From Desulfuromonas sp. (GTDB taxonomy: Bacteria > Desulfobacterota > Desulfuromonadia > Desulfuromonadales > Desulfuromonadaceae): 63,227 nucleotides of DNA. Numbering within the stretch: the first letter of the stretch is position 1; each line of letters begins with the position of its first letter. Shown one piece after another: positions 1-63,227 of this stretch. The notes under the pieces are model-generated. The model had not been told where the DNA came from. It saw only the letters and a list, made by a program, of their open reading frames with translations, and ran no database searches. Position numbers and translations under genes: made by a program. The DNA lies in the NCBI GenBank assembly GCA_021162745.1, contig JAGGYC010000123.1, forward strand, positions 1 to 63,227, given 5' to 3'.

Positions 1-1118
1 ATTTTGGCCAAATAACTTTCGACCGCCGGGACATCGGCATTTTCGATGTCATCCAGGCGCATCACTTCGTTCTTGATGTAAAAATCGAGCTCGCGGCGCA
101 GGAATCCCCCCAGATCCTTGTGAATAAAGTAATCCATGGTGTTGCGCGCGGTGTACTGGTTGACGTACTTGGCCAGCAGCGGACGCTTTTTGTTTTTCTC
201 GGTCGGGGCGGGAAATTTGAGCAGACGCAGATATGCTGTAAGTTTTTTGTCTTCGGAGGCCAACTCTTCAAGTTGTTCCAGGACCGTTTCAACCGCCTGT
301 GCATTACGCTTATCGCGCCAGCTCCCCTCTTGCCCCGATTTTTCCGGATCGGGCCGATACTCAAAATTAACCACCAGCTCACCATCTGCCGTCAGCTCGA
401 TAGGCTGAGCCGCATGCAAAATAAAGAAGCGTTTGGTTGCATCACTGGCTTTAGCATTGCCATGCTCCCCTTCGGCGGCATCGATCACCCGAAAATGAAC
501 CTTTATCGGCTGCTCGGGAATATGCTGCAAGGTACGTTCTTCGGCACTGAGTTGACGAATCTCGGCGGCCTGGCCGATATCAAAGGTGAAGTTGGAAAAA
601 TACTCAGCGGTCTTGATGTAATACTGATCGGCATTGGCCCAGTGCAGCTTGACCTCTTCACCGTTATAGGGAATGGCAAAGGGGGCCGCCTTGCCGGAGG
701 TTTCGCGAGCATAGTAACGGCGCGACATAAAATCGCCGCCATCGTAATAGCGTTCAAAAAAGCGGTAGAGGTGGTCATAAATATCGGCCTCGGCCGAAGC
801 GGTATCTTTCACGGCATTAAACGCGGCTTGGGCTTCTTTAGCTTTAGGGGAGTTTTCCGGATCGGCGACACCATATTCCCGTGCTGCAGCGATCTCTTGT
901 TCGACCTTGGCCTGCAACTCTGCCTTGCGCACCTCATCCACCTGCCCGAAGGCATCCGTGACAATCTGCAACAGGTCTTTGTCAATAAATTCAGAGACCT
1001 GCTTTCTCTTAACATGCATGACACGGTAGAAACCAAAATCAAGATCCGGCTGGTCAAGCTGAAACAGCTCTGAGAGCTTTTTTAACAGACGGTTGCGAAG
1101 TTGTTCTGTGGTGGGCAT
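1..1118 (-). CDS. Site-specific adenine DNA methyltransferase, N-terminal part (3' end beyond window)
   Basis: About 372 residues are visible before the frame leaves the window. The protein starts MPTTEQLRNRLLKKLSELF and continues with a conserved segment around FQLDQPDLDFGFYRVM, plus a later EEVKLHWANADQYYIKT block. Both are characteristic of the N-terminus of large (about 1000-residue) Mod-like adenine methyltransferases that occur beside SNF2 helicases. The catalytic DPPY/NPPY motif is not in the visible part, so activity cannot be judged. The ATG at 1118 has a GGAG Shine-Dalgarno site at 1127-1130. Because the stop lies outside the window, only short fragments in other frames appear as closed reading frames here. 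The partner helicase lies upstream, across a small inserted gene. The protein would modify host DNA in a type III-like or helicase-associated defence system; that role is inferred. Confidence 0.72.
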   Translation of the reverse strand, partial: MPTTEQLRNRLLKKLSELFQLDQPDLDFGFYRVMHVKRKQVSEFIDKDLLQIVTDAFGQVDEVRKAELQAKVEQEIAAAREYGVADPENSPKAKEAQAAFNAVKDTASAEADIYDHLYRFFERYYDGGDFMSRRYYARETSGKAAPFAIPYNGEEVKLHWANADQYYIKTAEYFSNFTFDIGQAAEIRQLSAEERTLQHIPEQPIKVHFRVIDAAEGEHGNAKASDATKRFFILHAAQPIELTADGELVVNFEYRPDPEKSGQEGSWRDKRNAQAVETVLEQLEELASEDKKLTAYLRLLKFPAPTEKNKKRPLLAKYVNQYTARNTMDYFIHKDLGGFLRRELDFYIKNEVMRLDDIENADVPAVESYLAK

Positions 1119-1130
1119 GTTTCAATCTCC

Positions 1131-1151
1131 AATGATCAATGAACAATGAAC
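1131..1151 (+). repeat. Left imperfect inverted repeat flanking the four-helix-bundle gene
   Basis: This 21-base repeat is rich in the motif ATGAACAATGAAC. It matches the minus strand of 1524-1544 at 17 of 21 positions, so the two form inverted termini around the small gene between them. It begins directly after the Shine-Dalgarno site of the downstream methyltransferase gene. Confidence 0.55.
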
Positions 1152-1162
1152 GAATACATTAT

Positions 1163-1522
1163 TCACAGTTTATTTATGCGGGTTTTCTTGAGGATGGCAA
1201 AGAGAATAGCTGCTACCTCATCGACGTCAGCGTAAAGACTTTCAAAGGCATTAACCTCTAAATATCCGGTGTCTTTCAACAAGTTCAACCAATATTTGGT
1301 CTCTTGCGATTCCTTATATGCAATGGAGACTTTAGCGGAAAGATCAGCAACCGAAATGGCACCATTGGCTTCAGCCAAATTGGCTCCGATTGAGGTTCCC
1401 GACCGAAGCAACTGTTTTGACAAGACAAATTCACGTTTCTGCCCACAGAGATGTTTATACGCGTTCACAACCCGGATTGCCAGTGCATACGCCTTTTCAA
1501 AAGCCGGATTATCCTTGTTCAT
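1163..1522 (-). CDS. Four-helix-bundle protein (23S rRNA intervening-sequence protein family)
   Basis: The 119-residue protein carries the family signature: a helix with KAYALAIRVVNAYKHL, then FVLSKQLLRSGTSIGANLAEA, then a helix with KVSIAYKESQETKYWLNLL. This family (TIGR02436-type) forms small pentameric four-helix bundles. It is known from insertions in 23S rRNA genes and from diversity-generating retroelements, but its general function is unsettled. The ATG at 1522 is preferred because the earlier in-frame ATG at 1543 and TTG at 1549 lie in, or directly beside, the flanking repeat at 1524-1544. The gene sits between the helicase stop and the methyltransferase start and looks inserted into that operon. 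A role in the restriction-modification system is not supported by sequence. Confidence 0.85.
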   Translation of the reverse strand: MNKDNPAFEKAYALAIRVVNAYKHLCGQKREFVLSKQLLRSGTSIGANLAEANGAISVADLSAKVSIAYKESQETKYWLNLLKDTGYLEVNAFESLYADVDEVAAILFAILKKTRINKL

Positions 1523-1523
1523 T

Positions 1524-1544
1524 GATAATTGTTCACTGCTCATT
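1524..1544 (-). repeat. Right imperfect inverted repeat flanking the four-helix-bundle gene
   Basis: Read on the minus strand, this 21-base segment starts AATGAGCAGTGAACAATT and matches the repeat at 1131-1151 at 17 of 21 positions. It begins one base after the helicase stop codon (1546-1548). Confidence 0.55.
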
Positions 1545-1545
1545 G

Positions 1546-4395
1546 TCAAACAATTTGCCAGCGAATACGAAACAATGGATGGATGACCGTTTTCTGCTTC
1601 ATTCTCTTTTCAAGCGCCTCAATCAGTTGATCACGCCGCTGTTCAATTTGATCTTCTACGTCGAAAATTTCCTGTCGATGACGGCGCTGGATCCGCTCGA
1701 GTTTTTTGATCTCTTCCTGCAGATCCTTCTGCTCAACCACTGTCTCGGCGTGACGTGAACATCTCTTGACATCGCGTAGTTTAAATTTGGTTTCTTCGAG
1801 GACCTGCTCGGCAGCCAGAATCTGATCATCAGCCCATTGTTCCAGCTTTTCACGCTCATGCCGGAAATACTGATCATTTTCATCCAAAGCCCGGCTGAGT
1901 GCTGCCTGCAGTTGACGTTCTGCCGTCTGTACCAGAGCATCAGGAGGTGACTCTGTCAGCAGGGTCTCCTGTAAATCCGCATTGACCGTAAAAAGTCGCT
2001 CGCAAGCGCCCTGGTCGAGCAGGTCGCCAGTATCGGTCAGTGCAGTGAAAACCAGGTGCTCTTCAACCTCAAAACTGTGCAGTTCAAGCAAGTTCAGTTC
2101 AAGCCAGCCGGACTTGACCGGCAGTTGTTCCAGTACAGAAATTTTAAGGGGATGTTGTGACAGATAGAAGCGCAATGAAGCGACACCGGTTTCCAGTCGC
2201 CGCCCCTTGTCAATAACATATTCACCGAGCGGGTGAGCAAGGCGGTAGAGTTGGGCCTGCTCAGGGGTTGGTTCGCCCTTGCGAATCAACTGATAGGCTC
2301 CGGTAGGTGCAGCTGGACAGGGAGATTGGTCGAGAATGAAGCTGAGGGTATCATTGTCGAACCGGGCATTATCGTGCAGTAAAAAGCAAGTTAGTAACCA
2401 GAACAGCTGCCCGATTCTGTCCAGATTTTCTTCTGCACGCTTGCGACTGACTTTGAGCAGGTCATGAATTTCTGCATCAAAGTGTTCCAGCAGTTTCTGC
2501 TCGGTCTCATTCATCCGCTGCTGAATACTTTCATCCAGCTTTTCTCGCAGAGCGGTAAAGGCTTTCTCTATCTCTTCTGGGGTACGGCAAGTATCATAAA
2601 TTTCAGCAATTTGTCGTTCAAAATCGACTCCGGACTCAATCCGGCCAAGAATTTCATCTGAAACGCCAAAGACACCTTCAAAGAGATGAAACTTTTCCGA
2701 CAGCAATTCCAAGACTCTACGATCGGCATCATTGCGCCGATTCAAAAAATTAATGACGACAACATCAAATTTCTGCCCATAACGGTGACAACGCCCAATT
2801 CGCTGCTCGACCCTTTGCGGGTTCCACGGTAGATCATAATTAATCACCAGAGAACAGAACTGCAGGTTGACACCCTCAGCTGCTGCCTCAGTAGCGATCA
2901 TGATCTCGGCATGGTCATAAAAATGGTCAATCAAAGCGGTTCGCCGGTCGATAGCCGGACTGCCGGTTACTCGATCACTTCCGGCGTGCTCGCTCAGCCA
3001 GCGCTGATAAATTCCTTTTACGGCAGGAGATGTGTTGATTCCACTGAAGGTGATAATTTTGCCACCATACCCGTGAGATTCAAGAAACCGGGCAAGATAA
3101 TCCTGAGTGCGGCGTGATTCGGTAAATATGATTGCCTTACGTGGAGCCCCCATCTGCAACATCCGTTCAAAGCCGGTTTCCAGGGCCAAACAAAGAGCTT
3201 TGGTCTTTTCGTCCTGACGGATCGAACGCGCCAGACGGATAAACATCTCCAGTTCGGCAATTTCACCCGCCAATTTTGTCAGGTCAACCTCTTGTGCGGC
3301 AGGATTTTCCTCTTCGAGCGGAAGATCATCAATCAAATCAGATTCCAGCTCTTCAGCGGCAATCAGATTTTCGAGCCAGTCATCATTACCCTGCTGGTCC
3401 TCCTGCAACTGCTTAAGACGAGCGAGAATCGTTTCGAGTGTTGCGACTACGGCTTCGGTAGAAGAAGCCAGCAGTTTGCGTAGAATCAGACTGATTAAAT
3501 GGCGTTGTCTGCGTGGAAAGCCATAGGATTCTTCCCGCTGGAGGTAAGCCGAAACTAAGTCATAGAGGCGCTGTTCATCATCTCCGGGTGTAAAGGGGAT
3601 GGTCACGGCGTTGCGCTCGGTGTACTGGATATATTCGAGTACATGGCGGCGTAGGGTCCGTTTGACAAAATCGTTCAGTCGTTCACGCAACCCGGTAATA
3701 TCTCCACCATCCCTCATATACTGGGTGCGGAAACTGACCGCATCCCCGAATAGGTGCTCATCAATAACGGTTGAAAGTCCGAATAATTCAAGCAGGGAGT
3801 TCTGTAACGGGGTGGCTGTTACCAGCAGTTTACGAGAACCGGCCAATGATTTTTTGAGAGATTGCCCGGTCCGGTGACTATCACGGTGAGCGTTACGCAG
3901 CTTGTGGGCCTCATCAATAACAACCAGATCCCATGGGATATTTCGGAGTGCATCCTCAATTCTTACCGCAAAATTGTACGATATGACAGTAACAACTTCT
4001 TCTTCAAGCGGATTGTAAATCCCCTTTTTCTGTAATTGCTTCCAGGTTCTGGCATCCAACACCTGTGTCGGTAGATGAAACTTTTCAGCCAGTTCCGTCG
4101 ACCACTGTTTACGCAGTGCCGCTGGACAGATAACCAGCAATCGGCGCCGACGCTCTGCCCAATACTGACAAAGTACCAGAGCCGCTTCGATGGTTTTACC
4201 TAAGCCAACTTCGTCCGCCAGAACAACCCCTTTGGACAAGGGATTCTGCAACGCAAAAAGTGCAGCATCAATCTGATGCGGATTGAGATCAACACTGGCG
4301 TCGAATAATGACTGTGAAATACGATCAACATCTCCGCCTCGCCGCCGACGTGTCAACTCCCATGCGTAGTATTTAGCGTGATAAGGTGTCAGCAT
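1546..4395 (-). CDS. SNF2-family DEAD/DEAH helicase of a methyltransferase-linked defence system
   Basis: This is a 949-residue superfamily 2 ATPase. Visible motifs, in order, are Walker A DEVGLGKT near residue 62, DEAH box VIDEAH near 160, motif III TATPLQNS near 195, a helicase C domain with motif V EGVNLQF near 510, and motif VI QRIGRCHRYGQ near 535. The C-terminal 400 residues are helical and include coiled-coil-like stretches rich in E, K, R and Q. The start LTPYHAKYYAWELTRR is typical of SNF2-type helicases encoded next to large adenine methyltransferases. The ATG at 4395 follows a GAGG Shine-Dalgarno site. The protein probably translocates on DNA as part of a restriction or anti-phage complex. 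A nuclease (Res) partner is expected to the left of the window; this is inference. Confidence 0.85.
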   Translation of the reverse strand: MLTPYHAKYYAWELTRRRRGGDVDRISQSLFDASVDLNPHQIDAALFALQNPLSKGVVLADEVGLGKTIEAALVLCQYWAERRRRLLVICPAALRKQWSTELAEKFHLPTQVLDARTWKQLQKKGIYNPLEEEVVTVISYNFAVRIEDALRNIPWDLVVIDEAHKLRNAHRDSHRTGQSLKKSLAGSRKLLVTATPLQNSLLELFGLSTVIDEHLFGDAVSFRTQYMRDGGDITGLRERLNDFVKRTLRRHVLEYIQYTERNAVTIPFTPGDDEQRLYDLVSAYLQREESYGFPRRQRHLISLILRKLLASSTEAVVATLETILARLKQLQEDQQGNDDWLENLIAAEELESDLIDDLPLEEENPAAQEVDLTKLAGEIAELEMFIRLARSIRQDEKTKALCLALETGFERMLQMGAPRKAIIFTESRRTQDYLARFLESHGYGGKIITFSGINTSPAVKGIYQRWLSEHAGSDRVTGSPAIDRRTALIDHFYDHAEIMIATEAAAEGVNLQFCSLVINYDLPWNPQRVEQRIGRCHRYGQKFDVVVINFLNRRNDADRRVLELLSEKFHLFEGVFGVSDEILGRIESGVDFERQIAEIYDTCRTPEEIEKAFTALREKLDESIQQRMNETEQKLLEHFDAEIHDLLKVSRKRAEENLDRIGQLFWLLTCFLLHDNARFDNDTLSFILDQSPCPAAPTGAYQLIRKGEPTPEQAQLYRLAHPLGEYVIDKGRRLETGVASLRFYLSQHPLKISVLEQLPVKSGWLELNLLELHSFEVEEHLVFTALTDTGDLLDQGACERLFTVNADLQETLLTESPPDALVQTAERQLQAALSRALDENDQYFRHEREKLEQWADDQILAAEQVLEETKFKLRDVKRCSRHAETVVEQKDLQEEIKKLERIQRRHRQEIFDVEDQIEQRRDQLIEALEKRMKQKTVIHPLFRIRWQIV

Positions 4396-4721
4396 CCAAA
4401 CATCCTCAGTGGTTGATAAGATTTATTTTTGTTTGACAGCAGAAGAATTCCAAATTTTTCCGAACAAGAAATGTTTAATCGTTATACACTGACTGATGGT
4501 ATCAAGCGGTTGAGAATTTTCCGGACACAACATCCTATCCCTCCAAACCAAATCATAAGAACTATGACCAAAAATAGATCAAGACAATGCCAGACAGACT
4601 AGCAAATTTCCAATAATTCCAGAAGGGAAAAGGCCAAGTTGCTGTAACCAGAGCAGCGATCAGCAAAGAAGAAATTGACTGAATCACTGCCTGATTTTCC
4701 CAAAGAGCAGAACAACTTTTA
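4396..4721. other. AT-rich intergenic region without a convincing gene
   Basis: These 326 bases between the helicase gene and the unknown 162-residue gene hold no supported gene. A 60-codon TTG-initiated hydrophobic frame on the minus strand (4562-4744) lacks a Shine-Dalgarno site and overlaps the upstream gene. The region presumably contains the promoter of the helicase operon, but no clear -35/-10 pair was found. Confidence 0.5.
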
Positions 4722-5210
4722 TTAATTGCCGGTATTCCAGACAAATCGATTCGTTATTTCCAGAAAAGTTCCTCCGGTTTTCCAGAGATAAGCCTCACTC
4801 TGGGACTCTGAACTCCGACCACGCCGGATCTCATAGGCCATCGAGCGAATGCGCCGCACCTGCTTCGGGGTCACCTTTGTTTTGAAGAAATGATCCACCA
4901 GGCTGATGACATCAATGATCCCAATTCGCTCACCCTCCCTAGCGTTGAGATAAAACTTGAGAATGTAGCGTTCAACCCGGGTCAGTTCCGGTTTTTGAAT
5001 CAGCTCCAAGCGCCGTGCATGAGAAAAGTAACTCAGTGCCATACGCAAAAACCATTCCCTGTGCCAGACGTCACGAATCATTGCCAGTCCCCGAAGTTCC
5101 ATATCACCAACCGGTTCTTCAATGATATATTCGCGGTGCATTTTCCGGAGCAGTTTCATAGGGAGATCGGTAAGCATTGCTGCTGTTTCAAAGTCGAGGC
5201 CATTGTTCAT
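4722..5210 (-). CDS. Hypothetical 162-residue protein of the integrative element
   Basis: I do not recognise this protein. The ATG at 5210 is chosen because AGGAG lies just upstream; in-frame codons before it would extend into AT-rich intergenic sequence. The N-terminus (ETAAMLTDLPMKLLRKMHRE) could fold as a short helix-turn-helix. The middle (HFFKTKVTPKQVRRIRSMAYEI, in two adjacent segments) is basic and helical, suggesting nucleic-acid binding. It follows the DUF3987 gene on the same strand, about 195 bases downstream, which suggests an element-specific regulatory or replication accessory role. That is only inferred from position. There is no signal peptide or membrane segment. Confidence 0.6.
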   Translation of the reverse strand: MNNGLDFETAAMLTDLPMKLLRKMHREYIIEEPVGDMELRGLAMIRDVWHREWFLRMALSYFSHARRLELIQKPELTRVERYILKFYLNAREGERIGIIDVISLVDHFFKTKVTPKQVRRIRSMAYEIRRGRSSESQSEAYLWKTGGTFLEITNRFVWNTGN

Positions 5211-5405
5211 CGTTATTCTCCTTGTATAATTGTCATATTGTGTTATCACAACTAGAAAAAGAGCCTCTGCTGGTTCCTGCAAAAAGTGCAAAATTAGTTA
5301 TTGCTGTTTTTACAGCTTGTCCTACTGGTATTTTTTGAGGTTTCTGCAGTTTTTGCAGTTATGTCAACAGGGGGTTTCTCTTCCTTCGTTTAAAATTCCT
5401 GGTAT

Positions 5406-6971
5406 TTATTCGACCCTGCCCATCACCAGCGGATGTGCATGATACTTAGTCGATGGTCGACCGCCTGTTGCTTTACTGCTTTGACGCTCAGCGTTCAACC
5501 AACCGTATTCGATCAGTAGATCCAGAGCATCCTGTACTGTCGGTCGATTGTCGAGTCCCGACCAACCGGGACGCCAGACCTGCCAGCCGCTGAAGGGTGA
5601 AATAAGATCGCCCTTGCGAATACGCCTAAGAATTGCTTTGGCTGCTGCCACTTCGGGTAGAGTCACGGCGGCATAGACCCGCTGCGCATGACTTTCCAGA
5701 TAGTCGGCCCAACCCAGGGCACGTTGAGTCGCTTGGACGTCTACCTGACCTTGTCCGGTATCGACCAGATGACAAAGCAACGCCAGAGCAGGAACCAGCT
5801 TGCGATACTTGGCCAGATGGCTCTCCATAGCCGGATGTAGTTCATCTGAGCGCAGGCGCTGTTCAAGATTGCCCTGCCACTGTCGAAACAGGACCAGAGC
5901 ATCAGGATCAAAGCGCAGAATTGGTGATCCATCCTCGTTAGCCTCTGCACCAATTTCCTGTGCATCAAGGTTGGCCAGGCGGCGAAATATCTTCCGGGAT
6001 CGTGTTCTGGCCAGATCATGTGGTGGCCGATCGACTTCTCGCCATTGGCCATTCATATCAGGCCAGACCAGCAACCCGAAACGCTGCAACAAACCATCAT
6101 CGGCCGCACCACCATGAAGTGCAGTACGTACATAGCCCGCAAGTCGACCAGGCTGAGTTGAACCAAGCAGAGACAGACAGAGTGCCGGGATATGCAGATT
6201 TAGACCACGACCAATACGGTCGAAGGTGTAACCACTGTCACCGTTCCAGGCGGTCAGGTAGAAATCACGTGCGGCGGCATTATCTTCACGGTCGAGCCAT
6301 TTCAACAGCGACATGATTTCATCACGGTGTACGAGAATGCCATCAGGGTTCTGGCGAAGCAGTTCACCCAGAGCTTCGACACTGCTGTCACTGCTCAGGT
6401 AACGCTTCTGGACAGGTGGATCAGGCGGAGCAGACAATAAATCGGTACTGATATCGGCCTTTGGATCTTTGGTCAATTTGCGCCGCGCAGCTTTTTCAGC
6501 AGCCTCACGCTTCAACTTATGCGCCAGCAATGCAACATCATGTTTGACCAGTGCACCCTGAAACTCATCTGCTGACTCGTGAACCAGGCGCTTGATGGGT
6601 GAAAGCATCGACTCCATGGCGGGTGATTTCATTAATCCCGGACGTCCAACCAGAAGCCCCCAGAGATTTGGCACTACAACCCAATCTGTTTGTTCCTGGG
6701 GACCGATGGCTATTTGTCGCCCGACCACTCCGGCCAGAGCCACAATCGCCGCCACCGCAGGATAGTCTGGTGGACACTGCATACGCTCCCAAGTATCCAT
6801 GACCCATGGCGTGAGTGATACCGGCAACAGACCCTCATCAAAGGATTTCACCGGAGGCAATTCAACGGGAAATGGGCGGGGGTCATTTCTACATGACACC
6901 GCGCCCTCTCCTACTGCTTGCGCAGAGCAAGGACCAGCATCATCCTGTTCATGCGCTGAAAGAGGTTTCAT
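5406..6971 (-). CDS. DUF3987 domain protein (YfjI-like, predicted primase/helicase-type element protein)
   Basis: The 521-residue protein matches the DUF3987/YfjI family, found in prophage-like and integrative elements and often annotated as DNA primase/helicase-like. Residues about 30-130 contain a P-loop-like segment LLVGRPGLMKSPAM (GxxGxxKS). A later VHRDEIMSLLKWLD is the family's Walker B-like region. The C-terminal part ends with a winged-helix-like segment (QDALDLLIEYGWL). The ATG at 6971 is preceded by AAAGGAG. The AlpA-like gene lies about 280 bases upstream on the same strand, a very common pairing. The function is probably replication or maintenance of the excised element, but no activity has been shown by anything visible here. 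Confidence 0.8.
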   Translation of the reverse strand: MKPLSAHEQDDAGPCSAQAVGEGAVSCRNDPRPFPVELPPVKSFDEGLLPVSLTPWVMDTWERMQCPPDYPAVAAIVALAGVVGRQIAIGPQEQTDWVVVPNLWGLLVGRPGLMKSPAMESMLSPIKRLVHESADEFQGALVKHDVALLAHKLKREAAEKAARRKLTKDPKADISTDLLSAPPDPPVQKRYLSSDSSVEALGELLRQNPDGILVHRDEIMSLLKWLDREDNAAARDFYLTAWNGDSGYTFDRIGRGLNLHIPALCLSLLGSTQPGRLAGYVRTALHGGAADDGLLQRFGLLVWPDMNGQWREVDRPPHDLARTRSRKIFRRLANLDAQEIGAEANEDGSPILRFDPDALVLFRQWQGNLEQRLRSDELHPAMESHLAKYRKLVPALALLCHLVDTGQGQVDVQATQRALGWADYLESHAQRVYAAVTLPEVAAAKAILRRIRKGDLISPFSGWQVWRPGWSGLDNRPTVQDALDLLIEYGWLNAERQSSKATGGRPSTKYHAHPLVMGRVE

Positions 6972-7251
6972 ATATTTTTGACTCCTTTGTATGTGTTACA
7001 GACAGGAATCCTTCAAACGGTATCCCCAGAGCCTCTAGTGAAACTTCGCAGACCCTCGCTCCCCATGGATGGCTAACGGCTTTGCCTACCCTTCCACCGG
7101 GAGGGTCGTCGCGCTTGGGCGCGTCTGCTTTCTGGTAGAGTGAACCGACAGAAAACCAATTTCTTGCGCATTCTTAAACAGCTAAAAAGCGCGTTCTAGC
7201 AGGAAACTGAGAGTTTTTTCCCACGACCGATGATTCCGTTTGCAAGGGTGC

Positions 7252-7473
7252 TTAATAGGTTTCGGCACGTAAAGTCAGAACCTCTTCGACTTTCCAGACA
7301 ACGACCTTAGGACCAAATCGATAGGGAGCCGGAAATCGACCCGTTTTGCAACCGGCAAGCCAGCAACTGCGAGAGACGGGAATAATCGGAGAAATTGGCG
7401 GGTTTGCTTTGGGATCACCGATAATCTGATTGAGTCGTAGGTATCCGGTTTCGGGAATGGGATTGTTTGACAT
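7252..7473 (-). CDS. AlpA-family excisionase-like transcriptional regulator
   Basis: The 73-residue protein has the MerR-type helix-turn-helix pattern of AlpA regulators: TGYLRLNQIIG, then IPVSRSCWLAGCKTGRFP, then a wing and KVVVWKVEEV. The W near residue 38 and the xGRFPxPxRxG pattern are typical. AlpA proteins activate integrase genes or act as excisionases in integrative elements. The gene starts at an ATG with a strong AAGGAG site and is the last recognisable gene before the proposed attachment site. That suggests control of excision and of the DUF3987 gene downstream. Confidence 0.8.
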   Translation of the reverse strand: MSNNPIPETGYLRLNQIIGDPKANPPISPIIPVSRSCWLAGCKTGRFPAPYRFGPKVVVWKVEEVLTLRAETY

Positions 7474-7930
7474 GATCTTTCTCCTTCGAGATTTAGGGGA
7501 TGGACGGGAGAAATTCCAGTCCTATCTATTAAATGGGGAGAAGGGGAATGCATTTTTTTATGAAAATTGAAAAATAAAGGACTCTGCTGATGCTTCCTGA
7601 CCTACATGGACAACATACAGAACAAAAAACACATGTATAAACAACATGATACGATCTATAAAATGTAAAATGTTGGTAGGTGAAAAAACTAAAAAAAGTT
7701 TTTTTTACAGATCAAAAAATGGATTCAGCAGGATTATTGTGTTATTTTAAATTGATCAAGATAGTCGACCCGCTCCTGTAGAACCTGGTCTCTAATTGTT
7801 AACTGGTTTTCTAAAAAAACCGTTACAACAAGCGTCAATTATATTTTCGGGGTAGTTTTAGGGGTAGACTAAATAGAATAATTTAAAAAAATGGTATAAT
7901 TTCAATGTATTGGAGTGTTAGTTTGAGGCT
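7474..7930. other. AT-rich non-coding end of the element
   Basis: About 457 bases with no credible gene. The stretch is strongly AT-rich, contains poly-A/poly-T runs around 7686-7707, and has repeated ACAACAT/ACATG words at 7609-7650. Such words could be integrase arm-type or excisionase sites, but this cannot be shown here. It also carries the promoter side of the AlpA-like gene. No integrase remnant was recognised. Confidence 0.45.
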
Positions 7931-7943
7931 CACCTTCGCACCA
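7931..7943 (+). other. Putative right attachment site: tRNA-Leu 3' tail
   Basis: The segment CACCTTCGCACCA ends in CCTTCGC plus ACCA. CCTTCGC is complementary to GCGAAGG, the usual 5' acceptor strand of bacterial tRNA-Leu. The upstream sequence cannot form a T-arm, so only the tail of the tRNA is present. This is what integration into a tRNA 3' end leaves at the distal junction. A terminator follows directly. Confidence 0.4.
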
Positions 7944-7950
7944 AACTTAT

Positions 7951-7993
7951 AAAAAAGGGTTAAGCCCTAGCGGTTTTAACCCTTTTCTTTTTT
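7951..7993 (+). terminator. Rho-independent terminator after the tRNA-like tail
   Basis: An 11-bp perfect stem pairs AAAAGGGTTAA (7953-7963) with TTAACCCTTTT (7976-7986). The loop is 12 bases and a T-rich tail follows. It has no protein-coding gene before it on the plus strand, so it fits the terminator of the ancestral tRNA gene. Confidence 0.75.
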
Positions 7994-8142
7994 AAGCCCT
8001 TCCCACACCGACAACCACCAGATCCAGCCCAGAAACCAAAAATTTCACCGTCACCACCCAGACGAATCTTGAGCAGTGGAGCAAATCAACCACTTTTCAG
8101 CAATAATACCTTAAAATGATTAGAAAATTACCTTTGCAGTTG

Positions 8143-8171
8143 TCGACACCCCAGCCAATGTCGATTATAAT
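8143..8171 (+). promoter_or_regulatory. Sigma-70-type promoter of the signalling operon
   Basis: A -35 box TCGACA (8143-8148) and a perfect -10 box TATAAT (8166-8171) are separated by 17 bases. They lie about 40 bases upstream of the first start codon at 8210. The next region holds an AGGGGAGGGGG ribosome-binding site. Confidence 0.6.
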
Positions 8172-8209
8172 CTTAAGGCATGACGTGACTGTAAGGGGAG
8201 GGGGAGTGG

Positions 8210-8461
8210 ATGTCCAGAGAATCAACAACACAACAGCGACAGATATGGCTGATTTTCTTCTTTCTTGGCATCATCATGCTGAACTTTCCCTTCATGCAGA
8301 TTTTTAACCGCCCGGAAACAATCTTCTGTCTGCCGTTAATGGTGCTTTACCTGCTGGTGGGCTGGCCCTTATCCATCGTCGTTATCTATATCTTCAGCAG
8401 ATCCCTGGAGAGCAATGATGACGATGAGGCTGTCGAACCTCCAGAACAGGAGGATAATTAA
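8210..8461 (+). CDS. Small two-helix membrane protein preceding an SLC5-type sensor
   Basis: The 83-residue protein has two predicted membrane segments (about residues 12-29 and 37-62) and an acidic tail (SNDDDEAVEPPEQED). The start ATG follows AGGGGAGGGGGAG. Its stop TAA overlaps the next start codon (TAATG), so the two are probably translationally coupled. The arrangement resembles, from memory, the small cbrX frame overlapping cbrA in Pseudomonas, where CbrA also has an SLC5 domain. It may assist folding or signalling of the transporter domain; this is inferred from context. Homology to a named family was not recognised. Confidence 0.75.
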   Translation: MSRESTTQQRQIWLIFFFLGIIMLNFPFMQIFNRPETIFCLPLMVLYLLVGWPLSIVVIYIFSRSLESNDDDEAVEPPEQEDN

Positions 8462-11400
8462 TGTCTCTTCAACTCCTGAGCGGCATAAGCCTCTGCTACT
8501 TTTTGCTGCTGTTTGCCGTAGCGTTTTATGCGGACCGTAGACGCCGACAGGGGAAAAGTATTGTCACCAATGCGTCAATCTATTCCCTCTCCCTCGCCGT
8601 TTACTGTACCTCATGGACCTATTATGGCAGTGTTGGGCGGGCGGCCACCAGCGGTCTCGATTTTTTGACCATCTATTTGGGTCCAACTCTGATCTGCTTC
8701 AGCTGGTGGTATTTGCTGCGAAAAATCATCTTGATCAGCAAAGAGCACAATATCGTCAGCATCGCCGATTTCATCTCCAGCCGTTACGGCAAATCAACCT
8801 ATCTGGGAATTATTGTCACGGTGTTTGCGGTGTTGGGCATTGTTCCCTATATCGCCCTGCAACTAAAAGCCATTGCTTATACCTTCAATATGTTGTGCGG
8901 ACCTGATCATAACCTGACAACCTCTTTCCAACTACAATTTCCCAATCTGCCGATGGTGATTGACACCGCGTTTGTCGTCGCAATATTTTTATCCCTATTC
9001 TGTATTCTGTTTGGTGCCATGCGCCTGGACAGTACCGAACGTCATGAAGGCCTCATGGCAGCAGTCGCCCTTGAATCAGTCATCAAACTATTTGCCTTTA
9101 TTGCCGTTGGTCTCTTTGTCACCTATGGACTGTTTGATGGATTTACTGACCTGTTCAGCCGTTTTTCAAACGAATATCCTGAAAAAACACAATTATGGAT
9201 CATCTCATCGGCAAACAATTCAAGTGGACGCTGGTTTTCGATGACCTTTATGTCAATGATGGCCATCATGTTTTTGCCACGCCAGTTCCACGCCATGGTC
9301 ATTGAAAATTCGGATCATAATCATATCCGCAAAGCTATGTGGGCATTTCCGGCTTACCTGTTCCTGATTAACCTTTTTGTAATACCCATTGCCATCGCCG
9401 GCGTTCTGATCTACCGCGGTGATACCAGCCTTGCGGATTATTACGTCTTGTGCCTACCATTACTTGCCCACCAGAAAGGACTGGCAATTCTGGTATTTAT
9501 CGGCGGATTTTCTGCTGCCGCCGGCATGGTCATGCTTGAATCAGTTGCATCGGCAACCATGATCCTCAACAACCTGATCATGCCGATTATTCTGCGTTGC
9601 AACCTGAAAATGACCGATATATCCGGGCTGTTACTTACAATTAAGCGTTTTGCGATTGTCTCGGTGATCTTCCTCGGTTATTTCTACTACCGCATGCTGG
9701 GGGAAAGTCAGGCGCTGGTAAATATCGGTCTGATCTCTTTTATGGCCGCTACCCAATTCGCTCCGGCACTGCTGGGCGGGCTGTATTGGGAGCGTGCAAC
9801 CCATCATGGTGCCGCAACGGGTCTGCTCAGCGGATTTGTGTTATGGTTTTACACCCTGCTGATCCCAACCTTTGTTGATGCCGGCTGGTTAGCGGATACG
9901 CTTCTGACGCAAGGGCCTTTCGGCATTGAGTTTCTCCGACCGACAGCCCTGTTCTACCTCAATAACCTCGACATCTGGTCACACTCTCTGTTCTGGACAT
10001 TGTTTTTCAACATCGGCTGTTTTTTGACCATCTCAATACTTTCAACCCCTTCATCTGACGAAGCGGCTCAGGCCATGCGCTTTGTCCGTGTTTCAACATG
10101 GCAAGATGAGTCTCAAAAGCTCAAGCGAATCAGCAAAGCTCCAACCGTTATGGAGTTTGTCGATCTAATGACAAAATTCATCGGTGAAAAGCAGGCGAAC
10201 ACCGCAATCTCCAGCTATCTTGGCGAACGGGAAATCGATGAAAAGGGCAGTTTATCTGAATATGAAATTCCCAATTTGAAACGCTTTACGGAGAGAACCT
10301 TGGCCGGTTCTGTAGGTGGCGCGGCGGCTCGTATTATTATCGAAAACTACCTGTCTGCACGCGGCAGCAAAATGGAGGATATCTTTAATATCTTCGGCAC
10401 CGTCAGCCTCAGTCGAGACGCCAGCCGCGAACAATTGAGCGTGCTCTATGAAGCCGCCAACATGATCGCCAGCGGTGCTGATCTCGACACCATTTATGAT
10501 AATATCCTTGATCTGCTGTATCACCAGTTCCGTTTCGATCTTTGTGCGATACGCATGTATGATGAGGACTCCAATCTTCTCAAGGTACGGAACTTCCGTG
10601 GCATTGATACTGAATTCTTATCCCATGCAGACCGAAAACTCGATGAAAATACCTGCATCGGTACAGCCTATGTCACCAACAAGGTAACCCTGGCTAACGA
10701 TTCCGACTGCGTCGATAACCCGATATCGATGGAGATTATACACCGCGAAGGGATCAAATCATTTGCCCATGCACCAATCACCATCGAAGGACAACCGATC
10801 GGCGTTCTTTCTTCCTATTCACGCTATGCCAAAGGGATCTACACGGAAGAGTTCATCGAACTCTATAAAAACCTTGCCTATCATATTGGAATTGCCTGGC
10901 GCAATTCACAACAAACAGGTCAATTAATTGCCGCAAGCGAGCGAGAAAAAGAGTTGAAAATTGCAGAATCCATTCAACTGGGCTTACTCCCTGACACCAT
11001 GCCGTCACTGGAGCACACCGATATTGCCGGCATTTGCGTACCCGCCAAGCAGGTTGGTGGAGATTATTTCGACTTTATCTATCAAGACAACGAGCTTGAT
11101 ATCATCATCGCCGATGTATCAGGACACAATATCGGTGCAGCATTGCTCATGGCTGAGGCACGTACATTTATTCAATCACAAGCTCACCAATTAGCGACAG
11201 CACCCGCTGTTTTGAATGCGCTTAACCGTTTTATGCATAATGACCTGAGTAAGGCCGAACTGTTCATTACAATGTTCTATCTACAATACAATCCGCAACA
11301 ACAACGCATTTCGTATGCAAATGCGGGGCACAATCACCCAATTCTCTTACGTCACGACAGCATGGAATTTGAAGAACTGGACGCTGAAGGACTCATTCTC

Positions 11401-11664
11401 GGGATCAATCTTGAAGTTGATTTTGAGGAGCGCCAGACCACATTTAATGCCGGCGACATGCTGGTTCTTTATACGGATGGTATTATTGAGGCAGAGAACA
11501 ATCGTCAGGAGATGTATGGATTCGACAGACTGAAATCTGTTATCCTCGACAATCGTCAACTCGGCGCACAAGAAATTATCGACAACACGATGGAGCAGGC
11601 GCGCATATTCCAGGGTCTACGCCACTTTAATGACGACGTTACAATGATTATTGTAAAGATATAG
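8461..11664 (+). CDS. SLC5 (sodium:solute symporter) domain fused to GAF and SpoIIE/PP2C phosphatase
   Basis: The 1067-residue protein begins with a multi-pass SLC5/SSS domain (about 1-530) similar to the sensor part of CbrA-type proteins. A helical linker, a GAF domain (about 655-815, from SREQLSVLYEAANMIASG) and a PP2C/SpoIIE phosphatase domain (about 830-1067) follow. The metal-binding phosphatase motifs are present: VGGDYFDFI, ADVSGHNIGAAL and VLYTDGIIEA. The predicted role is to dephosphorylate the STAS protein encoded next, linking a transported or sensed solute to partner switching. An AGGAGG site precedes the start. Histidine kinases with SLC5 domains are well known; a phosphatase output is less common. 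Confidence 0.88.
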   Translation: MSLQLLSGISLCYFLLLFAVAFYADRRRRQGKSIVTNASIYSLSLAVYCTSWTYYGSVGRAATSGLDFLTIYLGPTLICFSWWYLLRKIILISKEHNIVSIADFISSRYGKSTYLGIIVTVFAVLGIVPYIALQLKAIAYTFNMLCGPDHNLTTSFQLQFPNLPMVIDTAFVVAIFLSLFCILFGAMRLDSTERHEGLMAAVALESVIKLFAFIAVGLFVTYGLFDGFTDLFSRFSNEYPEKTQLWIISSANNSSGRWFSMTFMSMMAIMFLPRQFHAMVIENSDHNHIRKAMWAFPAYLFLINLFVIPIAIAGVLIYRGDTSLADYYVLCLPLLAHQKGLAILVFIGGFSAAAGMVMLESVASATMILNNLIMPIILRCNLKMTDISGLLLTIKRFAIVSVIFLGYFYYRMLGESQALVNIGLISFMAATQFAPALLGGLYWERATHHGAATGLLSGFVLWFYTLLIPTFVDAGWLADTLLTQGPFGIEFLRPTALFYLNNLDIWSHSLFWTLFFNIGCFLTISILSTPSSDEAAQAMRFVRVSTWQDESQKLKRISKAPTVMEFVDLMTKFIGEKQANTAISSYLGEREIDEKGSLSEYEIPNLKRFTERTLAGSVGGAAARIIIENYLSARGSKMEDIFNIFGTVSLSRDASREQLSVLYEAANMIASGADLDTIYDNILDLLYHQFRFDLCAIRMYDEDSNLLKVRNFRGIDTEFLSHADRKLDENTCIGTAYVTNKVTLANDSDCVDNPISMEIIHREGIKSFAHAPITIEGQPIGVLSSYSRYAKGIYTEEFIELYKNLAYHIGIAWRNSQQTGQLIAASEREKELKIAESIQLGLLPDTMPSLEHTDIAGICVPAKQVGGDYFDFIYQDNELDIIIADVSGHNIGAALLMAEARTFIQSQAHQLATAPAVLNALNRFMHNDLSKAELFITMFYLQYNPQQQRISYANAGHNHPILLRHDSMEFEELDAEGLILGINLEVDFEERQTTFNAGDMLVLYTDGIIEAENNRQEMYGFDRLKSVILDNRQLGAQEIIDNTMEQARIFQGLRHFNDDVTMIIVKI

Positions 11665-11737
11665 CATTAACTCAACGGACAAAAACGACACGATGTCGGC
11701 TCTACCGATATCACAAAACAATCGGGAGGTTATCTAC

Positions 11738-12073
11738 ATGATTGTATCAATTGAAGAATATGGCCACATCATTACGCTCACGCTCAGAGAAGAACGCCTT
11801 GATGCCCACAACAGCAATGAACTCAAGGCTCAATTGCTCAATCTTTTTGAGGAAGGTAAAGTTAACATCATCATCGACCTGTCATCGGTGCGTTTTATTG
11901 ATTCCTCTGGTCTGGGAGCTCTTGTCTCTGGTTTTAAAAATGCCAGTTCACGTGATGGAGGTCTGAAATTGTGCGGCCTGCAAGCCCAGGTCAAGTCAAT
12001 GTTTGAATTAACACGTTTACATCGAGTTTTCGAGATTTTCCCTGGCACGGAGGAAGCTCTTGCCAGCTTCTAA
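11738..12073 (+). CDS. STAS-domain anti-sigma factor antagonist (SpoIIAA/RsbV-like)
   Basis: The 111-residue protein is a single STAS domain. The phosphorylated serine is in the classical context RFIDSSGLGALVSG (near residue 58). The start ATG at 11738 has a GGGAGG site nearby; earlier in-frame codons are less plausible. It sits 73 bases after the PP2C fusion gene and about 76 bases before the kinase gene, so all three form one partner-switching module. The fusion protein would dephosphorylate it and the HATPase protein would phosphorylate it. The final target (sigma factor or other output) is not encoded in the window. Confidence 0.9.
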   Translation: MIVSIEEYGHIITLTLREERLDAHNSNELKAQLLNLFEEGKVNIIIDLSSVRFIDSSGLGALVSGFKNASSRDGGLKLCGLQAQVKSMFELTRLHRVFEIFPGTEEALASF

Positions 12074-12149
12074 TCGGTATCACCAGCTCTTGGCTGCATG
12101 TTCAAAAATGCAACAAGAGCCAGCTTCCTTTAACGGAGGAGTACAACCC

Positions 12150-12575
12150 ATGAAAAATCAGCTTGAAGTTGACATCAAAGTACCCAATCAGACAAAGTAC
12201 CTCAGTCTGATCGGTAAAATCGGTGAAGATATCGCCTATACCCTAAAAAAGTTCAACGACAACCGCGAAGAGCTGGCATACCACATCAATTTAGTTCTGA
12301 CCGAGGCCATGGCCAACGCGATAACACATGCGAACAAGAATGACCCAAACAAACAGGTCCACGTCAGTCTCTGCCTATCAGAGGACAACTTATGTATCAG
12401 GGTTTATGATCATGGCCAGGGGTTTGACATCAATGCGATAAAAGAGCATAAAGCAGCACCGGAAGATGAGCATGGCCGTGGTATATTTTTTATCCATACG
12501 TTAATGGATTCAGTAACGTACAAAAAATGTGAGAACGGCCACGTGTTAGAAATGAATAAATCGTTCAAGTCCTAA
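12150..12575 (+). CDS. Anti-sigma regulatory kinase (RsbW/SpoIIAB-like HATPase)
   Basis: The 141-residue protein is a stand-alone GHKL ATPase domain. The N box is LVLTEAMANAITHA, the G1 box is YDHGQGFD, and the G2 region is EDEHGRGIFFIHTLMDSV. These are the features of serine kinases that phosphorylate STAS antagonists and bind sigma factors or other partners. The ATG at 12150 follows an ACGGAGGAG site. It is the last gene of the operon. Its 3' end overlaps the convergent HAD gene by 11 bases, with no terminator visible between them. Confidence 0.9.
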   Translation: MKNQLEVDIKVPNQTKYLSLIGKIGEDIAYTLKKFNDNREELAYHINLVLTEAMANAITHANKNDPNKQVHVSLCLSEDNLCIRVYDHGQGFDINAIKEHKAAPEDEHGRGIFFIHTLMDSVTYKKCENGHVLEMNKSFKS

Positions 12576-13179
12576 CAACCCCGACCAACTGACGATGATG
12601 ATCAATCCGAATCCCACCATCCCATTGGTAAGAAACAAAACGGCACCCAGCCTTGTCCGCCGCCGCCTGATCCAGCTCCGAATCGCCAACAAAGGTTAAA
12701 TGCTCCGCGCTGATTTGAAGGCGACGAGCCACCTCCAATATCATATCGGGATAAGGCTTGGGGCGAACCACATCCTGATGCGTTACCACCTCGTTAAAAA
12801 ACTCGGCCAGATGGAAATGATCCAAGATTTTCACCATACTGCTACCACGATTGGTTGCAATGGCTAATGGTAACTGCCCTGAGAATCTATCGAGAATATC
12901 GATCAGTCCGGGTTCAGGCACCAGTTGCGGAATAAACTGGTCATAATCAACCGTTTGCGCATAGTCCAAGGCCGCAGCGAGGCGTTCGGCCCCAAGGAGG
13001 CCAACAAAAACCTGAGGGCTGGTTCCAGTATGACAGAGATGGGCACGCTGCGGCTGATCGACACAAACTACAGGTTCATCAAAGTGATCGAGGATGAGAT
13101 TATAGTAGGCAAGATTAGCCAGGCGACTATCAAACATCACACCATCGCAGTCAAATATGAGTCCTTGAGCTTTATCCAT
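12565..13179 (-). CDS. HAD-superfamily hydrolase (phosphoglycolate phosphatase-like)
   Basis: This 204-residue haloacid-dehalogenase-type phosphatase has motif I IFDCDGVMFDS at the N-terminus (nucleophile D and acid/base D), motif II AIATNRG near residue 111, the conserved lysine in VRPKPYPD, and motif IV FVGDSELDQAAA. A helical cap lies between motifs I and II. The substrate is not evident; Gph/PpaX-type phosphatases are closest. The ATG at 13179 follows GAGGTGG and overlaps the end of lgt by 8 bases, indicating co-translation. A GTG nine bases upstream is a weaker alternative start. Confidence 0.82.
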   Translation of the reverse strand: MDKAQGLIFDCDGVMFDSRLANLAYYNLILDHFDEPVVCVDQPQRAHLCHTGTSPQVFVGLLGAERLAAALDYAQTVDYDQFIPQLVPEPGLIDILDRFSGQLPLAIATNRGSSMVKILDHFHLAEFFNEVVTHQDVVRPKPYPDMILEVARRLQISAEHLTFVGDSELDQAAADKAGCRFVSYQWDGGIRIDHHRQLVGVVRT

Positions 13180-13960
13180 CACGGCCACCTCGCCTGTTCA
13201 GTACAATTACGCCAATAACACCGGCAATAATCATCGGCAGCGATAAAAGCTGCCCCATGGTTAACCCCAATGACAACACTCCGAGATGAGCATCAGGTTG
13301 GCGGACAAACTCAACAACAAAACGAAACAGCGCATAACCGGAAACAAAACTGAAAAAGACCGACCATGGTTTCCAACCCCGCTTAAAAATCCACAGCAGG
13401 ATAGAAAACAACACTGGTCCCTCGAGAATGGCTTCGTATAATTGACTGGGATGGCGTGGATATGGTCCGCCGCCGGGAAAAACCATTCCCCATGGCACGT
13501 CAGTAACCCGTCCCCAAAGTTCGGCATTGATAAAGTTGCCAAGACGACCAAAAAACAGGCCGAAACACGCAGAGATCACCAGGATATCAGCGACCTTTCC
13601 CATGGGCAAACATCGTCTCCAGCAAAACCACGCGGAGGCAACGATGACACCCAGCAGGCCACCGTGAAAACTCATTCCTCCTTCCCAAAGATAGAAAATT
13701 TTCAGCGGCTGGTGAAGATAAAAAGAGGCGTTATAAAAAAAGACATAGCCCAGCCTGCCGCCAACCACCACACCGAGCACACAGGCAAAAAGCAAATCGG
13801 CAATCTGCTCAGACGAAACCTCAAGATCACTGCCTGTCACCAATTTGCGGATCATCGCATAAGCACAGGCAAATCCTGCCAGATACATCAGTCCATACCA
13901 GCGCACCGCAAGGGGACCAAACTGTATCGCTATCGGATCAATATGCGGATAAGTGATCAT
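13172..13960 (-). CDS. lgt: Prolipoprotein diacylglyceryl transferase
   Basis: The 262-residue, seven-helix inner-membrane enzyme transfers diacylglycerol from phosphatidylglycerol to the lipobox cysteine of prolipoproteins. The Lgt signature FGRLGNFINAELWG lies near residue 140, the catalytic-region SFHGGLLG near 95, and the usual N-terminal pattern PIAIQFGPLAVRWYGLMY is present. The start MITYPHIDPIAIQ at 13960 is the family norm; two more ATG or CTG-rich alternatives lie 6-21 bases upstream. The start overlaps the end of the preceding pseudouridine synthase gene. Confidence 0.95.
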   Translation of the reverse strand: MITYPHIDPIAIQFGPLAVRWYGLMYLAGFACAYAMIRKLVTGSDLEVSSEQIADLLFACVLGVVVGGRLGYVFFYNASFYLHQPLKIFYLWEGGMSFHGGLLGVIVASAWFCWRRCLPMGKVADILVISACFGLFFGRLGNFINAELWGRVTDVPWGMVFPGGGPYPRHPSQLYEAILEGPVLFSILLWIFKRGWKPWSVFFSFVSGYALFRFVVEFVRQPDAHLGVLSLGLTMGQLLSLPMIIAGVIGVIVLNRRGGRDG

Positions 13961-14897
13961 ATTCATTCCATCCCAGGGCAAGGAGTAGTCGCTTGAAATC
14001 TTCAGCCAACGGTGCTTTAAGGGTCAGGGGTTTAGCGGTAACAGGATGATCACATAGAACAACGGCAGAATGCAACATCGTCCTTTTCACACTGAAATCG
14101 CCAAGATGATCATGTCCACCATAGCGGACATCACCAACCAGGGGATGCCCGGCTTCGGAAAAATGGACACGGATCTGATGCATCCGCCCCGTCGGGATTT
14201 CGACATCAACCAACGTACAGCCATCCAGACGAGCAACGGTGCGATAGCGCGTAATGGCATCTTTACCGCCGCGCATAACACTTTTCATCAAATTCGTGCG
14301 CCGTTGTCTAGCCAGCATCGACTCAAACGTTCCCTCATCCTCAACGATACTCCCTTCGACAAGAGCCATATATCTCTTCACCATCGTGCGTGATTGAAAC
14401 AGATCGGTAAGAGCTTTATGGGCGCGACAGTGGATTGAAAACAACATAAGACCAGAGGTCTCACGATCAAGACGCTGCACCATCCCCAATTCCGGTTTAT
14501 CCAGAGAACGGTAGGGATTCTTGAGATAGAGCAGTAACGCCTCATACAGCGTCCCCTTATAACGTGCGGGTGTCGGCTGTGATTCAATACCGGAGGGTTT
14601 ATTAATCGCCAAGACATAGCCGTCCTTAAAAACAATATGGCTATCATCCAGCCGAAAGGGGGTAAGCGGTTGCTGATCAAGGAAGATCTCAAGCTGGTCA
14701 CCAGGCTTAACAATATGACTGCATTTCCTCAATCTGCGCCCATTAAGGTGAGCACCACCAATATCGATCACTTTACGGATAAGCGTTCTCGACAATTCGG
14801 CGTGTTGGTCACTAACCCATTGATCCAAATGCTCGCGACAACTACTGGCTGGAACGGTGAGTCGGATCACCTGCTGTTTTTTGTTAAAACAAGCCAT
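13938..14897 (-). CDS. RluA-family 23S rRNA/tRNA pseudouridine synthase
   Basis: This 319-residue protein has an N-terminal S4-like RNA-binding domain (about 15-80) and a RluA catalytic domain. The catalytic aspartate is in GMVQRLDRETSGLMLF (near residue 143); other family motifs are INKPSGIESQP and IPTGRMHQIRVHF. The exact target uridine cannot be assigned. The start follows GATGAGG and the gene leads the operon with lgt and the HAD hydrolase. An intergenic stretch of about 240 bases upstream should contain the promoter. Confidence 0.9.
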   Translation of the reverse strand: MACFNKKQQVIRLTVPASSCREHLDQWVSDQHAELSRTLIRKVIDIGGAHLNGRRLRKCSHIVKPGDQLEIFLDQQPLTPFRLDDSHIVFKDGYVLAINKPSGIESQPTPARYKGTLYEALLLYLKNPYRSLDKPELGMVQRLDRETSGLMLFSIHCRAHKALTDLFQSRTMVKRYMALVEGSIVEDEGTFESMLARQRRTNLMKSVMRGGKDAITRYRTVARLDGCTLVDVEIPTGRMHQIRVHFSEAGHPLVGDVRYGGHDHLGDFSVKRTMLHSAVVLCDHPVTAKPLTLKAPLAEDFKRLLLALGWNEYDHLSAY

Positions 14898-15137
14898 AAA
14901 AACCTCATCGCCTTTGACAAACGAAATGTCGATGTTAGAGTTAAGTCAAATACAAGCTCTGGGGTGAGCGAAATATGACCTATGCTGTTTGACCAACACT
15001 GAGGACTCGGAAAAAAACTCTGTCACGGTGAGCAAGCCTGAGACCAGATCAGGAAGCCTGAAGAGGCAGAACAAATTCCACAAATTAGAACAAGGTCAAC
15101 GCCAGAATTAGCCCGCCACCCCGGAGAACATTTACAG
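14898..15137. other. Intergenic region between two minus-strand operons
   Basis: No gene was recognised in these 240 bases. The right side is bounded by the terminator of the ihfB/thioesterase transcript, so the region should hold the promoter of the pseudouridine synthase-lgt-HAD operon. I considered a small RNA here because a strong hairpin lies at its right edge, but found no conserved RNA signature. Confidence 0.5.
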
Positions 15138-15169
15138 ACAAAAGGCCTCACGCAAGTGAGGCCTTTTGT
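15138..15169 (-). terminator. Strong, probably bidirectional rho-independent terminator
   Basis: A 14-bp perfect stem pairs ACAAAAGGCCTCAC with GTGAGGCCTTTTGT across a GCAA tetraloop. The T/A-rich arms allow termination in both directions. It lies just downstream of the thioesterase gene on the minus strand. Confidence 0.85.
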
Positions 15170-15205
15170 TTATCCACCGTAATCATCGTAATTTACAACA
15201 ATCGC

Positions 15206-15601
15206 TCAGCTCAACACATGCTTTTTTAGTACAAAACAGGTGAACAGCCCCTGAAAGACCACCTTATCCGCAACCTTAACCATGCACTCAACCTGGAACT
15301 TATTTTTTTCCGATTCAAGCATGACAGCTGTTGCCACGGCAGTATCCCCAACCTTGACCGGAGCAAGAAAACGTGTTTCCGCAGCTCCTAGGACAACAGT
15401 CTCTTCATTGACTGCCAACATTGCCGCATAATCGGCAAGGCCAAAAATGAATCCACCATGAACCAACCCCATATCATCAGCGCTCATACATTCCGTTGTC
15501 AACAATTCAACAACGACCCGACCAGCATCAATCTTGACAGGCACGCCAACCAGTTGCGGTGAAATTTTCAGATGTGTTTTGGACTGCAGTAAATCGTTCA
15601 T
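15206..15601 (-). CDS. Hotdog-fold thioesterase (PaaI-like)
   Basis: This 131-residue single hotdog domain includes MGLVHGGFIFGLADYAAMLAVN, the typical HGG-containing helix and active-site region of PaaI/4HBT proteins (shown here in parts: VHGGFIFGLAD near residue 46). Small acyl-CoA thioesterases of this type hydrolyse aromatic or fatty acyl-CoAs; the substrate is unknown. The gene starts 4 bases after the ihfB stop, so it is co-transcribed with ihfB, and it ends just before a strong terminator. Confidence 0.82.
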   Translation of the reverse strand: MNDLLQSKTHLKISPQLVGVPVKIDAGRVVVELLTTECMSADDMGLVHGGFIFGLADYAAMLAVNEETVVLGAAETRFLAPVKVGDTAVATAVMLESEKNKFQVECMVKVADKVVFQGLFTCFVLKKHVLS

Positions 15602-15605
15602 CCGC

Positions 15606-15887
15606 TTATATTCCGTCTACGCGTTCGCGAAGTTCTTTACCCGTCTTAAAGAATGGGGTCTTTTTCGACGGGATGTCGATCAAATTTCCACTTTTAGGAT
15701 TTCGCGCCTGACGGGCCTCCCGTTCGCGGATAGAAAAGGAACCAAAACCACGAATTTCAACACGATCACCACCGATCAATGCTGAACCAATACTATCGAA
15801 AATGGTATTAACAACAAGCTCAGATTCCTTTTTATTCAGATCTGAACCTGCTTCCATTAATCGTTCAATCAATTGACTCTTTGTCAT
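15606..15887 (-). CDS. ihfB: Integration host factor beta-type DNA-bending protein
   Basis: The 93-residue HU/IHF-family protein starts MTKSQLIERLME. It contains the DNA-arm signature RGFGSFSIREREARQARNPKSG, split around the conserved proline turn ARNPKSG, and the tail PFFKTGKELRERV. Length and placement near rpsA and sppA are those of IHF beta. It binds and bends DNA as a dimer with an alpha subunit encoded elsewhere. A perfect GAGGAGG ribosome-binding site precedes the ATG. It follows sppA by 10 bases. Confidence 0.9.
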   Translation of the reverse strand: MTKSQLIERLMEAGSDLNKKESELVVNTIFDSIGSALIGGDRVEIRGFGSFSIREREARQARNPKSGNLIDIPSKKTPFFKTGKELRERVDGI

Positions 15888-15897
15888 AATTACCTCC

Positions 15898-16788
15898 TCA
15901 GATGGCCTGAGACCATAACAACTGCAATCCTTGCTTATTTGTCCCCTGAATAGACTGCTCTACTTTTGAGATCGTCTGACCGATAAAATAATCGATCAAA
16001 TTAACCCGCGGCTCTTCAGGGTAAACAACCTTTGGTGTTCCTTGAATTTCAGCCATACGTCCAGCTTCACGAATCGCAGCCTGCAGACCTCCAAGTTCGT
16101 CCACTAACCCTAATTGTTGAGCCTGACGTCCGGTAAAGATACGACCATCGGCAAACTCCCGAACCTTAATTTCATCGATATCCCGACCGCTACTTACGGC
16201 AGCAACAAACTGCGAATGAACATCGTCAATCAGTCCCTGCAGGAGTTCACGTTCTTCAACCGTCATCGTTCTTACCGCAGACCCAATATCTTTATGAATT
16301 CCACTTTTAACCACGCTTGTTTTCAAACCCACCTTATCCATCAATGCAACAACATTGGTGAACTCCATGATCACCCCAATACTTCCTGTGATCGTTCCAG
16401 GGTTTGCAAAAATCTTGTCGGCAGGAGCCGCAACATAATAACCACCTGATGCCGCCACGGAACCCATAGAGACAATAACCGGCTTGATTTCCTTGATACG
16501 CACCACTTCAGCATGAATTTCCTGGGAAGGACCAACCCCTCCTCCCGGAGAATCAACACGCAACACGATAGCCTTTATTGATTTGTTTTTAGAAAACTCC
16601 AACAGGTCATCAATCACAGATTTTGAATCGGTGATGGTACCGGAAATTTCTATGACGCCTACTTTTTCGCCGAGGGCAAATTGCTGACCTGATCCGCCAA
16701 AGGGATCAAGCAAAAAAATCACCGCAGAGAAAAAAGCAAATATCGTAAAAATTACCACAAGCGCTATAGTAAAGGGTCTTTTTTTCAT
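15898..16788 (-). CDS. sppA: Signal peptide peptidase SppA (short form)
   Basis: This 296-residue membrane-anchored serine protease degrades cleaved signal peptides. A single N-terminal membrane helix (about 7-27) is followed by the S49 peptidase domain, with the oxyanion region RVDSPGGGVG and the catalytic serine in GSVAASGGYYVA (near residue 113). The general-base lysine lies in VVKSGIHKDIGS (near 165). The length matches the single-domain SppA of Gram-positives and many deltaproteobacteria, about half the E. coli form. The ATG at 16788 is chosen because the membrane helix follows it directly. It lies downstream of the rpsA terminator. Confidence 0.93.
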   Translation of the reverse strand: MKKRPFTIALVVIFTIFAFFSAVIFLLDPFGGSGQQFALGEKVGVIEISGTITDSKSVIDDLLEFSKNKSIKAIVLRVDSPGGGVGPSQEIHAEVVRIKEIKPVIVSMGSVAASGGYYVAAPADKIFANPGTITGSIGVIMEFTNVVALMDKVGLKTSVVKSGIHKDIGSAVRTMTVEERELLQGLIDDVHSQFVAAVSSGRDIDEIKVREFADGRIFTGRQAQQLGLVDELGGLQAAIREAGRMAEIQGTPKVVYPEEPRVNLIDYFIGQTISKVEQSIQGTNKQGLQLLWSQAI

Positions 16789-16805
16789 CACATTTCCGAC
16801 AAAAA

Positions 16806-16833
16806 AGCCCCTGCTACCCAGGTAGCAGGGGCT
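16806..16833 (-). terminator. Rho-independent terminator of rpsA
   Basis: A 13-bp perfect stem (AGCCCCTGCTACC with GGTAGCAGGGGCT) with a two-base loop is followed on the minus strand by a run of six T. It lies 20 bases after the rpsA stop codon and upstream of sppA, so sppA-ihfB expression depends on read-through or its own promoter. Confidence 0.88.
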
Positions 16834-16852
16834 ATTCAAGCTAGATCGCTAA

Positions 16853-18622
16853 TTAATTTTCATCATTAGCGTTATTGAAAGCACCCTTAAGCAGGTCACC
16901 CAAACTGGATGTTGCTGTTTTCTGTGCTCCCATGAAAGCATCAACTTCTGCTTTTTCTTTACGCTCAGAAAGGTGCTTGATTGACAGAGCAATCTTGTGC
17001 TCGCTGGTATCAACGTGCAGAACAACAGCCTCAAGCTCGTCACCAACCTTAGCAAAGTCCTTCGGAGAATCAACTTTTTCCTTGCTAATCTCAGAAACGT
17101 GGATCAAACCTTCAACACCTTCCTCAACTTCCAGGAAAATACCGAATTCAGTTACCGAGGTAACCTTACCACGAATGATGGTACCCGGAGCATACTGCTC
17201 AGGGATGATCTGCCATGGATCCTGGCTCAGCTGCTTGACGCCGAGAGAGAAACGCTCGTTGTCACAGTCGATATTGAGAACGACAGCTTTAACCAGATCA
17301 CCCTTCTTGTACAGCTCTGAAGGATGTTTGATGCGCTTGGTCCAAGACAGATCAGAGATATGCACCAGACCGTCAATACCTTCGTCAACACCGACAAAGA
17401 TTCCGAAGTCAGTGATGTTCTTCACTTGGCCTTCGATGATGGTACCAGCCGGGAACTTCTCACCGATCACTTCCCAAGGATTGGGCTCAACCTGCTTGAG
17501 ACCAAGGGAGATACGGCGATTCTCAGTATCCATCGCCAAAACAACCGTTTCAACTTCGTCTCCAATGGAGAGAATCTTGTTCGGATGCTTGATCCGCTTG
17601 GTCCAGCTCATTTCAGAAACATGAATCAGGCCTTCAACACCCTCTTCCAGTTCAATGAATGCACCGTAATCGGTCAGGCTGACAACCTTACCGGTCACGC
17701 GATTTTCCGTCGGATACTTGTCGGCAACGCTCAACCAAGGATCAGGCGTAATCTGTTTGAGGCCGAGAGATACGCGCTCTTTCTCACGATCAAACTTGAG
17801 GACCTTAACATTGATGCTATCGCCAACAGCGAGAATGTCGGAAGGATGCGATACGCGTCCCCAGGACATATCTGTAATATGCAACAGACCGTCGATGCCA
17901 CCGAGATCGATGAACGCACCGTAATCGGTCAGATTCTTAACAACACCTTCAATGGTCTGATTTTCCTCAAGAGTCTTGAGTGTATCAGAACGCTGACTCT
18001 CGCGCTCATTCTCAAGCAGTACACGACGGGACAGTACGATATTGCCACGACGCTTGTTCAGCTTGATAATCTTGAACTCAAAAGTTTCACCGATAAGCTT
18101 GTCAAGATTACGTACAGGGCGCAGATCCACTTGTGAACCAGGCAAAAATGCGTTAACACCGATGTCAACAGAGAGGCCACCCTTGATACGGGAGACAATA
18201 CGACCTTCGACAACAGCATCCTCTTCCAGCGCGTTCCAAACTTTCTGGCGATCTGCTTTCTCTTTGGAAAGACCGATCAGACCACTTTCGTTTTCAGCAC
18301 GCTCAAACAGGACATCTATCTTGTCGCCTACTTCCAGAGTTGCAGGCGTGCCATCGACGGAAAATTCCGACAGAGGGATAACCCCTTCAGACTTGTATCC
18401 AACATCGACAACAACAGAATCAGGATTTACTTGAACGACAGTACCTTCAACAACATCGCCTACTGCGAGGTTGCCTTGCAGGCTGCTCTCAAACATCTCC
18501 TTGAAACTTTCTTCCCCAAACTCATCGTGGAACTCTTCGCCGTACTCATTGTTGAACTCTTTGTCGAACTCATCCATCACTTCAAGTTCTTCTGTGTTAA
18601 CTGTTTCATTGTTTTCAGACAT
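16853..18622 (-). CDS. rpsA: 30S ribosomal protein S1
   Basis: The 589-residue protein contains six S1 RNA-binding repeats. They are visible as repeated GVVKNLTDYGAFIDLGGIDGLLH-type segments (here abbreviated: TDYGAFIDLGG, TDYGAFIELEEG, TDFGIFVGVDEG, TEFGIFLEVEEG) with spaced H(I/V)S(D/E)(M/L)SW motifs. It binds mRNA and the 30S platform during initiation. The first 45 residues form an unusually acidic, aromatic-rich extension (EFNNEYGEEFHDEFGEE) before the first repeat. A GGGGG-containing ribosome-binding site lies upstream, and a short hairpin occupies the leader. The gene follows ispH with a 100-base gap. Confidence 0.97.
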   Translation of the reverse strand: MSENNETVNTEELEVMDEFDKEFNNEYGEEFHDEFGEESFKEMFESSLQGNLAVGDVVEGTVVQVNPDSVVVDVGYKSEGVIPLSEFSVDGTPATLEVGDKIDVLFERAENESGLIGLSKEKADRQKVWNALEEDAVVEGRIVSRIKGGLSVDIGVNAFLPGSQVDLRPVRNLDKLIGETFEFKIIKLNKRRGNIVLSRRVLLENERESQRSDTLKTLEENQTIEGVVKNLTDYGAFIDLGGIDGLLHITDMSWGRVSHPSDILAVGDSINVKVLKFDREKERVSLGLKQITPDPWLSVADKYPTENRVTGKVVSLTDYGAFIELEEGVEGLIHVSEMSWTKRIKHPNKILSIGDEVETVVLAMDTENRRISLGLKQVEPNPWEVIGEKFPAGTIIEGQVKNITDFGIFVGVDEGIDGLVHISDLSWTKRIKHPSELYKKGDLVKAVVLNIDCDNERFSLGVKQLSQDPWQIIPEQYAPGTIIRGKVTSVTEFGIFLEVEEGVEGLIHVSEISKEKVDSPKDFAKVGDELEAVVLHVDTSEHKIALSIKHLSERKEKAEVDAFMGAQKTATSSLGDLLKGAFNNANDEN

Positions 18623-18647
18623 TAACCAACGTACCCCCTAAAAGATT

Positions 18648-18665
18648 ACGTCTACACTGAGACGT
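18648..18665 (-). promoter_or_regulatory. Leader hairpin immediately upstream of the rpsA ribosome-binding site
   Basis: A perfect 6-bp stem (ACGTCT/AGACGT) with a six-base loop lies about 25 bases before the rpsA start. S1 synthesis is autoregulated through leader structure in E. coli, so a similar role is possible here, but only the hairpin is directly visible. Confidence 0.3.
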
Positions 18666-18723
18666 TTTTTTCGGCCGCAGCCGTGGGGCGAACAGTAGCA
18701 TAAGCGCCCCAAAAAACAAATAT

Positions 18724-19563
18724 TTATTTTTCAAATTCCTGCAATCTTTCCACAACTTCGCGAATAATCCATTCCGGCGTCGAGGCTCCAGCCGTCAGTC
18801 CAATTGTTTTTACTGAGATTAACCATTCAGGGTCAATTTCACTTGCAGTTTCAATATGATGGGTGTTTTGTTGTATTTCTGAGCAGATTCGGGCTAAGCG
18901 TGTGGTATTGGCACTATTGAGCCCACCGATGACAAACATCACATCAACACAGCCGGCAATGGTTCGTGCCTCTTGCTGTCGAACCGCGGTTGCATCACAG
19001 ATCGTATTAAAAATACGCAATTCCTTGCTGTTTTCCAGCAGGGCCTGGACAATTTCGCTGAAGTTGTCAAATGCCTGGGTCGTCTGAGCAACTAATCCCA
19101 GTTTTTTACGCGCGGGGATCGCTCGTGCTTCAGCAACATCGGCGACAACCCAGTTTTCAGCACCCGCAGCATAAGAGATAATCCCCTGTACTTCAGGATG
19201 CTCCTGCTCACCGACAATGACGACAGCATATCCTTCACTGCCGAGGAGCGCCGCATACTGCTGTGCTTTTTTGACAAATGGACAGGTTGCATCGACAATC
19301 GTCAATTTCCGCTGTTCAAGCTGATCCTCTTCACCGCGAGTAATCCCATGTGAACGGATAATAACGGTTTCATCGGTCATCTCCTCAACATGATCGACAA
19401 CTCGAATCCCTTCCCCTTCAAGTCGTTGAACCAACTGCGGTGAATGGATCAACGGCCCAAGAGAACAGATATGTTCTGCATCTTCTGCAGCTTTAAACGC
19501 CATATTGACCGCACGTTTAACCCCGAAACAGAAACCGGCACTTTTGGCCAGAATGATCTCCAT
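18724..19563 (-). CDS. ispH: 4-hydroxy-3-methylbut-2-enyl diphosphate reductase
   Basis: The 279-residue [4Fe-4S] enzyme performs the last step of the MEP isoprenoid pathway, making IPP and DMAPP. The three cluster cysteines are in AGFCFGVKRA (near residue 12), DATCPFVKKA (near 95) and NTICDATAVRQ (near 188). The conserved histidine/glutamate regions (SHGITRGE, GEQEHPEVQG) are intact. The start ATG follows GGAGGGAG. It lies between cmk and rpsA, an arrangement familiar from Geobacter-type genomes. Confidence 0.96.
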   Translation of the reverse strand: MEIILAKSAGFCFGVKRAVNMAFKAAEDAEHICSLGPLIHSPQLVQRLEGEGIRVVDHVEEMTDETVIIRSHGITRGEEDQLEQRKLTIVDATCPFVKKAQQYAALLGSEGYAVVIVGEQEHPEVQGIISYAAGAENWVVADVAEARAIPARKKLGLVAQTTQAFDNFSEIVQALLENSKELRIFNTICDATAVRQQEARTIAGCVDVMFVIGGLNSANTTRLARICSEIQQNTHHIETASEIDPEWLISVKTIGLTAGASTPEWIIREVVERLQEFEK

Positions 19564-19589
19564 ACTCCCTCCAGATAAATCAAGCCAAC

Positions 19590-20261
19590 TTATTGACGGC
19601 TTTTTACCACATCAATCATGCGCTCTAAAACCTGCTCAATCGTCAAGCGGGTCGAATCGATGACAATGGCATCGTCAGCACAGACAAGGGGGGCATGCTC
19701 GCGTTCGCTATCAGCCTCATCACGCGTTTGCACTTCCTTAATCGTCTGAGCCAGATCAACATCAAGCCCCTTGAGAATCAGTTCATCGTAACGCCGCCGG
19801 CCACGTGCTTGGACACTGGCTTCGAGATAAAACTTCACTTCGGCATCGGGAAAAACGACACTACCGATATCACGTCCCTCGAGAACAACGCCGCCGTTTT
19901 CACCCATCTGCCGTTGTAAATCGACCATCGAGTCCCGGACTTCAGGGCATGCTGCGATGGCCGAGGTCAACATACTCATCTCAGGAGTCCGAATCAATTC
20001 CGAGACATTTTCACCATTGAGCCATACCGTTTCAAACTGACCATTACGTTCAAAATGAATTTCAATCTTCGCGCATAAACGCTTCAGCCCCGAACCGTCA
20101 TCACTGGCAATGCCAACACGACTGGCTGCGAGAGCCACGGTCCGGTACATGGCACCCGTATCGATATTGATATAATTCAATCGGTTCGACAGCAATCGAC
20201 TGAGCGTACTTTTGCCCGCTCCGGAAGGTCCATCTATAGCAATAATCAGTTTTTTAACCAT
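19590..20261 (-). CDS. cmk: Cytidylate kinase
   Basis: The 223-residue P-loop kinase phosphorylates CMP and dCMP. The Walker A is DGPSGAGKSTLSR at the N-terminus; the CMP-binding region is NIDTGAMYRTVA; the motif VVLEGRDIGSVVFPDAEVKF marks the core (abbreviated GRDIGSVVFPDA). The LID-type segment is QTRDEADSEREHAPL. It ends 26 bases before ispH starts. A hairpin between aroA and cmk may partly separate its transcription from the upstream aromatic genes. Confidence 0.96.
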   Translation of the reverse strand: MVKKLIIAIDGPSGAGKSTLSRLLSNRLNYINIDTGAMYRTVALAASRVGIASDDGSGLKRLCAKIEIHFERNGQFETVWLNGENVSELIRTPEMSMLTSAIAACPEVRDSMVDLQRQMGENGGVVLEGRDIGSVVFPDAEVKFYLEASVQARGRRRYDELILKGLDVDLAQTIKEVQTRDEADSEREHAPLVCADDAIVIDSTRLTIEQVLERMIDVVKSRQ

Positions 20262-20283
20262 TCACAAATTTCCATGACGAAAA

Positions 20284-20312
20284 AAAGGGGAAGCCGCTTG
20301 ACCTCTCCCTTT
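20284..20312 (-). terminator. Possible intrinsic terminator/attenuator between aroA and cmk
   Basis: On the minus strand, AAAGGG and CCCTTT flank a GC-rich segment and are followed by T runs (CCCCTTTTTTT). The stem is short and imperfect, so partial termination is more likely than complete separation of aroA from cmk. Confidence 0.45.
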
Positions 20313-20340
20313 ATATTAATGATTGATTCCGGCTAGTCAT

Positions 20341-21636
20341 TCAGGCATTGAACTGCGTAAGTAATTCCCAGAAATTGGGGAATGAGGTCGCCGTACACTC
20401 CGTATCTTCGATTGAGATCGGTGCCTTCGCCCTTAACGCTGCAATCGCTGAACTCATGGCGATACGGTGATCACCACAGGAATTAACGCTACCGCCGCAG
20501 AACTGTTCACCGCCAATGATACTCATGCCATCCTCGGCGGTCGCCACATCGACGCCCAGCACCCCAAGGACATCAGCCATCGCCGCTATACGATCGGTTT
20601 CTTTAACACGCAACTCTCTGGCATCACGAATCACCGTCGTTCCTTCAGCGCAAGCTGCGGCAATACTGATTACCGGAAATTCATCAATAGCCCGCGGAAC
20701 ATCCTCGCCACCGATTTCAATCCCTTTCAGTGCACTGCTTTTCACCAAAACATCAGCTACGGGCTCTCCAGCCATCACCCGCTGGCTTGTCAGTTCAAGG
20801 GAACCGTTCATTTTCTTCAAAATATCAATGACACCTGAGCGGGTCGGATTAATGCCAACATTGCGAATAAGCAGTTCAGAATTTGGTACAATCAATGCCG
20901 CAACCATGAAAAATGCCGCCGAAGAGATATCCCCCGGCACCAGCAGGTCACAGGCGTGTAACGACTGCCCACCGACAATGGATACGCCACCATCAAACGA
21001 GGTCACCTCAACGCCAAAATGGCGCAGCATCCGCTCTGAATGGTCACGTGACAAGTGGGGTTCATAGACCGTAGTCTCACCATCGGCATACAGACCAGCC
21101 AGCAACAGGGCCGACTTGACTTGGGCACTGGCCACAGGGGAATGATAGGTTGACGCCTTCAACGGTCGACCGTGGATTGCCAACGGAGCACATTGCCCCT
21201 GTTGCCGCCCCCAGATGGTTGCCCCCATTTCAGCCAACGGATTGACAACACGTCCCATAGGCCGTTTGCGCAAATATTGATCGCCCGTCAACACCGAAAA
21301 AAAGGACTGGCCAGCCAGCAGACCACTCATCAGGCGGATTGTCGTGCCGGAATTCCCGCAATCGAGAACATCGACCGGTTCCTGGAGACCACGCACACCA
21401 CGACCATGAATAATCAGATCGCCATCACTGCACTGCTCGATTTCGACACCCATGGCCCGAAAGGCATTGAGGGTCGACAGATTGTCCTCGCCCTGCAAAA
21501 AGCCGCTGACCCGGGTTGTCCCCTCGGCCAGGCTGCCGAACATGATCGATCGATGCGAGATCGACTTATCACCGGGAACAACAATCTCCCCGTTTAAACC
21601 AGCGCTCGATAAAATTGTTTTTGTCTGTGACATCAT
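20341..21636 (-). CDS. aroA: 3-phosphoshikimate 1-carboxyvinyltransferase (EPSP synthase)
   Basis: The 431-residue enzyme joins PEP and shikimate 3-phosphate. Signature segments include VPGDKSISHRSIMFG (near residue 22), LDCGNSGTTIRLMSGLL (near 92, the PEP/glyphosate-binding loop), LRKRPMGRV, and the late RVKETDRIAAMADVL and DHRIAMSSAIAAL. The start ATG overlaps the stop of tyrA (ATGA), so translation is coupled. It is part of the pheA-tyrA-aroA block for aromatic amino acids. The loop sequence resembles the glyphosate-tolerant (class II) type; this is inferred. Confidence 0.96.
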   Translation of the reverse strand: MMSQTKTILSSAGLNGEIVVPGDKSISHRSIMFGSLAEGTTRVSGFLQGEDNLSTLNAFRAMGVEIEQCSDGDLIIHGRGVRGLQEPVDVLDCGNSGTTIRLMSGLLAGQSFFSVLTGDQYLRKRPMGRVVNPLAEMGATIWGRQQGQCAPLAIHGRPLKASTYHSPVASAQVKSALLLAGLYADGETTVYEPHLSRDHSERMLRHFGVEVTSFDGGVSIVGGQSLHACDLLVPGDISSAAFFMVAALIVPNSELLIRNVGINPTRSGVIDILKKMNGSLELTSQRVMAGEPVADVLVKSSALKGIEIGGEDVPRAIDEFPVISIAAACAEGTTVIRDARELRVKETDRIAAMADVLGVLGVDVATAEDGMSIIGGEQFCGGSVNSCGDHRIAMSSAIAALRAKAPISIEDTECTATSFPNFWELLTQFNA

Positions 21637-22523
21637 TTGTCCCTTACCGATGGATGAAGGATCGCATCGCGACTAAGTTTGGAACGGAGAAAAAACTCAT
21701 ACAACCGCTCACCATCTTCCTGTTCAATATCTTTTTTCAATTCCGAAAGAAAACGTCCGAATTGATCAATCATCTCCAGTAATGATTGACGATTGTTCAG
21801 AGCAATATCGCGCCACATCACTGGGTCCGATGATGCAATACGGGTAAAATCACGAAATCCTCCCGCTGAATAATCAAGGATATTCTCCTCATAACGATCA
21901 TAAGAGCTTACCGAGTTGACCAGAGAATAAGCGATCATATGCGGCAGATGACTGATCGCAGCCAGGATTCGATCATGCTTGAGCACATCCATGGTCACCA
22001 CCTCACACCCTGCACTCTGCCAGGCTTGTTCAACTTTGCGTAACGCCGCGGCATCGGTCTGTTCAGAGGGGGTCAGTATACAACGTTTACCCTGATAGAG
22101 CTCCGCAAAGGCCGCACTTGCCCCACTGCGCTCAGTCCCGGAGATCGGATGCCCGGCAACAAAATTAACTCCTGCCGCCTGAGCTAAAGGCTCGACAGCT
22201 TCAAGAATACACTGTTTAACGCTACCGCTATCGGTCAGCACGGCGCCCTGATCCATATACGGCAGGACCTCAATAGCGACATCAGCCATCTTGCCTACCG
22301 GAACAGCCAGCATCACCAACTCGGCGCCGCTGACGGCACCCTTGAGGGAGGTAGAACGTTCATCGATCACCTGGAGCTGATGTGCTAAACACAGATTGTC
22401 ACCATCGGCATCCCAGCCGGCAACGGTCGCGACAACACCGGCCCGTTTGAGCGCCAGGGCAAAGGAGCCACCGATTAAACCGACGCCAACGATAGCAATT
22501 TTATGCAAATAAAAAGGATTCAT
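21633..22523 (-). CDS. tyrA: Prephenate dehydrogenase
   Basis: The 296-residue NAD-dependent enzyme converts prephenate to 4-hydroxyphenylpyruvate for tyrosine. It has an N-terminal Rossmann motif KIAIVGVGLIGGSFALAL, a catalytic-region HPISGTERSGASAA (near residue 130), and the helical dimerisation domain with AAISHLPHMIAYSLV. There is no chorismate mutase or ACT domain. The ATG at 22523 is chosen because upstream in-frame codons include only a TTG within the pheA stop. The stop overlaps aroA. Confidence 0.94.
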   Translation of the reverse strand: MNPFYLHKIAIVGVGLIGGSFALALKRAGVVATVAGWDADGDNLCLAHQLQVIDERSTSLKGAVSGAELVMLAVPVGKMADVAIEVLPYMDQGAVLTDSGSVKQCILEAVEPLAQAAGVNFVAGHPISGTERSGASAAFAELYQGKRCILTPSEQTDAAALRKVEQAWQSAGCEVVTMDVLKHDRILAAISHLPHMIAYSLVNSVSSYDRYEENILDYSAGGFRDFTRIASSDPVMWRDIALNNRQSLLEMIDQFGRFLSELKKDIEQEDGERLYEFFLRSKLSRDAILHPSVRDK

Positions 22524-22540
22524 TCCAAACCTGATGATCT

Positions 22541-23611
22541 TCAAACGGCACGAGGGTAAGAACCCAGAACCTTAAGAAACTGACAATAACCGCTGAGTTC
22601 CTCTACCGCGTCGTGCACATCATCGTTCTGAATGTGCCCTTCGATATCGAGAAAGAAGATATATTCCCATGCTCGTTTTTTCAGTGGTCGGCTCTCAATC
22701 TTGGACAGGTTGATCCCGCGCTTACTGAAGGGTTCCAGCATCCGCAGCAAAATACCCGGTTCATCTTTAATCCGGAACATGACACTGGTTTTATCGCGCT
22801 CACTCGGCTCCGGCATCTGATTACTCACCACCAGAAAACGGGTAAAGTTGCTCGGGTTGTCGGCAATACTCGCCTTTACCTGTTTCAGGTCATATTGAGC
22901 GCCCGCCATGGCACTAGCAATCGCAGCAGCATTCTTATCCCCCGCAGCCAGTTGCGCAGCAGCAGCAGTGCTGGCGACATCGATCAACGGCACATCAGGC
23001 AAATTTTCTTCCAGCCATTTACGACACTGAGCCAGAGCCTGAGGATGGGAATAAACCCGCTCAATGTCTGACATCCGGGCGGTCAACGACAACAGATCGT
23101 GGGAAATCTCCTGGAGAATTTCGGCATTGATCTTAAGATCCGAATCCATAAAGGTATCCAGGGTGTGGGTAACCACCCCTTCATTGGAGTTTTCAACAGG
23201 AACCACCCCGTAGTGGGCACGGCCCCGAGCCACCTCATCAAACACCGCAGAGATGCTCTTTTGTGGTACCAACTGGGCCGAAAGACCAAATTGCTGCATG
23301 GCGGCAACATGGGTAAAGGTCGCCTGCGGACCCAAAAAAGCAACCTTCATCGGTTGCTCTAGAGAGAGAGACGCCGAAATAATTTCGCGAAAAACACGCT
23401 GAATCGCTTCTTCGGGAAACGGCCCCTTGCTGTTGGCTTTTAAGCGCTCATAGATTGCCTGTTCACGGCTGGGAACATAAAAAGCCTTTTTACTGCCCTT
23501 TTTAGCGTGCCCAACGTCAATGACCACCTTGGCCCGCTCATTGAGTAATTCAAGGATCTGATCATCCAGTGCATCAATCTTTTCACGCAATGCGTTCAGT
23601 ACATCGCTCAT
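22541..23611 (-). CDS. pheA: Bifunctional chorismate mutase/prephenate dehydratase
   Basis: The 356-residue P-protein makes phenylpyruvate from chorismate. Residues about 1-85 are an AroQ chorismate mutase (LREKIDALDDQILELLNERA, in two adjacent parts). About 90-270 form the prephenate dehydratase domain (VAFLGPQATFTHVAA, GVVPVENSNEGVV, NFTRFLVV), and the C-terminus is an ACT domain for phenylalanine feedback (DEPGILLRMLEPFSKRGINL, ESRP). The ATG at 23611 is preceded by GGGGGAT. It leads the aromatic operon. A decayed yjbQ relic lies upstream. Confidence 0.95.
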   Translation of the reverse strand: MSDVLNALREKIDALDDQILELLNERAKVVIDVGHAKKGSKKAFYVPSREQAIYERLKANSKGPFPEEAIQRVFREIISASLSLEQPMKVAFLGPQATFTHVAAMQQFGLSAQLVPQKSISAVFDEVARGRAHYGVVPVENSNEGVVTHTLDTFMDSDLKINAEILQEISHDLLSLTARMSDIERVYSHPQALAQCRKWLEENLPDVPLIDVASTAAAAQLAAGDKNAAAIASAMAGAQYDLKQVKASIADNPSNFTRFLVVSNQMPEPSERDKTSVMFRIKDEPGILLRMLEPFSKRGINLSKIESRPLKKRAWEYIFFLDIEGHIQNDDVHDAVEELSGYCQFLKVLGSYPRAV

Positions 23612-23699
23612 GCAATCCCCCACCTTCTAGGCGAAACTCACTTCTACACCCCAATTTTGACAACGCACCTGCCCCAATCATGCAAATGAGCAGTGAATT

Positions 23700-23854
23700 T
23701 ACCTTATGGAGACAATAAAAGCAATCAACGAGCGTGACATCATTCGCCAGAGATACCCCCTCGCTAATTCGACGGTCAGCAAGGCATTGCTCAACGGACG
23801 ATCTACCTTCCGCTACGCCACGTTAAACCACTGCTCTTTACGATAAGATTTCAA
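23700..23854 (-). pseudogene. Decayed remnant of yjbQ (UPF0047, secondary thiamine-phosphate synthase family)
   Basis: After a strong GAGAGAGGAGG site at 23861-23870, a TTG at 23854 opens a frame reading MKSYRKEQWFNVA, then TAG at 23813-23815. This closely matches the N-terminus of UPF0047/YjbQ proteins (MKSYRKELWFxxP). A shifted frame starting at 23795 then reads VEQCLADRRISEGVSLAN, matching the next family block (VEECLxxxxIxEGLxLxN). A deletion of roughly a dozen bases explains the frameshift. Similarity fades after that, and the C-terminal two thirds are missing. The start was probably ATG originally. The family assignment is from memory of the consensus. Confidence 0.6.
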
Positions 23855-23997
23855 TAATTCCTCCTCTCTCGCTGCAGCTTCGGAAAATCCACTGGTTATT
23901 CAACACCTTGTATTGTTAAACCGGCTATGATAATGTGCCACGCCATTCATGACAACAGACCGATATCTGTTATTAAACTTCAACTGAATGCTTTACC

Positions 23998-24954
23998 ATG
24001 ACCTACAAAATACATTTACATTCAATGACTTACCTTCTTGCTGCGCTCTTATTATGTAGTTGTGATGTCAGCAAAACCAACTCTGCTCAATCACAGCAAA
24101 CCCTTCAGGCAAGTTCCTACACTGAACTGATTTCACTATTTGATCAGCTCAGCTATGGCTGGGACACTCTGGAAGATGGCGTACCGGCCTTCACCCTCAA
24201 TGCATTTCCGCAGGACATGGCTCTTATTTACGATGTGCGATTGAAAAAACAGCTCTTTTTTCTCAGTTTGTTACCGATGGTGATCATGCAAAATGAGATC
24301 ATCCTACAACAGCGGGAAACACTGCTAAGGCTGCTGAACGGCTCAAACCCTCTGGTTAGTGAACAATCGGCCTGGCTCAGCAAACTTTGCCGTGACTACA
24401 AATGTTCGGGTGATCCACTGACCGATCATTCAAGCAAAGAAAAAATCCTGTCTCGTGTTGACATGGTGCCGACGGAGCTGGTTCTGGCCCAGGCTGCAAA
24501 CGAATCGGCGTACGGCACTTCACGCTTTGCTCAACAGGCAAACAACATTTTTGGTCAATGGACATTCACTCCCGGAACGGGTCTGGTTCCAGCCGATCGA
24601 CCGGAAGGGGAATACTACGAGGTTCGGCGGTTCAACACCCTGGCGGATTCCATCCACTCATACCTGAATAACCTGAACACCCATCCGGCCTATGAGAAAC
24701 TGCGCACCTCTCGAACACAGATGCGTGAAACCGGAGTGCCACTTGAAGGGAAAAAGCTGGCCGAAGGATTATTAAATTACTCAACACGACGCGATGCCTA
24801 TGTCGCGGAGATTCAGACGATGATCCGCCACAACCGTCTTGCCAGCTTGGCAGAGCTTAAACTTCGTAAGAGCAGTCGCCTGGCGAAGCAAACCATCTTG
24901 CCGACCCAACAACTAAGTTCACGCACCGCCGCTAAAAACGTACTGACTCTCTAA
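23998..24954 (+). CDS. Bax-like glucosaminidase-domain lipoprotein
   Basis: This 318-residue putative cell-wall hydrolase begins with a signal peptide that has a lipobox-like end (TYLLAALLLCSCD), suggesting an outer-membrane or periplasmic lipoprotein. The glucosaminidase domain of the Bax/FlgJ type lies at about 145-270. It has the catalytic glutamate in LVLAQAANESAYGTSRFAQ, followed by NNIFGQWTF and a region with LNTHPAYEKLR and LAEGLLNYSTRRDAYV. It is a single plus-strand gene in a minus-strand neighbourhood and ends 6 bases before the convergent deacetylase gene. It is likely to cleave peptidoglycan glycan strands. Confidence 0.87.
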   Translation: MTYKIHLHSMTYLLAALLLCSCDVSKTNSAQSQQTLQASSYTELISLFDQLSYGWDTLEDGVPAFTLNAFPQDMALIYDVRLKKQLFFLSLLPMVIMQNEIILQQRETLLRLLNGSNPLVSEQSAWLSKLCRDYKCSGDPLTDHSSKEKILSRVDMVPTELVLAQAANESAYGTSRFAQQANNIFGQWTFTPGTGLVPADRPEGEYYEVRRFNTLADSIHSYLNNLNTHPAYEKLRTSRTQMRETGVPLEGKKLAEGLLNYSTRRDAYVAEIQTMIRHNRLASLAELKLRKSSRLAKQTILPTQQLSSRTAAKNVLTL

Positions 24955-24960
24955 TCCGGG

Positions 24961-25998
24961 TTAGGGATGAATCCATACCTGGCTGAACCAATACCAGAAT
25001 TTTCCATCACGGCTTTGCGCCGTCAACGTATACTTATTCCGTCGTCCCTGTAGAGGACCTCGGGCAACTACTTCATAACAGCCGGGCAGACCGGCAACGC
25101 TTTGCACCGCCACCGCGTCCTGGCCCTGCACGTAGCAGCGCAGGCTGGACAAATTCAGCTCCTCACTATCGAGGGTAAATCGCAACACCGGCGGATCTTC
25201 TGCCCCGACAACCGGACCAGCGGGTGACACAACCGTCAGCGGCATCGCTTTCATAGCAAGTTTATTGCGAAAACCTTCAAGGGTGGCAAACGGTCCCCCC
25301 ATAGGAAAACGGGGGAGCTGATAACGCGACATCGTCGGGGTAATCACCCCTGATTGCTGTGCCAGCGCAGCAGTAAACCCTACCTGCTCCATCAAATTCA
25401 TCAAAGACGGCGAATATTCACCATAAGGATAGGCAAACAACTGTGGTTGAAAACCGAGTTCACGGACAAAGTTATCCTGAGCCTTGTTAAGATCAGCGGC
25501 GGCCCAGGCCATCCATCCATCAGGGTTGCGTTGCTCATGGGTGATGAAATAAGGATGGGATGCCGAGTGATTGCCGATCTCAATTCCTTCAGCCTGCAAG
25601 GTTCTCAACTCATTCCAGTCGAGATAGCTTTTAGCACCAACGGAACCAGTATTGACAAAAAGGGTCGCCCGATAACCATAGCGACGCAACAGCGGCATTG
25701 CTCCAGTCATAAAGCTTTGGTATGAATCATCCACGGTCAGGGCAACGCAGCGCTCAGGGAGGGGTTTCCCTGCGGCCATCGTCTCGACGATCTCCCCCAC
25801 AGTCAAAACCTGGTAATGGTGTTGTTTCAGATAAGCGAGCTGCTGTTCGAACACATCAACGGCGATATTGGTCGAAGGATAACGGGCATCACCGAAGCGG
25901 TGATAGACAAAAACCGTCGCCTGATCGGCACACCAACCACTGCCAGTGGCTAACAACCAGACGACTAACAACACAAAACAATAGCGTATACTAGTCAT
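24961..25998 (-). CDS. Polysaccharide deacetylase family protein (NodB-like)
   Basis: The 345-residue exported protein has a signal peptide (YCFVLLVVWLLATGSGWCA) and a NodB domain. The metal-binding motifs are ALTVDDSYQSF (the usual TFDDG appears as TVDDS) and GNHSASHPYF (HxxxH). The later segments FAYPYGEYSP and TAALAQQSG fit the family. The C-terminal 90 residues form a beta-rich extension. The ATG at 25998 is preferred over an upstream TTG because it directly precedes the signal peptide. It overlaps the end of the RelA/SpoT-like gene by 8 bases, suggesting one transcript. The substrate is unknown. Confidence 0.86.
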   Translation of the reverse strand: MTSIRYCFVLLVVWLLATGSGWCADQATVFVYHRFGDARYPSTNIAVDVFEQQLAYLKQHHYQVLTVGEIVETMAAGKPLPERCVALTVDDSYQSFMTGAMPLLRRYGYRATLFVNTGSVGAKSYLDWNELRTLQAEGIEIGNHSASHPYFITHEQRNPDGWMAWAAADLNKAQDNFVRELGFQPQLFAYPYGEYSPSLMNLMEQVGFTAALAQQSGVITPTMSRYQLPRFPMGGPFATLEGFRNKLAMKAMPLTVVSPAGPVVGAEDPPVLRFTLDSEELNLSSLRCYVQGQDAVAVQSVAGLPGCYEVVARGPLQGRRNKYTLTAQSRDGKFWYWFSQVWIHP

Positions 25999-27436
25999 TA
26001 TGATTATTCTCACGGACAATGGAACGCAGATAGCGGCGGATACTGTTCCGCGCTTTCGGTGTTACCGCCCAATCGAGCCACTTGGGAAGCACCCCGGGAA
26101 CATCAACGGTTTCAATGCGCACTTGATCGCCATCCATCAACGGTGTTTTCAATAATCGAGTCTGACCATTGATCCGGGCACGGAATGCATAGAGACCGAG
26201 TTTTTCATGAATATCGAACGCAAAATCAAGTGCACTGCTACCCTCAGGAAGCATGCGGGATTCACCATGCGGTGTGTACACCTGAATGGTTGCCGAAGCC
26301 AAACGCAGCCGTTCTGTGTCAAATACGGACTCCCCTTCGAGCAAACTGCGCATCAAGCCGGCGAAATTTTCTTTACGGAATTCAAAGCCGGGAGCCAACA
26401 CCCCGGCCTCGTTAAAACGTTCAAGCTTGCGGGTCGTAATCTGAATACGCAGACGATATTCACCGGCCTGAACGGTTGTTTTTAGAGCCTGATAACCGTG
26501 CTGTGACGGAGTATTGAGATGATCACGAAGCTTTCCGGTAATGGGCTGGTACATCCGGTGCAACAGGCCAAGAGCCATATAGGCATCCATTGTTGAATCC
26601 ACCAGCACTTCGAGGCTATAGAGTGCGGCAACCCCGCGACCGATACGTAACGCTCCTTCGACAGAAAAACTACGCCAATTGTCTTTGAGGGTGACGTTTA
26701 AACGATGGCGGCTGAACTCACTGGTGATGTCGGTGCGAACCCGGCGCAGAGCCGGCTCGGAGCGCTTATTGATTCCGGCCAGAACCCGACGGTAACGTGA
26801 AGCCCGACGTGGATAGAGGACGGTCAATGACAGTGATTCGAGTTCCTCAGCCACTCTCCCCATCCCCAGGTGACGGGCTAGAGGGATATATATTTTGCGT
26901 GTTTCTTCTGCGATCAACGCCTGCTTCTCAGGTTTAAGGGCATCAATCGTTCGTAGGTTATCAATCCGGTCCCACAATTTGAGGCAGAGGACACGGATAT
27001 CTTCGATAGCAACAAGAATGTGGTTGCGGTAGGTTTCCTCTTTGAGGGCTTCGCGGCTCAGCTCCGCATCTTCAACCTTGGTCAGACCTTTAACAAGCAG
27101 CGCGACCTCAGTACCAAAGGCTTCTTCAACCTCTTCAATGGTGACAGGGGTGTCTTCAACAACGTCATGCAGCAAGGCAGCAATGATCGACGAAAAGCCC
27201 ATCCAATAGCGTGCCGCCAGATGGGCAACACGTAGCGGATGAAACAGATAAGGCTCACCGGACTTACGTCGTTGTTCGGCGTGTGAGGTTTGAGCGAGAT
27301 CAAATCCACGATGCAGCATCTTGATACCATCATCAAGAGCATCTTCCGTCAGGCTCCCACCATGGTGGGTTACCAGAAGCTCTGTAATCTCCGTCATCAA
27401 TTTTTGAATTTCGCGCTCATGCTTCGCTGTTGTCAT
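25991..27436 (-). CDS. RelA/SpoT homologue with intact HD hydrolase and degenerate synthetase
   Basis: The 481-residue protein has an HD domain (about 30-200), a synthetase-like domain (about 230-350) and a TGS domain (about 395-460). It lacks the usual C-terminal ACT part. All recognised (p)ppGpp hydrolase residues are present: R57, H66, HD at 90-91, ED at 94-95, D156 and N160 (motifs SGEPYLFHP, LLHDVVEDT, LWDRIDNLRTI). In the synthetase part, the RxK motif is absent, the catalytic D is S274, the SLHT histidine is K319, and the EVQIRT glutamate is R330. It therefore looks like a dedicated ppGpp hydrolase. A second homologue at 54661-56829 has the opposite pattern. The start is supported by GGGGAC. 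Confidence 0.85.
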   Translation of the reverse strand: MTTAKHEREIQKLMTEITELLVTHHGGSLTEDALDDGIKMLHRGFDLAQTSHAEQRRKSGEPYLFHPLRVAHLAARYWMGFSSIIAALLHDVVEDTPVTIEEVEEAFGTEVALLVKGLTKVEDAELSREALKEETYRNHILVAIEDIRVLCLKLWDRIDNLRTIDALKPEKQALIAEETRKIYIPLARHLGMGRVAEELESLSLTVLYPRRASRYRRVLAGINKRSEPALRRVRTDITSEFSRHRLNVTLKDNWRSFSVEGALRIGRGVAALYSLEVLVDSTMDAYMALGLLHRMYQPITGKLRDHLNTPSQHGYQALKTTVQAGEYRLRIQITTRKLERFNEAGVLAPGFEFRKENFAGLMRSLLEGESVFDTERLRLASATIQVYTPHGESRMLPEGSSALDFAFDIHEKLGLYAFRARINGQTRLLKTPLMDGDQVRIETVDVPGVLPKWLDWAVTPKARNSIRRYLRSIVRENNHND

Positions 27437-27497
27437 GCGCAGTCCCCAGAAATATCGAGAAAAAATTCAGCAATACAATCCGGTGCCCCGGACGAGA

Positions 27498-27845
27498 CTA
27501 GCCCGGAGGCCAGGTCATTTTGCGGCCGGCCAAAAAGTGGTAATGGAGATGAGGGACAGCCTGCCCGCCATCGTCATTACAATTATTAACCAGGCGATAA
27601 CCACTCTCGGCCACATTCAGCTGGCGGGCTAAATCAATCGCCACCTGATGGATACGCATGAGGATGCAACTATCTTCCGCCACAACATCGTTCATCCCCG
27701 CAATATGCTTGCGTGGAATGATCAACACATGAACCGGAGCCTGCGGATCAATATCATTAAAGGCAACGACCAGCTCATCCTGATAGACAATCTGCGCCGG
27801 GATCTCCCCCGCTGCAATTTTACAAAAAAGACAATTGTCCGCCAT
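27498..27845 (-). CDS. HIT-family nucleotide hydrolase (HinT-like)
   Basis: This 115-residue histidine-triad protein has an N-terminal CLFCKIAAGEIPA with a CxxC, the substrate segment FNDIDPQAPVHVLIIPRKH, and the triad VPHLHYHFLAGR. Proteins of this group hydrolyse adenosine phosphoramidates and related AMP conjugates. It overlaps the end of the upstream YhaN-like ATPase gene by 26 bases and has a GGAGG site. It lies about 60 bases before the RelA/SpoT-like gene, which is on the same strand, so all are probably co-transcribed. Confidence 0.93.
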   Translation of the reverse strand: MADNCLFCKIAAGEIPAQIVYQDELVVAFNDIDPQAPVHVLIIPRKHIAGMNDVVAEDSCILMRIHQVAIDLARQLNVAESGYRLVNNCNDDGGQAVPHLHYHFLAGRKMTWPPG

Positions 27846-29976
27846 CTTCCGCCCCCTCCTTATTTTTAATCGTTGTTCGTGGTCGATGTGATCCCAGCGA
27901 GATCACATGCCAGCGCCTGCGTCCAGCTATCTTATGTAATCTTTCGTCGTGTGAAAACATGATTATCTGATGATCGCTACTTAACCGCTCTAAAGCGGCA
28001 ACCATTTCCTGTAAACGATCAGAATCTAGATTAACCAACGCGTCGTCAAGAAAAAATGGCAAATGCTCTGTGGGCGATAAAAAACGCGAAAGAGCCAACC
28101 GTATGGCCATACATGCCGCATCAATAGTCCCGCGGCTGAGCTGTTCCAATGCAACCCACTGTCCATTTTTACTTTTCAGCCGTATCCTGAAACCATCTTC
28201 AATTTTAACACCGACATATTTCCCCAGGGTTGCCTTACGTAAATACGTCGTGATCTCCAGTTCAAAGCGTTGCAAACTGCTGTGGCGAAACTCATCCAGT
28301 GAAGCAGTCAATACATCGACGGCACAGCGTAAAACCTGCTTGTGCTCCTCCAGTTCTTCTGCCCGTTGTTCGAGTTGACGACGGGTACGCCCTTCCTCTT
28401 CGCTGTCGGCAAGCCGTCCGAGTAAAACAGCCTCCTGCCGAACCAGCCCCAACAACAGGGTATCACGCTGGTGAATACTGGACATGAGATCTTCCAGCTT
28501 TTCCACCGCTGTCGGAAGTTCCTCTGGACGTAAATGCCTGTTCGAAGGTTCCTGCGCGACCGGTTGTTCAACAGGTTCCCCATGTTCTACCGGTGTAGAT
28601 TCCTCTGCCGACAACTGCCGACGAATCTCATTGAGTCGCTGCAGAGTCTCCTGATGCGTATCAAACATCTTCTGCATTCGAACCAATTCGACCGCGGAAG
28701 TTGAAATCCCCAGTTGTTCAAACTCATCATCGAGAGCCGCAAGATGGAGTTGTTCTTGTTCACGACGCTGTTCAATCGTGGCCATCTTTTGTTTCAGCTC
28801 GTCTTGAATAGCCTTTTTCTTTGTATAGTGCAGCCTGTAGACCGACCAGCTAACGATAAACAACACAGTCATGACAGCCGTTAGCGGGTAAAACAGTTCG
28901 TCGGCAAAAAAATGTGTCACCACGACCACGCATAACATAGCAGCACTCAGCAGCACAGGCCGCTTCCAGTCAGGCACAATAACCTTCTGCAAACGATCAC
29001 GTAACGGAATCATCTCCGACTGCAAGGCAATCATACCGTGACGCACATCATCCGCTTCAGTCAGCAAGCGCGGCAATGATTCGGGAATTTCAAGCGGCAA
29101 ACCAGCTTCCGTCAATTGCCGTTCAAGCTGCTGACACTCGTCGTTTAAAAAGGAGGAGGGTTCATCACTTTCTGTCGATGGAGTATCTTCCTGGTCAGCC
29201 CATAGCTGCTGAACCCAGTCGATGTACTCAATCCCCTGGGAATGCTCCTTGCGGTCATGCTCCAGTTCATTTTCCAACGCGGTAATCTGTTGGCGAACCA
29301 ATTCTAACTGGAGTAAAACATCTTGATTGTGCTGTTGCTTCTGATCAAGGTCCGCAAGCGACTCGGTAATCGCTTCCAATTCACGCGGCGACGTTGTCAA
29401 TTGCTGCCAGGGATCTTCGCTGGTGATCGCTGCGTAGTCATCATGGAGCGAAGCCAAGACCATTTCACTATCACACCGGGTAAAACCCGACAGTAACGTC
29501 CGTAAATATCGTTCAAAATCACCAGAGTCGGTGGGGAAATCCCCCTGGCCGACAAACAGAGAGGCGGAAAACAGGGTCTCATCGTTCAAACCAAGCAACT
29601 GGCGCAACGTCTGCCCATACTCCTGAGATTCAACAGTATGGCTCTCCTGAGAAACCACACCTGAAAAACGATATTGCTCTTGGTACATATCATCGGACTG
29701 GACCAATTTAACGTAATCACTGAGGATATCCCGCTCGATCCGAACATTACCATTCTGACTTTCGAACAATAATGCCGCATCACAACACTGGCTGCGCCCC
29801 CACGGCAAATAGCGTTTTTTATCCCGCATCCCAAAGAGAATGGCCGGAATCGAAGCCATCATGGTTGACTTGCCAGCCTCATTTGGCCCGATTACCAGAT
29901 TCATTCCCCGCCGAAAGTCATAATTTTTATCGGAAAAACGACCGAAATTTTTCAATTTCAAACTACGTAAGATCAT
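27820..29976 (-). CDS. YhaN-like SMC/Rad50-type ATPase with central membrane segments
   Basis: The 718-residue protein has a Walker A IGPNEAGKSTMMA (near residue 30), long coiled coils on both sides of a central hydrophobic region (about 338-385), an ABC signature EQLSRGTIDAA (near 620), and Walker B PFFLDDALVNLD (near 660). The central region includes two likely membrane helices (LLSAAMLCVVVVTHFF and LTAVMTVLFIVSW). The architecture matches the YhaN/AAA_27 group, partners of SbcD-like phosphoesterases. Its start overlaps the stop of the phosphoesterase gene (ATGA). ATPase residues look intact, although its partner is degenerate. A role in DNA end or membrane-associated repair is inferred. 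Confidence 0.85.
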   Translation of the reverse strand: MILRSLKLKNFGRFSDKNYDFRRGMNLVIGPNEAGKSTMMASIPAILFGMRDKKRYLPWGRSQCCDAALLFESQNGNVRIERDILSDYVKLVQSDDMYQEQYRFSGVVSQESHTVESQEYGQTLRQLLGLNDETLFSASLFVGQGDFPTDSGDFERYLRTLLSGFTRCDSEMVLASLHDDYAAITSEDPWQQLTTSPRELEAITESLADLDQKQQHNQDVLLQLELVRQQITALENELEHDRKEHSQGIEYIDWVQQLWADQEDTPSTESDEPSSFLNDECQQLERQLTEAGLPLEIPESLPRLLTEADDVRHGMIALQSEMIPLRDRLQKVIVPDWKRPVLLSAAMLCVVVVTHFFADELFYPLTAVMTVLFIVSWSVYRLHYTKKKAIQDELKQKMATIEQRREQEQLHLAALDDEFEQLGISTSAVELVRMQKMFDTHQETLQRLNEIRRQLSAEESTPVEHGEPVEQPVAQEPSNRHLRPEELPTAVEKLEDLMSSIHQRDTLLLGLVRQEAVLLGRLADSEEEGRTRRQLEQRAEELEEHKQVLRCAVDVLTASLDEFRHSSLQRFELEITTYLRKATLGKYVGVKIEDGFRIRLKSKNGQWVALEQLSRGTIDAACMAIRLALSRFLSPTEHLPFFLDDALVNLDSDRLQEMVAALERLSSDHQIIMFSHDERLHKIAGRRRWHVISLGSHRPRTTIKNKEGAEDGGQLSFL

Positions 29977-31100
29977 GACACCGCCTCACCAACAACGTTA
30001 AACCGTTGGAGTAATTCGCGTAACGCCATCTCATAGACCCCGCAGTGACTATCGCCACCGGCGGCAGCCAATTCAGTCATCCTTCGACATAAAATGCCGC
30101 GTACCGTATCTTCTTCTGCCATCTGTTGTACATAACGACTATTTAAAAAACTGGTCGAATCCGTTAACTCAAGAAGGAAAAACTCCGCAGCACACTGTTT
30201 CTGTAACAGCACCCAGTCATGGAGTTCTTCAATCGTCCCGGTTAACTTCACATCTAATGCCAATTCTCGATTTGCACGATCCAGCAACAAACAACTCAGT
30301 TCCGTAGCGGTATCGACACCGGTCACATCCAGTTCTTGCCGTTGAAATAGAACCGAATGACATTGAAGCTTGGTAAGCTGTACGCGACCATCATTGATAA
30401 CAACAAGAGCGCAACAACGAGATCCACAGTCGTTAAAGGAAAGCCCCTGCGGCGTACCGGGACAATAAGCGAGGATTTTCTCGCCATCGACGAGCTGGTC
30501 GGCAAAGCGGTTGCCGGTAATGACATAATCCAGATCCCAGGCTTGAATGGCCGGTCGCCAACAAACCAAATTTTCCTGATAGGGGTTTACCTGGTGCGCT
30601 TCGAGTTTATGACTATGCAAAACGCCAACATGCACACCGTCGCTATGGTGCCGCTGCATAAAACCAGTGGCACTCTCCCCGGCATCAATCTGCCATGGTA
30701 GGGTATAAAGGTTGAGTGTCTGTTCGTTTAGTTCAAATACCGCCGGTTCACCTTGAAGATAACGATCCTTAACAACCCATTCAGAAAAGTCTGGATGAGC
30801 ATAAACCGAATCGCTACCAAGCGGATGATCGTAACACCCGGGAAGTAGAGCGATATGGATCTGATGATCCCGTAGCCGTTGCAATTGCTGCAAGACCGGC
30901 CCACGATAGCTCTCATGCGGTGCATGGCTGGAAAACAGGTGGCCGGCAACAACGAATAACTGAACCTCGTGGGCGATAGCCAAATCGACTAAAGTCCCCA
31001 GGGTTGCCAGCTGCGCCTGCCGCAGAGCGTTCACCACAGCGCCGTCATAGGGCAGATCTGCTCCAATGTTAAGATCAGAGGTGTGAAGAACCTTAATCAT
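29973..31100 (-). CDS. YhaO/SbcD-like metallophosphoesterase with lost metal ligands
   Basis: The 375-residue protein has the fold order of SbcD/YhaO exonuclease subunits, but most metal ligands are replaced. Motif I DxH reads D9-L-N11; motif II GD reads G53-H54; motif III GNHD reads GCYD (88-91); motif V GHxH reads GNRF (196-199). Only D9 and the LHSH motif IV region (162-164) remain. The gene is adjacent to, and translationally coupled with, a YhaN-like ATPase, so it is probably still a structural partner. A start at the ATG at 31100 is favoured over an upstream TTG. It follows tlyA by 19 bases. Confidence 0.8.
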   Translation of the reverse strand: MIKVLHTSDLNIGADLPYDGAVVNALRQAQLATLGTLVDLAIAHEVQLFVVAGHLFSSHAPHESYRGPVLQQLQRLRDHQIHIALLPGCYDHPLGSDSVYAHPDFSEWVVKDRYLQGEPAVFELNEQTLNLYTLPWQIDAGESATGFMQRHHSDGVHVGVLHSHKLEAHQVNPYQENLVCWRPAIQAWDLDYVITGNRFADQLVDGEKILAYCPGTPQGLSFNDCGSRCCALVVINDGRVQLTKLQCHSVLFQRQELDVTGVDTATELSCLLLDRANRELALDVKLTGTIEELHDWVLLQKQCAAEFFLLELTDSTSFLNSRYVQQMAEEDTVRGILCRRMTELAAAGGDSHCGVYEMALRELLQRFNVVGEAVS

Positions 31101-31119
31101 GTCAGCCAACTTCCAGAAC

Positions 31120-31863
31120 CTATAGCGAACGTGTCAGGTGAATAAGAAATTCGCGATTACCTTTTGGACCAAGAATCGGGCTGTCACACACTGCTTGGAT
31201 ACAACACCCTAATTTCACCGCAAGGTTCTTGATCTTCTCTAAGACCATCGCATGCTGCTCAGCATCCCTGACAACGCCACCCTTACCGACATTACCCTTC
31301 CCTACCTCGAACTGAGGCTTAATAAGGGCGACAATATCGGCGGTTTTGCCCAGCAACGCCAAGGTCGGCGGCAACACCTTGTCCAGCGAAATAAAAGAAG
31401 CATCAATCACAGCCAGATCCGGGCATTCAGCCAGTTGATTTGAGGTCAATTCGCGAATATTCGTTCTTTCCAGATTAACAACGCGGGCATCTTCACGTAA
31501 TTTCCAGGCAAGCTGGCCATAACCCACATCCACGGCATAGACCTTACGTACCCCGCGTTGCAGCAAACAGTCGGTAAAACCACCGGTTGACGCTCCAACG
31601 TCCACAGCAATTCGATCCACGACAGATAAGGAGAAATAATCAAGACCACCAGCCAGCTTCAACCCGCCGCGGGACACATAGGGGATATCCTCACCTCGCA
31701 GACGAATTTCGGCCTCACAGTCAACCCGCGTACCGGCTTTATCAATAACACGATCGGCGACAAGCACTTTGCCGGCCATAATCAGCGCACGAGCTCGCTC
31801 ACGGGACGGGCAGAGTCCAAGCTCTACAAGGAGTTTATCGAGACGCTCTTTTGAAGAGGACAT
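31120..31863 (-). CDS. tlyA: TlyA-family rRNA 2'-O-methyltransferase
   Basis: The 247-residue protein has an N-terminal S4 RNA-binding domain (about 1-65, RLDKLLVELGLCPSRERA) and an FtsJ-like methyltransferase domain. The SAM-binding motif is AVDVGASTGGFTDCLLQRG (near residue 87), and YGQLAWKLR and LIKPQFEVGK match the family. TlyA methylates 16S and 23S rRNA riboses in mycobacteria. It leads the operon with the SbcD-like, YhaN-like, HIT and RelA/SpoT-like genes. A gap of about 230 bases upstream should contain the promoter. Confidence 0.93.
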   Translation of the reverse strand: MSSSKERLDKLLVELGLCPSRERARALIMAGKVLVADRVIDKAGTRVDCEAEIRLRGEDIPYVSRGGLKLAGGLDYFSLSVVDRIAVDVGASTGGFTDCLLQRGVRKVYAVDVGYGQLAWKLREDARVVNLERTNIRELTSNQLAECPDLAVIDASFISLDKVLPPTLALLGKTADIVALIKPQFEVGKGNVGKGGVVRDAEQHAMVLEKIKNLAVKLGCCIQAVCDSPILGPKGNREFLIHLTRSL

Positions 31864-32068
31864 AAGTAGATCACAGATATGAAAGGAAGAGGGATAGCCC
31901 GACTAATGCGACTATTTCAATGGCTATAACCGTAACACAGCTCAACCAGAGCGAGCAACACACAACGCAGGTAAAATATTGAAAGGGGAACAGTCCAACA
32001 AGATCAAATAAGGATATCTTTTAACCGATCTAAAAACAGCATAAACATCTACATGCCATTCAAATTAA

Positions 32069-32099
32069 CTAGGAGACTGTTAATGCGATGGTCTCCTAG
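32069..32099 (-). terminator. Rho-independent terminator overlapping the PilZ stop codon
   Basis: A 9-bp perfect stem (CTAGGAGAC/GTCTCCTAG) with a 13-base loop overlaps the TAG stop of the PilZ gene. TTAATTT follows on the minus strand. Confidence 0.65.
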
Positions 32100-32422
32100 T
32101 CCTGAAAGATTTCGAGAAACTCTTCGCGACCACCGAGAAAATTGACAATTTTCACCCCCATCCCAGCGTGTTTCACTTTCCGCAACAAATTAGGTGGCAC
32201 CTTCCGCGCCCAATGAACACGACCTTCCATACGCACAATAAGCCCTGAGGGCAACTCCAGCTCCATCAGCAGAATTTCACCAGGATTATAGACAACAAAC
32301 GACTTGACACACAATCCCGACATGGAGACGTCCGAAGTAAAACCCACCTTAGAAGGAATCTCCGTTCCATACCTTACGTGATAACGCTTTTTTAATCGCC
32401 CTTTGCGACGTTTCTCAGCCAT
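32096..32422 (-). CDS. Small PilZ-domain protein
   Basis: The 108-residue protein is a single PilZ domain. The c-di-GMP binding motif RxxxR is in RKGRLKKRYHVRYG and D/NxSxxG in TSDVSMSGLCVKS. Both are intact, so it probably binds c-di-GMP. The ATG at 32422 follows AAGGA; upstream in-frame codons extend into the AsmA gene. It starts about 70 bases after the AsmA-like gene ends. The output partner is unknown. Confidence 0.87.
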   Translation of the reverse strand: MAEKRRKGRLKKRYHVRYGTEIPSKVGFTSDVSMSGLCVKSFVVYNPGEILLMELELPSGLIVRMEGRVHWARKVPPNLLRKVKHAGMGVKIVNFLGGREEFLEIFQD

Positions 32423-32492
32423 ACAGTCTATCCTTATTGATAAAATCAGTGATCCTGTGAATAAAAAATGAAATTTACTCGCTCGGCCAGAA

Positions 32493-34877
32493 TTAGTTGC
32501 CAAAAATACCTTTGAGAGCAGAGTCAATCAACTCTGCCCCCGGCTCAGACAAAATCGTCCCGGCCTCGGGTCCCAATTTTTCTTCTAGCTTTTTTTGTAG
32601 TTTACTCGTGGCCTTGCGAGTAGCGGTCTTCCCCAGTGCGGCAACATCAAAAGCAAAGGCGGGTTTATCATAACGTCCAGAAATGATCAGCGGCACCTTC
32701 CCCCAGCCCTCTTCATCACTGAGATAAGAACTTATCTTCGATTTCGGATCAAGCTCTGCAACAACAGCAGGAGCAAGATGAAGATCGAGGGTACTTTCAA
32801 TCTCACCACCTAAAGTCAGCACTCCGCGAGGATACAGCCGGGCACGACTGCCGACAAATTGACCATCAAAATTCAGCTGCCCACCGGTCAACAACTGAAC
32901 GATCCCCTTGCCCTGTTGAAAACGGAAGACACGCAATTCCGGGACCTGAATAAATTGAGCCAAGCTCCCCAACATCCCCGTTCCTGTCATCTGGCCATTA
33001 TCGACAATAAAGGAACCTGTCGCTGATAAATTTTGCTGAACACGAATCGACTGAGTACCGGCACCTTTAAATTCACCGTCAACACTTGCGGTTCCGCTTA
33101 ACACACCTTGATACTCAGGTTTCAACTGAGGGACCAACAGCTCAAGCTGTAAACCTTGGCCGGAAAGTTGGCCTTTATAGGTCAGACCCTGCTGGCGCAA
33201 ATCGACATGACCATTCAAACGAAAGGATCCGTTAGCAATGCGACCGACTATATCCTGATAACTTAAAACATTATTGCGCAACTGATAATTAGCCCGCACA
33301 CCGTCAACCTGCATCTGTTGATACAGAAGTTGGCCAATCTCAACACTGCCGGTGATCGTCAAAGGGAGATTTATCGGACCGGGCTCGTTAATCTCACGAT
33401 AAACGTTTTTCCCAGCCGATGTAACAACAGACATGGACGATTCGACGGTTCTTGAAACAGAGGCCGAGGAGATATGATCAAAATCAATAAGACCACTGTC
33501 CATCGACAACTGCATAACAGGACGCAAGGCACGCCAGTCGTCACTCGACAGCGTAAGCTGCAAGATATTGTCACCGAGAACCAACCGCAATGCTTCGGAA
33601 CTCAGCTTCGCCCCTTGAAGAGTGACGATCCCTTCCAGTCGTGGGCGGACCCCTCCTATCGTCAACTGAACAGCGTCAAGGGTAATACGCGCCTGTTTAA
33701 CCAGATTCTTCCCATCGTCACTACGGCCCCGCAAGGAGCAATGTAGCGCAACATCACCGGCAGGATCAAATCCACTGACTTCACGACTGATCGACGAAGG
33801 AAGATGGTCAATAACTGTGCGTAACGGCCATCGCTCGGCCGTGACCGTTAAATCAAGCTGCGGTTGCCGATCGAGCTGTGAAACCTCGCCGACAATCTGC
33901 ACAGGGATCCCATCATAATCAAGGGCAAAATTCTCCAGAGAAAGGCGCTTGGCCGCAGCATCAAATACCGCATTAAGGGCAACAGAAATCTGTTGAGATC
34001 GAACGGGGAACTTCGGCAAACGGTTAAGTGATAGATCCAGATCTTTAAGGAGCACCTCACCTTTTGCCCGAATACTTGCCCCGACTGAACCCGCCACATT
34101 GAGATCAACACCCAAGGTTAAGTCATCAAGGCGTCCATCGATCTGTTGGCGATAGTACGGCTGAAATGGGATAAGATTTAAATTATCGACAATGATATCA
34201 AGATCGACTTTTTTCTGGCCGAGAGCAAAGGTTCCTTCAATATCGACGGGGGAACCATTCAATTTGCCCCATAAAGTCAGTGAAGATTGTCGATCAAAAG
34301 ACAATTGACTAATCTTCAAATCAAAATCAGTCAGCTTGTAACGATGGGGAGCCCCACCGAATGAATGGTCTTTAAACAGTAACTCGCCGCGATTGACATA
34401 GAGTTTTGAGATTAACAGATCAATGCCATTATCTGCGCCGGAGGCGGAAGTCACCGTTGATGCTTTAACGGCAGGGTTCTGCTTATCATCGAACAGATCA
34501 CTGAAATTAAAATGCCCGTCTTTGGAACGTTCAATGTTAAGACGTGGATGTTCGAGGCGAATTTCATCAATGACAACTCGCTGCAACAACAAGGGCCAGA
34601 ACTGATAGCGTAAAACGACTTTCTCAGCAGCAATCAACATGGAACGGTTGTCGTGATCAAGGATTTCCAACTGGGTTAATGTCACCCCGGAAAACAGACT
34701 CACATCGACTGAAGCCAGCTTTACCTTGCGCTGAAGCTGTTGTTCCATAACCGGAACCACTGCATCGCGTACCCGTTCCGGGGTCACAAGGAAATGTGCA
34801 GCAATAAGCAGTGCGGCCACAACGATGAGGCTACCCAAGGCAAAAAGACTAAAATACTTTAGAACTTTACTGCCCAT
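32493..34877 (-). CDS. AsmA-family envelope protein
   Basis: The 794-residue protein has one N-terminal membrane helix (LFALGSLIVVAALLIAAHFL, about 9-29), an AsmA N-terminal segment (TPERVRDAVVPVMEQQLQRKV), and a long beta-rich periplasmic region. The late segment GTASVDGEFKGAG and QLLTGGQLNFDG are typical of the AsmA_2-type C-terminus. The tail is helical and basic (KTATRKATSKLQKKLEEKLG). Family members are bridge-like lipid-transfer proteins affecting outer-membrane composition. The ATG at 34877 follows GGAGGGG; longer frames upstream are hydrophilic and unsupported. It precedes the PilZ gene. Confidence 0.85.
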   Translation of the reverse strand: MGSKVLKYFSLFALGSLIVVAALLIAAHFLVTPERVRDAVVPVMEQQLQRKVKLASVDVSLFSGVTLTQLEILDHDNRSMLIAAEKVVLRYQFWPLLLQRVVIDEIRLEHPRLNIERSKDGHFNFSDLFDDKQNPAVKASTVTSASGADNGIDLLISKLYVNRGELLFKDHSFGGAPHRYKLTDFDLKISQLSFDRQSSLTLWGKLNGSPVDIEGTFALGQKKVDLDIIVDNLNLIPFQPYYRQQIDGRLDDLTLGVDLNVAGSVGASIRAKGEVLLKDLDLSLNRLPKFPVRSQQISVALNAVFDAAAKRLSLENFALDYDGIPVQIVGEVSQLDRQPQLDLTVTAERWPLRTVIDHLPSSISREVSGFDPAGDVALHCSLRGRSDDGKNLVKQARITLDAVQLTIGGVRPRLEGIVTLQGAKLSSEALRLVLGDNILQLTLSSDDWRALRPVMQLSMDSGLIDFDHISSASVSRTVESSMSVVTSAGKNVYREINEPGPINLPLTITGSVEIGQLLYQQMQVDGVRANYQLRNNVLSYQDIVGRIANGSFRLNGHVDLRQQGLTYKGQLSGQGLQLELLVPQLKPEYQGVLSGTASVDGEFKGAGTQSIRVQQNLSATGSFIVDNGQMTGTGMLGSLAQFIQVPELRVFRFQQGKGIVQLLTGGQLNFDGQFVGSRARLYPRGVLTLGGEIESTLDLHLAPAVVAELDPKSKISSYLSDEEGWGKVPLIISGRYDKPAFAFDVAALGKTATRKATSKLQKKLEEKLGPEAGTILSEPGAELIDSALKGIFGN

Positions 34878-35080
34878 ATCCCCTCCACGCTGCCAAGTGC
34901 AACCGGTCAGCAGAACCATCAAAAACATGTTATCGGATTGATTAACTTGTAAACTGTCGTTGAGCGCGTAACTTGCGAACAACTAAAATCACTTAAACAT
35001 CCCACACAACCTGGCAAATAAAAAATAAATTATGCCTTTTTTCTCATGACAAAGCAACACGGCAATGGACGATTTCCTGA

Positions 35081-35425
35081 TCACGGCGCCAGGCCAAGTT
35101 GTCGGCGAAGACCGGGTGGCAATTCACGCCAACTTCGCGGAGCAGATGCCGAGGGAACCAGTGCTCGATAGGGACACCCTTCGGGCAGCACCCCCAGGGC
35201 AATCACTTCGGGAGAAAGTGGCACACACTCTTTTTTCATTGAACAACGCTGTTCATAGATAGTGCATTGCCGCGAATGCAGGTCAAGAAATTCGCAGGGT
35301 ACTGCGGTCAAATAAATCTGGTCGTTGTAGTCGACCTTCCCATAACAACAGCGTCCACAGCGCTGGCAAAGTCCTTCCCACTGCTCAACCGTCATCGACG
35401 CCAAGGGTGGCTGATCAATGGCCAC
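35081..35425 (-). CDS. YkgJ-family cysteine-cluster protein
   Basis: This 114-residue protein binds a metal or iron-sulfur cluster through a conserved Cys pattern: CQRCGRCCYGKV, then a C in AVPCEFLD, CTIYEQRC, and CPYRALVP. The YkgJ/UPF0260 family has no settled function. The GTG start at 35425 has a GGAG site at good distance and overlaps the end of the TPR gene; an ATG at 35395 has no ribosome-binding site. It is the last gene of the DUF512-TPR-YkgJ set. Confidence 0.82.
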   Translation of the reverse strand: MAIDQPPLASMTVEQWEGLCQRCGRCCYGKVDYNDQIYLTAVPCEFLDLHSRQCTIYEQRCSMKKECVPLSPEVIALGVLPEGCPYRALVPSASAPRSWRELPPGLRRQLGLAP

Positions 35426-36197
35426 TTAACGCTCCAAGCACCGCCTTAACTTCAACGATGATATCGGCGGCGGCAGGACTTGTTTCCCACTGCAAAAACA
35501 ATTTAAAACAGTCCGCAGCCTGCATCTCTTCATCCTGATCAAGATACAGATAACCAAGAGTAAGCCACGCTTGGGCATACTGCTCATCGGACTCAAGAGC
35601 GCTCCTGGCAAATTTTTCTGCGGCGACATAGTCACCCTCATCATAAAATAATTCGGCTAAATTACTGTTGGCCTCCGCATCTTCGGGGTCTAATTCCAGT
35701 GCTTTCAGGTACCATTCTTTCGCCCGGAACAGATCATCCAACTCAAGATAGAGGTCTCCCAGAGTATTAACAGCCGCGAGGCATGCATCGTCACGTTCGA
35801 GGGCCTGCTGACAACAGCACACAGCCTGCTCAATCTTATCTTGTGCCGCATGCAGCAAGCCGATACGAACCAGCGCCTCCCCGGCCACAACCGGATTATC
35901 CAGCAAGCGCTGATAACTCTGTCGTGCTTGGGAAAAATCATCCCGACCGAAATATTCATCGCCGAGGGCCAGGATGACATCGGGATCGACATCACTGCGC
36001 GATGCTGTTGTTTCCAGCAAATCGATCGCTTTTTCCTCTTGGTTATTTTCGGTCAGCGCTTCCGCCAGCAGAACAACAATTTCATCGTTTTCGGGATAAT
36101 TACGATTCGCCTCGGCGAGTGCATTAATCGCTTTTTTCGCCTCACCATTTTCCAACAATACTGTTGCCTGCTCGATAATTTGCTCAATCGGATTCAT
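35415..36197 (-). CDS. Tetratricopeptide-repeat protein
   Basis: The 260-residue cytoplasmic protein consists almost entirely of about six to seven TPR helices pairs (for example QARQSYQRLLDNPVVAGEAL, LDLAKEW-type repeats such as RAKEWYLKALELDPEDAEAN and AAEKFARSALESDEQYAQAW). There is no signal peptide. TPR arrays mediate protein-protein interaction; no partner can be named. The start overlaps the DUF512 gene stop as ATGA, so translation is coupled. The final 20 residues lie in the YkgJ gene overlap. Confidence 0.87.
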   Translation of the reverse strand: MNPIEQIIEQATVLLENGEAKKAINALAEANRNYPENDEIVVLLAEALTENNQEEKAIDLLETTASRSDVDPDVILALGDEYFGRDDFSQARQSYQRLLDNPVVAGEALVRIGLLHAAQDKIEQAVCCCQQALERDDACLAAVNTLGDLYLELDDLFRAKEWYLKALELDPEDAEANSNLAELFYDEGDYVAAEKFARSALESDEQYAQAWLTLGYLYLDQDEEMQAADCFKLFLQWETSPAAADIIVEVKAVLGALSGH

Positions 36198-37513
36198 ATG
36201 GCACCGTTTCCTCCTTCGTCCGGCGCTGAGGCCAGAAAATCAACAAATTCAAAAATCCCCCATGGCGTTGCCGAAACTTTTGCCACTTCGACATTTAGCG
36301 CATCTGAGATCTGTTCCAAGCTAACATCATCGAGCAACACATCTTCCCCTTCACGGCAGACGACATCGGGTAAGATAAGGATTCTACCGCAGTTATAGTC
36401 GCGTAACTGCTCAATAATATCTTTGCCGGTCAACAGCCCAACAACACTGACATGACCGGAAAAAAAATGATTGTAGACCACTTTCACAGTCAATCGGCTC
36501 CCTGTCTTTTGATTAAATTGATCGACAAAGGAGCACAGCTCTTGAGCTGCCGATTCTCCGGTAACCAGGGTAGCCGTCAGCCCGGGATACGACTCTACTT
36601 CTTTAAGAACCTCTTGGGCATCACGACGAAAAAGGGGAATCAATCCGACACCATTTTCAATCTGAGCTAAGTCTTCATAACAATCCAGATCAGGAAAAGA
36701 GCATTCCCCCTGTAGGTAGAACTCATCCGCGGCAAAAACAAACCGGGTTCCGTACTGATCGAGCAACTTACGTTGCCAGCAATGTATCTGCTCAATAACA
36801 CGCTGTGCTTCGTCACAACTAAAAGCACGTAAGACAGGCAAGGCATGACGATGGCCGGTAAGACCAACAGGAACAACAGCCAGGGAGAGCACACCGGGGA
36901 ACAAGGTTGAAAGCTCTGCGATGGTCTGATCAAGACACGATGCATCATTGATATCGGGGCACAAAACAATCTGTGTGTGTAATTCAATTCCGGCCTCAAC
37001 CAACCGCTTGAGCGTTGGCATCACAGGAGATAATGATCGACCAAGTAATGTACTGCGCACGGCAATATCTGTGGCATGAACAGAGACATACAGTGGTGAA
37101 AGTCTCTGCTCAATAATGCGCGTCATATCAGACTCTGACAGATTCGTCAGGGTGATATAGGCACCGTATAGATAAGAAAACCGGTAATCATCATCACGCA
37201 CATAGAGGCTTTTTCTCAAGCCCGTCGGCAGCTGTCGGACAAAACAGAACTGACAGTTGTTGCTACACTGCCGCAGCACAGGATGCTCAAACCCCAGGCC
37301 AAGGGGATCATCGGCATCCCGTTCCAGCTCAAGGTCCCACAGCTCTCCGTTATTTTTTTCAATATCGAGTACCAGCTCTTCACCGTGTGCATAGAGCTGA
37401 TAATCAATCAAATCATTAATTTCATTACCATTGATGGCCACCAGCTTATCACCAATTTCAAGATCAAGCTGTTCCCCAATGCTTCCCGAATCCATCGTTA
37501 TAATTTCCAGCAT
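36194..37513 (-). CDS. DUF512 radical-SAM protein with N-terminal PDZ domain
   Basis: The 439-residue protein has a PDZ-like N-terminus (MDSGSIGEQLDLEIGDKLVA in two adjacent parts, about 1-60). A radical SAM-type cysteine motif CSNNCQFCF lies near residue 83, and the DUF512 C-terminal domain includes ATLVTGESAAQEL and YNHFFSGHVSVVGLLTGKD. The family is conserved across bacteria, often near der/engA; the function is not established. A companion TPR gene overlaps its end. The gene follows hfq, separated by a terminator and about 60 bases. Confidence 0.88.
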   Translation of the reverse strand: MLEIITMDSGSIGEQLDLEIGDKLVAINGNEINDLIDYQLYAHGEELVLDIEKNNGELWDLELERDADDPLGLGFEHPVLRQCSNNCQFCFVRQLPTGLRKSLYVRDDDYRFSYLYGAYITLTNLSESDMTRIIEQRLSPLYVSVHATDIAVRSTLLGRSLSPVMPTLKRLVEAGIELHTQIVLCPDINDASCLDQTIAELSTLFPGVLSLAVVPVGLTGHRHALPVLRAFSCDEAQRVIEQIHCWQRKLLDQYGTRFVFAADEFYLQGECSFPDLDCYEDLAQIENGVGLIPLFRRDAQEVLKEVESYPGLTATLVTGESAAQELCSFVDQFNQKTGSRLTVKVVYNHFFSGHVSVVGLLTGKDIIEQLRDYNCGRILILPDVVCREGEDVLLDDVSLEQISDALNVEVAKVSATPWGIFEFVDFLASAPDEGGNGAI

Positions 37514-37576
37514 AAGACGCCTAAACCTGAACCCTTGTGTACCGCCAGCTACTCACGGAATCAGGATAAAATAAAG

Positions 37577-37610
37577 ACAGGCCCCCGCTGTAATCCAGAC
37601 GGAGACCTGT
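37577..37610 (-). terminator. Rho-independent terminator of hfq
   Basis: A 10-bp stem with G-T wobbles (ACAGGTCTCC with GGGGGCCTGT on the minus strand) and a 14-base loop is followed by TTTATTTT. It ends the mutL-miaA-hfq transcript. Confidence 0.7.
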
Positions 37611-37635
37611 TTTCGTTGTTTATGTGTGGCCAGTA

Positions 37636-37869
37636 CTAGTCACGACCTCCGTGCAGCTTGAATGTCCCGTCCGCTGACGTAATTGAAGAAATTGCATGCT
37701 TATACAGCAGAAAATCTCCGCCGCTTTCAACCAGAACGCAAAAATTATCGAAAGACTTGATGTAACCCTGCAACTGCTCACCTGACATCATGACAACAGT
37801 AATTTTGACGCGCTCTTTACGCGCTTGATTCAGATATTGGTCTTGAATATTAAATGGTGTTTTTGCCAT
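37636..37869 (-). CDS. hfq: RNA chaperone Hfq
   Basis: The 77-residue Sm-like protein forms hexamers that pair small RNAs with mRNAs. Both Sm motifs are clear: NQARKERVKITVVMMSGEQL with GYIKSFDNFCVLVES, and LLYKHAISSITS (Hfq signature YKHAIS). The C-terminus is short (DGTFKLHGGRD). The ATG at 37869 has an AAGGAG site. It follows miaA by 14 bases in the classical mutL-miaA-hfq order. Confidence 0.96.
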   Translation of the reverse strand: MAKTPFNIQDQYLNQARKERVKITVVMMSGEQLQGYIKSFDNFCVLVESGGDFLLYKHAISSITSADGTFKLHGGRD

Positions 37870-37883
37870 GATTTTCAACTCCT

Positions 37884-38819
37884 TCAGTGTGCATTTAAAT
37901 AAAAATTTTCAATCCATGCAAGGATATTATCAAACTCACTCTTGTAATCAACCCAAATTATCGACTTATCTTTTCTAAACCATGTTAGCTGACGCTTCGC
38001 ATAGCGACGCGAATCCTGCTGAATCCAAGCGACGGCATCATCTAAAGACATACCCTCCCGCAGATGTGCTATGGCTTGCCGGTAACCAATTGTACGCATA
38101 GACTTAAGATTCGGGTGATAACCCTGCGCCAACAAAAACCTCGTCTCATCCAATACTCCCTGTTTAATCATCAGCTCAACACGGTCGTTGATTCTCTGGT
38201 ACAGTAAGGCCCGATCCATCGTAACGGCCAACTTCAGTACCCGGTACGGCTGCTCCCGAAAACCGTGTTCACTCTGCCAGCGAGATAACGCAACCCCCGT
38301 CGTCTCAAAAACCTCAATACCCCGAATAATCCGCGTGATATCATGGGGATGTAACTTCTCGGCCAAGACAGGGTCACACTGCTGCAACAATCGATGAACA
38401 GAACCCATATTCCGTTGTTCCCGGTCAAGCAATTGCTGCCGTAAAACAGCATCTTCACCAGGCAGATCAAGCAACCCGTCAGTAAGCGCACGAATATACA
38501 GTCCGGTTCCACCAACGACAAGAGGCAAATTCCCCCGAGCGTGTATTTGTGCAATCGCCTCGTGTGCGTGTTCAGAAAAGTCAGCAACACTGAACTTTTC
38601 ATCCGGATTGACAACATCAATCAGATGATGAGTAACGGCTTGGCGTTCCTCGGTCGTTGCCTTGGCCGTACCGATATCCATCTGACGGTACACTTGGCGT
38701 GAATCCGCCGAGACAACCTCAACGGGGTACTTTTGCGCCAGCTTTACGGCTAATCCTGTTTTTCCTGATGCGGTCGGACCACAGACAACCAGCAATGGGA
38801 TACGCGTATCATTTCTCAT
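37884..38819 (-). CDS. miaA: tRNA dimethylallyltransferase
   Basis: The 311-residue enzyme isopentenylates A37 of tRNAs reading UNN codons. Walker A VVCGPTASGKTGLAVKLA is at the N-terminus. SADSRQVYRQMDIGTAK, HHLIDVVNP, and GGTGLYIRAL are conserved family motifs, and RYAKRQLTWFRKD is the C-terminal tRNA-binding signature. The start overlaps the mutL stop (ATGA), so translation is coupled. Confidence 0.96.
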   Translation of the reverse strand: MRNDTRIPLLVVCGPTASGKTGLAVKLAQKYPVEVVSADSRQVYRQMDIGTAKATTEERQAVTHHLIDVVNPDEKFSVADFSEHAHEAIAQIHARGNLPLVVGGTGLYIRALTDGLLDLPGEDAVLRQQLLDREQRNMGSVHRLLQQCDPVLAEKLHPHDITRIIRGIEVFETTGVALSRWQSEHGFREQPYRVLKLAVTMDRALLYQRINDRVELMIKQGVLDETRFLLAQGYHPNLKSMRTIGYRQAIAHLREGMSLDDAVAWIQQDSRRYAKRQLTWFRKDKSIIWVDYKSEFDNILAWIENFYLNAH

Positions 38820-40645
38820 GCCCGTCTAAACATCTTCTCTAAGTCGCGCAATGTAATACGCTGCATCACCGGCCGACCATGGGGACAATGACGATTAAAA
38901 TCCACATTATCAAGCTGATCGAGTAATGCCGTCATCTCATCAGCGACAAGCCTTTGGTTAGCACGAATCATACCATGGCAGGCCATCTGGATAAGAACAT
39001 GGTCCAGAGCCAATTGTGACAGACCACTGACACCAACCGAAGCAAACTCGGAAAGCATGTCACAAACCATTGTTTTCACGTCAACTTCTCCAAGTATTGC
39101 CGGAACAGCCTTGAGAGCCCAACTCGTCCCACCAAAAGGTTCGAGATCAAAGCCTAGCTGTTTTAAACCCTCTAAATTTTCCTGCAATTCAGCGTCTTCG
39201 CGTAGATTAAGGTCAAGAATCTCGGGAAATAACAACTCCTGCCGTTCAATACCACCAGCAATATACTGCTTTTTCAAGCGTTCAAAACCAATCCGTTCGT
39301 GTGCTGCGTGCTGATCAATCAACACCAGATCTTCACCATCTTCACACAAGATATAACTGCGATGAAATTGGCCAATAATTGTCAATGACGCAAAATAACC
39401 CCGCGTTTCAACGGGTAGCCCCGGCGTATCTTCTCCACTCGGAGTTTGGTCAGGCTCAAGTCGAGACAATAGCCTTTCATGTTGCAGATAGGCAGACTCG
39501 CTTTCTTGAACCAACGCTGAACGGAATCCCGAAGAGCACCGGTCAGCCGGCAAACGTTCCATTGCCGACTGACCGGCAAAAGCAGTTTTTCCCTTCAACA
39601 GAGGAACTGCCAAGGCTAAAGAAGAGGGGATTTCTGCCGCAACCGGGGCGGGCTCTGCACAACGCAGGGTTTGACGAATGGTTTGACTAACAAAATCATG
39701 CACCATGCGCTGGTCATGAAAACGTACTTCGTGCTTTGTTGGGTGAACATTAACATCCACCTTTTCGGAATCAAGAGTCAGAAAAAGCACACACACCGGA
39801 TAGCGCCCCTTCATCAACAACTGTCGGTAACCATCGAGAATTGCATGCTGAAGAACACGATCCTTAACAAACCGACCATTAATAAAACTATAGATCGCCT
39901 GAGTTGTCGAACGATTAAGGGATGGATGAGCGACATATCCTGTCAGTTTCAGGGATTTCTCTCCACCATCAACTTCGATCAACTGCTGAACAACGGGACG
40001 TCCAAGAAGATCGGCAATGCGATCTCGCTGATTTTTTTGTCGATAGAGATCAAGGATCACCCGACCATTGTGGATCAACTTGAATTGAACGTAATAATGT
40101 GGCAGTGACAGCCGAGTAACAATCTCGGCAATATGGCCGAATTCTGTTTCATCACGACGCAAAAACTTTCGCCGGGCCGGGAGGTTGAAAAATAGATCTT
40201 TGACCTCAAAGCACGTTCCGCCGGCAATGGCCAGCTGTTCATGGTGTCTGACGACTCCGCCAACCAGTTGCAATCGGTTACCGATACTGTCTTCAGTCTG
40301 GCGACTGGAAACAGTCAATCGCGACACAGCTGAGATAGACGGTAACGCTTCACCTCGAAAACCGAGAAACTGAAGGTGAAATAGATCATTTTCACTGCGA
40401 ATTTTACTGGTGGCATGGCGTTCAAAGCAGAGGAAAATATCATCACTGCCCATACCACAACCATCATCACTCACCCGTATCAGCTTCTTACCACCGCGTT
40501 CCACCTCGACGGTTATCTGCTTGGCGCCAGCATCGAGGGCATTTTCAACCAATTCTTTCACAACCGAAGAGGGACGTTCAACCACCTCGCCAGCGGCAAT
40601 TTGATTACATAGTTTTTCAGGTAAAATAGCAATTTTCTGTTGCAT
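38816..40645 (-). CDS. mutL: DNA mismatch repair protein MutL (endonuclease type)
   Basis: The 609-residue protein has an N-terminal GHKL ATPase (LCNQIAAGEVVERPSSVVKE, VSDDGCGM, HATSKI, GFRGEALPSI; about 1-330) and a C-terminal dimerisation/nicking domain. The endonuclease motif DQHA(x2)E(x4)E is present as DQHAAHERIGFE (near residue 447). The downstream motifs ACHGMIRAN and NRHCPHGRPV, which bind zinc in nicking MutL proteins, are intact. This is the type used by bacteria that lack MutH. It begins the mutL-miaA-hfq operon. Confidence 0.96.
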   Translation of the reverse strand: MQQKIAILPEKLCNQIAAGEVVERPSSVVKELVENALDAGAKQITVEVERGGKKLIRVSDDGCGMGSDDIFLCFERHATSKIRSENDLFHLQFLGFRGEALPSISAVSRLTVSSRQTEDSIGNRLQLVGGVVRHHEQLAIAGGTCFEVKDLFFNLPARRKFLRRDETEFGHIAEIVTRLSLPHYYVQFKLIHNGRVILDLYRQKNQRDRIADLLGRPVVQQLIEVDGGEKSLKLTGYVAHPSLNRSTTQAIYSFINGRFVKDRVLQHAILDGYRQLLMKGRYPVCVLFLTLDSEKVDVNVHPTKHEVRFHDQRMVHDFVSQTIRQTLRCAEPAPVAAEIPSSLALAVPLLKGKTAFAGQSAMERLPADRCSSGFRSALVQESESAYLQHERLLSRLEPDQTPSGEDTPGLPVETRGYFASLTIIGQFHRSYILCEDGEDLVLIDQHAAHERIGFERLKKQYIAGGIERQELLFPEILDLNLREDAELQENLEGLKQLGFDLEPFGGTSWALKAVPAILGEVDVKTMVCDMLSEFASVGVSGLSQLALDHVLIQMACHGMIRANQRLVADEMTALLDQLDNVDFNRHCPHGRPVMQRITLRDLEKMFRRA

Positions 40646-40675
40646 GAATTCCAGTCTCGGCTCATATCATGAAAA

Positions 40676-40697
40676 AAGGCCGGCATACGCCGACCTT
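40676..40697 (-). terminator. Rho-independent terminator after the ExeA-like gene
   Basis: On the minus strand AAGGTCGGC pairs with GCCGGCCTT across a GTAT loop, followed by a T run (TTTTTT). It lies about 33 bases after the ExeA-like stop and before mutL. Confidence 0.85.
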
Positions 40698-40729
40698 GAA
40701 CATTCACCTAACAGTATATGTTCTGCCAA

Positions 40730-41632
40730 CTACAGTCGACGCTGTTCCATCCGGGTTAGCAGCGCATCAATTTTATCCAGATGTTGATCAACACCCCGCT
40801 GAGAATCCGCCAGGGGCAACTCAATCAAACCAAGATCACCCGCGACGCTCTCGACAATTTTCGGCTCAACCCGCACTAATTTTTGTAGGTAGGATTCAAA
40901 TAAACAATTGTCGCACAGCGTATTAATCAGACGGGGTATGCCGGCAGAATAACGGTAGATCAACTGTACCGCAGGTTCTGAAAAAAGCATATTACGTGCA
41001 CCTGCCACCTTAAGGCGATGTTTGATATAGGCTAACGTCGATTCTTCCGTCAGCGAATGGAGATAATAACGCATGGCTACACGTTGGGCGAGGGGCTCAT
41101 CAAGGCGAAGACACTCCTCCACCTCCGGCAGCCCAAAGAAGATGAGGTTGAGTAATTTCTTTCCTGGAATCTCAAGATTAAGCAAGCCGCGAAACTCTTC
41201 CATCAGAGCCCGGGTCTGCAGCATTTGTGCTTCATCGATCAAGACAACAGCCCGTCGACCCTGCTGGTCAATTTCAAGCAGGCGCTCATACAGCTGCTTA
41301 AGCACCGTCAAACGGTCTGCAGCAGGTTCTGTAACACCCAGCTGCATGGCAATGCGTGTCAGAATCCACTCTGGAGTGATTCCGGAGTGAACCATAACCA
41401 ACAATGACGACTCATAGAGCTCTGCCGGTAGAGCATCAAGCATCCGGCGGGCCAATGTTGTTTTACCTGACCCAATCCCTCCGACAAGAACCGCCAGACC
41501 CTTGTCGGAATCAACAGCTCGAAGAAAGCGGGTTAAAGCTTGACTGTGCTGTTCACTGTCAAAATAAAACCGCGCGTCAGGGGCATTGGAAAACGCCTCA
41601 CGTTCCAAGCCAAAATATTCCGTATAGCTCAT
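40730..41632 (-). CDS. ExeA-like AAA ATPase
   Basis: The 300-residue protein begins with the ExeA/GspA signature YTEYFGLEREAFSNAPDARFYF (split: YFGLEREAFSNAPD near residue 5). It has Walker A VGGIGSGKTTLAR near 50, Walker B AVVLIDEAQML near 127 and a sensor region. No C-terminal membrane or peptidoglycan-binding segment follows, unlike full-length ExeA. Such short forms occur in type II secretion, pilus or exopolysaccharide loci. Its role here is not clear, since the neighbours are a TPR protein and mutL. A CTGTGCT sequence upstream of the ATG gives only a weak ribosome-binding site. Confidence 0.87.
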   Translation of the reverse strand: MSYTEYFGLEREAFSNAPDARFYFDSEQHSQALTRFLRAVDSDKGLAVLVGGIGSGKTTLARRMLDALPAELYESSLLVMVHSGITPEWILTRIAMQLGVTEPAADRLTVLKQLYERLLEIDQQGRRAVVLIDEAQMLQTRALMEEFRGLLNLEIPGKKLLNLIFFGLPEVEECLRLDEPLAQRVAMRYYLHSLTEESTLAYIKHRLKVAGARNMLFSEPAVQLIYRYSAGIPRLINTLCDNCLFESYLQKLVRVEPKIVESVAGDLGLIELPLADSQRGVDQHLDKIDALLTRMEQRRL

Positions 41633-41705
41633 AGCACAGATCCAAAAATCTAAAAAACAATATCAAAGGCCGCATTCGACCAAGCCCAGCGTCAGTTAAA
41701 AGGTG

Positions 41706-43883
41706 CTACACATAAGAGACTTTAGGCACCCCTGTTGTCGGGTCAGAATCACCGTCAACCAACTCTTTAAGTTCAACAATTTTTGCACTGACATTACGGA
41801 AAGAGGCGTCATTGTCCGCGACAACCTGATAACTGCTCAAGGCATCAGCATAACGATGCCACGCTTCATAGAGTAAGCCTGTTTCATAGTACAAGATAAC
41901 CCGATCCTCAATACTCAAAGCCGAATCAGACAAACCCAGCGTCAGCACCTCTTCAGCACTATCAAACTGCTGCTGTTCAATGAAGCAGGCCGCTTTCAAA
42001 GAAAGGCCGTCAATTTTACGCGCGGGACTCTGCATCGCTTTATTAAACTCGACAATGGCATCATCGTATAGTCCCATCTCTTTGTACGCAACCCCTAGAT
42101 TATAAGCAGATTCCGTATCTTCATCACCGATAACCGTCTGAATACCACGTTGAGAATCTGCCAGATTCTCGGCACTATTGCCGCCGCCATCGTCCTGACT
42201 GCCCAAGGACAATTCGAGGCTGGAATCGATATCATCCTCCTCAACACTCAGATCAAAATTTTCCAGCGGTGCCATGAATGAATCATCAGAATCGAGATCC
42301 AGATCGAAAGTTTCACTGGAAATCTCAACCGATACGTCTTCGCCATCGATCACAGCAACAGACACATCAGAAACGGACGATGGGGTGGGCGCCGTTACAG
42401 CAGGAGAAACATCCGTGCCACGGCGCTCCAGAACCAGACCTAGACGCTTTTGCACCTCTGCATTATCCGGGCACGCCTGATCCAGGCGACGACAAACCTC
42501 CTCGGCCTCATCCAACAAACCCTGCTGCAAATAAAAATCTGCCTCTTCCAAATCCGTTTTCAGATCAACGGGGGGAGCAGAAGTCGCAGCGGCGGTAAAC
42601 GGATCAACGATTCCCGCTTGCTCTACACTTGGCTCTTCAACAATATCAAAAGAGATATCATCAAAGGAGGCATCATCAGATGGAGGCGCCGGCGATTCCC
42701 GAACAATATCGAATTCGAGTTCATCAAATTCGAGGTCATCGGCAACGACCGGCTCATTTACGGTCGAAGAGGATTCAAACGAGATCGTATCAAAATCGTC
42801 AATAGCAAGCTGGTCACTAGGAGCCTCATCGGCACCGAGTTCACTGGATAGCACATCAAACAGTTTCTCCCCCTCACCGAGGTGCTCATAGATGACATGA
42901 AGTGACGCAAGGATCTCCTGATTGTCGGGCAAGACTTCACGCAGCTTCTCGTAAAAAGGTTTCAGATCAGCAACCCGTTCGGCGGTAAAAAAGCGATCTT
43001 TCCCCTTCTCCAACAGTTCAAAACCCTGTGAATATTCTTCAGAATCCATCGCCGCCTGGAATAACCGGTACCAGAAATCAACATTTTCCGGTTGCCACTC
43101 CACCAAGCGCAAAAGACATTCAAGTTCATGCTTGAACTCACTACATTTATGAAAGCCATTTGCCAACGCCGACAAGACATCAACATCTTCAGGGTATTGA
43201 CGTTGAAGCTTAGTCAGATACTGAACCCCGCCCAGAGGTTCCCCATATTTAACCATCGCCTCGCCATAGCCAACCCCCACCTTGGCGTTGCCAGGCCAGA
43301 TCGCCATGAAGTGTTCATAAAACTTTTGCAGCTGCGTGTAGTTTCCTAACTCGCGAATACGCTGCTCGACACTGAGGTATTCTTTCTCTGCCAACTCATG
43401 GTTATCGATGCTTGCATAGAACTCGGCAATACGCATGCCGATGGTGATATTTTCAGGATCAAGTTCCTGCATATGTGTGAGGATCTTAACCGCCTCGTCA
43501 TGCTCTGCCATTGTGTTGTAGTGCTCAAGAAGAACACGATATTCAGACAGAGCATTACCGATCAAGCCCTGCTGTTCATTAAGCTTAGCCAGCTTAAGGG
43601 TAAATGCAGAATTATCCGGAGCCAACTTCTGCATCTGCTTATATACAGCGATCGCTTTCAGGTAAAACGTGTTATCCGCATAATAAGCAGCAACCGTTTC
43701 ATACTCTTTCAATGCATCGTCGGCATTGCCACTACGACCGTATAGCTCCGCCAATTTTTGCCGACTGCGCACATCTTTAGCATCAATTTCGAGAACTTTT
43801 CGATACTCTTTAATCGCTCGAGGGATATTGTTTTTTTGCAACTGCTTCTGAGCCGCTGCCAGTATTTTATCTTTGTTTGCCAC
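41706..43883 (-). CDS. Large TPR protein with acidic repeat linker
   Basis: The 725-residue cytoplasmic protein has N-terminal TPR helices (about 1-330), an acidic low-complexity linker (about 370-560), and C-terminal TPR units (about 580-700). The linker repeats an FDxxxF(D/E) pattern (FDTISFE, FDELEFD, FDDISFD, then FDLDLDSDDS and FDLSVEE). GTG at 43883 is the start, with AGAGGAT upstream. A promoter candidate lies 65 bases further. TPR scaffolds with acidic linkers occur in deltaproteobacterial motility or secretion gene sets, but no specific role is supported. It is followed by the ExeA-like gene 73 bases downstream. Confidence 0.8.
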   Translation of the reverse strand: MANKDKILAAAQKQLQKNNIPRAIKEYRKVLEIDAKDVRSRQKLAELYGRSGNADDALKEYETVAAYYADNTFYLKAIAVYKQMQKLAPDNSAFTLKLAKLNEQQGLIGNALSEYRVLLEHYNTMAEHDEAVKILTHMQELDPENITIGMRIAEFYASIDNHELAEKEYLSVEQRIRELGNYTQLQKFYEHFMAIWPGNAKVGVGYGEAMVKYGEPLGGVQYLTKLQRQYPEDVDVLSALANGFHKCSEFKHELECLLRLVEWQPENVDFWYRLFQAAMDSEEYSQGFELLEKGKDRFFTAERVADLKPFYEKLREVLPDNQEILASLHVIYEHLGEGEKLFDVLSSELGADEAPSDQLAIDDFDTISFESSSTVNEPVVADDLEFDELEFDIVRESPAPPSDDASFDDISFDIVEEPSVEQAGIVDPFTAAATSAPPVDLKTDLEEADFYLQQGLLDEAEEVCRRLDQACPDNAEVQKRLGLVLERRGTDVSPAVTAPTPSSVSDVSVAVIDGEDVSVEISSETFDLDLDSDDSFMAPLENFDLSVEEDDIDSSLELSLGSQDDGGGNSAENLADSQRGIQTVIGDEDTESAYNLGVAYKEMGLYDDAIVEFNKAMQSPARKIDGLSLKAACFIEQQQFDSAEEVLTLGLSDSALSIEDRVILYYETGLLYEAWHRYADALSSYQVVADNDASFRNVSAKIVELKELVDGDSDPTTGVPKVSYV

Positions 43884-43947
43884 AAGTATCCTCTAACAGT
43901 TAAAAAAAAGGGAATGAACCAATGTATAAATACACCGTGAAACTCTA

Positions 43948-43976
43948 ATGCTAAATCACATCAACAATTAGGTCAA
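43948..43976 (-). promoter_or_regulatory. Sigma-70-like promoter upstream of the TPR gene
   Basis: On the minus strand TTGACC (43976-43971) and TAGCAT (43953-43948) are spaced by 17 bases. The predicted start of transcription is about 60 bases before the GTG start codon. Confidence 0.4.
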
Positions 43977-44089
43977 GTGCATAATCTATTGAATTCCCAA
44001 AGGAAAACGGGCTCCACCCACAAAAAAAGCAGCGATTTTCCTAACAGTATCGGTCGAGCTAATGAATTAACCACAGATCCTAGAGACCA

Positions 44090-44818
44090 TCAAAAGAGCA
44101 ACGCCCTAAGTCCTTTAATTTCTTCACGTGTTAGCGATCGGCTATGGCCACTGGGAAGTTTCCCCAAATCTAAATTAGCCATCTTGATCCGTTTCAACGT
44201 ACTGACATCAAAGCCAACGGCCCGGCACATTCGACGAACCTGACGATTACGCCCCTCTTTAATTTCCAGGTCAAACCAGGTATTTCGTGCTGAATAGTGA
44301 ATATTATCCACCCGAGCCGACGCGGTCATGCCATCGTCAAGTTCTACCCCATGCTCCAATTGCTGACGAGCACGATCCGTCAAACGACCGCTGATTTTCA
44401 CCCGATATGTTTTGGCAATTTTGTGCCGGGGATGCAATAGGCGCTGCGTCAGGGCACCATCATTGGTCAACAACAGCAGCCCTTCAGTATTTATATCGAG
44501 CCTGCCGACGGGGAACAGTCGCCCAGAGACCCCTTTCATAAAACGACAAATCGTTGGTCGCCCCTGAGGGTCTTTCAAGGTCGTAACATAGCCAAGCGGC
44601 TTATTAAGCAGCAGATATTGCTGCGGCTCGGCTTTGGGCAATGCCTTGCCGTTAACCGTAATCACATCGCTGGCAGGGTCGGCCTTGTCACCGAGAGAAA
44701 CCTGTTGGCCGTTCACACGAACACGTCCCTGATCAAGCCAGGTTTCAGCTTGACGACGTGAAGCCAGTCCCGCCCGTGCAATTAACTTTTGTATCCGTTC
44801 AGCTGGAGCCATCGCCAT
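44090..44818 (-). CDS. 23S rRNA pseudouridine synthase, RsuA/RluB family
   Basis: The 242-residue protein has an N-terminal S4 domain (ERIQKLIARAGLASRRQAET) and a catalytic domain with GRLDINTEGLLLLTND (catalytic aspartate near residue 105) and EGRNRQVRRMCRAVG. RluB modifies U2605 of 23S rRNA in E. coli. The ATG at 44818 is chosen; another in-frame ATG lies at 44812. It overlaps the end of scpB by 20 bases and is the last gene of a long operon, consistent with the frequent scpA-scpB-rluB order. Confidence 0.92.
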   Translation of the reverse strand: MAMAPAERIQKLIARAGLASRRQAETWLDQGRVRVNGQQVSLGDKADPASDVITVNGKALPKAEPQQYLLLNKPLGYVTTLKDPQGRPTICRFMKGVSGRLFPVGRLDINTEGLLLLTNDGALTQRLLHPRHKIAKTYRVKISGRLTDRARQQLEHGVELDDGMTASARVDNIHYSARNTWFDLEIKEGRNRQVRRMCRAVGFDVSTLKRIKMANLDLGKLPSGHSRSLTREEIKGLRALLF

Positions 44819-45383
44819 CAAAATCCATTTCTAAAGGCAAAGAGACCTCATCAGGGTCTGCAAATTCATGTAAATTCGGTAATTCCGACAGGTCTTTCAA
44901 ACCAAAAAATTCTAAAAAATGCCGACTGGTTCCATAGAGCAAGGGACGACCAGGGACATCTTTCTTGCCAACAATCTTTACCAGCTGCCGATCCATCAAT
45001 GTCCGAACAATCCCACCCGAATCAACCCCCCGTAAATATTCAAGTTCGGCGCGGGTAACCGGTTGACGATAGGCTATTATAGCCAATGTTTCCGTAGCCG
45101 CTTTGGACAACCGGGTCGTTCGGTTTCGATTCAATTTAACAATCCACGGCGCATACTCAGACCGGGTGCGAATCTGGAAACCACCAGCGATCTCCTGCAA
45201 CACCACCCCCCGACCCGGTTGAGCATAGTCGATCAGCAGTTCCTGCAAAGCATCCTTAAGTTGCGGCAGATCGACCTCGAAAATGGATTGCAGCCGTTCA
45301 AGCCGTAACGGTTCATCACTACTGAACAAAACGGCTTCAAGCCGTCCTTTTAGAGGGCTAGTGATATTCACTTTTAATTCCAT
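44799..45383 (-). CDS. scpB: Segregation and condensation protein B
   Basis: The 194-residue protein is a double winged-helix condensin subunit that binds ScpA and SMC. Family segments include LKGRLEAVLFSSDEPL, AATETLAIIAYRQPVTRAE, DSGGIVRTLMDRQLV, and PGRPLLYGTSRHFLEFFGL. The ATG at 45383 follows CGGTGG and overlaps the end of scpA by 26 bases. A longer frame upstream lacks conservation. Confidence 0.95.
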   Translation of the reverse strand: MELKVNITSPLKGRLEAVLFSSDEPLRLERLQSIFEVDLPQLKDALQELLIDYAQPGRGVVLQEIAGGFQIRTRSEYAPWIVKLNRNRTTRLSKAATETLAIIAYRQPVTRAELEYLRGVDSGGIVRTLMDRQLVKIVGKKDVPGRPLLYGTSRHFLEFFGLKDLSELPNLHEFADPDEVSLPLEMDFDGDGSS

Positions 45384-46131
45384 CCACCGAGGTGACCCTT
45401 CCCGACCGAACCGCATCAGACGGATAGAGGTAGATCATACCATGCTGATTCAACTGCACGATTTTACACAACTGTAATTTAACCAGTTCCAACACGGCAA
45501 TAAAGGTGATGATGATTTCATCGCGCTGCGGCATGGCACAGAAGCACTCTCGAAAGGGAAGATATTGTTGCTGTCGTAAACATTGCAAAACATGCTGAAT
45601 CCCATCGGCAACACTTAACGGTGTCTTCACCACGGCATGAATAATCGGTTCGGGAGGTTCTTTGAGCAATTCACGTAACGCCTTGACCAACTCATAAACA
45701 CCAACCTCAGATACCGCACTGGAAGCACCATCATCCACCGTGTTCACCGTTTCGGGACGAACAAAGACCTCGCGATTGAGCTGCGGATACTCTTCGAGCT
45801 GCTGTGCCCCCTCTTTATATCGACGATACTCCAACAAGCGCTGAACCAGTTCGGCTCGCGGGTCGATCTCCTCATTTTCAAATTCTTCGGGTTCCGCTTT
45901 TGGCAACAGCATCCTCGACTTGATATGCATCAATGTTGCCGCCATGACAAGAAACTCACTGGCGACATCGAGGTTCTGTTCCTGAACCTGTTCGAGATAG
46001 CGAAGATATTGGGCGGTAATACATGACATGGAAATATCATAAATATCCATCTCATTTTTACTCACCAGGTGGAGCAGCAGATCGAGAGGGCCTTCAAACG
46101 TGTCGAGCTTGACTTCGTAAGACAATGCCAT
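45358..46131 (-). CDS. scpA: Segregation and condensation protein A
   Basis: The 257-residue kleisin bridges the SMC heads. The N-terminal segment VKLDTFEGPLDLLLHLVSKN and EMDIYDISMSCITAQYL (ScpA signature), the AATLMHIKSRMLLP helix and the C-terminal winged helix (FIAVLELVKLQ) are all intact. The start overlaps the protease stop as TGATG. The smc gene is not in the window. Confidence 0.95.
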   Translation of the reverse strand: MALSYEVKLDTFEGPLDLLLHLVSKNEMDIYDISMSCITAQYLRYLEQVQEQNLDVASEFLVMAATLMHIKSRMLLPKAEPEEFENEEIDPRAELVQRLLEYRRYKEGAQQLEEYPQLNREVFVRPETVNTVDDGASSAVSEVGVYELVKALRELLKEPPEPIIHAVVKTPLSVADGIQHVLQCLRQQQYLPFRECFCAMPQRDEIIITFIAVLELVKLQLCKIVQLNQHGMIYLYPSDAVRSGRVTSVDGIKSEYH

Positions 46132-46811
46132 CAGCCGCGACTGAAAAGAAAATTGATCACAAATTCAACAACAACCCATTGTTGATCGGCCATTAACGAC
46201 ACCAATCCCAGAATGATAGGGCCAAGCACGTTCTGCCAGAGATCGGTAAAAAAAACAGTAGCAATCACTACAAAAAAACCAAACGGCTCGAGTTTCATCA
46301 ACATGGCAGCCTGCCGCGCGGGAAGTAATGCCGCCAAAACACGGCCACCATCCAGTGGCGGAACAGGAATAAGGTTGAAAACGGCCAAAATAACATTGAT
46401 ATACAGGCTGAATGCCGCCATCAAGGAGATCGGCCGTGTCACCAGAGTCAAGTCAACGGGGCTGGCCACGTCAAACATCCCCACCGCCCGAAGCAGCAAA
46501 GCTGAAAAAATGGCCAGACCAAAGTTGGCGGCGGGACCGGCAAACGCCACCCAGAACATACTTTTATGCGGATTACGCAGATTGGTAAAATTAACCGGCA
46601 CAGGCCGCGCCCAGCCAAAACCGACAAACAACAACGCCAAGGTTCCCACCGGATCCAGATGACGCAACGGATTCAATGTCAATCGGCCAAGCAGGCGTGC
46701 CGTCGGATCACCCAATCGATCAGCCGCATAACCGTGCGCAACCTCATGGACGGTCACTGCCAGCAATGCCGGAACCAGCATAATTGAAATTTTAACGAGT
46801 ATATGTTCCAT
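46131..46811 (-). CDS. Site-2 protease family (M50) membrane metalloprotease
   Basis: This 226-residue multi-pass protein has the zinc motif HEVAHGYAADRLGD (HExxH, near residue 23) and the second motif NLIPVPPLDGGRVLAALLP (N/DPDG-type, near 150). No PDZ domain is present, as in the compact Rip/YwhC-type S2P proteins. These cleave membrane proteins in stress signalling; the substrate is unknown. The ATG at 46811 follows AGGGAAA. It lies between the A-adding enzyme and scpA, a common arrangement in deltaproteobacteria. Confidence 0.92.
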   Translation of the reverse strand: MEHILVKISIMLVPALLAVTVHEVAHGYAADRLGDPTARLLGRLTLNPLRHLDPVGTLALLFVGFGWARPVPVNFTNLRNPHKSMFWVAFAGPAANFGLAIFSALLLRAVGMFDVASPVDLTLVTRPISLMAAFSLYINVILAVFNLIPVPPLDGGRVLAALLPARQAAMLMKLEPFGFFVVIATVFFTDLWQNVLGPIILGLVSLMADQQWVVVEFVINFLFSRG

Positions 46812-46855
46812 AGTTTCCCTGAAACGAACCATCTCCGCAAAACGGAGGAAAATAA

Positions 46856-49504
46856 CTAAACGTCGGTCGGATTAAGAACCTGCCGGACAAAGGTGATCTC
46901 GTCATTACGAGACTCGATGACACCATCGAGTCGGGCATCGCGCAACTGCGCGAGGAGATCACCAACCTGCGGACCATGAATGACCCCCAACTCCTGAAGA
47001 TCCCTACCATTGAGCAAAGGCTTAACACCCCTCAGTTGCGTCATATAGTGTGAAATGGCCAGCCGCACTGAATCACTTGCCGTACGAGCCATGGCAAACA
47101 ACAACATTTCAATACTGATACCATTCAACCGCCGATAGAGCTGACTGTCCGGCAATGACGTCAGTTTTTTCCGCTGACGTTCAAGGGCATGCAACACCGG
47201 CATCACCCGCTGGCGTTCCGTCATTAAAATTGCCTGCCAGCGCTGGGGAACCGACAGCTTAGCACATATCCCCGCCATCGCCTCATCGGTTAATGTCGCG
47301 CTCAGACATAAAAAATACACCGGCCAGCGCGTTAACGTCGTCCCGGTATAGAGGAGTTCATGCCAATGAATCGCCTTTTGCGCCTGGGAAAAATAGGATT
47401 TAATCGTCGCGTCGACGTGCCATTGATCGCACAGACAACGTAACAAACCCAACGTCGACAAACGCTGGACAGCAGCAAACGGACTTTCCTCACTGAGAAC
47501 AATGGTCAACTCATTGAACAGCCGCAGAGCACTGACCCGATCGACAAACCCCATTTCAACGGCGCTGCGCACCAGGTTTTCCGTGTGCATCCCCAGCTTA
47601 AAACCCAACCGCTGTTCGAAGCGTACCGCACGAAACATCCGGGTCGGATCTTCAACAAAGCTGAGGTTATGCAACACCCGAATTGCTTTATCATGCAAAT
47701 CCCGCTGGGCACCGAAATAATCAAGCAATTCACCATAGCTGTCACCATTAAGAGAGAGAGCCAAGGTGTTGATGGTAAAATCACGCCGATAGAGGTCGAG
47801 CTTGATGGATGCCTCTTCAACAGAGGGCAATGCGCCCGGCTCAAGATAATACTCGGTACGGGTCGAGGCGACATCCAACTTATAGCCATCGGCAAAGACC
47901 ACCACCGCTGTGACAAATTTTTCGTGGGCTCGCACCCGGCAATCGAATTGACGGGCGAACTGACGGGCAAATTCGATGGCGTTGCCTTCAACGACAATAT
48001 CAACATCAAGGTTGTTCTTGTTCAACAACAGATCACGAACGAAACCACCAACCACATAGACACTGAGCTGCATGCTATCGGCCACGGTGGCGATCTGCTT
48101 GAGCAGCTGCCGAATCCGCGCCGGAAGACGCGTCTCCATCATACGGACAACATGGCGTTTACGTACTCCGACCCCGTCTCCTGCCAGTGTCTGGCAGGAA
48201 TGTTGGCGTAATTTGCGGCCACCGGAAACAAGGTGACGCAGCAGATCGGCACGAGTGATAACGCCCACCACCTGCTGTTGATCAACCACCGGCACAAAAC
48301 GTTGCCGCTGATCAACAATAATCTGCTGCACCTGCACCAGCGGCGTATGACTATCAACGGTACCAAACTCGGTGGTCATATATTCACGAACGGCGACATC
48401 TGCCAACCCATGGTGAACAGCACGTTCAACAATCTGCCGCGTCACAAACCCAACCAGGCGATTGTGGTCAAGCACCACCAGAGCATTAACGTTATAACGG
48501 GTCAACTGTTCACGGGCAGCAACCAGCAACTGGCTGGCCTCAATCCAACGCGCCGGAGCCGACATCAGGTGATGAGCCTGCCAATGGGGAGCAACCTCTT
48601 GCTCCAACAAGGTCGGCAGTGTCTCCATCACCTGAACCAGGGTCATGTCACGCACCGTTGCTGAAGCCGCTGTGGCATGTCCTCCACCACCTAATTCTTT
48701 AAGAATGTGACCGACATGCACCTCGGGCAACCGCGAACGTGCCACCAGAAAAACCCGATCCTCAAGCCGAACAGCAACAATCAGAACATCGAGATTTTCC
48801 ATGTCACGAATTTTATGCGCCAACACCGCGACATCACCGACATAACGATCGATAGATGCCTGAGCAAGGCTGATATCGACGCCGTTGACGGTGATCACCT
48901 GCCGTGAACTCAGCAACTGGTGCAACAGGTCAACCTGATAAACCGACAATTCTCGGTTAAGGGTATCTGCCACCAGATTCAGATCAGCGCCATGGCCAAG
49001 TAACATCGCTGCGGCGGCATAATCTGCCTTGGTGGTCGAAGAGAACAGCAAGTTCCCCGTATCCTCGTAAAGACCAAGCATCATCAAGCTCGCCTGACGG
49101 GCATCGGGATTCAGTCCCCGCTGTTCAAGCTGCCTGGTCATCAGGGTGACGGTAGAACCAACCATCTCGACGACCTGAACATCAGGTTCCCTCTCCCCAA
49201 AGGCAGGAGGATGATGATCATAGAGATGAAATTCGACATCTGAGCGTTCCATCAACGGCGCAAATGGACCGATCCGCGTGGCGGTATTAACATCAACCAA
49301 GATCAGTCGCTCAACCTGTGATAGGTCAATCTCTTTAAAACGGACAAACTCCAGTTGATGGGGATAGGATCGCAAAAAAGCACGCAGGATGGGCTCTTGG
49401 GAACCGGCAAATGCCAGCACAGCTTGGGGATAGAGCATTTTTGCCGCCACCATGGCGCCAAGACAATCAAAATCAGCATTTATGTGCGTCGTTATAAGAT
49501 CCAT
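46856..49504 (-). CDS. tRNA A-adding nucleotidyltransferase with DHH and CBS domains
   Basis: This 882-residue fusion has a DHH phosphoesterase-like N-terminus (HINADFDCLGAM, VDVNTATR, YDHHPPAFGE; about 1-180), a DHHA1 part with GGGGHATAASATV (near 278), a pair of CBS domains (about 310-430) and a class II nucleotidyltransferase head (VVGGFVRDLLLNKNN with the LDVDIVVEG catalytic carboxylates, about 475-510) with an RNA-binding tail. Proteins of this architecture in Geobacter and Aquifex add the terminal A to tRNA, with a separate CC-adding enzyme elsewhere. The ATG at 49504 follows AGGTG. It lies between pyrD and the protease gene. Confidence 0.9.
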   Translation of the reverse strand: MDLITTHINADFDCLGAMVAAKMLYPQAVLAFAGSQEPILRAFLRSYPHQLEFVRFKEIDLSQVERLILVDVNTATRIGPFAPLMERSDVEFHLYDHHPPAFGEREPDVQVVEMVGSTVTLMTRQLEQRGLNPDARQASLMMLGLYEDTGNLLFSSTTKADYAAAAMLLGHGADLNLVADTLNRELSVYQVDLLHQLLSSRQVITVNGVDISLAQASIDRYVGDVAVLAHKIRDMENLDVLIVAVRLEDRVFLVARSRLPEVHVGHILKELGGGGHATAASATVRDMTLVQVMETLPTLLEQEVAPHWQAHHLMSAPARWIEASQLLVAAREQLTRYNVNALVVLDHNRLVGFVTRQIVERAVHHGLADVAVREYMTTEFGTVDSHTPLVQVQQIIVDQRQRFVPVVDQQQVVGVITRADLLRHLVSGGRKLRQHSCQTLAGDGVGVRKRHVVRMMETRLPARIRQLLKQIATVADSMQLSVYVVGGFVRDLLLNKNNLDVDIVVEGNAIEFARQFARQFDCRVRAHEKFVTAVVVFADGYKLDVASTRTEYYLEPGALPSVEEASIKLDLYRRDFTINTLALSLNGDSYGELLDYFGAQRDLHDKAIRVLHNLSFVEDPTRMFRAVRFEQRLGFKLGMHTENLVRSAVEMGFVDRVSALRLFNELTIVLSEESPFAAVQRLSTLGLLRCLCDQWHVDATIKSYFSQAQKAIHWHELLYTGTTLTRWPVYFLCLSATLTDEAMAGICAKLSVPQRWQAILMTERQRVMPVLHALERQRKKLTSLPDSQLYRRLNGISIEMLLFAMARTASDSVRLAISHYMTQLRGVKPLLNGRDLQELGVIHGPQVGDLLAQLRDARLDGVIESRNDEITFVRQVLNPTDV

Positions 49505-49534
49505 CACCTATCCGAATCGCCATCAATAAAAGTT

Positions 49535-50470
49535 TTATTGGTCTAACGAGCCGATCCAATCGTTGATATCTTCAATCCCCTGATTCCGACAAAAGGTCTC
49601 AATACCCGTAACGATATCCGCCATAGCTCCGGGATTCACCAGATTGGCGGTGCCAACCTGAACCGCCTGCGCACCAACCAGCAAAAACTCCAGGGCGTCC
49701 TCAGCCGTCATGATGCCACCGATACCGATCACGGGGATCTCCACCGCCTGCACCACCTGATAAACCATCCGTAGCGCCACCGGCTTAATCGCCGGTCCGG
49801 ACAGGCCGCCGGTACCGTTGGCCAGATGCAAGCGCCGCTTATGAATATCGACGGCCATGCCGGTCAGGGTGTTAACACAGCTGATAACATCGGCTCCGGC
49901 ATCTTCTACGGCGCGGGCCATCACTGTAATATCGGTAACATTGGGGGTCAACTTGACGATTAATGGCTTGTTCAGACAGCGTCGAACCGAACTAACAACC
50001 TCGGCAGCGGCACCGGGTTCGGTGCCGAAGACAATCCCCCCCTGCTTGACATTGGGACAGGAGATATTGAGTTCAACGGCATCAACAGCAGGCAGCTCCG
50101 ACAACCGCTTTGCCACCTTGATATATTCATCCAGACTGTTGCCGAAAAAATTGACAATCACCGGTGTCGTCAAGGTTTCAAGATACGGCACCTTGTCGCG
50201 AATAAAGAGATCAATGCCCACATTCTGCAGACCGATAGCGTTCAACATCCCTGATGCGGTTTCGGCGATACGCGGTGTGGGATTCCCCGCCTTGGGCCGC
50301 AATGAGATCCCTTTGGTCATCACCGCACCAATCTGTTCCAGATCCAGATAGGGGGCAAATTCTTGACCATAGCCGAATGTACCCGAGGCCGGCATCACCG
50401 GATTACGCAGTTGCAAACCGGCAAGATCAACAGCCAGGGACGGCTTCTTAATTTTAGCCATTTTAGACAT
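49535..50470 (-). CDS. pyrD: Dihydroorotate dehydrogenase B, catalytic subunit
   Basis: The 311-residue FMN-binding barrel oxidises dihydroorotate to orotate. The catalytic cysteine is in ELNISCPNVKQGG (near residue 130), and FMN/substrate segments MPASGTFGYG, NAIGLQNVG, VKLTPNVTDI, GLSGPAIKPVALR and GIGGIMTAEDALEFLLVGA are intact. It is the NAD-dependent type requiring PyrK, encoded directly upstream with 4 bases between. The ATG at 50470 follows GGAG. Confidence 0.95.
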   Translation of the reverse strand: MSKMAKIKKPSLAVDLAGLQLRNPVMPASGTFGYGQEFAPYLDLEQIGAVMTKGISLRPKAGNPTPRIAETASGMLNAIGLQNVGIDLFIRDKVPYLETLTTPVIVNFFGNSLDEYIKVAKRLSELPAVDAVELNISCPNVKQGGIVFGTEPGAAAEVVSSVRRCLNKPLIVKLTPNVTDITVMARAVEDAGADVISCVNTLTGMAVDIHKRRLHLANGTGGLSGPAIKPVALRMVYQVVQAVEIPVIGIGGIMTAEDALEFLLVGAQAVQVGTANLVNPGAMADIVTGIETFCRNQGIEDINDWIGSLDQ

Positions 50471-50474
50471 ATAT

Positions 50475-51317
50475 TTACTCTCCACCCTCGGGTCCACCCT
50501 CCGGCCATTTCAGCTCATCGGCGTCAAACACCGGGCCCTGACGGCAGGTACACAGATAATCAGGATCATCTTCACTGTGCTGATGACCTGGCACCACACA
50601 ACCAAGGCAGGCACCGACACCGCAAGCCATCAACGCTTCAAGAGATACCTGCAGTGCCACCTGTTGTCGGTGGCAGATGGAACGCACCGCATTCAACATC
50701 AGCGTGGGGCCACATGCATAGACGGCGGCCTGCGGATATTTATTCAACTTACGTTCAAGTACCGCAGTGACCAGCCCCTCTTCCCCCAAGCTGCCGTCAT
50801 CGGTAGCAACATAGGTTTCAACGCCAAGCCGTTCAAACTCGGTAATAGCAAGGATATCATCGCGGCTACGCCCGCCCACCAGCAAGCGTACTCGGTCGCC
50901 ACGCCGACATAAGGTTTCAGCCAACATAAACAACGGCACCAGGCCAATGCCGCCGCCAACCAACAGGTGCTCAGTCGCAGTCTTGTCGAGGGTAAACCCT
51001 TGGCCCAGCGGACCAAGCAGTTCCACCTCGTCACCACGCTGAAGCGTTGACATCAACTGCGTACCAATGCCGACCACCTTGTAGACCAATTCCACAAATT
51101 CCCGTTCAGGCATGCCACTGCACTCCGCCGGCAGGGTTCCTGTCTTGAAGATTCCAAAAGGTCGACGCAGTAGCGGTTGAGAATTCGCTTGAACACGCAG
51201 CATTATAAATTGCCCGGGCAGAGCCTGCTGTGGGTAGCCGGGAGCCAAAATGGCCATCCGAAAATAACCGGGGGCAATTTCACGATTATGGAGAATCACA
51301 GTCTTGAGATCTTGCAT
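50475..51317 (-). CDS. pyrK: Dihydroorotate dehydrogenase electron-transfer subunit
   Basis: The 280-residue iron-sulfur flavoprotein passes electrons from PyrD to NAD. It has an FAD-binding domain (FIMLRVQANSQPLLRRPFG), an NAD-binding motif (LLVGGGIGLVPLFMLAE) and a C-terminal [2Fe-2S] cluster with cysteines in CGVGACLGCVV and YLCTCRQGP. The ATG at 51317 is favoured over a TTG upstream. It follows rimI by about 33 bases. Confidence 0.95.
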   Translation of the reverse strand: MQDLKTVILHNREIAPGYFRMAILAPGYPQQALPGQFIMLRVQANSQPLLRRPFGIFKTGTLPAECSGMPEREFVELVYKVVGIGTQLMSTLQRGDEVELLGPLGQGFTLDKTATEHLLVGGGIGLVPLFMLAETLCRRGDRVRLLVGGRSRDDILAITEFERLGVETYVATDDGSLGEEGLVTAVLERKLNKYPQAAVYACGPTLMLNAVRSICHRQQVALQVSLEALMACGVGACLGCVVPGHQHSEDDPDYLCTCRQGPVFDADELKWPEGGPEGGE

Positions 51318-51350
51318 AGAAAACAACCTTTTAAATGTTTTATCCCGTCA

Positions 51351-51854
51351 TCAGTCAGGCAGATCCCGATCTGGACAAACAAGCGGGCAGGACATCAACA
51401 GCGCATCTTCGCCATCATGATAATACCCCCGCCGACAGTTCGACACATGAAAACCAAACTTTTCATACAGAGCAATAGCAGCGACATTGGAACGACGCAC
51501 TTCTAAAAATACCGCAGAGATCTGACGCGCAATTAAATCAGACAATAAACTTTTGAGGAGATAAGCACCGACACCACGGCGCTGCCAATGGCACGCTGTC
51601 GCAACATTGTGAATCTCAACGTCACCGGCCACCTCCCACACGCACAGATAACCGACAATCTCACCAGCGGCTTCACAAACAATGAGACGCGAAACAGAAT
51701 TTTCCAGTTCGCGTTCAAAAAGGCTGCGCGTCCAGGGATGAAGGTGACTCTGCTGCTCAATCTCAACCACCTGTGGCAAATCGGCATGCACCATATCCCG
51801 CAGAGAAAATGACGCTATCATCGGATCGCCATATGAATCGTTATATTTATTCAT
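51351..51854 (-). CDS. rimI: Ribosomal protein S18 alanine N-acetyltransferase-like GNAT
   Basis: This 167-residue GNAT acetyltransferase has the acetyl-CoA loop ACHWQRRGVGAYLLKSLL, EIEQQSHLHPWTRSLFEREL (the RimI W-containing signature) and VRRSNVAAIALYEKFGF. RimI acetylates the N-terminus of ribosomal protein S18. Its tail (VCPDRDLPD) extends a little past the usual end. The ATG at 51854 has a GGGGTGA site. It is the first gene of the pyrK-pyrD-scpAB-rluB operon, divergent from purM. Confidence 0.85.
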   Translation of the reverse strand: MNKYNDSYGDPMIASFSLRDMVHADLPQVVEIEQQSHLHPWTRSLFERELENSVSRLIVCEAAGEIVGYLCVWEVAGDVEIHNVATACHWQRRGVGAYLLKSLLSDLIARQISAVFLEVRRSNVAAIALYEKFGFHVSNCRRGYYHDGEDALLMSCPLVCPDRDLPD

Positions 51855-52057
51855 TCACCCCACTGACAAGCCATTAAAATTGGTATAAACTGACATTTCG
51901 TACCGAGAAAAAATACTGAAATAGAATCTATGGCATTTTAAGCTAGGGCCAGCATCCTGTAAAGGAACAATACCGCCGTCCTTATGGAGTTTGGCGTTGA
52001 CATCTCTTAGCCCATGTTTTATTACTTGACGCCACTTTTGCACGAGGAGTTTCGACA

Positions 52058-53104
52058 TTGGAAAAGAAAAGCGTAACGTACAAGGACGCCGGCGTTGATA
52101 TTGATGCCGGCAACCGTTTTGTTGACATGATCAAACCGCTGGTCAAGGCCACATCCCGCCCCGAGGTTCTCACCGACATCGGCGGTTTTGGCGGCCTATT
52201 CTCATTTCATGCCGACAAATATAAAAAACCAACCCTCGTCTCATCGACGGACGGCGTTGGCACCAAGCTCAAACTGGCGTTCATGATGGACAAGCATGAC
52301 ACCGTCGGTATTGACCTGGTCGCAATGTGCGTTAACGATATCATTGTTCAAGGCGCTGAACCGTTGTTCTTTCTGGATTACATGGCCACCGGCAAATTGG
52401 CCCCGGAAAAAGCAACCGAAGTTGTCAAAGGGATCGCTGAAGGCTGCCTGCAAGCCGGCTGTGCCCTGATCGGTGGCGAAACAGCAGAGATGCCCGGTTT
52501 TTACAGCGAAGGCGAATACGACGTCGCCGGTTTTACCGTCGGTGCCGTTGACAACGACAATATCATTGACGGCTCCACCATTACCGTTGGTGACAAACTG
52601 ATCGGTATCGCCTCCAGCGGATTACACTCTAACGGTTTTTCCCTGGCACGCAAGGTGTTTTTCGAGCACATGGGACTGTCCGCCAACGACACTCTGCCCG
52701 AATTCGGTCAGTCAATCGGCATGGAGATGCTGACCCCGACCCGGATCTACGTCAAAACAATCCTCAATCTAATCCGCGATTTTCCCATCAAAGGGATGGC
52801 CCACATCACCGGTGGTGGCTTGCTGGAAAATATCCCACGAGTGCTTCCCCACAACTGTCAAGCCGTTATCAATCGTGGCAGCTGGGAAAAACCGGCTATT
52901 TTCGATGTACTGCAAAAAGGTGGCAACATTGAAGAGATGGAGATGAACCGTACCTTCAACAACGGTTTAGGCATGGTTCTGGTTGTACCCAACGACCAAA
53001 GTGAAGAGATTCTGATACGTCTGGCAGGCTTAAACGAAAAAGCTTGGGAAATCGGCGAAATTGAAAAAAGCACCAGCGCTGAACCCTGCGTTCAACTTGT
53101 CTAA
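52058..53104 (+). CDS. purM: Phosphoribosylformylglycinamidine cyclo-ligase (AIR synthase)
   Basis: The 348-residue enzyme forms the imidazole ring of purines using ATP. Conserved segments are YKDAGVDIDAGN, VSSTDGVGTKLKLAF, DLVAMCVNDIIVQGAEPLFFLDY (in parts), GGETAEMPG, SGLHSNGFSLAR and AHITGGGLLENIPR. The start codon is TTG: no ATG or GTG occurs before residue 24, and GAGGAG lies 8 bases upstream of TTG. purN follows by 24 bases. The upstream region (51855-52057) has a CTGACA/TATAAA pair only 15 bases apart, so the promoter is uncertain. Confidence 0.96.
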   Translation: MEKKSVTYKDAGVDIDAGNRFVDMIKPLVKATSRPEVLTDIGGFGGLFSFHADKYKKPTLVSSTDGVGTKLKLAFMMDKHDTVGIDLVAMCVNDIIVQGAEPLFFLDYMATGKLAPEKATEVVKGIAEGCLQAGCALIGGETAEMPGFYSEGEYDVAGFTVGAVDNDNIIDGSTITVGDKLIGIASSGLHSNGFSLARKVFFEHMGLSANDTLPEFGQSIGMEMLTPTRIYVKTILNLIRDFPIKGMAHITGGGLLENIPRVLPHNCQAVINRGSWEKPAIFDVLQKGGNIEEMEMNRTFNNGLGMVLVVPNDQSEEILIRLAGLNEKAWEIGEIEKSTSAEPCVQLV

Positions 53105-53128
53105 CTTAAAGACCGACAGGAGATAAAC

Positions 53129-53797
53129 GTGGGTTCAAAACTTCGCATAGCTGTTCTGGCGTCCGGCGGCGGCACCAACCTGCAATCGATTATTGATGGC
53201 TGCAGCAATGGAACCATTGATGGTCAGATTGTCACGGTTATCAGCAACAACCCCGATGCTGGAGCATTAGCCCGTGCAGCAAATGGTGGAATTGCCCACC
53301 AATGTATCGACCATCGCCAATTCACCAAACGTGATGATTTTGATCGTGCGGTTATTGTGGCGCTGACAGAAAACAATGTTGAGTTAGTCGTTCTGGCCGG
53401 GTTTATGCGTATTATCGGCGACCGTTTTCTTGAAGCCTTTCCGGGTAGAATCATGAACATCCATCCGGCGCTACTTCCCGCTTTTCCCGGCTTGCATGTA
53501 CAGCAAAAAGCGCTCGATTACGGTACCCGCTTTTCCGGTTGCACGGTTCACTTTGTCGATGGTGGCGTTGATACCGGGCCAATCATCATTCAAGCGGTCG
53601 TACCTATTCTTGATAATGACAACGAGGCAACCCTGTCGGCACGCATCTTGGAGCAGGAGCACAAGATCTACCCCCAGGCAATCCAATGGTTTGCCCAGGG
53701 ATCGATCACGCTGAATGGTCGACGAGTGGTTATCAACAATGGCTCCGAAAAAGAGGTGGCGGCGCAGATCAACCCACCTCTTCCAGACGAACAATGA
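53129..53797 (+). CDS. purN: Phosphoribosylglycinamide formyltransferase
   Basis: The 222-residue enzyme transfers the formyl group of 10-formyl-THF to GAR. Motifs are VLASGGGTNLQSIID (phosphate loop), VLAGFMRIIGDRFLEAFPGRIMNIHPALLPAFPG (in parts, with catalytic N/H/D set in MNIHPALLP) and GCTVHFVDGGVDTGPII. The start is GTG after AGGAGAT. It overlaps the following DUF523 gene as ATGA. The C-terminus has a tail of about 20 residues beyond the core. Confidence 0.95.
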   Translation: MGSKLRIAVLASGGGTNLQSIIDGCSNGTIDGQIVTVISNNPDAGALARAANGGIAHQCIDHRQFTKRDDFDRAVIVALTENNVELVVLAGFMRIIGDRFLEAFPGRIMNIHPALLPAFPGLHVQQKALDYGTRFSGCTVHFVDGGVDTGPIIIQAVVPILDNDNEATLSARILEQEHKIYPQAIQWFAQGSITLNGRRVVINNGSEKEVAAQINPPLPDEQ

Positions 53798-54279
53798 AGC
53801 CAATTCTTGTCAGCGCCTGTCTGTTGGGCCTGAACACCCGTTACGACGGTCAGGAAAAGGCCAACGCAGAGGTTCTGCAGCTTATCCAGCGCCACAAACT
53901 GACGGCAATTCCAATCTGCCCTGAGCAACTGGCCGGATTCAGCACCCCTCGATCCGCCTGCGAATTCAGCAACGGCATAGGGATTGACGTCATCAATGGC
54001 CACGGCACACTGCACAACACAGATCAGATTGACGTCAGCGCCGAATTTGTTCACGGAGCAACCCAGGCACTTAACGTTGCCAAAATCTGTCAGTGCACAC
54101 TGGCACTACTTAAAGAACGCAGTCCGTCCTGCGGCGTTCATACCGTGTATCGCAACAAAAAACAGGTTGCAGGTCAGGGAGTCACAGCAGCATTATTCAA
54201 TCAACAAGCAATAACCCTGTTCAGCGAGGAAGAGCTGAACCGGTTGGAGCAATATCTTGGTAACGACCTGAATCATTGA
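53794..54279 (+). CDS. DUF523 family protein
   Basis: The 161-residue protein has the DUF523 pattern: [14 protein letters not shown] at the N-terminus, [32 protein letters not shown] and an end with [16 protein letters not shown]. Four conserved cysteines suggest metal binding. It sits downstream of purN with a coupled start (ATGA at 53794-53797). The function of the family is unknown; TudS-like desulfidase activity has been proposed for relatives, from memory. Confidence 0.87.
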
Positions 54280-54358
54280 TTCAGGAATTAGTCCTTGCTT
54301 CAACAAAAAAACCATGATACTTACAAGCGTTCCGAAATATTCAGGAGGTCTAAAGACA

Positions 54359-54547
54359 ATGTCCAGAACATGTGAAATTTGCGGCAAAAAACCGGTAACA
54401 GGCAACAATGTCAGCCATGCACATAATAAAACCCGTAAGACGTGGTATCCAAACCTGCAAAAGGTTCGGGCAGTCAAGAACGGCAACGTTCAATCCATGA
54501 AAGTTTGCACCCGTTGCATCCGTTCAGGAGCTGTCGTCAAGGGTTAA
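54359..54547 (+). CDS. rpmB: 50S ribosomal protein L28
   Basis: This 62-residue protein starts [21 protein letters not shown] and ends with [22 protein letters not shown]. It is the zinc-binding (C+) form, with cysteines in CEIC and CTRC. An AGGAGG site precedes the ATG at 54359; an upstream in-frame ATG at 54314 has no family support. A strong terminator follows. Confidence 0.96.
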
Positions 54548-54576
54548 GCAGCAACAGCTTGTGCATGTAAAAAATC

Positions 54577-54612
54577 AAAAAAGGGAAACCGGCTAACCGG
54601 TTTCCCTTTTTG
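54577..54612 (+). terminator. Bidirectional rho-independent terminator between rpmB and relA
   Basis: A perfect stem of about 14 bp (AAAAGGGAAACCGG with CCGGTTTCCCTTTT) and a CTAA loop lie between converging genes. A/T runs on both sides suit termination in both directions. Confidence 0.88.
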
Positions 54613-54660
54613 TTTTGTTCTTAATTTCCATTCTTCCCTTCTGCCTATGTCAGGGAAAAA

Positions 54661-56829
54661 CTAATTGCGTCGCTCACGCACCCGCTCAACACGGTACACC
54701 CCCTTAAGAGCCTTCAGTTCCTTCATCACCCGCTTAAGGTGCTCAACATTTTTCACCTCGACCTCAAATTCATTGAGGCCCTTGCGCCCCTGCGAAGTGT
54801 GTACTCTTGCGCTGGTAATATTGGCCTCACACCTGGTGATACATGCCGTAATCTCAGCCAACACCCCTTTTTGATCATGGCAGTGGACGTTGATCCGAAC
54901 ACTGCGTGAGGTTGTTGTACTCAAATCCCATTCGACATCCACGCGACGTTCTGGATCCATCTCCAGCAGATGAGGACAATCGGCCGCATGCACGGTAATG
55001 CCGTGTCCACGAGTGATAAAACCAACAATATCATCACCCGGCAAGGGATTACAACACTTAGCAAAGCGCACCAGCACATCGTCAATCCCCTGAATACGGA
55101 TCGCACTGCGCGAAGGCTTCTTGCGGATCTTATCGATCACTCGACCCAAACTGGGCAGTTTGGAACGCTGCGTACGCAATTGATCCGCAGGAACAACCCG
55201 CCCGATCACCTGACCAACGGACAATTTGCCATAACCTACCGCCGCAAGCAAATCATCAACTTCCTTGAAACCAAGATCCTTGGCAGCTTCGAGCATGATC
55301 GAAGCTGCCAATGTTTTATTCAGGCTCTTGCCGTACTTACGCAGCTCTTTTTCCAACAACCCATGTGCCAGCTCAACACTTTTTTCCCGTTCCTGGGTTT
55401 TAACCCAATGCCGGATACGGTTACGTGCCTTGGAGGTTTTAACCAGCTTCAACCAATCCTTGCTCGGTGTCTGGTTCGGTGATGTCACCACTTCGACAAC
55501 ATCGCCATTGTGCAGTTCTGTTTTAAGCGAGATCAGTTTGTTGTTAACCTTGGCCCCGACACAGCGATGACCAAGGTCACCGTGGATCGCATAGGCAAAA
55601 TCGATCGGAGTTGCCCCTTTAGGCAACTCCCGCACATGACCCTGCGGCGTAAAGACATACACCTCTTCTGGAAACAGATCAACATGAGGGTCATTGACCA
55701 CTTCCAGCGAATCATCCATCTCCCGTTGCCACTCCACCATGTGGCGCAACCAACTGAAACGACCATCATCGCCATTATTACCGGCAGTCTTCCCCTCTTT
55801 ATACATCCAGTGAGCCGCAATGCCCTCTTCAGCAATCCGGTGCATCTCCTCGGTTCGGATCTGGACTTCCATCCGCTTGCCATAGGGTCCGATCACAGAG
55901 GTATGCAGCGATTGATACATATTGGCCTTGGGCATGGCAATAAAATCTTTAAATCGGCTGGCAATCGGCTTCCACTCCGAATGGACAATTCCAAGAGCGG
56001 CGTAACAATCACGAACCGATTTGACAATAATGCGAAAAGCAATCAGGTCATACATCTGATCAACATCAATATTCTGACGCTGAATTTTACGATAGATTGA
56101 GTAGAGGTGCTTGGAGCGACCTGAGACTTCAGCTACGATCCCCTGTTTCTCCAAGATCGCCTGAATCTCCTCTTTGACGCGCTGTACATATTGATCACAG
56201 GCATCGGTCTTAAACGCCATGACCTTCTGATTGAGTTCGTTGTATTCATCAGGGTGCAGATGCTTGAACGACAGGTCTTCGAGCTGGCTCTTCATCCAGC
56301 TGATACCCAGCCGATTGGCCAATGGGACATAAACATCCATTGTCTCACGGGCAATACGCGACTGTTGCTGCTGAGGACGGCAGTGAAGGTTCTGCATGAC
56401 ATGCAGACGATCAGCGAGCTTTATCAGGATAATGCGAAAATCGCGGGCAATGGCCAGCAGCATCTTACGAAAGCTCTCGGTTTGACGTTCTTCACCACGC
56501 TGAAAGACAATGCTATTGATCCGGGTCAAGCCTTCAACCAGCATAACCACCTGATCACCGAGCTGTACCTTTAATTCATCGGCTGAAACCAACTGTTTTT
56601 GCAGGACGTCATGCACCAAGCCGGCAGCAATGGTCGTTACATCCATCTTCAGACGGATTAACAATTCAGCAACGGCAACAGGATGACTAAAGGAGGGTTC
56701 TTCACCACAGGGGAGGAGTAAATCCTGATGAACCTGCTCACCAAAGCGGTAAGCACGCCGGATCAGATCATGATCAGCTTCAGCAAGGTATCCGCTGACA
56801 GCGTTAAGAAGCTCTTCGAGTGACTTCAA
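54661..56829 (-). CDS. relA: RelA/SpoT homologue with intact synthetase and degenerate HD hydrolase
   Basis: The 722-residue protein has the full Rel architecture: HD domain (about 20-190), synthetase (about 230-350), TGS (about 390-455), zinc-finger-like and ACT C-terminus (to 722). The synthetase residues are intact: R239, K241 (GRSKH), D262 (YDLIAFRI), H310 (SLHT), E322 (EVQIRT). In the HD domain, H49 and the HD pair 73-74 remain, but the R of the KSGEPY region is P40, the ED pair is L76-Q77 (LVHDVLQKQ), and the LADRLHN asparagine is V145. It is therefore probably a ppGpp synthetase that cannot hydrolyse. It sits at the classical gmk-rpoZ-rel locus. Confidence 0.92.
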   Translation of the reverse strand: MKSLEELLNAVSGYLAEADHDLIRRAYRFGEQVHQDLLLPCGEEPSFSHPVAVAELLIRLKMDVTTIAAGLVHDVLQKQLVSADELKVQLGDQVVMLVEGLTRINSIVFQRGEERQTESFRKMLLAIARDFRIILIKLADRLHVMQNLHCRPQQQQSRIARETMDVYVPLANRLGISWMKSQLEDLSFKHLHPDEYNELNQKVMAFKTDACDQYVQRVKEEIQAILEKQGIVAEVSGRSKHLYSIYRKIQRQNIDVDQMYDLIAFRIIVKSVRDCYAALGIVHSEWKPIASRFKDFIAMPKANMYQSLHTSVIGPYGKRMEVQIRTEEMHRIAEEGIAAHWMYKEGKTAGNNGDDGRFSWLRHMVEWQREMDDSLEVVNDPHVDLFPEEVYVFTPQGHVRELPKGATPIDFAYAIHGDLGHRCVGAKVNNKLISLKTELHNGDVVEVVTSPNQTPSKDWLKLVKTSKARNRIRHWVKTQEREKSVELAHGLLEKELRKYGKSLNKTLAASIMLEAAKDLGFKEVDDLLAAVGYGKLSVGQVIGRVVPADQLRTQRSKLPSLGRVIDKIRKKPSRSAIRIQGIDDVLVRFAKCCNPLPGDDIVGFITRGHGITVHAADCPHLLEMDPERRVDVEWDLSTTTSRSVRINVHCHDQKGVLAEITACITRCEANITSARVHTSQGRKGLNEFEVEVKNVEHLKRVMKELKALKGVYRVERVRERRN

Positions 56830-56981
56830 TATTGATCTTTAACCACTCTGGCACATGGTAACCGAGCCGCTGCACCATAGAACCATCATCTGACAAAATC
56901 AGGGAGATGGTCTAACGACAAAAGCAACAGATCCGCCCCTGTGCCTGTTGGTAACAGCAGAACTGCTACGTTTAACGATAT

Positions 56982-57005
56982 TCAGGTGGGCTGACGCCCA
57001 CCTGA
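56982..57005 (-). other. GC-rich hairpin downstream of rpoZ
   Basis: A 9-10 bp stem (TCAGGTGGGC with GCCCACCTGA) lies 12 bases after the rpoZ stop. No T run follows on the minus strand, so it may be a processing or pausing structure rather than a terminator. Confidence 0.45.
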
Positions 57006-57016
57006 TTTGACCATAC

Positions 57017-57226
57017 TTAGTGCGTACGCGTATCCGGCGCTTCGAACTCAACCTTACCCGCGGCAATTTCACGTAGCGCCTGAACAACTTTTTTGTTGCC
57101 GGACACGTTTTCAATCATCGGCTTTGCGCCACGATACAGCTGCTTGGCGCGTTTGGCCGCAACCATAGCCAGCAAAAAACGATTGGAAATTTGCTCTAAA
57201 CAATCTTCAACAGTAACGCGTGCCAT
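57017..57226 (-). CDS. rpoZ: RNA polymerase omega subunit
   Basis: The 69-residue protein starts [19 protein letters not shown] and continues [13 protein letters not shown], which is the omega signature. It helps assemble RNA polymerase and in many bacteria forms part of the ppGpp site. It lies between gmk and relA as in many proteobacteria. The ATG at 57226 follows CAGGAGTATCAAGGT. Confidence 0.95.
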
Positions 57227-57272
57227 ACCTTGATACTCCTGTTCAGGTCTTAACCTGTATATTAATTAAGCT

Positions 57273-57881
57273 CTATGGGTTCAACATCTCTTCAATGCTG
57301 GGAAAAACAAACCGACTGCGACACATCTCCGCCTGCATGATAGCTATCAGCTGTGCTGCAGCCTCATCAACGTTGTCATTGACAACAATATAATCATACC
57401 AGCGGGCTTGCTGCAACTCACCACGGGCATTTTCAATGCGTCGAATAATAACGTCATCGCTGTCCGTCGCGCGGCCTCGCAAACGCCGTTCCAACTCATC
57501 CAGACTGGGTGGCGCAATAAAGATAAACACCGCTTCGTCTGCGCATTTCTTTAACTGGGCTGCGCCCTGAAAATCGATATCCAGCAACACATGCTGACCA
57601 TCATCTCCAGCCTGACGCAAGGTTTGCAACGCCGTTCCGTAATAATTATCATGCACCTGAGCCCACTCGACAAATGCATCAGCAGCAATCATCTCACGAA
57701 ACCGCTCAACATCGACAAAATGGTAATCAATACCATCAATCTCACCTTGCCGCATAGGCCGCGTCGTAAAAGAAACAGATTGCCTTAATTTGGGGGAAAA
57801 GTCAATAATCTGCTTACACAGTGTCGTCTTACCGGCCCCTGAAGGCGCAGAGATGACAAACAAAATTCCTTGGCGTTGCAT
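57273..57881 (-). CDS. gmk: Guanylate kinase
   Basis: The 202-residue enzyme phosphorylates GMP. Walker A is VISAPSGAGKTTLCKQ, and the GMP-binding segments are SVSFTTRPMRQGEIDGIDYHF and AQVHDNYYGT. The lid is RLRGRATDSDDVIIRR. It starts 15 bases after yicC and precedes rpoZ. Confidence 0.96.
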   Translation of the reverse strand: MQRQGILFVISAPSGAGKTTLCKQIIDFSPKLRQSVSFTTRPMRQGEIDGIDYHFVDVERFREMIAADAFVEWAQVHDNYYGTALQTLRQAGDDGQHVLLDIDFQGAAQLKKCADEAVFIFIAPPSLDELERRLRGRATDSDDVIIRRIENARGELQQARWYDYIVVNDNVDEAAAQLIAIMQAEMCRSRFVFPSIEEMLNP

Positions 57882-57895
57882 AGGGTTCCTGACGG

Positions 57896-58774
57896 TTATT
57901 CGATGTTTTGTATCTGCTCGCGAATTTTTTCCAGTTCGGCCTTAATCGCAACCACATTCCGCGTCAATTCGGCATCATTGGACTTCGATCCCATGGTGTT
58001 TGTCTCGCGATTGAGTTCCTGAATCAAAAAATCCATCTGGCGACCAACAGCTTCGTCAGAGTTGAGCAATTGACGGAATTGCACCAGATGACTCTTAAAA
58101 CGCACCACCTCTTCACAGATATCGCAACGATCGGCAAAGATTGCCACCTCCTGCGCTACCCGTTGTGGATCGACCTCAACATCGCCCTGCAGACGCTCAA
58201 GCCTGCTCTGCAGCTTTTTCTGCCACTCCTGTACGACCCCGGGAGCGCGAGTCTCAATTTCGCCAAGCAACTGCTCCATCAAATTCAGTCGTTGCTGAAT
58301 ATCCTGCTGAAGCGCCTCCCCTTCTTGCATCCGCATTTTTTCAACAGCGTCGATGGCCAGAGCCAAAGTCTGCTGAAGGTTCTGCCGCACCAGTTTCTCA
58401 TCCATATCTGTTTCACGTAAAGTGACAACATCTTTTTGGGCAACCAACAGTGACAGTGGAATATCGGCAGAGAGTTGATGTTGATCACTCATTTTCCGGA
58501 ACAGACTGACATACTCGGCAGCCAGCGCATCATTGACCACCGGAGAGACAATGGCCTGCTGCGTAGACTCACGAGTGACGAACACATCAATTTTACCTCG
58601 GGTCAGGCGCTCACTTACCCATTTCTTCAAATCACGCTCAATAAACATCAACGCCCTGGGAACCTTTACCGTGACATCCGTATAACGATGATTCACCGTC
58701 TTAATTTCAATATTGTAGTGAGCATCACTACCCGCAAACTGCCCTTTACCGTAACCGGTCATACTTTTGATCAT
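57896..58774 (-). CDS. YicC/YloC family endoribonuclease
   Basis: The 292-residue protein starts MIKSMTGYGKGQF and contains IEIKTVNHRYTDVTVKVPRA, with the C-terminal DUF1732 segment VRFKSHLVQFRQLLNSDEAVGRQMDFLIQELNRETNT in split form. YicC is an endoribonuclease affecting small RNA stability in E. coli. The ATG at 58774 is preferred over an upstream TTG. It heads the yicC-gmk-rpoZ-relA operon. Confidence 0.93.
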   Translation of the reverse strand: MIKSMTGYGKGQFAGSDAHYNIEIKTVNHRYTDVTVKVPRALMFIERDLKKWVSERLTRGKIDVFVTRESTQQAIVSPVVNDALAAEYVSLFRKMSDQHQLSADIPLSLLVAQKDVVTLRETDMDEKLVRQNLQQTLALAIDAVEKMRMQEGEALQQDIQQRLNLMEQLLGEIETRAPGVVQEWQKKLQSRLERLQGDVEVDPQRVAQEVAIFADRCDICEEVVRFKSHLVQFRQLLNSDEAVGRQMDFLIQELNRETNTMGSKSNDAELTRNVVAIKAELEKIREQIQNIE

Positions 58775-59327
58775 GATCAATTCACTCGCTTTGCGCCGAC
58801 AATGAGGCGACGCTGTTAATTCCCTTAAACACCTCAGACAACTCTTGCATCAGAACCGGATATTTGTAACACACCCGCAACACTCTGTACATGAAAACAC
58901 CCGATAAACCGCCAGTTCTCAGCGCCATGTCATTGCTGGCGTTAGAGCAAAAAACATCCTCTGCGGGTCTCTCCCCATGAGTTACCAAACAAGATCCTCC
59001 ATTATCATAAAAGAACACATATTTGAAATCGCAGCGACACGTCACTTCCTGTCCATCACCTTATTGAAGGGGCTTTTGCTGTGGCGTAACATCAACAAAA
59101 AAAGAATTAACGGTGTAGCGCCAGCCACTTGCTCAACACGGTCCATCCCCATAGGGAAAGTCTAATCATATTCTCCACCCGCCAGTGCCCTGAGAGTGAT
59201 ATGATCTGCGCCCCATTGACCGGACGACGGCACCGGTTATCAGATCAATCACAGCTCGGCACCTGTTGTGCGACAGCCGTCACATCAACAACAGGGACTG
59301 ACATTGAACGAGTAAGGCCACACAGGT
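58775..59327. other. Intergenic region of 553 bases without recognised genes
   Basis: No convincing gene was found. An 87-codon GTG-initiated frame on the minus strand (58782-59045) has no family match and no ribosome-binding site, and its amino-acid composition is irregular. The region should contain divergent promoters for yicC and for the zinc-ribbon gene, but no clear boxes were identified. Confidence 0.5.
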
Positions 59328-59765
59328 ATGGAGAGTAAAGAGTTGTCTGCGGGATCAATTATTGAGGCCCGGTGTTCCAAATGTCGCGACATTCTAAATC
59401 ACACGATTATCGCCATGGTCGATGACACACCAGCACTGGTGATGTGCAACACGTGTCAGGGGCGCCATAAATACCGGGTACCGAAGGTCAAGAAAACACC
59501 AACGGCTAAAACAGCTACCACCGCCACACCGAAACCACGTAAAAGCAGAAAATCGCCCCAGGAACTCGAGTGTGAACAATGGCAGGAGTTATCCGTTGCA
59601 CTTAAGCGTGCGGAAGCAAAACCCTATGGCATCGACTCTTCTTTTTCCGTCAATAATGTTATCCTCCACCCGGTCTTTGGCCTGGGTAAAGTACAGCGAA
59701 AAGTGGCCACCAACAAGATAGAAGTTTTGTTTGAGCAGGGGATGAAATTATTACGCTGCGCCTGA
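59328..59765 (+). CDS. Hypothetical protein: zinc ribbon, basic linker, and conserved C-terminal domain
   Basis: The 145-residue protein has CSKC and CNTC (a CxxC...CxxC zinc ribbon, about residues 16-45), then a K/T/A-rich basic linker (KKTPTAKTATTATPKPRKS, about 55-75). A short domain ending VILHPVFGLGKVQRKVATNK with IEVLFEQGMKLLRC follows. That last part resembles the small beta-barrel of UvrD/PcrA or CarD-type C-termini (HPxFGxGxV). It suggests nucleic-acid or RNA-polymerase binding, which is inference. It is a single gene with its own terminator. Confidence 0.75.
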   Translation: MESKELSAGSIIEARCSKCRDILNHTIIAMVDDTPALVMCNTCQGRHKYRVPKVKKTPTAKTATTATPKPRKSRKSPQELECEQWQELSVALKRAEAKPYGIDSSFSVNNVILHPVFGLGKVQRKVATNKIEVLFEQGMKLLRCA

Positions 59766-59774
59766 TGTTTAAAT

Positions 59775-59807
59775 AAAAAAGAGAGCGCCGATAGCGCTCT
59801 CTTTTTA
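59775..59807 (+). terminator. Bidirectional rho-independent terminator
   Basis: GAGAGCGC (59781-59788) pairs with GCGCTCTC (59794-59801), extended by A and T runs on both sides. It lies between the zinc-ribbon gene and the converging glpK gene. Confidence 0.88.
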
Positions 59808-59830
59808 TTTATTTTCATACCCCGCCGTTC

Positions 59831-61339
59831 TTAACGGCCAACAGGGTTAGCCCAACCTTTCGATAACGTCAAAGCCTGCTGCCAACGCTGTTGCAATTGT
59901 TGCGCTTGCGGCGGCGCCATCTGCGGTTCGTAACGCTGGGCCAGTTGCCAGCGAGCATACAGCTCTTCGCGACTTTTCCAAAAACCAACCGCCAGTCCCG
60001 CCAGATAGGCGGCGCCGAGAGCCGTTGTCTCTGTGACAACAGGCACCTCCACCGGCACACCGAGCAGATCGGACTGAAATTGCATCAAAAAACGATTGCC
60101 CACGGCACCGCCATCGGCACGCAACTCCTTGAGAGAAACCCCTGATTCTCGCATCATCGCGCTAACGACATCACAAACCTGAAAAGCGATACTTTCCAGA
60201 GCTGAACGCACCATGTGCTGGCGGGTTGTTCCCCGTGTCAGACCGACAATCAGGCCCCGGGCATACGGATCCCAGTGTGGTGCCCCCAGTCCGGCAAGTG
60301 CCGGCACAAAGTACACATCATCATTACTCTCCAGCTCACGTGCCATCTGTTCCGTTTCACGGGCACTGACAATGAGTCCTAAGCCATCCCGCAGCCACTG
60401 AATCGCCGCACCGGTGACAAATATCGAGCCTTCGAGGGCATATTCCACCGGAGAATCACCCACCCCCCAAGCAATGGTTGTCAACAATCGTTGCTGGCTG
60501 AACACCGCTGTTTCACCGGTGTTCATCAACAAAAACGATCCAGTTCCATAGGTGTTTTTTGCCAACCCCTCACCGTAACAAGCCTGACCAAACAGTGCTG
60601 CCTGCTGATCACCGGCAATCCCGGCAATAGGAACACGTTGGCCAAAAAACACACTGGGATCCGTTTCAGCAAAAAACCCGGAGGAAGGTTTAACCTCGGG
60701 CAGAAGTGCCCGTGGGATATCGAGGCGCTGCAGGATCTCATCATCCCAATCCAGCTGACGAATATTATAGAGCAGCGTTCGTGATGCATTGGAATAATCG
60801 GTGGCATGGCACTGTCCACCCGACAACTGCCACAACAGCCAGCTATCAATCGTACCAAAAGCCAGTTCACCATCAACCGCCTGGCGGCGAAGGAGCACAT
60901 TCTGATCAAGCAACCAATGTAATTTGGTTGCCGAAAAGTAGGGGTCGATCATCAAGCCGGTCTTCTGTTGCCACAATGGCTCAAGTCCTTCCTGCTTTAA
61001 CTCATCACACAACCGAGCGGTACGCCGATCCTGCCAGACGATCGCTCTAGCCACCGGTTTGCCGGTTGCCCGCTGCCACAACAGAGAGGTTTCACGCTGA
61101 TTGGCAATACCGATACAATGCACTTGCGCAGGCTGAACATTGCCCTGTTCCAGTGCCTGCTGAATCACCTGCAACGTAATACGCCACAGTTCATCCGCAT
61201 CGTGTTCGACCCAACCAGGCTGTGGATAATATTGAGGAAACTCGGAATAAGCGCGGCCACACAGCTGACCACGGCGATTAAACAGCAAGACTGTCGAACC
61301 TGTCGTCCCCTGATCGATGGCAAGAACATAACCGTTCAT
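59831..61339 (-). CDS. glpK: Glycerol kinase
   Basis: The 502-residue FGGY kinase converts glycerol to glycerol 3-phosphate. Signatures are [17 protein letters not shown] at the N-terminus, [49 protein letters not shown] (in part), [12 protein letters not shown] and [13 protein letters not shown]. The ATG at 61339 is chosen with AGGGGG a few bases upstream; an adjacent ATG at 61342 is equally possible, and longer frames lack conservation. No glpF or glpD lies in the window. Confidence 0.96.
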
Positions 61340-61498
61340 CATCTCCCCCTCTGTCGCCGACATTTTATCTATCCGACATGTGTGTGACGTACGATCAATC
61401 GTAGCACATAATCCTGAGTCATTATGTTTGCACGATAGAAACCGAGCCTGCGTTAAGCCAAAGAGGCATAACGCCGACAACGAACAAAACGGACAGAA

Positions 61499-62206
61499 TC
61501 ACAGGATAAGAGCACCCGTGCGAGATCCTGAATCTGCGTCACACATTGCTTGAATCTCGTCAAGCTGACCCGACTGGATGAGAACAAAACGTACTCCGAC
61601 ACCGGGCACATTCATCGATTTCCCCCATTCCTGGCACCATCTCACCTCGACCAGAATCGGAGTTTTGTCCATCAATTCAAGAAAACGAACCCACAACCGT
61701 TCCCCCACGGCAATATTCTGCGACATAAACAGAAAACAGCCCCCTTCCGAAAGATCCATGGTCACGGTTTTTTGTGACACCTCTTCAGACATCTGGTCAT
61801 GGAGTGAATAGAGGACATTACAGTGAATGTGCCTGCGTTGCCGCATCCGCAGGCAACGCGGAACAAAAGGGGCACAATAGGTGGAAATGAACGACTTGAT
61901 GGAGATGTTCTGGCCGGGACCCGCTCCGGTCATCAGGGTGCGGATATCACCCGTCGCCGGATCCCAGCGCAAGCGTAACGATGGGTAGACTTCCAACAGT
62001 TCCTTGATCACTTCACGATCAAACGGGGTGGCACGGATTGAGCTGACGATATCGATCAGGACGCCACTACACGGAATCGTTGTCGACTGCTTGAAAAACT
62101 CCTCAAAGCTGGAAACCACCGCACACATGACACCTTGATCGGGAAGTGCCTGCAGGTAGCGTTTCTGTAGTTCCTGATCATGGGCATATAACAGCAACTT
62201 CAACAT
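61499..62206 (-). CDS. PilZ-domain protein with receiver-like N-terminus
   Basis: The 235-residue protein has an N-terminal alpha/beta domain (about 1-105) resembling a receiver fold: LKLLLYAHDQELQKRYLQAL, then SGVLIDIVSSI. The acidic pocket after beta 1 is not clearly conserved. The PilZ domain (about 115-225) has RMRQRRHIHCNV and TMDLSEGGCFLF (DxSxxG), so c-di-GMP binding is likely. The ATG at 62206 follows AAGGTG; a GTG lies 12 bases upstream. It is upstream of glpK with a gap of about 160 bases. The role is unknown. Confidence 0.8.
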   Translation of the reverse strand: MLKLLLYAHDQELQKRYLQALPDQGVMCAVVSSFEEFFKQSTTIPCSGVLIDIVSSIRATPFDREVIKELLEVYPSLRLRWDPATGDIRTLMTGAGPGQNISIKSFISTYCAPFVPRCLRMRQRRHIHCNVLYSLHDQMSEEVSQKTVTMDLSEGGCFLFMSQNIAVGERLWVRFLELMDKTPILVEVRWCQEWGKSMNVPGVGVRFVLIQSGQLDEIQAMCDADSGSRTGALIL

Positions 62207-62277
62207 CGGCACAATCACCTTTTATGAACGACATCCTGTATTTTTACAGAATTGAAAGGGATAAATACGGACAAGGT

Positions 62278-62440
62278 CAAACATGTAAAACCTGTTCTCG
62301 CGCCCATTCGCTGCGCTCCTTCAAGACGCAGAGAAGGTCAAAGGAAAGATCTTGTTTTTGGTTTGGCTTTACCTCTAATTTCTTGTTTTGACTTTGCCTC
62401 TCTCCGCGATCTTTGCGTGCTCTGCACGAGACATGTTTTA
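62278..62440. repeat. Imperfect palindromic intergenic element
   Basis: The ends carry CAAACATGT and ACATGTTTT in inverted orientation. Inside, GACGCAGAGAAGGTCAAAG faces an inverted CGCAAAGATCGCGGAGAGAGG. The words resemble dispersed palindromic intergenic repeats seen in many bacteria. Only one copy is visible here, so repetition in the genome is not shown. Confidence 0.4.
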
Positions 62441-62468
62441 TGCTTTTACTGGTTGTTCCCCTTATCCC

Positions 62469-63149
62469 TTAAAATCCTCCCAATGACCGCCGTTTTTTAC
62501 GGGAAAATTTACCCGCAACCCAACCGATAAACAGCACACCGCCACCGGCAAGAAACCATTTGATCATGGCCGTTTTCAGCATGGCCGCATTATCTTGTTG
62601 TAACTGCCCCAGTTCCTGATTCACCACAGCCAGCTCTTTTTTCAGCCGCTGCCGTTCCTGGTCAATCAACACAACATTTTCTGCCTTCTGCTGCAACTCG
62701 GCCAGGGCCTTCTGACTGTTTTCAAGCAATTCTTCAGTCAGGGCCAGAGACTGAGTTGTTTCAGACAGTTGCAGGCGCATCTGCGCCCCCTCTTTGCCCG
62801 TCACAGAGGCCACAGCTGTCTGTTTCTTTAGTTTAGCTTTGAAAGCTTCAAGCTCTTGACGAACCTTGGCAATTACGGCAGTTTTGGGAGTATTGCGGGA
62901 AACATACTGCTTAAGCACGTAGCCTTCGGTGCCATCGTCCATTCGCACAAACAGATAGTTATCCTGTTCGGAGAGCACCTCCATACGTTCATCGGTCTTC
63001 AGTGTCTTGCTCACTTTAAACTGATTCCCCATCCCTTCACGCAAGGTAATCACTAAGCGATCGGACACATAACGGGTATCAGACCACGCTGAAGAAGCTG
63101 TAAAAAGAATCATCAGTATCAATACTACCGCTTGCCAGCGTGCTTTCAT
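62469..63149 (-). CDS. Exported SH3-domain protein (TIGR04211/YgiM-like)
   Basis: The 226-residue protein has a signal peptide (ARWQAVVLILMILFTASSAWS), a bacterial SH3 domain (TRYVSDRLVITLREGMGNQF, then LSEQDNYLFVRMDDGTEGYV; about 23-90), a coiled coil (about 95-190) and a C-terminal membrane helix (MIKWFLAGGGVLFIGWVAG). The arrangement is that of YgiM/TIGR04211 proteins. It is probably anchored in the inner membrane, with the SH3 and coil facing the periplasm. The ATG at 63149 follows AGGAG. The function is unknown. Confidence 0.85.
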   Translation of the reverse strand: MKARWQAVVLILMILFTASSAWSDTRYVSDRLVITLREGMGNQFKVSKTLKTDERMEVLSEQDNYLFVRMDDGTEGYVLKQYVSRNTPKTAVIAKVRQELEAFKAKLKKQTAVASVTGKEGAQMRLQLSETTQSLALTEELLENSQKALAELQQKAENVVLIDQERQRLKKELAVVNQELGQLQQDNAAMLKTAMIKWFLAGGGVLFIGWVAGKFSRKKRRSLGGF

Positions 63150-63187
63150 CAACACTCTCCTTTGTGAGGTATTACAACAAACCACAT

Positions 63188-63227
63188 CTGTCGGTCTCGC
63201 AAAAACGCTGTCGGTCTCGCAAAAACG
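63188..63227. repeat. Two tandem copies of a 20-base repeat at the window edge
   Basis: The unit CTGTCGGTCTCGCAAAAACG occurs twice in a row (63188-63207, 63208-63227) and the second copy ends exactly at the window end. The array may continue to the right. No spacer separates the copies, so it is not CRISPR-like. Confidence 0.8.

Follow-up and report, generated by a model that had tools for sequence, protein, structure and literature searches.

Predicted division of ppGpp synthesis and hydrolysis between Rel and a second, order-wide RSH protein in Desulfuromonadales

The two RSH genes of the window

The stretch of Desulfuromonas sp. DNA analyzed here (63,227 nucleotides of contig JAGGYC010000123.1, hereafter the window) contains two genes of the RSH superfamily, both of which gave HD_4 and/or RelA_SpoT matches above the family cut-off. 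The first one, Rel, is an open reading frame with a TTG start (54661..56829, minus strand, 722 amino acids), located downstream of gmk (guanylate kinase, 57273..57881, minus strand, PF00625) and of its upstream neighbour rpoZ (RNA polymerase omega, 57017..57226, minus strand, PF01192). On the same strand it displays matches to the HD_4 (56302..56754), RelA_SpoT synthetase (55789..56121), TGS (55483..55662, residues 390–449), AH/RIS and ACT (54682..54909, residues 641–716) domains. This full HD-SYN-TGS-AH/RIS-ACT architecture, like the position of the protein in the Rel tree, is that of a bifunctional Rel[HS]. The second one, B (25991..27436, minus strand, 481 amino acids), is about 30% identical to Rel and is formed by an HD domain (26861..27301, minus strand), a pseudo-synthetase region with a weak match to the RelA_SpoT model (26396..26623, minus strand) and a TGS domain, with no domain match beyond it (AH/RIS and ACT unmatched). 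The structure models of Rel and B showed the expected folds (mean pLDDT 77 and 84), with B. subtilis Rel (6yxa) as the top match for both. The genome of origin (2.9 Mb, 163 contigs, 97% complete) gave no further match to RelA_SpoT or HD_4, the count of RelA/SpoT homologues found being two. Elsewhere in the window, a protein with a C-terminal PilZ domain (61499-62218) is a possible c-di-GMP receptor.

The residue states of Rel were read from an alignment that comprised 129 other Rel loci together with the SpoT and RelA of E. coli. The synthetase is canonical (R238, K240, D261, H309, E321). In the hydrolase domain, the Mn ligands H49, H73, D74 and D140 are retained, while five catalytic or substrate residues are replaced. 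In what we take to be the RelSeq numbers of the motif residues, the replacements are R44 by L39, Y50 by S46, E81 by Q77, D82 by K78 and N148 by V144, so Rel lacks every one of the five residues by which the hydrolase of a bifunctional Rel[HS] was recognized. The codons Q77-K78, located where HDVxEDT has its catalytic Glu-Asp pair, lie at 56596..56601 on the minus strand, as computed from the ORF start. A previous sequence-only reading of this locus had claimed that the gene keeps all its synthetase residues and has lost essential hydrolase ones. It was correct about the former, although its numbers were one too high. The hydrolase losses it named are real but were also placed one position off (L76-Q77, P40 and V145 instead of Q77-K78, L39 and V144), and the fifth, the loop Tyr that is now S46, was missed.

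The same losses were obtained in a separate alignment with 15 Rels from other phyla, in which the R39, Y46, E77, D78 and N144 columns are at least 90% conserved and the window protein deviates. In the Rels of sister orders, the nine hydrolase residues scored were canonical in 40 of 40 reads (sets of 10 and 30 with five genomes in both, i.e., 35 genomes), versus five changed in the window Rel, so these losses cannot be ascribed to chance. In A. baumannii SpoT, mutation to Ala of R45, Y51, E82, D83 or N147 abolished hydrolysis in each case (PMC9974481), and the alignment reads these as the same five sites that are replaced in the window Rel.

Concerning B, the losses are the reverse ones, as the sequence-only reading had advanced. 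The nine scored hydrolase residues are all canonical (R57, Y63, H66, H90, D91, E94, D95, D156, N160), while the pseudo-synthetase carries Lys at H312, Arg at E323 and Thr at R327; the R241, K243 and D264 positions are also changed, in a part where the alignment is less sure. The pattern is general among 107 B sequences, a set in which some genomes are counted twice and at least 91 sequences are distinct. Their hydrolase site is fully canonical in 97, bears Y50F in seven and Y50C in two from a single genome, and is cut off in one; one genome with Y50F in B, G016, has a degenerate Rel as well. As for the synthetase, E323 and K243 are Arg in 107/107, R327 is kept as Arg in none, H312 is changed in 106, and the D264 column, where the alignment is less certain, is devoid of Asp. 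In genome G036, with one contig and a degenerate Rel, B is split in two frames near TGS with the HD part open (C1:1263540-1264990, L241), which may be a real truncation or a sequencing error.

The activity of A. baumannii SpoT is controlled by its Core and C-terminal domains, and parts of the C-terminal region stimulate hydrolysis (PMC9974481). With nothing recognizable after TGS, B would not be controllable in this manner, and it probably acts as a basal hydrolase or as one under a different control. The lack of such a stimulating region could also mean that B acts on another nucleotide (ppApp, pGpp, NADPH), ppGpp being removed by non-RSH enzymes such as the Nudix hydrolases, and the structure matches of B do include HD_4-type proteins whose substrates or ligands are different, such as a ppApp hydrolase. 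However, the nine canonical residues of B, its structural similarity to Rel and SpoT, which rank first among the full-length matches, and the degeneration of B and Rel in opposite domains make this explanation improbable in comparison with a ppGpp hydrolase.

Distribution, neighbourhood and origin of B

A first sample, made up of the own genome and 39 relatives, had B in 40 of 40 genomes, and a B-level match was present in 125 of 136 Desulfuromonadales genomes, the own one included. Malonomonas rubra DSM 5091 and Geothermobacter hydrogeniphilus are among the named carriers. The eleven misses (G102, G120, G143, G146, G155, G157, G163, G164, G169, G171 and G180) are what assemblies of this kind give, since a Rel match above B's own level was absent from 15 of the same 136 genomes, one of which, G004, does carry a short stretch of Rel where a contig ends. 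G146 contains a 272-residue frame with a canonical-looking HD_4 site (contig C96, L381), a possible small alarmone hydrolase. Outside the order, B was found in 0/57 sister-order genomes of the class sample and in 0/195 genomes of the phylum sample, four of which are also among the 57. In the phylum sample, the best non-order match was a Rel-sized frame with 260 bits, while B scored at least 650 bits in the three genomes of the order included there; some of the non-order Rel-sized frames matched by B are other second RSHs. The possibility that B is a class-level feature was rejected in view of the 0/57 result.

In the window, B is preceded by genes for a HIT-domain protein (27498..27845, minus strand, PF01230) and an SMC/AAA-type ATPase (27820..29976, minus strand, PF13476), and followed by a polysaccharide deacetylase-like protein (24961..26019, minus strand, PF01522). 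The neighbourhood was examined in the 17 of the 37 named B loci that exceed 15 kb. All 17 had a HIT-domain gene near B, and in 16 this gene was upstream of B, at a distance of no more than about 1.1 kb, with the same orientation; the ATPase was near B in 13 and the deacetylase-like gene after B in 11. Adjoining the ATPase in the window there is a 378-residue protein (29973-31109) with no Pfam match at 1e-5, which looks SbcD-like by eye.

The conserved gene neighbourhood, together with the order-wide distribution, suggests that B is a single family, probably derived by vertical inheritance from one gene ancestral to Desulfuromonadales. In a tree concerned with the origin of B (five degenerate-HD rows left out, no Bacillus RshC, long branches present), B was not nested within the Desulfuromonadales Rels. 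It formed its own clade with a long stem, so its origin as a recent duplicate of the Rel of the order is unsupported; a tree joining B and the order Rels in one clade was only mildly rejected (p 0.039).

Degeneration of the Rel hydrolase domain in the order

The 130 Rel rows aligned (129 loci and the window) comprise 112 scored order rows, 10 outgroup rows, all canonical, and eight that were dropped for missing a scored HD residue or most of the rest (L053, L167, L190, L193, L201, L202, L206 and L207). Among the dropped rows, L201 and L202, from family f4, look degenerate, and the frames of L167 and L206 are broken by a stop or a frame change. The hydrolase was canonical in 38 of the 112 order Rels, had one change in three, and at least two of the nine residues changed in 71. 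D82 was the residue most often affected among the 71 degenerate rows (68), followed by N148 (54) and E81 (49), and metal ligands were changed as well (D78 in 19, D144 in 18). Degenerate rows occur in families f1, f2, f3, f4, f5, f7, f8, f13, f19 and f21, and at least one canonical row in each family from f8 to f20 plus f2, f5 and f6. The window's family, f1, is degenerate in 11 of 11 rows. The replacement residues vary by family, with, for example, QK, ER, QQ or EN at E81-D82; the Rel of Malonomonas rubra (G104, L169) has R44N, D82E and N148D. The sequence-only reading had expected a single bifunctional Rel in this group, from which the window would depart. This does not hold, as B is order-wide and other members have a canonical Rel together with B. 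Its proposal that ppGpp synthesis and removal are split over two proteins agrees with the residues and with the two RSHs counted in the genome, but the split is not peculiar to a single strain.

On a Rel tree constructed without the HD domain, the states change a minimum of 8 times (122 rows) or 9 times (76 rows chosen from the 122, with a careful search), counts which carry no direction. Canonical and degenerate rows share supported clades in f2 (100/98), f19 (100/99), f5 (100/99) and f13 (100/100); counting one loss for each of these mixed clades, and one for the rest, gives about five losses. The number is uncertain, given the weak support for the deep nodes that separate several of the degenerate families.

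The relaxation affects specifically the HD domain. In pairs with a SYN identity of 0.65–0.70, which are not independent of each other, the mean HD identity was 0.72 for 257 canonical pairs versus 0.47 for 988 degenerate pairs, while the C-terminal identity was similar (0.55 versus 0.52), which indicates that constraint was lifted from HD. Less weight was given to dN/dS, a weak support because dS was undefined in many pairs and the pairs were hand-picked: the ratio of HD dN to SYN dN was at least 1.5 in 8 of 12 degenerate pairs and 0.7–1.4 in the other four, versus 0.5–1.1 in five canonical pairs. Wherever dS could be estimated, HD dN was far below it, so the degenerate HD domain still does something and the constraint is not abolished. 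In E. coli RelA, the pseudo-hydrolase is kept as a regulatory scaffold (PMC8012599), and the remaining constraint of the degenerate Rels fits, by analogy, a similar retention. As a separate observation, Geothermobacter hydrogeniphilus (G046; L098/L254) has a canonical Rel and Y50C in B, while its sister G037 (L057) has E81A in Rel and a canonical B; these reciprocal single changes are suggestive, no more.

It may be asked whether Rel could retain a useful hydrolase activity, with the site remodelled around the Mn ligands. These are kept in the 11 scored f1 rows and the HD part of the window Rel model has a pLDDT of 84–95 for residues 11–100, so that some hydrolysis, weak or of an altered kind, can be imagined. 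Nevertheless, all five residues that are individually essential in A. baumannii SpoT are replaced, with Gln for Glu and Lys for Asp at the catalytic pair, the HD identity has fallen in the degenerate lineages, and in other families of the order the metal ligands are lost too, all of which makes a remodelled hydrolase improbable. It is also improbable that the pattern goes back to one loss in an ancestor, or to an artefact of alignment or assembly, rather than to repeated losses, because, even though several degenerate families adjoin at weak nodes, there are canonical sisters inside the well supported clades of f2, f19, f5 and f13, the replacements differ by family, and canonical Rels occur on many branches and in all the outgroup rows.

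Concerning the dependence of a degenerate Rel on a second hydrolase, B is present in 66 of the 71 genomes whose Rel is degenerate and in 35 of the 38 whose Rel is canonical, so a correlation indicating dependence is absent within the order. Such an equal presence is expected if B came first, and by itself it is no evidence of dependence. The degenerate Rels without detected B (G102, G155, G157, G164 and G169) are all from f8 assemblies of 120–470 contigs, although G102 is rated 100% complete; in G157 and G155 there is an additional HD_4 fragment or a small HD_4 frame, which G102, G164 and G169 lack.

In the sister orders, where B is absent, Rel was canonical in the 30 loci read. These loci are not a random sample: of 58 genomes searched, 57 gave a match, and the loci with the best SYN matches were taken. 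A control through the phylum covered 60 regions of 59 genomes and was enriched for genomes without a strong match, so its 47 canonical regions, one of them a second copy of G228, do not represent a rate. The other regions were three unreadable ones (L294, L308 and L336), a degenerate extra copy in G249, whose Rel is canonical, and those of nine genomes with degenerate Rel (G206, G228, G243, G263, G278, G295, G306, G213 and G285), to which G250 was later added; these degenerate Rels fall in families f39, f61, f46 and f69. The extra frame of G249 (contig C79, L380) has 504 residues, a degenerate HD and mostly canonical synthetase motifs, besides the intact Rel of that genome. L336, from the 1.1-Mb, one-contig genome G303, is a 581-residue Rel frame with no alignable HD, which may be a Rel without that domain or reflect a broken frame.

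The ten control genomes with degenerate Rel contain, without exception, a second long RSH in which the nine hydrolase residues are canonical and the synthetase motifs altered. These are open frames of 683–840 residues, of at least two types by motif, which to judge by scores and length differ from B. The idea that a degenerate Rel occurs solely with B was thereby rejected, and the reciprocal design arose with different second enzymes. Two further types of long RSH are represented among them, one in L370-L376 (G295, G278, G306, G206, G263, G243 and G228, in this order) and another in L377-L379 (G285, G213 and G250).

That B would be essential while Rel is active, as proposed in the sequence-only reading, is a good prediction, and the co-occurrence of B with degenerate Rel (the five genomes failing to show it being fragmented assemblies) fits it. 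It is not a certainty, since in Porphyromonas gingivalis the predicted sole RSH hydrolase, RshB, could be deleted with viability (PMC6994654).

A two-enzyme stringent response and its relation to known systems

Considering all the evidence, it is very probable that a synthetase-only Rel and an ancestral hydrolase B make up a RelA/SpoT-like split that occurred repeatedly outside the Gammaproteobacteria. Rel would be a ribosome-associated, starvation-activated ppGpp synthetase, its HD domain being folded but catalytically dead, and B would be a dedicated ppGpp hydrolase, C-terminally shortened and with a dead pseudo-synthetase; these activities, and the activation of Rel by ribosomes, are predictions from sequence. 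In characterized Rel homologues, the TGS, AH/RIS and ACT domains serve tRNA and ribosome binding. Their retention in the window Rel makes it reasonable to interpret that it makes ppGpp on starved ribosomes, and it would be unable to remove it. As to how the split may have arisen, the ancestor of Desulfuromonadales would have had B alongside a bifunctional Rel, and the redundancy provided by B could have relaxed selection on the Rel hydrolase, leading to independent losses in several families, including that of the window. It is the order of events that suggests that B permitted these losses.

The RelA/SpoT-like split is in itself of a known kind; what matters here is the replicated, tree-mapped set of Rel losses and the dedicated hydrolase family. 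RSHs are known to divide the two tasks between them in beta- and gammaproteobacteria, completely so in Moraxellaceae (PMC9974481), and partially in Bacteroidetes (PMC6994654). The Moraxellaceae pair formed by RelA[hS] and SpoT[Hs] (A. baumannii SpoT, PDB 7qpr) shows the same full reciprocal split, with pseudo-HD and pseudo-SYNTH domains (PMC9974481). However, both of its members come from the beta/gammaproteobacterial duplication of Rel and its hydrolase is full length, whereas B, which fits SpoT[Hs] by residue state, ends after TGS and forms its own clade, with E. coli SpoT placed elsewhere. By residue state also, the window Rel is like the beta/gammaproteobacterial RelA[hS]. Its descent from the RelA side is opposed by its kinship with Desulfuromonadales Rels (52–82% identity) and by its retention of Mn ligands that E. 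coli RelA lacks, to be read with trees that did not include E. coli RelA. The rpoZ locus of E. coli contains SpoT, while here it contains a predicted synthetase-only Rel with the hydrolase elsewhere, i.e., a mirror image.

The pair of Rel and RshB in Porphyromonas and Bacteroides is likewise non-gammaproteobacterial, with a Rel predicted to be synthetase-only and a second RSH that hydrolyses (PMC6994654). Unlike B, with its synthetase predicted to be dead, RshB has been described with both activities (PMC6994654), and it nests within the Bacteroidetes Rels (PMC3153485), while B does not within those of Desulfuromonadales. The small alarmone hydrolases (RelH, MESH1), which are among the weaker structure matches of B, are also dedicated to HD_4 hydrolysis, but they consist of HD alone, while B retains in addition a pseudo-SYN and a TGS domain.

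Genome G016, which we take to be Pelobacter carbinolicus, has E81Q, D82Q, D144E and N148D in Rel, and its second RSH is a B with Y50F. In the 2011 classification by Atkinson, the brackets denote the domains present, with lower case for the dead domain of RelA; delta Rel was labelled Rel[HS], and the second copy of P. carbinolicus, a second long RSH in Desulfuromonadales as B is, was labelled RshD[HS], with both letters capitalized and an unsupported placement, grouped with other deltaproteobacterial second copies (PMC3153485). The passages of that article considered here make no mention of a dead RshD synthetase or a dead Rel hydrolase in this group (PMC3153485). The RshD of P. carbinolicus is probably B and, with the residue states of G016, Rel[hS] and RshD[Hs] would be the appropriate labels. 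The two types of second RSH in L370-L379 may cover other 'RshD' proteins. Among the top results of a literature search, whose scope did not extend to subscription papers and supplements, no title described this split in Desulfuromonadales.

Going further, it seems to us somewhat likely, with clearly less assurance than for the split itself, that the ancestral B acted as an evolutionary ratchet. The Rel hydrolase would have been lost at least five, and probably at least eight, times, leaving a two-enzyme stringent response across much of the order, as well as in at least two further family groups of the phylum with other second enzymes, and uncoupling hydrolysis from the ribosome-sensing domains.

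A bifunctional Rel is usually seen as two opposed activities held in one protein that switches between them. The occurrence in one order of canonical and degenerate Rels, with B nearly everywhere, provides a natural replicated experiment on the keeping or breaking of that coupling. It argues against calling every deltaproteobacterial Rel bifunctional and bears on the design of ppGpp work in Desulfuromonadales, where the split makes clean predictions on which genes would be deletable.
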